A stretch of 33,343 bases of DNA from assembly GCA_030602785.1 (NCBI GenBank), contig JAUVZB010000004.1, positions 1 to 33,343 on the forward strand, read 5' to 3'. This stretch comes from Dehalococcoidia bacterium (GTDB taxonomy: Bacteria; Chloroflexota; Dehalococcoidia; GIF9; AB-539-J10). Of the stretch, positions 1 through 33,343 are shown piece by piece. Below the pieces are notes generated by a model. That model made no database searches, was not told where the DNA came from, and worked only from the letters and a program-made list of their open reading frames with translations. Positions within the stretch are counted from its first letter, which is position 1. The number at the start of each line of letters is the position of its first letter. Made by a program: the position numbers and the translations under genes.

Positions 1-1
1 C

Positions 2-81
2 GGAATTCGCACGAAGGGAGCTGCTCGGCCACGGGGGCAGTTGAACTGGATGCGCACACCCCCGGCCTTCGTGAATTCGCG
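2..81. repeat. Short intergenic element with imperfect inverted arms
   Basis: The left arm (about 3-17) and right arm (about 66-79) are inverted copies of GAATTC...ACGAAGG, differing by a 2-nt insertion in the left copy. The interior is GC-rich. A similar GCACGAATTC arm pair flanks another intergenic stretch at 3170-3297. No open reading frame of note is present. This may be a dispersed intergenic repeat or MITE-like element, but only two related copies are visible, so the class is uncertain. Confidence 0.4.
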
Positions 82-180
82 CACCAACCCCACTCTACGA
101 TGTGTAATCCCACCGTCAGTGTGGTTATTCCGACAGGCTCCTAGCAAGGGCACCGTACGACATTGTAGCAGGTCGGCGCA
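82..180. other. Intergenic region 3' of glnA
   Basis: There is no convincing gene and no strong terminator here. A minus-strand TGC-TACAAT sequence (TACAAT at 162-167) resembles an extended -10 element reading out of the window to the left. No good -35 hexamer accompanies it, so it is only a weak promoter candidate for whatever lies beyond position 1. Confidence 0.3.
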
Positions 181-1518
181 CTACAGGATTGGCAGGTAGC
201 GATTGATCTCGTATTCCGTCACCTGGGTACTGTACTCGTGCCACTCTATCTTCTTGTTCTGAATGAAGGCTTCGAAGACGTGGTCACCGAGAGCCTTCCG
301 CAGGAGTTCACTGCTTTCGGCCACCTGGATTGCCTCGTACAGATTCGCAGGCAGCGTCGCGATACCTCGGTCCTTTCTCTCCTGTTCCGTCATGAGGTAG
401 ACGTTCTCTTGGACGGGTTCGGGACACTCGTATCCCTTTTCGATGCCCTCCAGCCCTGCAGCCAGCATCACAGAGAAAGCCAGGTACGGGTTGCACGCCG
501 GGTCGGGAGACCGCAGTTCCAGGCGCGTGGCGTTCTCGTTGCCGGGCTTGTAGCCTGGAACGCGGATGAGGTCAGCCCTGTTGCGGCGAGCCCACGACAG
601 ATACACCGGCGCCTCGTACCCGGGGACAAGCCGCTTGTAAGAGTTCACCCACTGGTTGGTGACTGCAGTGAATTCCGGCGCGTGTCTCAGAAGACCCGCG
701 ATGAAGCTGCGTGCTGTCTCCGACAGGTAGTACTCTCCGTTGCGGTCGAAGAACGCATTTCGGCCATCTTTGAAGAGCGACTGGTGAACATGCATGCCGC
801 TCCCGTTGATGCCGAAAACCGGCTTGGGCATGAAGCTGGCATGGACTCCGTGGGCCAACGCGATCTGCTTCACCACCAGCCGGTAGGTCATCACGTTGTC
901 CGCCATCGTCAACGCATCCGTGTAGCGTACGTCAATCTCATGCTGGCTTCCGGCGACTTCGTGGTGCGAGTATTCCACGCCGATCCCCATCTCCTCGAGC
1001 GTCAGCACCGTCTCGCGCCTGAGGTCCGTCGCCAGGTCGAGCGGTGTCATGTCGAAATAGCCGCCCTCGTCGAGCCCTTCTGTAGAGTACTTGTCCTTGA
1101 AGTAGAAGTACTCCAGCTCGGGTCCGACGTAGTAGGTGTAGCCAAGGTCGGCCGCTCGCTGCAGGTTTCTCTTCAGCACGAAACGCGGATCACCATCGAA
1201 TGCGGTCCCCTCCGGTTTGATGATGTCACAGAACATCCGCGCAACAGCATGCTGCTCCTTGGGCCGCCAGGGTAGTAACTGGAACGTCTCCGGCTCCGGC
1301 AGCGCCATCATGTCGCTCTCGTCTATCCGTGTGAACCCCTCGATAGATGAGCCGTCGAACCCCATCCCTTCCTCAAGAGCGCCTTCCAGTTCCTCCACGG
1401 TAATCGCGAAACTCTTCAGAAAGCCGAGAATATCGGTGAACCACAGGCGAATGAACTTGACGTCGTGCTCCTTTGCCGTCTTGAGCACATACTCATTTGC
1501 TTCGTTCCTGCTTCTCAT
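181..1518 (-). CDS. glnA: Type I glutamine synthetase (GSI-alpha type)
   Basis: This enzyme makes glutamine from glutamate, ammonia and ATP in the cytosol and is the main entry point for ammonium. The 445-aa product has the expected GSI motifs: FDGSSIEGF near residue 54, metal-binding E134/E136 in GPELEYFYF, NGSGMHVHQS and the ELRSPDPACNPYLA stretch. The length fits GSI. It has no extra ~25-residue insert and no typical adenylylation-site segment, which points to the alpha subtype, controlled by transcription or feedback rather than by adenylylation. I chose the ATG at 1518 because GGAGG sits about 10 nt upstream and family homology starts here; the reading frame continues 55 codons further upstream without support. 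A GlnR-like box lies 80 bp upstream. It follows gatB after 151 bp. Confidence 0.97.
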   Translation of the reverse strand: MRSRNEANEYVLKTAKEHDVKFIRLWFTDILGFLKSFAITVEELEGALEEGMGFDGSSIEGFTRIDESDMMALPEPETFQLLPWRPKEQHAVARMFCDIIKPEGTAFDGDPRFVLKRNLQRAADLGYTYYVGPELEYFYFKDKYSTEGLDEGGYFDMTPLDLATDLRRETVLTLEEMGIGVEYSHHEVAGSQHEIDVRYTDALTMADNVMTYRLVVKQIALAHGVHASFMPKPVFGINGSGMHVHQSLFKDGRNAFFDRNGEYYLSETARSFIAGLLRHAPEFTAVTNQWVNSYKRLVPGYEAPVYLSWARRNRADLIRVPGYKPGNENATRLELRSPDPACNPYLAFSVMLAAGLEGIEKGYECPEPVQENVYLMTEQERKDRGIATLPANLYEAIQVAESSELLRKALGDHVFEAFIQNKKIEWHEYSTQVTEYEINRYLPIL

Positions 1519-1597
1519 GGCCGCCTTTCCTCCTTCATGTTGTGTGTGCGTACGTCGCAGCACATTCTTCAATCTGTCCACATTGTCGGACGCCAGT

Positions 1598-1613
1598 GTT
1601 ACGGATGCGTTAC
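1598..1613 (-). promoter_or_regulatory. Candidate GlnR-type operator upstream of glnA
   Basis: On the minus strand this reads GTAAC-GCATCC-GTAAC, two 5-bp half-sites 11 bp apart. That is the spacing of OmpR-family binding and close to the actinobacterial GlnR pattern gTnAC-n6-GaAAC. It lies 80 bp upstream of the glnA start, and a GlnR-like regulator is encoded 1.9 kb away. The assignment as its binding site is inference. Confidence 0.5.
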
Positions 1614-1669
1614 ACAGGCATTGCAACTGTGTGAAATACCTGGCCCGCCGCACCCGCCTCTGCTCGGCT

Positions 1670-3112
1670 TCAGGCCAACTCACGCTGCAGCAGATCGCGC
1701 GTCAGGCCGGGATTCGCCCGCCCGCGCGTCAATCGCATCACTTGACCTGTCAGGAACATGATGGACTGCTCCTTGCCGGCCTTGTAGTCGGCAACGGCCC
1801 CGGGGTTGTCGGCAATTGCCTGCCGCACCGCGGACAGAAGTTCATCGGACCCGCTGATCTGATCGAGGTTCTGTTCCTTAATGATCTCGGCAGGCGCCTT
1901 GCCTGACCTGAACATTTCGTCCAGCACGGACTTCGAGGAGGGACCGCTCAGCACGCCCTTCTGCACCAGGTCCAACAACTGCGCAAGCCCCTCCGGCCAA
2001 AGATGGCTGTCGGAGATATCCACGTTGGCGGTGTTGAGCAGGCGGCTCACGTCACCCAGTATCCAGTTCGAAAGAGCGTGCCCGTGGCTCGCGCCCGCGG
2101 TCGTAACGGACTCCTCGAAGAAATCGGCGAGTGTCCTTGAAGACACGAGTGTCCCCGCGTCGGGAGGGGGGACACCGTACGTCTCTATGAATCTTGCCTT
2201 GCGTGCGTCCGGCAGTTCCGGCAGGCGTGCCCTGACTTCCTCTACCCATTCCTGGCTCAGCACCAGCGGAGGCAGGTCTGGTTCAGGGAAGTAGCGGTAG
2301 TCGTCCGCGTATTCCTTGCTTCTCTGTGAAACGGTTACGCCCTCAGCCTCAAGCCAGCCCATGGTCTCCTGCTTCAGGCTGCCCCCGGCCTGAAGGACCT
2401 GCACCTGTCGCTGCTGTTCGTACTTGAGGGCTCGGTAGACGCCGCGGAAGCTGTTCATGTTCTTCACTTCCACCTTGGCGCCAAGCTCTGTGGAGCCGAT
2501 AGGGCGGAGACTGATGTTTGCGTCGCAGCGGAAGCTGCCCTCTTCCATGTTGCCCGTTGACACACCGATATACCTCAGGAGTGTCCGCAGTTTGACGAGG
2601 TATTCACGCGCTTCCTCGGGAGACCTCATGTCGGGCTCGCTGACTGTCTCCATGAGGGGCACTCCCGAGCGGTTGACGTCTATCAGGCTGCAGCCCTGCA
2701 TGTGAAACGACTTGGCCACATCCTCCTCGAGGTGGACGCGCGTGATACCTATTCGCCTGGCCTGACCATCGACTTCGATATCGAGCCAGCCCTTGTGTCC
2801 GATAGGGGCGTCGTACTGCGAAATCTGGTATCCCTTCATCAGGTCAGGATAGAAGTAGCTCTTCCGGTCGAAGCGCGTACTGGCGGGCAAGTCGCAATGC
2901 AGCGCCAGCGCGGTCATCATGACGTACTCGATGGCGTGCCTGTTTGCTACCGGTAGTGTCCCCGGCATCCCCAGACAGATCGGACACACATGAGTGTTCG
3001 GCGGGCTGTCCATGTAGTCCGTCGAGCAGCCGCAGAACATCTTGCTCTCGGTGACCAGCTGCGCGTGTACTTCCAGACCGATTACCGTCTCATATCCGCT
3101 ACTGTCAGTCAT
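1670..3112 (-). CDS. gatB: Asp-tRNA(Asn)/Glu-tRNA(Gln) amidotransferase subunit B
   Basis: GatB is the kinase and tRNA-binding subunit of the GatCAB complex, which converts misacylated Glu-tRNA(Gln) and/or Asp-tRNA(Asn) to the amide form using glutamine. The 480-aa product starts with IGLEVHAQL and has the zinc-site cysteines C27/C29 and C43/C46, the ARTxFDRKSYFYPDLMKGYQ-type core (here STRFDRKSYFYPDLMKGYQ) and KVEVKNMNSFR. The C-terminal YqeY-like tail ends normally. The ATG at 3112 has GGAGAGG about 8 nt upstream. It is separated from gatA/gatC, which lie near 16.6-18.4 kb, and sits instead with glnA, the source of the glutamine it needs. The 279-bp gap upstream suggests its own promoter. 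Confidence 0.97.
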   Translation of the reverse strand: MTDSSGYETVIGLEVHAQLVTESKMFCGCSTDYMDSPPNTHVCPICLGMPGTLPVANRHAIEYVMMTALALHCDLPASTRFDRKSYFYPDLMKGYQISQYDAPIGHKGWLDIEVDGQARRIGITRVHLEEDVAKSFHMQGCSLIDVNRSGVPLMETVSEPDMRSPEEAREYLVKLRTLLRYIGVSTGNMEEGSFRCDANISLRPIGSTELGAKVEVKNMNSFRGVYRALKYEQQRQVQVLQAGGSLKQETMGWLEAEGVTVSQRSKEYADDYRYFPEPDLPPLVLSQEWVEEVRARLPELPDARKARFIETYGVPPPDAGTLVSSRTLADFFEESVTTAGASHGHALSNWILGDVSRLLNTANVDISDSHLWPEGLAQLLDLVQKGVLSGPSSKSVLDEMFRSGKAPAEIIKEQNLDQISGSDELLSAVRQAIADNPGAVADYKAGKEQSIMFLTGQVMRLTRGRANPGLTRDLLQRELA

Positions 3113-3169
3113 GCAACAGCCTCTCCGAACTTCATTGGCGCCTGCACTGCGTCCGTACCGGCTTCGCCA

Positions 3170-3297
3170 GCACGAATTCCTGGCAACCTGAGGTCAACTT
3201 GCCCCGCATTCTCAGGCAGGAGGCCGCCGGTCTCTTGCTCACAGCCGGGCCCACGGGAATGCCACCGGCGAGCGCTCACATATCGAGGAATTCGTGC
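3170..3297. repeat. Intergenic stretch bounded by perfect 12-bp inverted repeats
   Basis: GCACGAATTCCT (3170-3181) and AGGAATTCGTGC (3286-3297) are perfect reverse complements enclosing 104 bp. The arms resemble those at 2-81. The element lies in the 279-bp gap between the regulator gene and gatB and would be transcribed into the gatB leader. It could be a MITE-like or REP-like repeat, or a long-range RNA stem. Confidence 0.45.
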
Positions 3298-3326
3298 ACA
3301 CTCAGCTTCCTGCACGGGCGGATTCA

Positions 3327-3335
3327 ATAGTAACA
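3327..3335 (-). promoter_or_regulatory. Weak extended -10 promoter candidate for gatB
   Basis: The minus strand reads TGT-TACTAT, an extended -10 pattern with no good -35 hexamer. It would give a leader of about 210 nt that includes the inverted repeat at 3170-3297. It is supported only by sequence and by the large gap ahead of gatB. Confidence 0.3.
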
Positions 3336-3391
3336 CACGAATGTGGCCACGGCGCTCGTGCACGACCACTTGAGCAGCAAGGCTTCAGAGG

Positions 3392-4066
3392 CTACGCCTG
3401 CTTGCGAAAACGGTAGCCGATGTTGCGGACAGTATCGATGAATGTATGTTCGGCATCCTCGATCTTGCTCCTCAGCCTTCTTACATGCACATCTACGGTC
3501 CGGTCGCCGCCGTAGTAGTCGTAGCCCCAGACTCCATCCAGCAGGGACTCCCGGGTATGCACACGTGCAGGGCGACCCGCGAGGAACTTCAGCAGTTCGT
3601 ACTCCTTGTACGTAAGCTCTATCAGTCGGCCGTCCAGTGTCACCTCGCAGGTGGCCGTGTTGATTACGAGAGCGCCACGACGCATGACATCCGGGCTATC
3701 CGCGCTGGCGCTGAGCAGGCGGCGGATACGCGCCCTCAACTCCGGGCCTGATGCTGTTGTAGCTGCGAAATCGTCGGCCGCAAGATGAGGCCCGACGGAC
3801 TCCAGCAATTCGGCGCTGACGACAACGAGGACGGGACACCGGACACGCCTCTTGACCTTCGATAGCAGGTCCGTCAGTTCGTCTGCGGCGATGGCCCTGA
3901 CAACAACCGTGGAGGGAGCAGGGCGCGGGAGAGACTCAAGGCCGTTTTCTCCTACCAGGACCTCTCCAAGACCCGGGTCGAGCAACCGGAGTTCGCGCAC
4001 AAGGTGTGGATCCGAGTGGCGCTCACGCGCAACAAGGACGATGTGTGGTGAATACCTGTCGCTCAC
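3392..4066 (-). CDS. GlnR-like orphan OmpR-family transcriptional regulator
   Basis: This 224-aa protein has a degenerate receiver domain (about 1-120) and a C-terminal winged-helix DNA-binding domain (about 128-222). The winged helix carries YKEYELLKFL, VWGYDYYGG, RTVDVHVRRLR and TVRNIGYRF, closely matching the actinobacterial nitrogen regulator GlnR. The receiver has no acidic pair near its start and no phospho-acceptor aspartate at the expected position, where VVVRA is found, as is usual for GlnR-type orphan regulators. No histidine kinase is nearby. The GTG start at 4066 is the only in-frame choice after an upstream stop, 10 bp after the GltB3 gene, so it is probably translationally coupled. 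It probably controls nitrogen genes in this cluster; a matching box precedes glnA. GlnR identity is inferred from motif likeness and context. Confidence 0.88.
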   Translation of the reverse strand: MSDRYSPHIVLVARERHSDPHLVRELRLLDPGLGEVLVGENGLESLPRPAPSTVVVRAIAADELTDLLSKVKRRVRCPVLVVVSAELLESVGPHLAADDFAATTASGPELRARIRRLLSASADSPDVMRRGALVINTATCEVTLDGRLIELTYKEYELLKFLAGRPARVHTRESLLDGVWGYDYYGGDRTVDVHVRRLRSKIEDAEHTFIDTVRNIGYRFRKQA

Positions 4067-4076
4067 TGTCTACGCA

Positions 4077-4844
4077 CTAGTAGGCGTACAGTCGCCCATA
4101 CGGTCGCAGATGCAGGGGGTACAGCTTCGTGAAGTCGGCAGCGAGAATGTCCCCTGCCGGCATTTCAAAACTGGTTGCGTAACGTCCGACGGCATCTTCG
4201 AGAACCCGTCTGTCGTCTGCGGCCAGCGAGGCAACGCCCACTTCCTTTCCAAGCTGGTGGCTCTCCACGCTGCCGCGCAAGTAGATAACTCCACCATGCA
4301 TTCCTGTACCAATGAAACGAGCATGGCTCCGGGCAACACGTGGTCGCATCAATCCTAGCACGACCAGGACGCCACCTGCCATGTATTCCCCGAGGAAATC
4401 CTGCGCCGCACCGCCGATGACGATGACAGGGCGCCTGTCCTCGTATTCTTTCATGTGAATGCCCGCGCGATAGCCGGCGCCATCACGCACCAGAATGATT
4501 CCACCGCGTGCGGCAAGGCCGAGCGCATCGCCCGCATGTCCATGCACGATGATCGAGCCCTGATTCATCGTGTTTCCCACTCCGTCCTGGCCGCTGCCTC
4601 GCACGGTGATGGTCGGGCCGTCCATGAATGCCCCCAGATCGTTGCCCGGAGTTCCCTGGAGTTCCAGGTGCACATCGCCGCGCAGGTTCGTTCCAATATA
4701 GCGTTGACCGTTGACGTTCCGCACGGCGATCTGCTTCACACCTTCCTGCGCAAGCCCGGTCAATGCCGTGTTCAATTCCCTGTAGGACAGGCCAAGAGCG
4801 TCAATCTCCATGAATCCCTTGCTTGTGAGCTCTGTATTGTCCAT
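4077..4844 (-). CDS. Archaeal-type glutamate synthase GXGXG subunit (GltB3-like)
   Basis: The 255-aa product is the stand-alone version of the C-terminal beta-helix (GXGXG) domain of glutamate synthase large chains. Glycine-rich turns repeat from about residue 60 to 190, for example GSIIVHGHAGDALG, GGIILVRDGAGYRAG and GGVLVVLGL. In fused GOGATs this domain is structural and spaces the ammonia tunnel between the glutaminase and FMN domains. The related FwdC subunit of formylmethanofuran dehydrogenase has the same fold, but the neighbours point clearly to glutamate synthase. The ATG at 4844 follows the GltB2 stop after a single base, so the two are surely coupled and made in similar amounts. 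Confidence 0.93.
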   Translation of the reverse strand: MDNTELTSKGFMEIDALGLSYRELNTALTGLAQEGVKQIAVRNVNGQRYIGTNLRGDVHLELQGTPGNDLGAFMDGPTITVRGSGQDGVGNTMNQGSIIVHGHAGDALGLAARGGIILVRDGAGYRAGIHMKEYEDRRPVIVIGGAAQDFLGEYMAGGVLVVLGLMRPRVARSHARFIGTGMHGGVIYLRGSVESHQLGKEVGVASLAADDRRVLEDAVGRYATSFEMPAGDILAADFTKLYPLHLRPYGRLYAY

Positions 4845-4845
4845 A

Positions 4846-6348
4846 TCAGCTACCTGCCATTCTCACGCCAAGAATGTCCAGTTCAGTATCCGTCAGGCCC
4901 ACACCTCTGAGATGCAGCCGGTTTCCTCTGAGGCTTTCGATGGCGTTGACCCCCATTCCTCCGAGAATGTCCTTGATCTCGAGGCTCCAACCACGTACCA
5001 GATTGACGAGCCTCTCTGCGCCCAACTCCGGGTTGATGCGCTTGGTCAACGCAGGATCGCTGGTGCAAATGCCCCACGCGCATTTTCCCGTATGGCATTG
5101 CTGGCACACGTGGCACCCGAGAGCTATCAGCGCTGCGGTGCCAATGTTGACGGCGTCGGCGCCAAGTGCAATCGCCTTGGCCACATCTCCGCTGGAACGT
5201 ATGCCACCCGACGCCACGATGGAAGCCTGGTTGCGTATCCCTTCCTGGCGAAGGCGGGTATCGACCGACGCCAGGGCGAGTTCAATCGGAATGCCTACGT
5301 TATCACGTATTGCCTTGGGAGCTGCGCCGGTGGCGCCCCGTAGCCCATCGATGACGATGATGTCCGCGCCGGCACGCACCATGCCACTCGCGATTGCTGC
5401 CGTGTTGTGAACGGCCGCGATTTTCACTGACACCGGCTTTGTGTACTCAGTCGCCTCTTTGATGGCGTAGATGAGCTGCCTGAGGTCCTCAATTGAGTAG
5501 ATATCGTGGTGCGGTGCGGGCGACAACGCATCGGTACCCGCCGGAATCATTCGGGTCCTGGAGACATCATCCGTCACTTTCTCGCCGGGAAGATGCCCTC
5601 CGATCCCCGGTTTTGCACCCTGGCCTATCTTGATCTCGATAATCTGCGGCGCTCTCAGGTACTCGGAGTACACTCCGAAGCGTCCGGACGCCACCTGCAC
5701 GATGGTATTCGGAGCGTACTTCGCCAGAGATGGGTGGAGCCCACCTTCCCCCGTGTTCCACAGCGTCCCGAGTTCCGTAGCAGCTCGGGCCAGCGACTGT
5801 TGTACGCGGAGGCTTACAGCTCCGTATGACATGGCGGAGAACATGATTGGCGTCTCAATCTTGACCTGTGGCGCGAAAGGAGTCTTCACGCGCCCGGAGG
5901 CGTCGAACTCGACCCGCTCCGGCTTGCGACCGAGGTAGGTGCTGAGCTCCATCGGTTCCCGCAGAGGGTCGATTGAAGGATTCGTGACCTGACTCGCATT
6001 CAAGAGTAGATGGTCAAAGTAGATGGGGTAGGGTTTGTCACTGCCCATGCCTGTCAGGAGCATGCCCCCTGTCTCGGCTTGTTTCAGGATGTCTTCGATG
6101 ACCTCTGCTCGCCAGTTGGCATTGGTCCGGTATTCGAGCGGATTCCGCCGAACAGTGAGAGCATTTGTTGGGCAGAAGGCTACGCACCGGTGACAGTCAA
6201 CGCAGTTCTCCTCGCGGCTCTTGACGACCCCTTCTTCCTCATCGAAATAGTTCGCATCGAAGGTGCACTGGTTGACACACACCTTGCATTGAATACATCG
6301 ATTCGGGTCGCGCTCGACCACATAGACTGATGGAAGGTAGCTCTTCAT
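4846..6348 (-). CDS. Archaeal-type glutamate synthase FMN subunit with N-terminal 2[4Fe-4S] ferredoxin (GltB2-like)
   Basis: This subunit carries out the synthase half reaction: ammonia plus 2-oxoglutarate plus two electrons give glutamate at an FMN. The 500-aa protein opens with two ferredoxin motifs (C18/21/24/28 and C49/52/55/59) and then the GOGAT central barrel. Visible motifs are IGQGAKPGIGGHLPGEKV at 241-258, IDGLRGATGAAP at 333-344 and the 3Fe-4S cluster region C412-C428 (CQQCHTGKCAWGICT). The ferredoxin domain suggests electrons arrive from iron-sulphur carriers rather than directly from NADPH. It sits between hisF and GltB3, 10 bp and 1 bp away. The ATG at 6348 has only a weak AGGAT ribosome site. 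Confidence 0.95.
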   Translation of the reverse strand: MKSYLPSVYVVERDPNRCIQCKVCVNQCTFDANYFDEEEGVVKSREENCVDCHRCVAFCPTNALTVRRNPLEYRTNANWRAEVIEDILKQAETGGMLLTGMGSDKPYPIYFDHLLLNASQVTNPSIDPLREPMELSTYLGRKPERVEFDASGRVKTPFAPQVKIETPIMFSAMSYGAVSLRVQQSLARAATELGTLWNTGEGGLHPSLAKYAPNTIVQVASGRFGVYSEYLRAPQIIEIKIGQGAKPGIGGHLPGEKVTDDVSRTRMIPAGTDALSPAPHHDIYSIEDLRQLIYAIKEATEYTKPVSVKIAAVHNTAAIASGMVRAGADIIVIDGLRGATGAAPKAIRDNVGIPIELALASVDTRLRQEGIRNQASIVASGGIRSSGDVAKAIALGADAVNIGTAALIALGCHVCQQCHTGKCAWGICTSDPALTKRINPELGAERLVNLVRGWSLEIKDILGGMGVNAIESLRGNRLHLRGVGLTDTELDILGVRMAGS

Positions 6349-6358
6349 TTGCTTTATC

Positions 6359-7126
6359 CTATAGCCTCACTGCGACGTTCCTGGCCTGCAGGAATAGCTT
6401 GATGTCCTGGATACCAGTCTCACGATAGTGAAAAATGCTGGCTGCAAGTACTGCATCGGCTTTGCCCAACTCCAGAACCTCATACAGGTCCTGTGCTGAA
6501 CCTGCCCCCCCGCTGGCGATGACGGGTATGGAGACACTTGTCGAAACGGCTCGAGTCAGATGCACGTCGTAGCCCGTCTTGTGCCCGTCGGCATCCATGC
6601 TTGTCAGTAGAATCTCACCCGCGCCAAGTTCGGCTGCCCGCCCTGCCCATTCTACGGCGTCGATGGCTCTGGCCACACTACCACCGTATGTGTGTACCTG
6701 CCACCGCAGTGGCTCGGATCCGGCCACTCTCTTCGCGTCGATGGCCACGACCACGCACTGACTGCCGAACCGGTCGGCGGCACATCGAATGAGGTCCGGG
6801 TTCTGCACGGCGGCTGTGTTCACGGACACTTTGTCCGCTCCGCTCAGCAGCATCCGCCGCATGTCCTCCACCGTTCGCAGTCCTCCACCAACCGTCAGGG
6901 GGATGAAGACGACGTGCGCGATTCGTTCGACCACCTCCGCCATCGTCTGCCTGTGTTCCTTGCTCGCAGTGATATCAAGGAAGACCAGCTCGTCTGCCCC
7001 TTCGTCGTAGTAGCGCTGCGCCAGTTCGACAGGGTCGCCCGAGTCCCGAAGAGACTCGAAACTCTTGCCTTTCACCACCCGTCCGTCCTTGACGTCCAGG
7101 CAGGGAATAATGCGCTTAGTGAGCAC
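6359..7126 (-). CDS. hisF: Imidazole glycerol phosphate synthase cyclase subunit HisF
   Basis: HisF joins ammonia from HisH with PRFAR to form imidazole glycerol phosphate and AICAR in histidine synthesis. The 255-aa TIM barrel has the catalytic aspartates D11 ([13 protein letters not shown]) and D130 (VAIDAKR), plus the phosphate-binding loops VGGGLR and ASGGAG. I chose the GTG at 7126: it gives the normal HisF length and starts at the family's [17 protein letters not shown] lies about 9 nt upstream and the start overlaps the end of the upstream glutaminase gene by 11 bp. The open frame extends 58 codons further upstream without homology. It is separated from hisH by two GOGAT-type genes, and no other his genes are in view. 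Confidence 0.97.
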
Positions 7127-8264
7127 CAGCGAACACCTCGGCACCCTGCCAGGTCTCTCCGCCGGTGGGCACCTGTCCGAGACGAGCCACCACGGGTTCG
7201 CCCCCGACAGGAATCCATGTCTCTTCCAGGTCGGGGCACACAAGACGCATGGCGGATTCCTCCGACGAAAGGAGGACCTTGTTGCCCTGCGTGCCGACAA
7301 CGAGAGGCCTCAACCTTATCCGGTCGGTAAGCCCCACCATCTCACCCTTGCGTGCAATGATAATGGTGAACGGTCCGTTGAGAAGCAGCCCCCCGTAGGT
7401 CAGCCTCAGCGCTGTTACCACCTCACGCTCATCTGCGCTCATCTGCTCCATATCGCTCCAGAACGGAGCCGCAAGAACCTTGGCGGCGACCTCGATGGGC
7501 AGCCCGTGTCTTCGGACCAGGAGGTCCACCGCGTAGGTGATTACTTCCGTGTCGGTCTGCAGCGAACACTGGTAGCCATACTGCTCAAGGAAGCGCTGGT
7601 TGATGCCATACGATGAGATTTCCCCGTTGTGGACGACCGTCCAGTCGAGAAGACCAAATGGGTGAGCGCCGCCCCACCATCCGGGAGTATTCGTTGGGAA
7701 CCTCCCGTGCGCCGTCCAGATGTATCCACTGTATTGCTCGAGACGGAAGAACCTCGCAACGTCGAAGGGATGCCCCACCCCTTTGAAGACACCCATGTTC
7801 TTCCCCGAGGAAAAGACGAAGCTATCCCCGATGGACGTGTTTATCCTCATCGTCCTGTCTGACACATATTGCTCAGGGTCTCCGCCTCGAACTTCGTTCG
7901 GTTTCGGAGATGCGAAATACCGGTACATGGCAGGCGGGTTTGGCAGAGCAGATGGGTCGACATCCATCGGTTCGGCCTTCGCGATTGTGAACCACTCGCC
8001 CAGATACTCCTCGGTCTCTCGTTGACCGGCGTGGTTGCTGTACATGATGTGGAACGCATAGCTGTCCTCGTGTTCCGGATAGAGACCGTAGGCAGCGAAT
8101 CCGCCCCCGAGTCCATTGTCGCGGTCACGCATCAGGTCGATAGCCCGTATGGGCACATCAGCACCGATAAGTGCCCCGGAGGTATCCATGACTCCGAAGA
8201 TGGAGCACCCATCGGATACTCTGTCGTCGCCGTACTTGTTGTTGAGCAGCCTTAGATCTCTCAT
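7116..8264 (-). CDS. Class II glutamine amidotransferase (stand-alone GltB1-like GOGAT domain)
   Basis: This protein should hydrolyse glutamine to supply ammonia for the split glutamate synthase. The 382-aa product has an Ntn-type glutaminase fold. CSIFGV holds the probable nucleophile C20. Downstream are [20 protein letters not shown] and TDTEVITY, all typical of class II amidotransferases. The nucleophile must be N-terminal in the mature enzyme, so a 19-residue propeptide ending in VSDG is implied. The ATG at 8264 is preceded by GGAAGGT; a GTG five codons upstream is the alternative. The neighbouring FMN and GXGXG subunits and the NADH oxidoreductase support a GOGAT role rather than asparagine or glucosamine synthesis. 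Confidence 0.92.
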
Positions 8265-8306
8265 TCTGTCACCTTCCACAACGCTGCGTGCTCGCGCCCG
8301 GTGCCT

Positions 8307-9611
8307 TTAGAAGCCGGCCGGAGGCGGAGGGTTATCCACGACCGGGTCGAGTGCGACCTCGTCATGCCACAACTCGTCGGGCAGAGACAGCAATCCGAAC
8401 TCGTCACGCACCAGGGCCTCTTTCCACTCACCCACGTGTACCTTGCGCCTCATCAGCATGTAGATAAGACCACACTTGGTTGTGTCTCCTGCGAACACCA
8501 TGCCTGCGACTACTCCGTCACGAAGAACGACCTTCCTGTAGAAATCCCTCCCGCGCGCGACCACCTCCTCCGTCGTCGAGGAATCGCCATCGACTACTCC
8601 CGCAGAGCCGACGGACAGACCGAAGTATGGAAGAGAATTGAGGGTTGTGCTTCCTGCGTAGGCGTGGTCCAGTCCCGTCATGTTCGCCCCGGCCACGGCT
8701 CCTCCGGACACCGCGTTGGGCCAGACCGCAATAACGGACTTCTCGCCACGAACGAAGTCGCGGGTTTCGCAGACGTCACCGCATGCGAAAACATCATCGC
8801 ATGATGTTCTCATCCCGGCGTCAACGATGATTCCCCGGTTTACGGACAGAACCCCTTTAGTCAGCTCTATGCGCGGCCTGACCCCGACGGCCATGATTAC
8901 CATTTCGCACGGAATGAGAGAGCCATCGTCCAGCGTGACGCCGGACACGGTTCCCGGCGACAATACGTCACTGTCTATCGAGACCACTTGTCGGCCGGCA
9001 AGGACACGGGCTCCCGCGGCGCTCGCGGCATCTTCGACCATTGCCGAGGCGGTCTGGTCCAGCATCGCGCTCAAGAGCCTCGGCAACATCTCAACAATCG
9101 TTACGGCAACTCCGCGCTTGCGCAGTGCGTCTGCGGCACTCAGCCCGATGAAGCCTCCTCCGACAACGACTGCGTGCTTCACGGCAGGGAGCCGTCGCGC
9201 AATCTCGTGCGCATCGCCGAAAGTTGCGAACGTGAATACGCCTGATTTCTCGCGTCCCGGTATAGGGGGCACTATTGGCCTGCTGCCCGTGGCCAGCAGC
9301 AGCCGCTCCCAGCCGACCCTGTGCCCACCGCTCGTCTCAATTGTGTGCTGCCTTGTGTCAAGCGACAGCGCACGAGTGCCTAGGCGAAGCTCGATGGCCC
9401 ACTCGTCATAGAACTCAGGTGGCTGAAGATGCATCTCGTCGATGCCCTTTCCTTCGGACACTTGTTTCGAAATCAGCGGTCGGGAGTAGCCGGCATGCTC
9501 CTCTTCGGACAGCATGAGAACCGGGGCGGAGCCATCCGCCTTGCGCAGTTGGCGCGCCGCGGCCAGGCCGCCGGCCGAGTTCCCAACAATCACATACGTA
9601 TACTTCTTCAT
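8307..9611 (-). CDS. FAD/NADH-dependent oxidoreductase, probable GOGAT electron donor
   Basis: The 434-aa flavoprotein has an N-terminal FAD Rossmann motif (IVGNSAGG), ATGSRP near residue 107 and a second dinucleotide motif VVVGGGFIGLSAADAL. An acidic residue follows in VTIVE, which favours NADH over NADPH. FACGDVCE near residue 315 is the second FAD contact. It belongs to the class containing the NirB N-terminus and ferredoxin reductases. No CxxC redox disulphide is visible, so it is not a thioredoxin reductase. Its place between hisH (29 bp) and the GOGAT glutaminase (42 bp) suggests it plays the part of the small GOGAT subunit, passing electrons from NADH to the iron-sulphur or FMN proteins. 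The partner is inferred from context. Confidence 0.85.
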   Translation of the reverse strand: MKKYTYVIVGNSAGGLAAARQLRKADGSAPVLMLSEEEHAGYSRPLISKQVSEGKGIDEMHLQPPEFYDEWAIELRLGTRALSLDTRQHTIETSGGHRVGWERLLLATGSRPIVPPIPGREKSGVFTFATFGDAHEIARRLPAVKHAVVVGGGFIGLSAADALRKRGVAVTIVEMLPRLLSAMLDQTASAMVEDAASAAGARVLAGRQVVSIDSDVLSPGTVSGVTLDDGSLIPCEMVIMAVGVRPRIELTKGVLSVNRGIIVDAGMRTSCDDVFACGDVCETRDFVRGEKSVIAVWPNAVSGGAVAGANMTGLDHAYAGSTTLNSLPYFGLSVGSAGVVDGDSSTTEEVVARGRDFYRKVVLRDGVVAGMVFAGDTTKCGLIYMLMRRKVHVGEWKEALVRDEFGLLSLPDELWHDEVALDPVVDNPPPPAGF

Positions 9612-9640
9612 GCTCTGACCGCCATCGTGATGGGAAAGGC

Positions 9641-10252
9641 CTAGTGGAGGGCGTCCCTCAGGAAGTTAGCGTACACCCTCAAGCCCAGAGGGCCGCTCTT
9701 CTCGGGATGAAACTGCGTTGCCACCAGGTTCCCGCGCTGGATCGCGCTGCAGAACCGTGTGCCGTACTCGGTCTCAGTTGCGATGACCGAGTGGTCCGTC
9801 GGCTCTGCCACGAAGCTGTGAACGAAGTAGAAGTCGGACCCCTCAGGAATGCCGTCGAAGAGCGCGATGTCCCGGGTGTAGTGCACCTGGTTCCATCCCA
9901 TGTGCGGGACCTTCATGCCCCGGGGCAATCGCCTGACGCGGCCGGGGATAACTCCAAGGCAGTCCTGGCCGCCCCCCTCCTCAGACTCGGTGAACAGTAC
10001 CTGGAGTCCCATGCAGATTCCCAGGAAGGGACGGTCCGCGCGAATCCAGTCGACTATGACATCCGCAAGACCACGGGAGCGCAGGTTCTCCATCGTGTCG
10101 GCGGCCGCCCCCACACCTGGTAGAATCACGGCGCGGGCGCTACGCAAGTTCGATGGCGACTGAGCCACGGTCGCGTGGCACCCGACGCTGCGCAGCGCAG
10201 ACAGCACGCTTCGAATGTTGCCCGCACCGTAGTCGATGATAGCAACATTCAC
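9641..10252 (-). CDS. hisH: Imidazole glycerol phosphate synthase glutaminase subunit HisH
   Basis: HisH is a class I glutaminase that feeds ammonia through the HisF barrel. The 203-aa product has the complete triad: C80 in LGICMGLQ, H182 and E184 in FHPEKSG. It starts with the typical VAIIDYGAGN and ends at the expected length. It lies within the GOGAT cluster, 20 bp after a small unknown gene and 29 bp before the FAD oxidoreductase. Its HisF partner is encoded 2.5 kb downstream on the same strand, so both are probably on one transcript and would respond to nitrogen supply together. Confidence 0.97.
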   Translation of the reverse strand: MNVAIIDYGAGNIRSVLSALRSVGCHATVAQSPSNLRSARAVILPGVGAAADTMENLRSRGLADVIVDWIRADRPFLGICMGLQVLFTESEEGGGQDCLGVIPGRVRRLPRGMKVPHMGWNQVHYTRDIALFDGIPEGSDFYFVHSFVAEPTDHSVIATETEYGTRFCSAIQRGNLVATQFHPEKSGPLGLRVYANFLRDALH

Positions 10253-10272
10253 GATTCACCCGTCTTGCACTC

Positions 10273-10641
10273 TCAGTTTTGAACTGCCACACGGACGATG
10301 TTCTGGCGGGTGATAGCACTCTGAGTGGCGCCTTCTTTTACCACCACGCACATTTGCTCGAGCATCTCGTAGTCGCCGTTCTCGACCGATGTTGAGTCCC
10401 AGAGTATCGGGAAGTTCGAGTCCTTTTCGCCCGATGTACCGACTTGCAGCCATGTGTCCTGCCCTACCCTGCGGATGTACCGGTCGTTCATTATCCCCAC
10501 GATGGGGCCGGAAAGTCCCATTGAGTCGAGATCCCTTCTTAGTAGCGCTTCGTCGATCTCAGCCTTGAACAGGGTCCGGCCGGACAGGACCCGAGAGGTG
10601 TCAGACGTTGCCGTGTAATGAAGTCCCCAATTGATAGACAT
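10273..10641 (-). CDS. Small conserved-looking protein of unknown function in the GOGAT cluster
   Basis: I do not recognise this 122-aa protein. It starts MSINWGLHYTATSD and has no signal peptide, membrane segment, cysteine cluster or obvious nucleotide-binding motif. It looks soluble, with alternating charged helix-like (about 24-42) and strand-like segments. It is surely translated: a strong GGAGGTGAGTC ribosome site precedes the ATG at 10641, and it sits 100 bp after the FMN glutamate-synthase-like gene and 20 bp before hisH. Its position suggests an accessory subunit or regulator of the GOGAT complex, but that is inference only. Confidence 0.75.
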   Translation of the reverse strand: MSINWGLHYTATSDTSRVLSGRTLFKAEIDEALLRRDLDSMGLSGPIVGIMNDRYIRRVGQDTWLQVGTSGEKDSNFPILWDSTSVENGDYEMLEQMCVVVKEGATQSAITRQNIVRVAVQN

Positions 10642-10741
10642 GACTCACCTCCTGTAGTTGGCGTGTGCTCTTGACGAGGCTTCGGTCAAACCGCTGCAAG
10701 CGAGTACCTCCTCGGCAGGAATGTCGCCCGGCAGAGGCGGA

Positions 10742-12334
10742 CTAGCTGTCGAGTACGGCTAGTGCCTCCTGTCGGTATGCATCCATCAGGTACGGAATGC
10801 CGCTAACCCTCGCACACTCCTCCGTCAGCGACATGAGGTCGTTGCGGCCGATGGCTGCGACGTTGAAGTTACGGTTGCCGGCCATGAGCTGCTGCAGGCC
10901 GACCTTCAGCTTCTGCGCGTAGCTGTAGAAACCGATAGCGCCGAGCGGGATGTTCTTCATCTCGCCCGCACCGACTATCTTCTTCACTTCCTCCCAACAC
11001 ACGAATATCTCCTCCGGTGTTGAGCCGTACTGGCCGACCGTCTTCGGAAGCTTTCCGGCCTCTATCCACTGGGCGATATTCTTGCCGACCATGCCGGGAA
11101 TCATCAGAGCGCGCCCCATGCATACGGCCTTCACGAAAGGCGCGCCAAGAGCCAGCGCCTTGAAGATGCCATCCTCACTACTGAACCCGCCCGCGAAGGC
11201 GATATCCGGCACGCGCTCTCCCTTGTCTGCAAGATGCTTGCAGAAGTCGTAGGCGGCCGAGTGCAGATACAGGCTTGGCATACCCCATTCTTCCATCATT
11301 CGCCACGGGCTCATGCCCGTGCCGCCGGGTGCCCCGTCGATGGTCAGCAAATCGATGTGCGCCCTCGAGCTCCACTTGATGGCCATAGCCAGCTCGCGCA
11401 GGCCGTAGGCGCCTGTCTTCAACGTGATCCTCTTGAAGCCGACATCGCGAAGTCGCTGGACCTCGTTGAAGAAGCCCTCTTCGCTGACGAACCCAAGGCG
11501 GCTGTGTCGCTCGAACTCCTTCAGGGCGCCGCTCTTGAAGGCTGCCTGGTTCATCGGGTCGGACGGGTCCGGCGTCACGATATAGCCGCGTTCCTGCAAC
11601 TGAAGTGCGCGCTCAAGGCTGGCTACCTTTATCTCGCCGCCGATGCACTTGGCACCCTGACCCCACTTCAGCTCGATTGTCTTGAGTCCATGCTTCTTGT
11701 GGACATACTCGCCGGCGCCCAGACGGGTATCCTCCACATTCATCTGAACCAGAATCTCGCCGTAGCCGTCGTGGTAGCGGCGATAGGTCTCGATCCTGCG
11801 GTCCATGTCAGGAGCGGCCACGGCCTTGCCGTTCGAGTCCCGCTCAAGTTCGGGGTCGATGCCACACACATTCTCGCCGCAGACCAGCGTCACGCCGCTC
11901 AGTGCAGCACCAATCGCGAAGTGCTCCCAGTTCTTGCGCGCAATCTCGGTGGAGCCGAGAGCTCCTGTGAACACAGGGACCCGCATCTTCACCTTTTTCT
12001 CCCAGCCGTACTCGGTCTCCGTGTTGACCGCGGGGAATGTTGCCGTGTCCGGCCCTGCAGTCACGCCCTCGGGGAGTCCCTTTGCACCCATGGCATAGCC
12101 CTGGATGTTGAGGTGCGAGTAGTCGATGGGGTAGTCCTTGTCACCGCCAGCGGTTATCTCGCCGAACGGGTCTGGGTAGATGAGTTCACGCCCACGGAAG
12201 CTGGCCTTGAAGACCTCGCAGTTGCCGGTGCATCCGTCAAGGCAACGCGAACACAAGCCACTCATCGGCACAACATCGCGTGATCGATTGGCAGTTCGCG
12301 TTGCATCATTGGAGTTGGGACTTCTGAGATTCAC
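10742..12334 (-). CDS. FMN-binding glutamate synthase family protein (divergent GltB2 paralog)
   Basis: The 530-aa product shares the GOGAT central barrel: IELKWGQGAKCIGGEIK at about 220-236 and TIDGAPGGTGMSP at 331-343. It differs from the GltB2 protein at 4846-6348 in two ways. It has no ferredoxin domain but an N-terminal cluster C28-x2-C31-x3-C35-x3-C39, and the usual 3Fe-4S cysteines are missing, replaced by VCMGRALMIPGMVG around 404-417. It may be a second GOGAT synthase subunit, an electron-transfer flavoprotein, or an enzyme acting on another substrate. The GTG start at 12334 is supported by GGAGGTCC just upstream. The polyferredoxin gene ends 33 bp before it, suggesting the two proteins work as a pair. 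Confidence 0.85.
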   Translation of the reverse strand: MNLRSPNSNDATRTANRSRDVVPMSGLCSRCLDGCTGNCEVFKASFRGRELIYPDPFGEITAGGDKDYPIDYSHLNIQGYAMGAKGLPEGVTAGPDTATFPAVNTETEYGWEKKVKMRVPVFTGALGSTEIARKNWEHFAIGAALSGVTLVCGENVCGIDPELERDSNGKAVAAPDMDRRIETYRRYHDGYGEILVQMNVEDTRLGAGEYVHKKHGLKTIELKWGQGAKCIGGEIKVASLERALQLQERGYIVTPDPSDPMNQAAFKSGALKEFERHSRLGFVSEEGFFNEVQRLRDVGFKRITLKTGAYGLRELAMAIKWSSRAHIDLLTIDGAPGGTGMSPWRMMEEWGMPSLYLHSAAYDFCKHLADKGERVPDIAFAGGFSSEDGIFKALALGAPFVKAVCMGRALMIPGMVGKNIAQWIEAGKLPKTVGQYGSTPEEIFVCWEEVKKIVGAGEMKNIPLGAIGFYSYAQKLKVGLQQLMAGNRNFNVAAIGRNDLMSLTEECARVSGIPYLMDAYRQEALAVLDS

Positions 12335-12367
12335 AGTCGGACCTCCTTCGTCAGGTTATGAAATATG

Positions 12368-12856
12368 TCACACGAGAACCGGCTCTCTCGTCGGACTGCC
12401 AGCGATGTCATCGGCAGCCTCCTCTTCCTTCGCCGCGAGGGCCCCGTTGGGACAGACGCTTACGCATCGTGGAATGTCACGGTCAAGGCAGCCGTCGCAC
12501 TTGACCATCGTGCCTGTCTCGCTATCCTTCGTAATCGCGCCGAAGGGGCAAACCAGCGTGCAGGTGCCGCAACCGATGCATCGCTCGCGGTCAAGCAGGA
12601 CAAGGCCGCTGTCCGCGTCCCTGTACAGGGCGCCGGTCAGACAGGCCTCGATGCAGGGCGCGTCATCGCAGTGGTGGCATCTGACCGAGATTGCTCGTGT
12701 CCCAAGAGTCTCCACACGAATGCCGCCGGCCGGTGGAGCCCATCGTTTCTTGAACGCCTTCACGAGGTCGTCCTCCCCCGTTTGGTGCGCCTCACAATGC
12801 ACGCGGCAGAGTCCGCAACCTATGCACAGCTCCTCTCTGACGTACACTCGTCTCAT
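12368..12856 (-). CDS. Polyferredoxin-like electron carrier with four [4Fe-4S] motifs
   Basis: The 162-aa protein has 16 cysteines in four groups: C11/14/17/21, C60/63/68/72, C93/96/99/103 and C120/123/131/135. This is the arrangement of HycB/DmsB-type electron-transfer subunits. It has no signal peptide, so it is cytosolic. The first gene of the nitrogen cluster, it probably passes electrons to the FMN glutamate-synthase-like protein encoded next. I chose the ATG at 12856, directly before the first cysteine motif; the frame extends 64 codons upstream through the promoter region without homology. AGGGGTC lies about 10 nt upstream as a modest ribosome site. Confidence 0.88.
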   Translation of the reverse strand: MRRVYVREELCIGCGLCRVHCEAHQTGEDDLVKAFKKRWAPPAGGIRVETLGTRAISVRCHHCDDAPCIEACLTGALYRDADSGLVLLDRERCIGCGTCTLVCPFGAITKDSETGTMVKCDGCLDRDIPRCVSVCPNGALAAKEEEAADDIAGSPTREPVLV

Positions 12857-12911
12857 TCTCGATGACCCCTGATGGAAGGGGTGCGGCGAACGGCCACCAC
12901 TTGCCGTTGTG

Positions 12912-12940
12912 ACGTTAACATGCTGTTGGCACCATGTCAA
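12912..12940 (-). promoter_or_regulatory. Promoter of the nitrogen/GOGAT cluster
   Basis: On the minus strand TTGACA (12935-12940) is followed after 17 bp by TGT-TAACGT (-10 at 12912-12917), an extended -10 form. The predicted transcript starts near 12905, about 50 nt before the polyferredoxin start. A loose pair CCAAC-N6-TTAAC overlaps the spacer and -10 and could be a degenerate GlnR-type site. Confidence 0.5.
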
Positions 12941-13075
12941 GCACCCACCGTACTGTGTGCCCATATTGTGAGGCCGGCACGCCGTGGTCGGAGGAGTGTT
13001 GAAGCGGCAATGCCGATTCGTGTAGCTTGCCGTCACGGTTGGCAGCAAGACCCCATATCGCCAGGCTGCTTGCGA

Positions 13076-13104
13076 TTGACACCGTAAGCGGCGATTCCTA
13101 TAAT
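13076..13104 (+). promoter_or_regulatory. Consensus sigma-70-type promoter of pyrG
   Basis: TTGACA (13076-13081), a 17-bp spacer and TATAAT (13099-13104) match the consensus exactly. Transcription would begin near 13111, giving a leader of about 27 nt in which I see no Shine-Dalgarno sequence. Confidence 0.85.
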
Positions 13105-13137
13105 GGGGTGAGTCCTGTTCCCTTACAGCCGCGCAAT

Positions 13138-14766
13138 ATGGCCAAACACATTTTTGTAACGGGCGGTGTTGTCAGTTCGGTTGGCAAGGGAATAACCGTC
13201 GCTTCCATCGGCGCACTCCTCAAGGCCCGCGGAGTCAACGTCGCTGTCCAGAAACTCGATCCCTATCTCAACGTGGACCCCGGCACGATGTCGCCCTATC
13301 AGCATGGGGAGGTCTTCGTTACCGAGGACGGTGCTGAGACAGACCTCGACCTTGGCCACTACGAGCGATTCATCGGAGTGGACCTGACGGCGGACGCCAA
13401 CGCTACCTCTGGAAAAGTCTACAGTTCCGTTATCAACAAGGAGCGGGAGGGACAGTTTCTCGGGGGAACCATCCAGGTAGTCCCCCATGTAACCGACGAA
13501 ATCAAGAGAACCATCTTGGAGTGCGCCGCGCGCATCAACGCGGATGTGTTGATAACTGAGATAGGTGGCACCGTCGGCGACATCGAGGGACAGCCCTTCA
13601 TTGAGGCTATCCGCCAGATGCGCAAGGACGTGGGGCGTGAGAACGTGACGTATATCCACGTCACATATCTCCCTCACCTTGCGTCAACGGGCGAACTCAA
13701 GACCAAGCCCACACAGCACAGCGTTCGAGAGCTGCGCAGCATGGGAATACAACCGGACATAATTGTCTGTCGCAGCGACTTTGACATGCCGGACGAGCTG
13801 CGCGACAAGATTGCGCTCTTCTGCGATGTGCCGCGTGAGGCAGTCATACCCCTTCCCACAGTCGACAGTATCTACGAAGTGCCTCTCGTGCTTGCGGACG
13901 TGGGGATGGGCGAACTCGTGGCAGCCAGGCTCGGCCTGTCCGAAGCACGGGGAGACCTTTCGGTGTGGGAGAACATCGTGGAGCGGTTACGCAACGCCCA
14001 CGAGCCCGTATCGATTGCGCTGGTCGGCAAGTACGTTGAGCTTGAGGACACATACCTGTCGGTCCGCGAGGCCCTCAAGCACGCGGCCCTTCTCCACGGA
14101 AAGTCCCTGGACCTCTTCTGGGTGCACTCAGAGCAGCTTGACGCCGGGAACGCGGCTTCGCAGCTATCCGGCGCGCACGGTATCGTGGTTCCGGGAGGGT
14201 TCGGAATACGCGGCATAGAGGGCATGATTGCTACTGCGCGGTACGCGAGGGAAAACTCAATACCATTCCTCGGGCTCTGCCTGGGAATGCAGGTGATGGT
14301 GATAGAGTTCGCTCGCAAAGTGTTTCAATCGGACAGCGTCAACTCGACCGAGTTCGAGCCCGATGTCGAGTATCCTGTTATCGACCTGTTGCCTGAGCAA
14401 CGTGCGGTGGAGCAGATGGGGGGCACAATGCGCCTTGGCAGCTACCCGTGCACGCTTGTTCCCGGCACACGCGCCTTTGAGGCGTACGGAGCGGACGCCA
14501 CCCGGGAGCGGCACCGTCACCGGTATGAATTCAACAATGACTACCGTGACGCTCTGTCGTCCGCGGGGTTGCAGTTCAGTGGTATCTCGCAAGATGGCCG
14601 GCTTGTGGAGATTGCTGAGGTGCAGGACCACCCGTGGATGGTCGGCTGTCAATTCCATCCCGAATTCAGATCCCGGCCGGACTGGCCACACCCCCTCTTC
14701 GCCGCATTCATTGGCGCCGCGGTCGAGGCCGTGCCTCCCGGCGAGCAGTCCCAACTGCCCCTGTAG
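13138..14766 (+). CDS. pyrG: CTP synthase
   Basis: PyrG aminates UTP to CTP using glutamine and ATP. The 542-aa protein has the N-terminal synthase domain, starting KHIFVTGGVVSSVGKG, and a C-terminal class I glutaminase domain with C381 in GLCLGMQ and H507/E509 in QFHPEF. The length is normal. The ATG at 13138 is fixed by the conserved MAKHIFVTGG start; the frame runs 37 codons upstream through the promoter. No Shine-Dalgarno is visible in the short leader, unlike most neighbours. It is transcribed away from the nitrogen cluster and is followed by tRNA-Glu and trpS. Confidence 0.98.
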   Translation: MAKHIFVTGGVVSSVGKGITVASIGALLKARGVNVAVQKLDPYLNVDPGTMSPYQHGEVFVTEDGAETDLDLGHYERFIGVDLTADANATSGKVYSSVINKEREGQFLGGTIQVVPHVTDEIKRTILECAARINADVLITEIGGTVGDIEGQPFIEAIRQMRKDVGRENVTYIHVTYLPHLASTGELKTKPTQHSVRELRSMGIQPDIIVCRSDFDMPDELRDKIALFCDVPREAVIPLPTVDSIYEVPLVLADVGMGELVAARLGLSEARGDLSVWENIVERLRNAHEPVSIALVGKYVELEDTYLSVREALKHAALLHGKSLDLFWVHSEQLDAGNAASQLSGAHGIVVPGGFGIRGIEGMIATARYARENSIPFLGLCLGMQVMVIEFARKVFQSDSVNSTEFEPDVEYPVIDLLPEQRAVEQMGGTMRLGSYPCTLVPGTRAFEAYGADATRERHRHRYEFNNDYRDALSSAGLQFSGISQDGRLVEIAEVQDHPWMVGCQFHPEFRSRPDWPHPLFAAFIGAAVEAVPPGEQSQLPL

Positions 14767-14767
14767 C

Positions 14768-14797
14768 TTGACGACTCACCCCACGGCAGACTAAGCT
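14768..14797 (+). promoter_or_regulatory. Possible promoter for tRNA-Glu/trpS
   Basis: TTGACG (14768-14773), an 18-bp spacer and TAAGCT (14792-14797) lie just after the pyrG stop, about 20 bp before the tRNA. The -10 is a poor match, so readthrough from pyrG is an equal alternative. Confidence 0.35.
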
Positions 14798-14817
14798 ATG
14801 CAGTCAATTCCTACAGT

Positions 14818-14894
14818 GGCGCATTCGTCTAGGGGTTTAGGACGCCGCCCTCTCAAGGCGGAGATCACCGGTTCGAATCCGGTATGCGCTACCA
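14818..14894 (+). tRNA. tRNA-Glu (anticodon CTC)
   Basis: A complete cloverleaf can be folded: acceptor GGCGCAT/ATGCGCT, D stem GTCT/GGAC, anticodon stem CCGCC/GGCGG with loop CTCTCAA (anticodon CTC), five-base variable region AGATC, T stem ACCGG/CCGGT with loop TTCGAAT, then discriminator A and encoded CCA. The outermost acceptor pair is G-T. It lies 51 bp after pyrG and 30 bp before trpS. Confidence 0.97.
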
Positions 14895-14924
14895 ACTTTC
14901 TCTGTCCACGGGAGTCATAATCAC

Positions 14925-15899
14925 ATGGCGAAGCGAGTGTTTTCCGGAGCCCGCCCCACTGGCCGACAGCACATAGGGAACTACTTCGGCCACATCATGA
15001 ACCTCATCGCTCTCCAGGAGGAATACGACTGCTTTGACTGCGTTGTTGACCTCCATGCGCTGACCACACTCGAGAGCACTGTAACCCTGCAACAAGACAT
15101 CAGCGACATGGTACTGGACTGGTTAGCCGCAGGTGTCGACCCTGAGAAGAGCGTGATCCTTGTTCAATCACACGTTCCTGAGATAACCGAGCTTCACCTG
15201 CTACTCAGCATGGTAACCCCGCTCAGCTGGCTACTGCGGGTGCCAACGTTCAAAGAAAAAGTCAAGATGAACCCTCAGAACGTCAACTATGGCCTCGTAG
15301 GGTATCCGGTTCTCATGACAGCGGACATCGTTCTCTACAAGGGTGAGGTTGTTCCTGTGGGAGAGGACCAGTTGCCTCATCTGGAGACGGCTCGCGAGAT
15401 CGTGCGCCGATTCAACTCGACGTTCGGCGACGTGTTTCCCGAGCCACAGGCGAAGTTGACCGAGTTTCCGATGATAGTGGGCCTCGACGGCAGGCAGAAG
15501 ATGAGCAAGAGCGCTGACAATCACATCGAGATTGCCTCAAGTCCGGACGAGATTCGCAAGAGGGTGAGTAGCGCCTTCACGGACCCGCAGCGGGTGCGCA
15601 AGTCCGACCCCGGCCGCCCCGAAATCTGCAATGTCTACTCACTGCGGCGAATCTTCACGCCCGACAAAGTCGAGGAGGTTGCAGCGGCGTGTCGTAGCGC
15701 TGAAATCGGCTGCGTGCAGTGCAAGAAAGAGCTGGCAGAGGCTATCGCGGACTACTTCGGGCCGTTCCGCGAGCGGCGCGAGCAGCTTGCACAGCGGCCG
15801 GAATACGTCCGCGAAGTCATTGAGGACGGCGCCCGGCGCGCTTCGGTTGCAGCACGCGCCACAATTGAGGAAGTGAAGACTGCCATGCACCTCAAGTGA
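14925..15899 (+). CDS. trpS: Tryptophanyl-tRNA synthetase
   Basis: TrpRS charges tRNA(Trp) with tryptophan. The 324-aa class I synthetase has the HIGN signature at 16-19 (GRQHIGNYFGH) and KMSKS at 192-196, plus the family's GYPVLMTADIVLYK and PVGEDQLPHLE segments. The ATG at 14925 has GGGAG about 10 nt upstream. It starts 30 bp after the tRNA-Glu gene, so the tRNA is probably cut from a shared transcript. Its stop codon faces that of the next, convergent gene with only 6 bp between. Confidence 0.97.
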   Translation: MAKRVFSGARPTGRQHIGNYFGHIMNLIALQEEYDCFDCVVDLHALTTLESTVTLQQDISDMVLDWLAAGVDPEKSVILVQSHVPEITELHLLLSMVTPLSWLLRVPTFKEKVKMNPQNVNYGLVGYPVLMTADIVLYKGEVVPVGEDQLPHLETAREIVRRFNSTFGDVFPEPQAKLTEFPMIVGLDGRQKMSKSADNHIEIASSPDEIRKRVSSAFTDPQRVRKSDPGRPEICNVYSLRRIFTPDKVEEVAAACRSAEIGCVQCKKELAEAIADYFGPFRERREQLAQRPEYVREVIEDGARRASVAARATIEEVKTAMHLK

Positions 15900-15905
15900 G
15901 GCGCC

Positions 15906-16430
15906 CTACGCGCGTTCCTTCATCGCCACTATCTTTCTTGCGGCTATCTCTGCTGCAACAGCACAGACCAGGGGACACTTGTCGGCATCGTGTCCCCCTG
16001 CCTTGAGGAATGCTTCGCGTCCGTCATCGCTCGCAAGGTCGTACGCTCGCCCGAACACCCGTACGTGTATGTCCCTGCAGAGTGTTGTGGCCAGGCTGTC
16101 CGTGAAACCGAACCGGTGTTGCAGCTGCGTCTTGAAATCATCAACAACTGACTGGGCCTCTGTGACGGCTCTCCCGTACGCGGCAGTATCCTGTATGTCC
16201 TCTCTCCCGCACACCAGGCCAATGCCCATCAGGGCGCCCAGCAGAGCACCGCAGGTTTCTCCCCGCCTCGCTACACCACCGGATAGAATGGTCGCGGACC
16301 TGAACGACTCCGCGTCGCCGATCACAAACTGACGCTGCAAGGCGTCCAACACTGCCTGCGCGCAGCCGCTGTATCTGTCGTTTTCCTGTGCAGCTCTCCC
16401 CACGGTTCTGGCAATCTCATCCACTGACAT
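15906..16430 (-). CDS. C_GCAxxG_C_C family protein, probable redox/metal-binding
   Basis: The 174-aa protein carries the conserved cysteine pattern of this family: C23 in YSGCAQAVL, C60 in ETCGALLGALMG, then C118, C152 and C156 near the end (DKCPLVCAVAAEIAA). Members are small, mostly helical proteins thought to bind metal or take part in redox chemistry, often in anaerobes; the precise function is unknown. I placed the start at the ATG at 16430, which has an excellent GGAGGCGACC ribosome site; the frame upstream of it, reaching 16598, overlaps gatA. It follows gatA by 124 bp and may be cotranscribed with gatC-gatA. Confidence 0.85.
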   Translation of the reverse strand: MSVDEIARTVGRAAQENDRYSGCAQAVLDALQRQFVIGDAESFRSATILSGGVARRGETCGALLGALMGIGLVCGREDIQDTAAYGRAVTEAQSVVDDFKTQLQHRFGFTDSLATTLCRDIHVRVFGRAYDLASDDGREAFLKAGGHDADKCPLVCAVAAEIAARKIVAMKERA

Positions 16431-16554
16431 GGTCGCCTCCTTGTGATTGGCCAACACCCGACGGCCCAGGGAACTGAGCCGAACAGAATGACAACAGGGC
16501 ACCTGGAGCGGTGACCGCACGGAGCGACAGTGGTGGAGGACCGGGCGCGAAGGG

Positions 16555-18021
16555 CTAGAGCGCAGGCCTTCGCAGGTGCCACTCGGTCGCCTGCTCATAC
16601 GCGTGTGCTACACGTAGCAGGGTGTCCTCGCGGAACCGGTTGGCCATGAGCTGCAGTCCCACAGGTAGCCCCGACACATCGCCTGCCGGCACGGAGATGC
16701 CAGGTATGCCGGCGATATTGACGGGCAGTGTGAACACATCGCTCAGGTACATCTGCATCGGGTCATTGAGTCTTGACCCCAGTGGGAAGGCCACAGTAGG
16801 CGACGTGGGAGTGGCCAGGACATCGTACTTCCGGAACGCCTCATCCAGCTCCTGCCGAATGAGATGTCTCACCTTCTGAGCCTTGAGATAGTAGGCATCG
16901 TAGTACCCGGCGGAAAGAGCGTACGTTCCCAGCATGATGCGCAGTTTGACCTCGTCTCCGAAACCCTGACCTCGTGTACGTACGATGGCCTCCTCCGCCG
17001 TACTTCCATCGACAGAGAGGCCGTACTTCACGCCGTCAAACCTTGCAAGGTTTGCAGAGGCCTCCGAGGGAGCAATGATGTAGTAGGCCGCAAGGGCATG
17101 CTCGGTCGACGGCAAAGAGACATCCCTGTCAACGTGGGCGCCAAGCTTCTGGAGCACCCTGATCGCCTCCTCAATGCAAACCCGTACCTCGGACTGCATG
17201 CCCTCGATGAAGTACTCGCGGGGCACGCCGACTCTGAGTCCCCGGATGTCATTCGTAAGGCACGACGTGAAATCGGGGACTTCAACGGGAGATGAGGTGG
17301 AATCCATCTCGCAGGGACCCGCAATCGCGTTCATTACGAGTGCGCAATCCTCAACGTCTCTGGCAAATGGGCCTATCTGGTCGAGGGAACTCGCGAACGC
17401 TACAAGCCCGAAGCGGCTCACCCGGCCGTAGGTCGGCTTCAACCCCACAACTCCACAGAAGCCTGCGGGTTGCCTGATGCTGCCCCCCGTATCCGACCCG
17501 AGCGTAAACAGGGCCTCACCGGACGCCACGGCGGCTGCGGAACCACCGCTGCTGCCACCGGGAACGCGGTCCAGGTCCCACGGATTGTGCGTCGGAAAGA
17601 ACGCCGAATGCTCGGTCGAGGACCCCATGGCGAACTCGTCCATGTTGGACTTGCCAAGCAGCACCGCCTGTTGGGACAACAATCTCTTGATCACAGTAGC
17701 GTCATACGGTGGCACGAAGGATTCGAGTATCCGCGAGCCGCAGGTCGTCTTGACCCCCTCGGTGCACAGCACGTCCTTTGCAACGAAGGGGATGCCGGTC
17801 AAGGCATCGCCTTCACCACGGGAGAGCACACGGTCCGCTTCATCAGCCTGAGAAAGGGCGCGGTCAGCGCATATGGAAAGCAGGGCCCGCACCGCAGGCT
17901 CAATGATCTCGATGCGTTGAAGGCACGACTCCGTCAATTCACGAGAAGACAGCTCCCGTGAATGGAGGAGCCTCCGAGCATCGTGAATGGACAGCGCGCA
18001 ATGTCTGCTGGAGGTGTCCAT
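16555..18021 (-). CDS. gatA: Asp-tRNA(Asn)/Glu-tRNA(Gln) amidotransferase subunit A
   Basis: GatA is the amidase-fold glutaminase of GatCAB and releases ammonia for the GatB reaction. The 488-aa protein has the Ser-cisSer-Lys triad: K82 in FVAKDV, S158 in PGGSSGGSA and nucleophile S181 in SDTGGSIRQPA. PTYGRVSRFGLVAFASSLDQ and the normal length confirm it. The ATG at 18021 is 47 bp after gatC, with only a weak ribosome site. It is encoded about 13 kb from gatB. Confidence 0.97.
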   Translation of the reverse strand: MDTSSRHCALSIHDARRLLHSRELSSRELTESCLQRIEIIEPAVRALLSICADRALSQADEADRVLSRGEGDALTGIPFVAKDVLCTEGVKTTCGSRILESFVPPYDATVIKRLLSQQAVLLGKSNMDEFAMGSSTEHSAFFPTHNPWDLDRVPGGSSGGSAAAVASGEALFTLGSDTGGSIRQPAGFCGVVGLKPTYGRVSRFGLVAFASSLDQIGPFARDVEDCALVMNAIAGPCEMDSTSSPVEVPDFTSCLTNDIRGLRVGVPREYFIEGMQSEVRVCIEEAIRVLQKLGAHVDRDVSLPSTEHALAAYYIIAPSEASANLARFDGVKYGLSVDGSTAEEAIVRTRGQGFGDEVKLRIMLGTYALSAGYYDAYYLKAQKVRHLIRQELDEAFRKYDVLATPTSPTVAFPLGSRLNDPMQMYLSDVFTLPVNIAGIPGISVPAGDVSGLPVGLQLMANRFREDTLLRVAHAYEQATEWHLRRPAL

Positions 18022-18068
18022 AAGCTAGAATCGCCAACAACCCGCGGTCATACGAAGCAATCTCAACG

Positions 18069-18356
18069 CTATTCCAGAATTGGCGCCACGCGGAAACACG
18101 AATCCTGGCTGTCAGGGGCGTTGGCGAGCACGGAGTCCTGAGGCAGCGAGGGCCTTGCCGTGTCGTCACGCGTGACGCTCTGCAGCAGGCTCGCGTGTGG
18201 CGCCGCCGGCACACTTGCTGTATCAAGTGCCTGGAGGACGCTGAAATGATCGAGGATTACGGACAGTTCGACGCGGAACCGCTCGATCTCGTCTTCGCTC
18301 ACGCCAAGCCGTGCCAGCCAGGCAATGTGTCGCACTTCTTCAGTAGAAAGAGCCAT
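18069..18356 (-). CDS. gatC: Asp-tRNA(Asn)/Glu-tRNA(Gln) amidotransferase subunit C
   Basis: GatC is the small belt-like subunit that holds GatA and GatB together. The 95-aa protein begins LSTEEVRHIAWLARLGVSEDE and ends with the family's SCFRVAPILE (compare FxVPxVLE). Its length is typical. The ATG at 18356 lies only about 15 nt after the predicted transcription start and has no Shine-Dalgarno, suggesting initiation on a very short leader. Confidence 0.95.
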   Translation of the reverse strand: MALSTEEVRHIAWLARLGVSEDEIERFRVELSVILDHFSVLQALDTASVPAAPHASLLQSVTRDDTARPSLPQDSVLANAPDSQDSCFRVAPILE

Positions 18357-18377
18357 TTGATGAACAGGAACCGAGCG

Positions 18378-18406
18378 ATTATAGCACCGGCCCAGTGCAC
18401 TCGCAA
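18378..18406 (-). promoter_or_regulatory. Promoter of gatC-gatA
   Basis: On the minus strand TTGCGA (18401-18406) precedes TATAAT (18378-18383) by 17 bp, with an extended TGC before the -10. The predicted start near 18371 leaves a leader of about 15 nt before gatC. Confidence 0.75.
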
Positions 18407-18435
18407 TTGTCTGTACCTACCCGTCCATGTCATTG

Positions 18436-18465
18436 TTGCGAATGCTGCGGCACTGCACGTATAAT
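18436..18465 (+). promoter_or_regulatory. Promoter of the EF-G-like gene
   Basis: TTGCGA (18436-18441), an 18-bp spacer and TATAAT (18460-18465). It is divergent from the gatC promoter and uses the same -35 hexamer. The leader is about 43 nt and carries a strong ribosome site. Confidence 0.7.
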
Positions 18466-18514
18466 CACGGGCAATCCGCCCTCCCCACTACAGAGCAACG
18501 GAAGGAGTACTGCC

Positions 18515-20548
18515 GTGGAGTCCTACGCGCCGGAGAAGATACGCAATGTGGCCCTGATCGGACACTATGGGTCGGGAAAGACCTCCCTTGCAGAACTGAT
18601 GGCGTTTCGTGCCGGTGCTATCAAGCGCCTTGGCAGCGTCAACGAAGGCTCCAGTGTGTCTGACTATGACCAGAGCGAAATCGACCGCAACATGAGCATA
18701 TCCCTCGCGCTCCTTCCTGTGGAGTGGAAGGGTTACAAGCTGAACCTCCTGGACACTCCTGGCTACGCTGATTTTGCAGGGGAAGTCAAAACAGGGCTCC
18801 GTGTCTCGGACGCATGCGTCGTTTTCGTATGTGCCACCAGTTCGGTTGAGGTTGGCACCCAGCAGGTGTGGGCATACTCGCGCGAGCTTGACCTCCCTGC
18901 GGTTTGCGCCATCAGCAAGATGGATCGCGAAAACGCCGACTTCCAGAAGACCCTCGCGGATATGCAGTCGAAGTTATCCAGCCGCTGTGTGGCAATCCAG
19001 ATGCCGATTGGCTCACAGGCTGGTTTCAAGGGAGTGATAGACCTGGTTACCATGCGTGCGCACGTCGGTGAGAGCGAACAAGATATTCCATCCGAGTATA
19101 CGGATGAGGCACAGGGCCTGCGAGACAAGCTTGTTGAGACCGTCGTCGAGGTAGACGACGAGCTATTGACGAAGTACCTTGAAGGTGGCGAGCTCTCCGT
19201 CGAGGAGATTGTCGACGCCGTCCGGCGCGCAACGGCTCAAGGCATTGCGATTCCGGTCTTTGCGACCTCCGCGACGTTGGCTATCGGTGCGGACACGCTC
19301 TTGGATTCCATGTGCTCGGTATTGCCGTCCCCCGTGGAGCAACAGGCGGCGTCTTCTGAGCTCGTTCCCTCCCCATCGGCACCGGCACAGGCTCTTGTCT
19401 TCAAGACCACGGCTGACCCTTTCACAGGCAAGATAAGCTACTTCCGTGTGTATGCGGGAGAGATTGACAGCAACTCACAGGTGTGGAATGTGAATAAGAG
19501 TGCCGCAGAGCGCATTGGCCAGGTCTTCGTGCCTCTCGGCAAACACCAGCACACCGTCGCCCGGGTATCGACGGGGGACATCGCCGCAATCGCGAAACTC
19601 GGCGTGACCTCGACCGGCGATACCCTCGGCGCCCGTGATTTGCAGTCGCCTCTGGAGGGCATCGCATTCCCGAAAGCCAGATACAGCATGGCGGTCCAGC
19701 CTGATTCGAAGGCCGATCTTGACAAGATGAGCACGGTCCTGCCACGTATGGTTGAAGAGGACCCATCACTGGTTCTCAGACGTGACCCTGACACGGGAGA
19801 GACGCTGATGTCTGGCCTCGGCGACACCCATCTGGAGGTCGTCAAGGAAAGGATGAGCAGGAAATTCGGCGTCAAGGTGGTGCTTGGCACTCCCGCCGTC
19901 CCGTACAAAGAGACGATTGCCGTGCCCGCCAAGTCCGAGCACAAGCACAAGAAGCAGACGGGTGGCCACGGACAGTATGGCCACGTCCTCCTGCGGCTTG
20001 AGCCGCTCCCCAGGGGCAGTGGCTTCCAGTTCGAGATAAAGGTTGTCGGCGGTGCGATACCATCCAACTACCTTCCCTCCGTAGAGAAGGGTGTCAACGA
20101 AGGTGTTCACGAGGGAGTACTGGCTGGATATCCGGTGGTGGACGTCAAGGTCACCCTCTACGACGGCAGCTATCACGCCGTGGACTCGTCGGATATCGCG
20201 TTCAAGGTCGCAGCTTCTCAGGCTCTCAGGAAGGGCTTCCAGCAGGGACAGCCGGTGCTTCTCGAGCCAATCATGGACGTCACGGTTAGAGTGCCTGAGG
20301 GAATGACCGGTGACGTGATTGGCGACCTCAATACCAAGCGAGGCCGCGTGCAGGGCATGAATCCGGAGGCAAACTACAACGTCATCACGGCGCAGGCACC
20401 GTATGCCGAGCTTCTTCACTATTCAATCGACCTTCGCTCGATGCTGCAGGGCAGGGGAGACTTCGACATGGAGTTCAGTCACTACGAAGAGGTGCCTGCC
20501 CACATCAGTCAGCGCATTGTCGCGCAGCACGCTGCGAAGGCAGAGTAG
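18515..20548 (+). CDS. EF-G-like translational GTPase (FusA2-type)
   Basis: The 677-aa protein has the EF-G domain order: GTPase domain (about 8-280), domain II, domain III, then IV and V with TGGHGQYGHV and the C-terminal EF-G fold. Motifs are the P-loop GHYGSGKT (16-23), D80-TPGY84 and SKMD at 134-137. Classical EF-G has DTPGHVDF and NKMD, so the catalytic histidine is replaced by Y84 and the guanine-contact Asn by Ser. These changes are typical of EF-G-like paralogs such as mycobacterial FusA2, whose role (possibly ribosome recycling or stress) is poorly known. The GTG at 18515 is set by GGAAGGAG 8 nt upstream. A hairpin terminator follows. Confidence 0.9.
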   Translation: MESYAPEKIRNVALIGHYGSGKTSLAELMAFRAGAIKRLGSVNEGSSVSDYDQSEIDRNMSISLALLPVEWKGYKLNLLDTPGYADFAGEVKTGLRVSDACVVFVCATSSVEVGTQQVWAYSRELDLPAVCAISKMDRENADFQKTLADMQSKLSSRCVAIQMPIGSQAGFKGVIDLVTMRAHVGESEQDIPSEYTDEAQGLRDKLVETVVEVDDELLTKYLEGGELSVEEIVDAVRRATAQGIAIPVFATSATLAIGADTLLDSMCSVLPSPVEQQAASSELVPSPSAPAQALVFKTTADPFTGKISYFRVYAGEIDSNSQVWNVNKSAAERIGQVFVPLGKHQHTVARVSTGDIAAIAKLGVTSTGDTLGARDLQSPLEGIAFPKARYSMAVQPDSKADLDKMSTVLPRMVEEDPSLVLRRDPDTGETLMSGLGDTHLEVVKERMSRKFGVKVVLGTPAVPYKETIAVPAKSEHKHKKQTGGHGQYGHVLLRLEPLPRGSGFQFEIKVVGGAIPSNYLPSVEKGVNEGVHEGVLAGYPVVDVKVTLYDGSYHAVDSSDIAFKVAASQALRKGFQQGQPVLLEPIMDVTVRVPEGMTGDVIGDLNTKRGRVQGMNPEANYNVITAQAPYAELLHYSIDLRSMLQGRGDFDMEFSHYEEVPAHISQRIVAQHAAKAE

Positions 20549-20577
20549 CGGCTAACCTGAACCGGGACAGAGAAAAG

Positions 20578-20611
20578 GACTGCGCGGCGATGAGCCGCGC
20601 AGTCTTTGTTT
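20578..20611. terminator. Bidirectional intrinsic terminator between the EF-G-like gene and etfA
   Basis: A perfect 11-bp stem (20578-20588 with 20594-20604) encloses the loop GATGA. It is followed by TTTGTTT on the plus strand and, read on minus, by CCTTTTCTC. It lies between two convergent genes and can serve both. Confidence 0.9.
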
Positions 20612-20630
20612 CACAGACCACCCAAGGGTG

Positions 20631-21626
20631 TCAGTCCGTCAGCAGTTCCCGGAGTTTCTGAGTGAAGGCGGGCAACACGTCTTCGAACTTGCCGACGACA
20701 CCGTAGTTGGCTTCCAGGAAGATATTGGCCTCAGCATCCTTGTTGATAGCCACAACTGTCTTGGAACCCGAACAACCCGCCATGTGCTGGCTGGCGCCTG
20801 AGATAGCTACCGCCACGTAGAGGTCCGGCGCCACTATCTTGCCGGTGAGTCCAATGTGCATGGCCTCGGGCGCCCATCCGTTGTCACAGGGAGGGCGCGA
20901 CGCGCCGACTGCCGCGTGCAGCACATCGGCGAGTTCTTTCAAGACGGTTCCGAAAGGCTCGGCCCCACCTGTCCCCCGGCCACCACTGACAACGACCGAA
21001 GCGTCCTCCAGCTTGACGCCAGTGACCTCCTCCTGGACTCGCTCCAGCACCTTGACCGGTTCTGTCGCCAGCTCGGCAGCCAGCTGAATGGTTTCCGCCA
21101 GATGCGAAGGATTCGGTTCCCCCGCGCTCATTGCCTTCGGGCGGACTGTCGCAATCTGCGGCGCTGCCCGGGCTGCGAACTCGGCGAGAGCATTCCCACC
21201 GTACACCGGTTTTGTCATTACGAGCGTCTTGCTGTCAGGGTCGATTTGCAGGTCGATGCAGTCCGTGGCTACGGCCGCTCCGAGGCGAAACGCCAGGCGA
21301 GGACCGAGTTCTCTGCCAAGTGCGGTATGGCCGATCAGTACGACTGCAGGGGCTGCCGCAGCAATCGCCTGGGCCGCCAGTGCGACATGCACGGCGGCGC
21401 TGCCGGCGGCATCCTTCGTGAGTTCCGCGGTGTATACGGCATCGGCGCCTCGCGCGCCCGCCTCTGCGACGCTGTCGCCGGGCGCGTCGCTCGCGACAAC
21501 GCAGACAACGTTCTGTCCGAGCCCATCGGCCAGCTTGCGGCCACACCCGAGGAGCTCACACGTTGTGCTGGACAGTTTTCCACCAGCAACCTCTCCGTAG
21601 ATAAGTACTCCCTTGTACTCTTTCAT
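20631..21626 (-). CDS. etfA: Electron transfer flavoprotein alpha subunit
   Basis: EtfA carries the FAD that receives electrons from acyl-CoA and related dehydrogenases. The 331-aa product has the C-terminal FAD domain signature: [45 protein letters not shown] and [12 protein letters not shown]. The usual QIGQTG is HIGLTG here. I chose the second of two adjacent ATG codons (21626): AGGAGG lies 5 nt before it but only 2 nt before the first ATG. It follows etfB by 24 bp and ends at the bidirectional terminator. No dehydrogenase or ETF-quinone oxidoreductase partner is in the window. Confidence 0.94.
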
Positions 21627-21650
21627 CATGTCCTCCTGTGTGTCTCCGCC

Positions 21651-22460
21651 CTAGATGAGCTTCGCTTCGCGGAGCCTGATTGCGAGATTGGCGCCGGCTT
21701 CGGCAGCGTTTTCGCCTTCCACCATTTCGCAGTGGGCTTCCTTGACCGGCTGGAAGAGGCGGTTCAGCTGAAGCCGTCTCCCCGGTGCCCCAACCTCAGT
21801 GGTTTCAAGTCCAAGGTCAGCGGGAGTCCAGACGATGGGCTGCTTTCTGGCTGCCGCCATGATGCCCTTCAGAATCGCGTATCGCAGGTTGCCGAGTTCG
21901 CTTGTCACCGTTACTACGGCAGGCGTGTCGACCTCGATAACCTGGTACCCGTCAGGAATCACCTGCTCAATGCGGAGCTTGCCATCGACAGCCTCGACTT
22001 TTCGCGCGAGCGTCACCAGAGGAAGGCCGAGCAGCTCTGCAAGTCCCGCCCCAACCTGCCCTGCGTCCCAATCCGAGGACTGGCGACCGCAGAAGATTAC
22101 ATCATAGCCGTCGAGCTTCTGCACGGCCTTGGACAACGCGTACGCGGTCGACCAGCTGTCGCTGTCCTCAAACGCCGCGTCCTCCAGCAGAACGAGTTCA
22201 TCCGCCCCGACGGCGAGGGACTTCTTGATCACATCTCTAGCCATGTTGTTGCCCAGGCTCAAGACGGTGATATTCCCACCTGCCTTGTCCCTTATCCTGA
22301 GCGCTGCCTCCAATGCGAATTCGTCATACTGACCGATGACCTGCTTGATGTCCGGTGGCAGAGTCATCCGCATTGTTTTCGCGTCCACTTTGAAGGAACT
22401 CGGGGTGGCCTCCGGGTCAAGCACCTGCTTGCAACAGACAACCATTCTCAAATCCGACAT
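21651..22460 (-). CDS. etfB: Electron transfer flavoprotein beta subunit
   Basis: EtfB pairs with EtfA and binds AMP, or a second FAD in bifurcating types. The 269-aa product starts MVVCCKQVLDPEA and contains GQYDEFALEAALRIRD, GADELVLLED and FCGRQSSDWDAGQVGAGLAE, all typical. The last segment resembles FixA/bifurcating-type proteins, but without FixC/FixX homologs nearby I cannot say whether it bifurcates. The ATG at 22460 has GGAGG 7-8 nt upstream. It lies 18 bp after gltX. Confidence 0.94.
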   Translation of the reverse strand: MSDLRMVVCCKQVLDPEATPSSFKVDAKTMRMTLPPDIKQVIGQYDEFALEAALRIRDKAGGNITVLSLGNNMARDVIKKSLAVGADELVLLEDAAFEDSDSWSTAYALSKAVQKLDGYDVIFCGRQSSDWDAGQVGAGLAELLGLPLVTLARKVEAVDGKLRIEQVIPDGYQVIEVDTPAVVTVTSELGNLRYAILKGIMAAARKQPIVWTPADLGLETTEVGAPGRRLQLNRLFQPVKEAHCEMVEGENAAEAGANLAIRLREAKLI

Positions 22461-22478
22461 TGGAGCAACCTCCTTGCC

Positions 22479-23966
22479 TTACGTGCCAGTCCCGCTCGCC
22501 AATTCGGGGTATTGCCGTTCGATTACTTGAACGGCGTGTGCCAGGCGGGACATGCATCGTTCTCGTCCCAGGACTTCCATCGTCTCGAACAAAGGCGGCG
22601 CTGCGGTTCGCCCTGTCATGGCAACCCTCAGCGTGCCGAACAGCTGCTTGGTGGACACGCCCATGTCGTCGCTTAGAGGCCTTACCGCTTCCTCAAGCGA
22701 GACGGCGCTCCAGTTCTGCTCCGTCGGGACTACAAGCGAGACCCGATTCAGGATCTCTTGCGCCAGCGCTGCCTCCATTCCCTTCACGAGCAGGTCTTCA
22801 CACGGATATGAAAGCTCGTTCCGGAAGAGGAATTCGCAAAGGTCTGCAATCTCGTCCAGCTTCTTCGCTCGTTCCTGCACGAGTCGTGCCACACTGGCGA
22901 CGTAGTCGATGTTCAGGGGCCGCCCGATGTCGGCCGACAGACCGTGCTCGAGATAGGGCAGCGCTCGCCGGGCAAATTCCGCGGGGGACAGAGCGCGTAT
23001 GTATACCCCGTTCATCCAATCCAGTTTCGGCTTGTTGAACACGGCTGCGGTCTTGCCGATGCGCTCGAGCGAGAAGTTGGCAACGAGTTCCTCACGTGAC
23101 AGCAGGTCTGTCTTGTCGTCAAGTGACCAGCCAAGAAGCGCCAGGAAGTTGACCATCGCCTCCGGCAGATAGCCCTGGTCGCGGTACTCGGTGATAGTTG
23201 TGGCGCCGTGTCGCTTGGACAGTTTCGCCTTGTCAGGCCCGAGAATCATGGGCAGATGGGCGAATTGCGGAGGCTCCCAGCCAAAGGAGTCATAGAGCAT
23301 GACGTGCAGTGGAGTGCTTGAGATCCACTCATCCGCTCGCATGACATGGGTGATGCCCATGTCGTGGTCATCCACCACATTGGCCAGATGATACGTCGGA
23401 TAGCCATCGGACTTCATGAGGACGTAGTCGTTGAGGGTTGCGTTGCTGAAGACAACCTCGCCTCTTATCAGGTCGCTGACCCCCGTCTCTCCGGAGAGAG
23501 GGGTCTTGAACCGAACGACGGCCGTCTCGCCTGCAGCCAGCCTTCGGTTGACCTCGGCCTGAGTCAACTCCCGGCAGTGACCGTCATATCGGGGGGGGAG
23601 GTGGTTGCGTGTCTGTTCCTCCCGCACAGCCTGCAGACGCTCGGGGGAGCAGAAGCAATGGTATGCCTTGCCACTGCGGACCAGAGTCGCAGCCCCGTCA
23701 CGGTACAGTTGCAGTCTTTCCGACTGGAAGACAGGGCCCTCATCCCAGTCGAGTCCTAACCAGCGCAGTCCATCCTGTATGCTCTCTACAGCGCCCTCGA
23801 CACGCCGGGCCGTATCGGTGTCCTCGATGCGCAGGATGAAGGTGCCGCCGTACCGGCGCGCGAACAGCCAGTTGAAGAGGGCTGTGCGGATGTTGCCTAC
23901 GTGCGGAAAGCCGGTAGGGCTCGGCGCAAACCGGACTCTGACCTGAGAGTGTGTATCAGTCACCAT
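22479..23966 (-). CDS. gltX: Glutamyl-tRNA synthetase
   Basis: GluRS charges tRNA(Glu) and, where GatCAB supplies Gln-tRNA, usually tRNA(Gln) as well. The 495-aa class I synthetase has the HIGH-type motif HVGN at 22-25 (FAPSPTGFPHVGN), a zinc-site-like C104/C106/C131 group and KLSKR at 248-252. The C-terminal anticodon-binding part is full length. With gatCAB in the window and no glnS seen, it is probably non-discriminating; this is inference. The start is uncertain: I chose the ATG at 23966, close to conserved sequence. A TTG nine codons upstream is possible, and neither has a good ribosome site. Confidence 0.95.
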   Translation of the reverse strand: MVTDTHSQVRVRFAPSPTGFPHVGNIRTALFNWLFARRYGGTFILRIEDTDTARRVEGAVESIQDGLRWLGLDWDEGPVFQSERLQLYRDGAATLVRSGKAYHCFCSPERLQAVREEQTRNHLPPRYDGHCRELTQAEVNRRLAAGETAVVRFKTPLSGETGVSDLIRGEVVFSNATLNDYVLMKSDGYPTYHLANVVDDHDMGITHVMRADEWISSTPLHVMLYDSFGWEPPQFAHLPMILGPDKAKLSKRHGATTITEYRDQGYLPEAMVNFLALLGWSLDDKTDLLSREELVANFSLERIGKTAAVFNKPKLDWMNGVYIRALSPAEFARRALPYLEHGLSADIGRPLNIDYVASVARLVQERAKKLDEIADLCEFLFRNELSYPCEDLLVKGMEAALAQEILNRVSLVVPTEQNWSAVSLEEAVRPLSDDMGVSTKQLFGTLRVAMTGRTAAPPLFETMEVLGRERCMSRLAHAVQVIERQYPELASGTGT

Positions 23967-24033
23967 GCTGCAAGGCGCCGAATGAGCAGGCAAGACGGCG
24001 TAATAGCGGTCGGTTCACCGGGCTGACAAGGGC

Positions 24034-24312
24034 TCACTTCGACAGTACCTTCTGTAGACCCTTCAGCCGCCCCAGATGTTTCTTGAGCTTCTGAGAGAGT
24101 TGCTCGGTCTGGCGAAGGGCCATCTCTGTGTCTTCCATCTCCGCCTGGATCGAGAACAGTAGTCTGCTCTGCCGTTGTGCAAGATCGGCCTCGTATGCAG
24201 CAAGGTTATCGAAACCGCTGTCACCGAGAAGCTCAGAGAGCAGCTTGCCCTCCCGACTGTGCTGCTCGCCGGCAAGTCGCTCAACCGAAGCGGAGTACTG
24301 TCTGTTCTCCAT
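24034..24312 (-). CDS. Small coiled-coil protein, function unknown
   Basis: The 92-aa product is charged and almost wholly helical, with heptad-like leucines from about residue 35 to the end (AYEADLAQRQSRLLF, LRQTEQLSQKLKKHLGRL). It has no cysteines, signal or membrane segment. I do not recognise the family. It lies between the rluD-like gene and gltX, with its own good promoter at 24327-24355. The ATG at 24312 falls about 8 nt after the predicted transcription start; a GTG at 24324 is an alternative. There is no Shine-Dalgarno, so translation would be nearly leaderless. Confidence 0.6.
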   Translation of the reverse strand: MENRQYSASVERLAGEQHSREGKLLSELLGDSGFDNLAAYEADLAQRQSRLLFSIQAEMEDTEMALRQTEQLSQKLKKHLGRLKGLQKVLSK

Positions 24313-24326
24313 AGAAACGCCCACGG

Positions 24327-24355
24327 ACTATAGCATTTTGAGTGTCCCCGGGCAA
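24327..24355 (-). promoter_or_regulatory. Promoter of the small coiled-coil gene (and possibly gltX-etfBA)
   Basis: On the minus strand TTGCCC (24350-24355), a 17-bp spacer and TATAGT (24327-24332) with an extended TGC. The predicted start near 24320 is only about 8 nt before the ATG at 24312. Confidence 0.6.
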
Positions 24356-24358
24356 GGT

Positions 24359-25309
24359 TCATGGCTGCGCCAGGCTTCTTGCCGAGGCAAGCGCGCTGGT
24401 GAGCTCCGGAGGCAATGGCGACATGAATTCCTGCTCAGTCGCGGAACCCGGCAGTCTGAAGGCCAGCCGGTGCGCGTGAAGAAACTGGCGTTTCAACACA
24501 CCGCTCAAGGCCTGCCTGCTGTTCTTGCCGCCGTACGTGCGGTCCCCCGCGACGGGGTGACCTATCGACTCGAAGTGGACTCGGATTTGATGTGTGCGTC
24601 CCGTCGCGGGCATCGCGGAGACCAGCGCAAAGTCACGAATGTACTCACGTACCGTGTAGTCCGTTCTCGCCGGCTTGCCAGTCGCAACAATCGCCATCCT
24701 CTTGCGGTGAACCGGGTGACGCCCGATGGGTGCATCGATGGTCCCGCATTGCGGCGGACTGCCGACGACAAGGGCAAGGTACTCCTTGTGGACCTCTCCC
24801 TCCTTGAATTGCCGCACTAACCACTCACGCGCCGGCTCAAGCTTGGCTACCACGATAAGCCCTGACGTGTCTTTGTCCAGCCTGTGTACGATTCCCGGGC
24901 GAAAGACCTCGCCGCAGGCAAGCGCCGGACAATGGCCGAGAATCGCGTTCACCAGCGTATGCTCGGAGTGGCCGGGGGCCGGATGAACCACCACTCCCGC
25001 AGGCTTGTCCACAACCAGCACGCTCTCATCCTCGTAGACGATACTGAGAGGGCTCATCTCGGCTTTGGGAGCGGTCTCAGCAGCCGGAAGGCGGAACTGA
25101 ACGATATCCCCGATACGAACGCCCTGGCTTGCCTTGCATGTTTCGCCGTTGACGACGACCCGTCCCTCGCGTATCAGACGGTGGGCCTGTGCGCGCGATA
25201 GCTCTTCGACCCTTTCGCTCAGAAACTGGTCGAGCCTCTTCCACGCGATGTCAGCGCACAGCTCAACGAAACAGGAATCGCACTCAGTCGCCCGGACCGT
25301 CGGCAGCAA
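24359..25309 (-). CDS. RluA-family pseudouridine synthase (RluD-like)
   Basis: This enzyme converts specific uridines in ribosomal RNA to pseudouridine. The 316-aa product has an N-terminal S4 RNA-binding domain (about 22-75, KRLDQFLSERVEELSRAQAH) and the RluA catalytic domain with D145 in GIVHRLDKDTSG, followed by GRTHQIRVH. RluD, which modifies helix 69 of 23S rRNA, is the closest type by domain layout, but the target cannot be read from sequence. I prefer the TTG at 25309, which has GAGG about 9 nt upstream and overlaps lspA by 26 bp. A TTG at 25348 without a ribosome site is the alternative. Confidence 0.9.
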   Translation of the reverse strand: MLPTVRATECDSCFVELCADIAWKRLDQFLSERVEELSRAQAHRLIREGRVVVNGETCKASQGVRIGDIVQFRLPAAETAPKAEMSPLSIVYEDESVLVVDKPAGVVVHPAPGHSEHTLVNAILGHCPALACGEVFRPGIVHRLDKDTSGLIVVAKLEPAREWLVRQFKEGEVHKEYLALVVGSPPQCGTIDAPIGRHPVHRKRMAIVATGKPARTDYTVREYIRDFALVSAMPATGRTHQIRVHFESIGHPVAGDRTYGGKNSRQALSGVLKRQFLHAHRLAFRLPGSATEQEFMSPLPPELTSALASARSLAQP

Positions 25310-25790
25310 CGAACGTACCTCGCTTGAAGAGGATTGGAAGAAGGACAATGGTTCCCACGACTATGCACGAGTCGGCGAAGTTGAAGAAGGGCCAGTGGAC
25401 ACCGGGAAGGAGTTCGACATCAATGAAATCGGTGACGCATGAGAGAACCACTCTGTCGATCAGGTTCCCGATTGCGCCACCCGCGATGAGAGCGATGCAC
25501 GCCGCTTCGATGCGCGATGGTATGTAGCCATACCGCAAGCGGAGATGGCGTAGAGCGATGGGAATCAAAACGAGAACAACGATACTGACCGCAGTCGGAA
25601 TCAGGATGTGGCCCTGCCCGATGCCGAACACCGAGCCGGTGTTCTCAACCCGGGTCAGGCTCAATGGACCCAGTACCCGGACGGACTCACCAACATCAAG
25701 CGCCGCCCTGACCCACGCCTTGCTCAGCTGGTCAACCAGGATGACAGCTACGATGATGGCTGCGGGAATAGCTGCGCGACTACGACGCAC
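25284..25790 (-). CDS. lspA: Lipoprotein signal peptidase (signal peptidase II)
   Basis: LspA cleaves the signal peptide of prolipoproteins in the cytoplasmic membrane. The 168-aa protein has four hydrophobic segments (about 8-25, 60-80, 94-112 and 138-156) and the catalytic aspartates D112 (IGNLIDRV) and D140 (NFADSCI), along with the conserved VENTGSVFG. The GTG at 25790 overlaps the upstream zinc-finger gene by 11 bp, and GAGG lies about 12 nt before it. The 3' end overlaps the pseudouridine synthase gene, a common pairing in bacteria. Confidence 0.95.
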   Translation of the reverse strand: MRRSRAAIPAAIIVAVILVDQLSKAWVRAALDVGESVRVLGPLSLTRVENTGSVFGIGQGHILIPTAVSIVVLVLIPIALRHLRLRYGYIPSRIEAACIALIAGGAIGNLIDRVVLSCVTDFIDVELLPGVHWPFFNFADSCIVVGTIVLLPILFKRGTFVAADGPGD

Positions 25791-26148
25791 CGGTGGGATT
25801 CCTCAGCTGCTCCGCCTTGCACCCCATGCAAAGGCTTGCCTGGGGGCGAGCCTCCAATCGCTCCTGTTCAATATTCCAGCCGCACTTCTCACACTTGCCG
25901 TACGTACCAGCCTCGAACTTCTCGAGGGCATGGTCCATCTCGGCCAGGGTGGCTCGAAGACTGCTTTCGAGCACCATTCGCTTCTCGAACTCAAAGGTCT
26001 CGGTTGCCTCTTCCTCTCTCTTGCCGAAAGGGCTGCCCTCACGGGTTTCACCCGCGTCCTCGCTATCGGCCCGTAGCAACTCCATGCGCTCCAGGACCTG
26101 TGCCCTATCATGCTCCAGCTTCGTACGCAGATGCTTAGACCTCATCAT
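25780..26148 (-). CDS. DksA/TraR-family C4 zinc-finger protein
   Basis: The 122-aa product has a charged coiled-coil N-terminal part and a C4 zinc finger at C86/C89/C107/C110 (CEKCG...LCMGC). DksA-type proteins bind in the RNA polymerase secondary channel and adjust transcription with ppGpp; shorter TraR/YocK-like relatives are less well known. The DksA-tip aspartates cannot be assigned with confidence. The first of two adjacent ATGs at 26148 is 10 nt after GAGG and is preferred over an in-frame TTG at 26157. It is the first gene of the long unit that runs to etfA. Confidence 0.88.
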   Translation of the reverse strand: MMRSKHLRTKLEHDRAQVLERMELLRADSEDAGETREGSPFGKREEEATETFEFEKRMVLESSLRATLAEMDHALEKFEAGTYGKCEKCGWNIEQERLEARPQASLCMGCKAEQLRNPTGAS

Positions 26149-26184
26149 AGCCGTCAATCCTCACCTTCTCGGCGATTCGAGTCT

Positions 26185-26213
26185 ATTGTACCGCCGATGT
26201 GAATATGTGCCAA
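26185..26213 (-). promoter_or_regulatory. Promoter of the dksA-lspA-rluD unit
   Basis: On the minus strand TTGGCA (26208-26213), a 17-bp spacer and TACAAT (26185-26190). The predicted leader is about 30 nt. Confidence 0.7.
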
Positions 26214-26308
26214 CGACTTCCGCGTAGCACCCGGTCGGCCGGGCCCTTCGCGGACGCAATACGGAAATCAGTCACAGGCGCTTGCCTGCTGTTGTCGTCT
26301 GACTACGC

Positions 26309-27937
26309 CTATCGAGCGAACACTCCTCGGATCGCAGGGTCAAGCCCGCTACCGAGCTGCTCAATGGCCTCACATCTTACATGGTTCAGCCCTTTCTGGT
26401 TCTCTTCGAACTCTGCACTCGTGAAAAGCTTCTCGGGATGCAAATAGATGTCGTCCAGGTTCCGCACCGACCTGGGTACCTGGAACCCCGTCGGCGATTC
26501 CTCCCAGTCCTCGAGACCTCCCCGCAAGAGAGAGTCAAGGATGGCCATCGTATGCTCCAGCTTGATATCCCTGTAGCGGCTGTCGCCCGCCTCATCCAGG
26601 TCACTCGACTCGGCCCTGAATACGCCGATGTTCCCGGTGTTCAGCAGATAGTAGTCCATGTTGGGAAGACCTTTCAAGATGTCGTAGAAACGATTGGCGT
26701 GAGCCGCCCTGTCGCCGGCAACGAACGGGTCGTAGAAGAACTCCCTCTTGATCTTGCCCGCGAGTGCAGGATTGCCGGCCGACGATTCCATCGCCTGGCC
26801 AAGCACCATCAAGGCAGCGGCTTGCTCCCTGTTCAGACGCGAAATCGCCGGAATGAGAGGTCCGCGGGTTATCAGCACGAAGTTGTCCACACGGTCGACG
26901 TCTATGAAGGCGCTAGCATGCATGAAGTTCTCACGGCGAACCACCGCGCGACCGTTGGAGGTTCGCTGCAAGTCATAGAAGTCGAACTCCCCGTTCTCAT
27001 CCACGTAGACGTTCTCGCACGTGGTGGACGGCTTCAGAAGCCCATAGTAGATTTCGGCCTGGTTTCCGGGGTTCACTCCTTCAGTCTTCACAAACACGCC
27101 GCCGCCCTCGAATCCGCGGAATGAGCCATCCGGCATCAGCGTGCCGCCATCGTCCTGGACCAGCCATGACTTCTCGCTTCCCTTGCGGGCAAGAATCCTG
27201 GACGTGGTCGTCGTCTTTCCATTTGCGCTCAGTGCCACGAGCAGTGTTCTCACGGTTTGGTAGTCACCGTGTGCTGACTGGAGTCGGTCCTCGCGGCAAC
27301 CGGCGTGAAGGAAGATACCTGGTCCGTACGTCTTGGCCGTCCAGTCCGACGCGGCGAACACGCCTTTCTTGTATTCGCCAATGTAGTTGCTATTGCGCAC
27401 CACCTTCACCACTCGCCCGTCATCCAGCATTGCCAGCCGGATTGCGATGTCTTTCTCAGAAAGCGGCAGGCTCTTGTTGCGTTCGAAATTGTCATCACCG
27501 TACATGAGAATCTCGTACGTCGGTTCCGCTACCTCTCCGAGAGGCGGCAGGAACAGATTCTGTCCTCCAGCTGCCACGTGCGCGAAGTTCTCAGGCAGCG
27601 TCAGACGAACAGTTGTGCTGCTGTCCCTGTTGCCAACCACACGGTCGACCGATATGAGCCGCATGGTCGACATTGCCTTTTCACACTGCGACAGCAGACG
27701 TTCTTCTTCTTCGCCGAACTGGGAATCCACACTGTTCTTGGTGTAGCTTGCTGCCCGTGAAGTCGGCTCGCTATCAGCGACGTAGTTCCCGTAGGCAGTC
27801 ATTCGTGCGCCCGGCTGGCACCCCAGCATCCCCCTGAGTGTCTCCTCGTCGGGGTTCTCCGTGAGTCGTCCTTCTGCCTTGGCTCGCTCGCGTATCCTCG
27901 CGGCTGTGCGGGCAAATTCCTGCAAATCCATTGTCAT
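26309..27937 (-). CDS. Phosphoenolpyruvate carboxykinase, ATP-type superfamily, divergent
   Basis: PEPCK interconverts oxaloacetate and phosphoenolpyruvate at the entry to gluconeogenesis. The 542-aa protein shows ATP-type landmarks: YIGEYKKGVF at 185-194 (the GEMKKG region), a P-loop ALSANGKTTTTS at 235-246, VQDDGG at 260-265 and FEGGGVFVKTEGV at 276-288. The usual P-loop GLSGTGKTT is altered, with Ala-Asn in place of Gly-Thr, and the DDEHGW motif is shortened, so this is a divergent branch and the nucleotide preference needs testing. The ATG at 27937 has GAGAGG about 8 nt upstream. It begins 3 bp after dnaK, so it probably shares the heat-shock transcript. The 160 bp downstream hold no clear terminator. 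Confidence 0.88.
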   Translation of the reverse strand: MTMDLQEFARTAARIRERAKAEGRLTENPDEETLRGMLGCQPGARMTAYGNYVADSEPTSRAASYTKNSVDSQFGEEEERLLSQCEKAMSTMRLISVDRVVGNRDSSTTVRLTLPENFAHVAAGGQNLFLPPLGEVAEPTYEILMYGDDNFERNKSLPLSEKDIAIRLAMLDDGRVVKVVRNSNYIGEYKKGVFAASDWTAKTYGPGIFLHAGCREDRLQSAHGDYQTVRTLLVALSANGKTTTTSRILARKGSEKSWLVQDDGGTLMPDGSFRGFEGGGVFVKTEGVNPGNQAEIYYGLLKPSTTCENVYVDENGEFDFYDLQRTSNGRAVVRRENFMHASAFIDVDRVDNFVLITRGPLIPAISRLNREQAAALMVLGQAMESSAGNPALAGKIKREFFYDPFVAGDRAAHANRFYDILKGLPNMDYYLLNTGNIGVFRAESSDLDEAGDSRYRDIKLEHTMAILDSLLRGGLEDWEESPTGFQVPRSVRNLDDIYLHPEKLFTSAEFEENQKGLNHVRCEAIEQLGSGLDPAIRGVFAR

Positions 27938-27940
27938 CTG

Positions 27941-29830
27941 CTATACCTCTCTAAAGTCTCCTTCGACAGTTCCGTCGTCAGCACCCTGTTCTTCCGTAGC
28001 AGGGCCTTCAGCATCGGGCTGCTGGCCAGGCTGTCCGTAGACAGCGGCGCCTGCTTTCTGCACGGCATCGGATAGCTCCTGCATGGTACTCTTGATTGCC
28101 GCGACGTCCTGGCCTCCAAGGGCAGAGCGCACGGCGGCTGTCTTGCTCTCGATCTCCTGCTTGACGTCCTCAGGGAGCTTGTCCGCGTGTTCACGCAGAG
28201 TCTTCTCAGCCGTGTAAGCCATACTATCAGCAGCGTTGCGCGCCTCAGCTTCCTCTTTCCTCTGTGCATCTTCGGACGCGTAGCTCTCGGCGTCCTTCCG
28301 CATCTTGTCCACCTCGTCCTTGTTGAGGCCACTTGAGGCAGTAATCGTGATCTTCTGTTCCTTCCCCGTTCCCTTGTCACGAGCGCTCACGTTCAGGATA
28401 CCGTTCGCATCTATCTCAAATGTGACTTCCACCTGGGGCACGCCTCTCGGGGCCGGTAGTATCCCGTCCAGCATGAACCGGCCAAGAGTCCTGTTGTCCC
28501 CGGCCATCGGCCGCTCGCCCTGGATTACATGTATCTCGACGCTCGACTGGCTGTCGGTCGCTGTGCTGAAGATCTGGCTCTTCTCCGTCGGAATAGTCGT
28601 GTTTCGCGGTATCAGAGATGTCGCGACACCGCCCAGCGTCTCGATTCCCAGTGTCAGGGGGGTCACGTCAAGTAGCAGGACCTCGCCCACTTCTCCCTTG
28701 AGGACGCCGGCCTGAATAGCGGCGCCCAACCCAACGGCCTCATCGGGATTCACTCCTTTGACGGCCTCTTTGCCGAAATACTGGCGAATGACTTCCTGCA
28801 CCTTGGGCATCCTTGTCTGACCGCCGACAAGAACGACATCGTTCACCTGCGAAGGCGTAATGCCGGCATCATTCATGGCCTGCCGCACTGGTTCCAGTGT
28901 GCGCTCGATAAGGTCACCTACGAGTTGCTCCAGCTTGGCCCTCGACAGGGTGGTGTTCAGGTGCTTCGGCCCGCTTGCATCTGCGGTAATGAACGGGAGA
29001 TTGATGTCAGTCTGCGTGACTGTCGACAACTCCTTCTTGGCTTTCTCAGCAGCGTCTTTGATGCGCTGGAGAGCCATCCGGTCCTGCCTCAAATCAATCC
29101 CTGACTCCTTCCGAAACTCGTCACAGACCCAGTCCATTATTCGCTGGTCGATGTCATCGCCCCCGAGGTGGGTGTCTCCGTTCGTAGCTTTCACCTGGAA
29201 CGTCCCGTCGCCGATGTCCAGAATAGAGATATCGAAGGTTCCACCGCCCAGGTCGTAGACCGCGATGGTCCTGTCCCCTGTCTTGTCCATGCCATAGGCG
29301 AGCGATGACGCAGTGGGCTCGTTGATGATTCGAAGCACGTTCAAGCCAGCGATGGTCCCGGCATCTTTGGTCGCTTGCCGTTGACTATCATTGAAGTACG
29401 CGGGCACAGTGATGACCGCATCCGTGACCTTCTCTCCCAAGTAGGCTTCCGCATCGGCCTTCAGCTTCTGGAGTATCATCGCGGAAAGCTCTTGTGGACT
29501 GTACTCCTTGCCTCCCATGAGAATGCGGCAGTCGCCGTTCGGCGCCTCTGTTATCTTGTACGGCAAACGCTTGAGGTCAAACTGGACCGCAGGGTCCTGC
29601 AACTTCCGCCCGATCAGGCGCTTTATGCTGAATATCGTGTTCTCCGGATTCACGATTGACTGGCGCTTGGCGATCTCACCAACAAGGCGCTCGCCGTTCT
29701 TGCTTATGGCCACAACGGACGGCACAAGATTGCCGCCTTCGGCACTCGGGATGATCTTGGGCTCTCCACCCTCCATCACCGCTACCACGCTCAACGTAGT
29801 GCCAAGGTCAATACCGATTGCTCTCCCCAT
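27941..29830 (-). CDS. dnaK: Chaperone protein DnaK (Hsp70)
   Basis: DnaK is the ATP-dependent Hsp70 chaperone. The 629-aa protein has the nucleotide-binding domain ([14 protein letters not shown] at the start, [29 protein letters not shown]), the linker [15 protein letters not shown] and the substrate-binding and lid domains, with a low-complexity acidic tail ending GDFREV. The usual GTTNS reads GTTLS. The ATG at 29830 has an excellent AAGGAGGAACAAT site. It follows grpE by 11 bp; pckA rather than dnaJ comes next. Confidence 0.98.
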
Positions 29831-29841
29831 ATTGTTCCTCC

Positions 29842-30390
29842 TTACAGGTGCTCCTCAGAAGCACCGTCTTCACCTGTTCCAACCACGACCATACTGGGAC
29901 GCAGTACCCGGCCATTCAGTGAATAGCCCTTCTGCACTTCCTCCACCACCATGCCATCGTCACCAGAGCGCCTCATGATGGCCTCGTGGTATCGCGGGTC
30001 AAATGGCTTTCCCAACGCATCAATCGGACTCAAGCCCTCGCCCTCGAGTGTTGCCTTCAGTTTGTTGAATCCAAGCCGGGCACCCTCGACCCACTCCTTC
30101 TTGCGCATCTCGCTTGGCGGTCGCGCAAACGCCCGCTCCAGGTCATCCAATGCCCCCAGCAGTTTCCTGAGCAAGGCGCCGCTCGCCAACTCCAACGCCT
30201 CGTTCCGCTCCTGTTGGACGCGCCGGCGGTAGTTCTCGAGATCCGCCTGTGTGCGCTGCCAATTGGCGAGGTAGGATTGCGCCTTCTCCCGCTCGTCTCT
30301 CAGTTCCCGGGACAATCCCTCGATGTACTGCTCGTGGTCTGTCGTCTCCTCTTCAGGGCGATCGACGTTGTCGTTTTCACCTGGAAGCAC
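29842..30390 (-). CDS. grpE: Nucleotide exchange factor GrpE
   Basis: GrpE releases ADP from DnaK and can act as a thermosensor. The 182-aa product has a long N-terminal coiled coil (about 20-80: [20 protein letters not shown]) and the C-terminal beta domain ([35 protein letters not shown]). The GTG at 30390 is preceded by AAGGAGTGTGAG. It begins one base after the hrcA stop. Confidence 0.97.
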
Positions 30391-30391
30391 C

Positions 30392-31420
30392 TCACACTCC
30401 TTCCCGATAGCTACTTTCGCAGAGAGACTCGGTCAACAGCGAGGCCAGGTAGTTGACGGAGGAGATGGCACGTCGATAGTCCATTCGCTTGGGACCAATC
30501 ACACCGATTACTCCCTTTGACTTGCCGCTCGAATCATAGTTCCCCACCACGAGACTGAGGTCCTGCAGCGCCTCTTCGCGATTCTCCTGGCCAATTATAA
30601 CGCGTATGCCATTGGCCTCTATGTCCGGTCCGAGCGCCGATTCCATCCAATCGTCGCGCTCAACCAGTCTAAGGAGTGTGAGCGCGCGAGGGTTCTTGGC
30701 GAAATCCGGCTGGCTCAACATCAGGTGCAGGCCCTCAATGTACATGTGCCCCAGTTCCGGCTTGTCCTCATCGCGCATCATGTCCGCAATCTGGGCCACG
30801 ATGTCGCGTTCCGCCACCACTCCTTCGATCTCGGCCTCAACTTCGTCCCTCGACATGCCCTCCAGGCGCGCCGTCATCCGGTTGGATACCTGCGTCAGGG
30901 TGTCCTGAGATACGGGCACGGGCCAGACCACTGTCTTCTGCCGGACCACAGTAGGTTCATACAACACCACAATCAGCAGGCTCAGCATCTCATGTAGAGA
31001 CACAAGGTGCAGATGCTTCAGGCGGGCCCGGGAAGCCTTAGGTTGTGTCACGATTGCAGCATTGTGAACGAAGTGAGCAAGCAGAGTGGCTATCAGCCTC
31101 AATCGCTTGTCAAGTTCCTCTCCTGCATCGTGGCATACATCAGCTATGAGAAGCTGGTCCGTCAGCGGGAGCTTCACGTCGCGGTCAATCGATTCCACAT
31201 AGTAGCGATAGCCTCTGTCGGTGGGCACAGCCCCTGCCGAGGAATGAGGTCTCGTGACGTAACCTTCCTCTTCGAGGCAGGTCACATCGTTACGTATCGT
31301 CGCGGGGCTGACGCGTATGTCGGTGAGGGCTATTGCCTTCGACGCGACCGCGCTACCGGCAGCGATATACTCGCTGACGATGGTGCGGAGTATCGATTCC
31401 CTTCTTGCCGTGAGACTCAT
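30392..31420 (-). CDS. hrcA: Heat-inducible transcription repressor HrcA
   Basis: HrcA binds CIRCE operators and represses class I heat-shock genes until unfolded proteins titrate the GroE system. The 342-aa product has the N-terminal winged helix (LTARRESILRTIVSEYI, SPATIRNDVTCLEEEGY, PHSSAGAVPTDRGYRYYV) and the GAF-like and C-terminal parts, including GVIGPKRMDYRRAIS. The ATG at 31420 starts at conserved sequence; the frame continues 52 codons upstream over the promoter. The CIRCE element covers the start codon, so HrcA represses its own operon. Confidence 0.97.
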   Translation of the reverse strand: MSLTARRESILRTIVSEYIAAGSAVASKAIALTDIRVSPATIRNDVTCLEEEGYVTRPHSSAGAVPTDRGYRYYVESIDRDVKLPLTDQLLIADVCHDAGEELDKRLRLIATLLAHFVHNAAIVTQPKASRARLKHLHLVSLHEMLSLLIVVLYEPTVVRQKTVVWPVPVSQDTLTQVSNRMTARLEGMSRDEVEAEIEGVVAERDIVAQIADMMRDEDKPELGHMYIEGLHLMLSQPDFAKNPRALTLLRLVERDDWMESALGPDIEANGIRVIIGQENREEALQDLSLVVGNYDSSGKSKGVIGVIGPKRMDYRRAISSVNYLASLLTESLCESSYREGV

Positions 31421-31446
31421 TAGCACTCTATCCCGTCGGCTGCTAA
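31420..31446 (-). promoter_or_regulatory. CIRCE operator overlapping the hrcA start codon
   Basis: The plus strand reads TTAGCACTC (31420-31428), nine bases, then GGCTGCTAA (31438-31446). One arm is perfect and the other differs from GAGTGCTAA at two positions. It begins about 2 nt after the predicted start and extends into the hrcA start codon, a classic HrcA autorepression layout. Confidence 0.92.
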
Positions 31447-31454
31447 CAGAGGCA

Positions 31455-31483
31455 AATTTAGCACGGCCAACTCGTACTGTCAA
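31455..31483 (-). promoter_or_regulatory. Promoter of hrcA-grpE-dnaK-pckA
   Basis: On the minus strand TTGACA (31478-31483), a 17-bp spacer and TAAATT (31455-31460). Transcription should start near 31448, directly before the CIRCE element. Confidence 0.8.
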
Positions 31484-31510
31484 AGCAGGAGTAGCTATGA
31501 TGTGGCCAAG

Positions 31511-31540
31511 TTGACCGGTGACAAGAGCGCATAGTATATT
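31511..31540 (+). promoter_or_regulatory. Promoter of glyA
   Basis: TTGACC (31511-31516), an 18-bp spacer and TATATT (31535-31540). The expected transcription start (about 31546-31549) coincides with the glyA ATG at 31549, implying a leaderless message. Confidence 0.65.
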
Positions 31541-31548
31541 ACGGCGGT

Positions 31549-32808
31549 ATGGATTCCTACTCCTCACTCGAACCACTTTCTGCTGTTGACCCTGAACTCG
31601 CCGAACTCATCAAGAACGAGCACCAACGCCAGGCGTCCACGATCGACCTTATAGCGTCCGAGAACCACGTCAGTCGTGCGATTCGTGTCGCGCACTCCAG
31701 TCTCTTGACTGACAAGTACGCAGAGGGCTATCCCGGGCGACGCTACTACAGCGGATGCTCGGTGGTGGATGAGGTGGAGCGAGTGACGGTCGCGCGGGCC
31801 AAAGTGCTGTTCGGGGCCGAACACGTCAACGTCCAACCGCATTCGGGGAGCCAGGCGAACTTCGCTACGTACCAGGCTCTGATCAAGCCGGGAGCAACAA
31901 TCATGGGAATGGACCGCAGCCATGGCGGCCATCTTACCCATGGTGCAGAGGTGAACTTCTCGGGCAGACTGTTCCGGGTGGTTACGTATGGGGTCGACAG
32001 GGAGACCGAACTCATAGACTACGACGCGGTGCGGGCGCTCGCCCGGCAGCATCACCCGGCACTCATCGTTGCTGGCGCTAGTTCCTACCCCCGCATCATT
32101 GACTTCGCGGCTTTCTCCCGCATAGCCAAAGAGGTTGGCGCTTTGCTCATGGTTGACATCGCGCACATAGCAGGACTGATAGCAGGAGGAACGCACCCGT
32201 CGCCTGTTCCCTACGCCGATGTTGTGACAGGCACGACACAGAAGACGCTTCGTGGACCTCGAGGTGGATTCATCCTGTGCACGACCGCTCTTGGAAGTAG
32301 TATTGACTCGGCTGTCTTTCCAGGCAGCCAGGGCGGTCCGCTGATGCATGTGATTGCCGCCAAGGCCGTGTGTTTTCAACAGGCACTGCAGCCGGCTTTC
32401 CGCCGATATACCGAAGCCATCGTCGCCAACGCCCGCGTGATGGCGGAAGAACTGTCCGGCGCCGGCCTTCGCGTCGTGAGTGGGGGGACCGACAACCACC
32501 TTGTACTGGTTGACCTGGGGCAATTGCACATCACGGGAAAGCAAGCCGAGATTGCGCTCGAACGAGCAGGGATTCTCGCGAACCGGAACAGCATTCCGTA
32601 TGATACACAGCCACCGCTTATGGCGGGCGGTTTGCGCGTCGGTACTCCCGCCATCACCACGCGGGGTTTCACGCCCGATGACATCCGGACTCTGACAGGC
32701 TTGATTTGCCGGGTACTGCGGCAGCCTGACAGCGACCAGGTGAGGGACGAGGTGCGTAGCGTTGTCGCCGAGATGTGCGTGAGCCACCCTCTCCCGGAGT
32801 CGTACTGA
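31549..32808 (+). CDS. glyA: Serine hydroxymethyltransferase
   Basis: GlyA is a PLP enzyme that interconverts serine and glycine and loads one-carbon units onto tetrahydrofolate. The 419-aa protein has LIASENHVS near 34, YAEGYPGRRYYSGC at 57-70, MVDIAHIAGLIAGG at 201-214 and the PLP lysine K232 in TTQKTLRGPRGG. The residue before the lysine is Gln where nearly all family members have His. The ATG at 31549 is the first in-frame start and sits at the predicted transcript 5' end with no Shine-Dalgarno. It is divergent from hrcA and followed by prs after 101 bp. Confidence 0.96.
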   Translation: MDSYSSLEPLSAVDPELAELIKNEHQRQASTIDLIASENHVSRAIRVAHSSLLTDKYAEGYPGRRYYSGCSVVDEVERVTVARAKVLFGAEHVNVQPHSGSQANFATYQALIKPGATIMGMDRSHGGHLTHGAEVNFSGRLFRVVTYGVDRETELIDYDAVRALARQHHPALIVAGASSYPRIIDFAAFSRIAKEVGALLMVDIAHIAGLIAGGTHPSPVPYADVVTGTTQKTLRGPRGGFILCTTALGSSIDSAVFPGSQGGPLMHVIAAKAVCFQQALQPAFRRYTEAIVANARVMAEELSGAGLRVVSGGTDNHLVLVDLGQLHITGKQAEIALERAGILANRNSIPYDTQPPLMAGGLRVGTPAITTRGFTPDDIRTLTGLICRVLRQPDSDQVRDEVRSVVAEMCVSHPLPESY

Positions 32809-32824
32809 GCCCGCAAACTCTCTT

Positions 32825-32843
32825 GCGCTATCTCGCGTAGCGC
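32825..32843 (+). other. Small hairpin between glyA and prs
   Basis: GCGCTA (32825-32830) pairs with TAGCGC (32838-32843) around a 7-nt loop. No T-tract follows, so it is a weak terminator candidate at best. Confidence 0.3.
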
Positions 32844-32863
32844 GGTCGTACGCCAGCTAGCGG

Positions 32864-32872
32864 TGCTATAAT
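32864..32872 (+). promoter_or_regulatory. Extended -10 promoter of prs
   Basis: TGC-TATAAT (TATAAT at 32867-32872) is a perfect extended -10; no good -35 is present 16-18 bp upstream. The predicted leader is about 30 nt. Confidence 0.6.
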
Positions 32873-32909
32873 CTTGGGGCGATTCTCTTCCGCACGAGGA
32901 GTATGTCAG

Positions 32910-33343
32910 ATGGATGAACTGAAAGTATTCACGGGCAACGCTCACCCCCGGCTTGCGGGAGCAGTCTGTGACTATCTCGGTATTCCCCTCGGCAAGTGCG
33001 AGGTATTCGAGTTCTCCAACGAGAACATATTCGTCCGCATCCTTGAGAACGTCAGACAGCGCGACGTGTTCGTGGTCCAGCCGATCTGCAGCCCCGTGAA
33101 CAAGAGCCTCGTCGAGTTGCTTGTCATGCTCGACGCATTCAAGCGTGCGTCGGCTGGCCGAATCACCGCCGTCGTGCCGTACTACGGCTATGGCCGCACG
33201 GACAAGAAAGACCAACCGCGTGTACCGATTACTGCTCGCCTGGTCGCTGACCTGCTGACAACAGCAGGAGCCAACCGCGTGCTCACTGTGGACCTTCACG
33301 CCCCCCAGATACAGGGCTTCTTCACCATACCGGTTGACGAGCT
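32910..33343 (+). CDS. prs: Ribose-phosphate pyrophosphokinase (PRPP synthetase), 3' truncated by window end
   Basis: Prs makes PRPP, the precursor of nucleotides, histidine and tryptophan. The first 144 codons are present, beginning [16 protein letters not shown]. Visible family features are [52 protein letters not shown] and [12 protein letters not shown], the last being part of the metal/PRPP region. The reading frame is open to the window end. The ATG at 32910 has GAGGAG 8 nt upstream. An ATG at 32903 reads only MSDG before a stop and is not the start. The PRPP product links to the hisH/hisF genes at the other end of the window only in a general way. Confidence 0.95.

Follow-up and report, generated by a model that had tools for sequence, protein, structure and literature searches.

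The direct repeat in front of glnA in the window (the whole 33,343-nt stretch of Dehalococcoidia DNA that was analysed) is best explained as belonging to an operator of four half-sites that would serve the GlnR-family regulator encoded at 3392-4066. Judged from sequence comparisons, this regulator would be a kinase-independent activator of glnA and amtB-glnB, and in two closed genomes of nifH as well, bound head to tail in the place of a -35 element. We assign this reading a probability of about 0.88. The first-pass annotation had proposed that the repeat joins the regulator to glutamine synthesis in an organism outside Actinobacteria, and a conserved array, a genome scan and the placement of the protein in the GlnR family all point in that direction. 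The features are collected in Table 1.

Table 1. Features of the glnA operator region, its putative regulator and related loci
Feature	Position	Strand	Remarks
Four-half-site operator TTCAC-N6-GCAAT-N6-GTAAC-N6-GTAAC	1598..1635	-	11-bp period, direct repeats; from sequence and conservation in relatives
Half-site 1, TTCAC	1631..1635	-	TTCAC/TTTAC/TTCAT in same-genus glnA promoters
Half-site 2, GCAAT	1620..1624	-	
Half-site 3, GTAAC	1609..1613	-	
Half-site 4, GTAAC	1598..1602	-	
-10-like hexamer GACAAT	1582..1587	-	First base exactly 10 nt past half-site 4
glnA, type I glutamine synthetase	181..1518	-	Presumed target; Pfam Gln-synt_C/N, NCBIfam TIGR00653 above cut-off
GlnR-family regulator	3392..4066	-	OmpR-type DNA-binding domain, degenerate receiver; presumed operator binder
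GOGAT genes (GXGXG subunit and Fe-S glutamate synthase)	4077..6348	-	Directly upstream of regulator; conserved neighbours
AmtB gene	C90:3455-4669		Sole one in the window's genome
P-II gene (glnB)	C90:3060-3380		Sole one in the window's genome
G001 glnA array			TTCAC-GTAAC-GAAAC-GAAAC
G002 glnA array			TTCAT-GCAAC-GAAAC-GTAAC
G003 glnA array			TTCAC-GCAAC-GAAAC-GAAAC
G005 glnA array			TTTAC-GTAAC-GAAAC-GCAAC
G006 glnA array			TTCAC-GTAAT-GAAAC-GTAAC

On the minus strand, from 1635 down to 1582, the sequence upstream of glnA reads TTCACacagttGCAATgcctgtGTAACgcatccGTAAC-ACTGGCGTCC-GACAAT. The GTAAC-N6-GTAAC motif reported at 1598-1613 is present and ends 79 nt ahead of the glnA ATG (1516-1518, minus strand), which is preceded by a GGAGG ribosome site. 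The motif is real, but its description as a two-half-site operator was too narrow: the full array comprises four half-sites, and the reported pair is its promoter-proximal half. Transcription of glnA is predicted to start near 1575; with the ATG at 1518-1516, the leader would be slightly under 60 nt long.

The two-half-site repeat alone is weak evidence, its frequency in the genome being no higher than chance. The exact GTAAC-N6-GTAAC pattern has three copies in the 2.57-Mb genome versus four for a reversed control, and 46 of 100 shuffled windows contain at least one match with up to one mismatch to the two-half-site consensus. For want of enrichment, the exact 16-bp repeat was rejected as sole evidence; its other copies (C24:43819 and C36:57929) have no nitrogen gene in the ORF maps inspected. 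The three-half-site pattern matches the window once (1598-1624), versus 0.03 matches expected. Four exact matches to it occur in the window's genome, one of them in a tRNA-like stretch and another (C56:47373) without a nitrogen gene. On a half-site matrix trained solely on the amtB operators of another family (f2), the glnA array scores 20.6 bits and, its copy shifted by one unit aside, nothing in the 33 kb exceeds 2.0. One training operator (L092) was registered one unit off, the effect of which is small because half-sites are pooled in the matrix. The degenerate pair CCAAC-N6-TTAAC at 12914-12929, earlier pointed out at the promoter of the GOGAT cluster, fails to score as a site and, being absent from the list of matches above 2 bits, was discarded as a GOGAT operator. 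Neither did the scan find, within the window, an array belonging to the GOGAT genes next to the regulator (4077-6348).

For a wider comparison, 60 related genomes were searched for glnA and the regulator, and their loci were compared. The first-pass annotation expected a genuine operator to be conserved before orthologous glnA genes, and the array is indeed present in all same-genus glnA promoters not led by amtB, namely in the window and in G001, G002, G003, G005 and G006, with diverged spacers between the half-sites. In G004, amtB lies between the regulator and gatB-glnA, and the array is found ahead of amtB, with which the amtB-gatB-glnA run begins. The same-genus glnA promoters score 18-22 bits on the f2 matrix versus shuffle means of about -5 to -10, with p at the floor set by 200 shuffles. 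Across Dehalococcoidia the array is located ahead of amtB or glnA, and in the rest of the order and class the genes are mostly arranged as hisF - GOGAT genes - (nrpR) - regulator - array - amtB - glnB - glnA. Within the window's genus gatB (1670-3112 in the window) sits between regulator and glnA, the position held by amtB-glnB in most other genomes. At the amtB promoters of Dehalococcoides- and Dehalogenimonas-like genomes there are five or six consecutive half-sites rather than four (L271 from 7690 on the minus strand, L275, L286). Family f2 carries, directly before the GlnR-type regulator, an NrpR-like homologue of the archaeal nitrogen repressor type, labelled without a profile test (L086 3415-4416, L096 1277-2284, L098 1398-2396 and others), which suggests the presence of two nitrogen regulators in one cluster.

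The promoter geometry is strict. The consensus of 72 distinct arrays, GTAAC-N6-[T/G]TAAC-N6-GTAAT-N6-GAAAC, reproduces the actinobacterial-type operator gTnAC-n6-GaAAC in two tandem copies at glnA/amtB. In 65 of these arrays TAnnnT starts exactly 10 nt past the last half-site, every other offset being seen at most 7 times. The literature half-site G.AAC, which does not depend on the matrix, gives a similar picture: upstream of amtB, glnB and glnA, sense-strand pairs at offsets 11, 22 and 33 number 24, 20 and 28, versus 0-8 at other offsets, and antisense pairs in the same regions show no excess. In 61 of the 67 named loci, the highest-scoring array anywhere in the locus is found at most 350 bp upstream of amtB, glnB or glnA, where 4.9% of positions qualify. 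The array stands in for the -35 element, which argues for activation.

Sixteen whole genomes were scanned with a composite pattern in which three half-sites are followed by N10 and nAnnnT. Only two places in the window's genome match it, the glnA and amtB-glnB promoters, versus none for the control, and the genome scan recommended earlier thus singles out these two promoters alone. The amtB-glnB match (C90:4871-4913) falls on a second array, TTAAC-N6-GTAAC-N6-GCAAC-N6-GCAAT (C90:4887-4924), with CACACT as a poor -10 hexamer. The first-pass statement that no second clear copy exists therefore holds within the window and not for the genome. Judged from site position alone, the targets glnA, amtB and glnB are those of actinobacterial GlnR. 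In the other genomes the pattern is found at amtB and glnA promoters, at nifH in G090 and at the promoter of a second, nif-linked regulator in G108; some matches are without a nitrogen gene. Those near a zinc-type binding protein (L331) and a phosphate-type cluster (L329), as well as those within coding regions (L315, L334, L320, L335), were judged to be due to chance or to other regulators.

The nif-linked regulator of G108 is a second GlnR-type paralogue (L287, 9645-10334, minus strand) that heads a mod-nif cluster. Its own promoter contains GTAAT-N6-GTAAT-N6-GTAAT, followed after 10 nt by TATCAT, and at the nifH promoter of this genome (L287, about 6680-6739, minus strand) a run of half-sites ends 10 nt before TAAAGT. 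In a second closed genome, G090, the nifH promoter (L327; G090:C1:564098-564140, minus strand) has the half-sites GTAAC-TTAAT-GTAAT-GAAAT, then 10 nt and TATAAT.

The assignment of the 3392-4066 product to the GlnR family is supported by a tree, by the best structural match and by the recognition helix. The protein has an OmpR/PhoB-type C-terminal DNA-binding domain (Trans_reg_C, 1.4e-26, and fold matches). Pfam GlnR_1st (PF21695) reaches 20.2 bits on its N-terminal half, under the cut-off of 27; the orthologue L075 is above it with 33.2 bits, and at E 0.01 the domain is recognised in 6 of 16 orthologues. Of the OmpR subfamilies compared, GlnR is the nearest to the protein: its nearest PDB sequences are GlnR (8hig, E 1.5e-34, versus 2.2e-25 for RegX3; 171 versus 153 bits by profile), and in a maximum-likelihood tree with two GlnR reference sequences, all Dehalococcoidia regulators, the nif-linked paralogue and both references lie on one side of a branch with 100/99 support, with RegX3, VbrR (7e1b) and 13 Chloroflexota paralogues on the other. 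GlnR falls inside the regulator group, beside the nif-linked paralogue, so the relationship may be one of one-to-one orthology, ancient paralogy or transfer. When GlnR is used as query, the regulator (in G282, the top profile hit) is the best match in 9 of the 11 genomes with such a gene, the window's genome among them. The exceptions are G108, where the nif-linked paralogue scores slightly above the orthologue, and G014, where another paralogue wins. The recognition helix is YYGGDRTVDVHVRRLRSKI versus FFGGTRTVDVHVRRLRAKL in GlnR, with most sampled paralogues reading WLRQK; over the stretch GGDRTVDVHVRRLRSKI it differs from GlnR, GGTRTVDVHVRRLRAKL, at three places. The AlphaFold model (mean pLDDT 82) has a receiver-like alpha/beta domain and a winged helix. 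In the fold search against the PDB, M. tuberculosis GlnR, as part of a transcription initiation complex, ranks first; the DNA-binding domain of S. erythraea GlnR gives a TM of 0.92 by target length.

By inspection, the receiver of the window and G006 copies no longer has its acidic pocket, phospho-aspartate or lysine; other orthologues keep Asp and Lys with a poor pocket. No Asp50/Arg52/Thr9 network like that of GlnR can be seen in the window copy, nor a kinase gene in the cluster maps of the compared loci. Since the phosphorylation residues are lost, the window regulator is probably not controlled by a histidine kinase.

The arrays also follow the regulator in their distribution. Among genomes with a readable glnA or amtB upstream region (300-bp windows), an array of at least 18 bits occurs in 28 of 30 with the regulator versus 1 of 19 without a good match to it; the nominal Fisher p of 3e-10 is too optimistic, given the shared ancestry of the genomes, but the trend is plain. 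The sole exception in the second group is G038, where the regulator is present in two frame-broken pieces (L100; G038:C17:7109-7632) and the array before amtB is kept. Two genomes with the regulator, G044 and G051, have no array in the 300-bp windows, and in G044 one is found elsewhere in the locus (L186). The named relatives are mostly Dehalococcoidia MAGs, and among 251 sampled Chloroflexota genomes, profile matches of at least 204 bits are confined to the class, with other classes reaching about 180. The regulator is also encoded in closed f5 genomes of 1.36-1.52 and 1.69-2.07 Mb, with arrays in most of those examined; these genomes are presumably Dehalococcoides (G108, 1,469,720 bp, strain 195) and Dehalogenimonas (G134, 1,686,510 bp). 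The same type of regulator with an array was seen on contigs binned as Deltaproteobacteria and Omnitrophota (L187, L224), owing either to misbinning or to transfer.

A chance match to a short consensus would account for the lack of enrichment of the exact pair and for the similar matches in about half of the shuffled windows, but for the full array it is refuted by four in-register, conserved half-sites at a fixed distance from the -10 and by their genome-wide restriction to glnA and amtB, and we regard it as very improbable. It is extremely improbable that the element is an inverted repeat bound by a dimeric regulator, of the CRP/NtcA type or another. The window site GTGTTACGGA/TGCGTTACAC is palindromic at 8 of 10 positions, but this partial symmetry is missing from glnA promoters of the same genus, for example GAAACACACCCGAAAC (L070), and half-site pairs occur in one orientation only. 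Relatives keep the direct repeat alone, and the palindromic reading was therefore discarded.

It is quite unlikely that the array, though real, serves a different OmpR-family protein of this organism (PhoB/PhoP/RegX3-like) and that the 3392-4066 product is a mere neighbour. PhoB binds head to tail on 11-bp direct repeats just upstream of the -10; such repeats are common to OmpR-family proteins, PhoB promoters use a similar distance to the -10, and half-site 1, TTCAC, resembles the PhoP core. However, other OmpR-family genes occur in nearly all genomes, while the arrays track the 3392-4066 orthologue with a broken copy as the exception, and nitrogen-gene targets, half-sites and recognition helix all fit GlnR. 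That the same regulator on the same operator represses glnA and amtB instead of activating them is rather unlikely. In M. smegmatis, GlnR can activate as well as repress transcription (PMC3662644), but an array that ends a constant 10 nt before the -10 and replaces the -35 is the layout expected of activator-dependent promoters.

In the preferred reading, an operator for a GlnR-family activator, four subunits would bind head to tail, with one DNA-binding domain per half-site, and cover the -35 region from about -61 to -23. The regulator would thus recruit RNA polymerase to a promoter without a -35 element of its own, and glnA and amtB-glnB may be switched on jointly under nitrogen shortage. 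One candidate for the signal is P-II, itself encoded by the same regulon.

The nearest known system is GlnR of the Actinobacteria (Streptomyces, Saccharopolyspora, Mycobacterium), also of the OmpR family, where tetrameric head-to-tail binding occurs on gTnAC-n6-GaAAC-n6-GtnAC-n6-GAAAC, in an a-b-a-b arrangement (PMC10704036). The tandem four-site layout at glnA and amtB of S. venezuelae is the same as here (PMC3087709). Alike are the winged-helix domain with an almost identical recognition helix, a receiver that appears atypical, glnA, amtB and glnB as targets, and an operator built from gTnAC/GaAAC half-sites 6 bp apart, of which glnA and amtB have four in a row. The system described here differs in its host outside Actinobacteria, in the location of the regulator inside a GOGAT-amtB-glnB-glnA cluster, in the window copy's receiver without acidic pocket, phospho-site and lysine, and in having nifH promoters among its sites in two closed genomes. 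Two sites are predicted in the window's genome, whereas for GlnR of S. venezuelae and M. smegmatis 36-53 bound regions are reported. PhoB/PhoP/RegX3-type regulators share the head-to-tail layout but have another half-site, other targets and canonical phosphorylated receivers. NblR, a starvation-linked atypical response regulator of cyanobacteria, is the best full-length NCBIfam match (NF045914, E 1.5e-30), but the score of 106.5 bits is far under the family cut-off of 300. GlnR and TnrA of Bacillus (MerR family) have only the common name and the nitrogen role and are unrelated as proteins; Pfam finds no MerR helix-turn-helix domain in the regulator, only Trans_reg_C and the weak GlnR_1st match.

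The open literature searched yielded no description of GlnR in Chloroflexota or Dehalococcoidia, nor of nitrogen-assimilation regulation in Dehalococcoidia, and the system is therefore regarded as new in the phylum. On the sequence evidence, the operator code and the presumed binding mode are those known from Actinobacteria, and what appears to be new is a member in another phylum with an unusually strict promoter layout. We lean towards the view that GlnR-type control is not an actinobacterial speciality and that Dehalococcoidia use it as a general nitrogen switch with a strict four-site, 10-nt geometry, and that in Dehalococcoides-type genomes the duplicated GlnR-type gene in the mod-nif cluster has extended this operator code to nitrogen fixation. 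Among the members of the class are the organohalide-respiring Dehalococcoides and Dehalogenimonas, which are used for groundwater clean-up, and the result puts forward a named candidate regulator, together with an explicit operator sequence, the spacing of the promoter elements and a few target genes that are testable in cultured strains. A receiver-degenerate relative of GlnR outside Actinobacteria may also help to locate the parts of GlnR that transmit the nitrogen signal and to estimate the age of the system.
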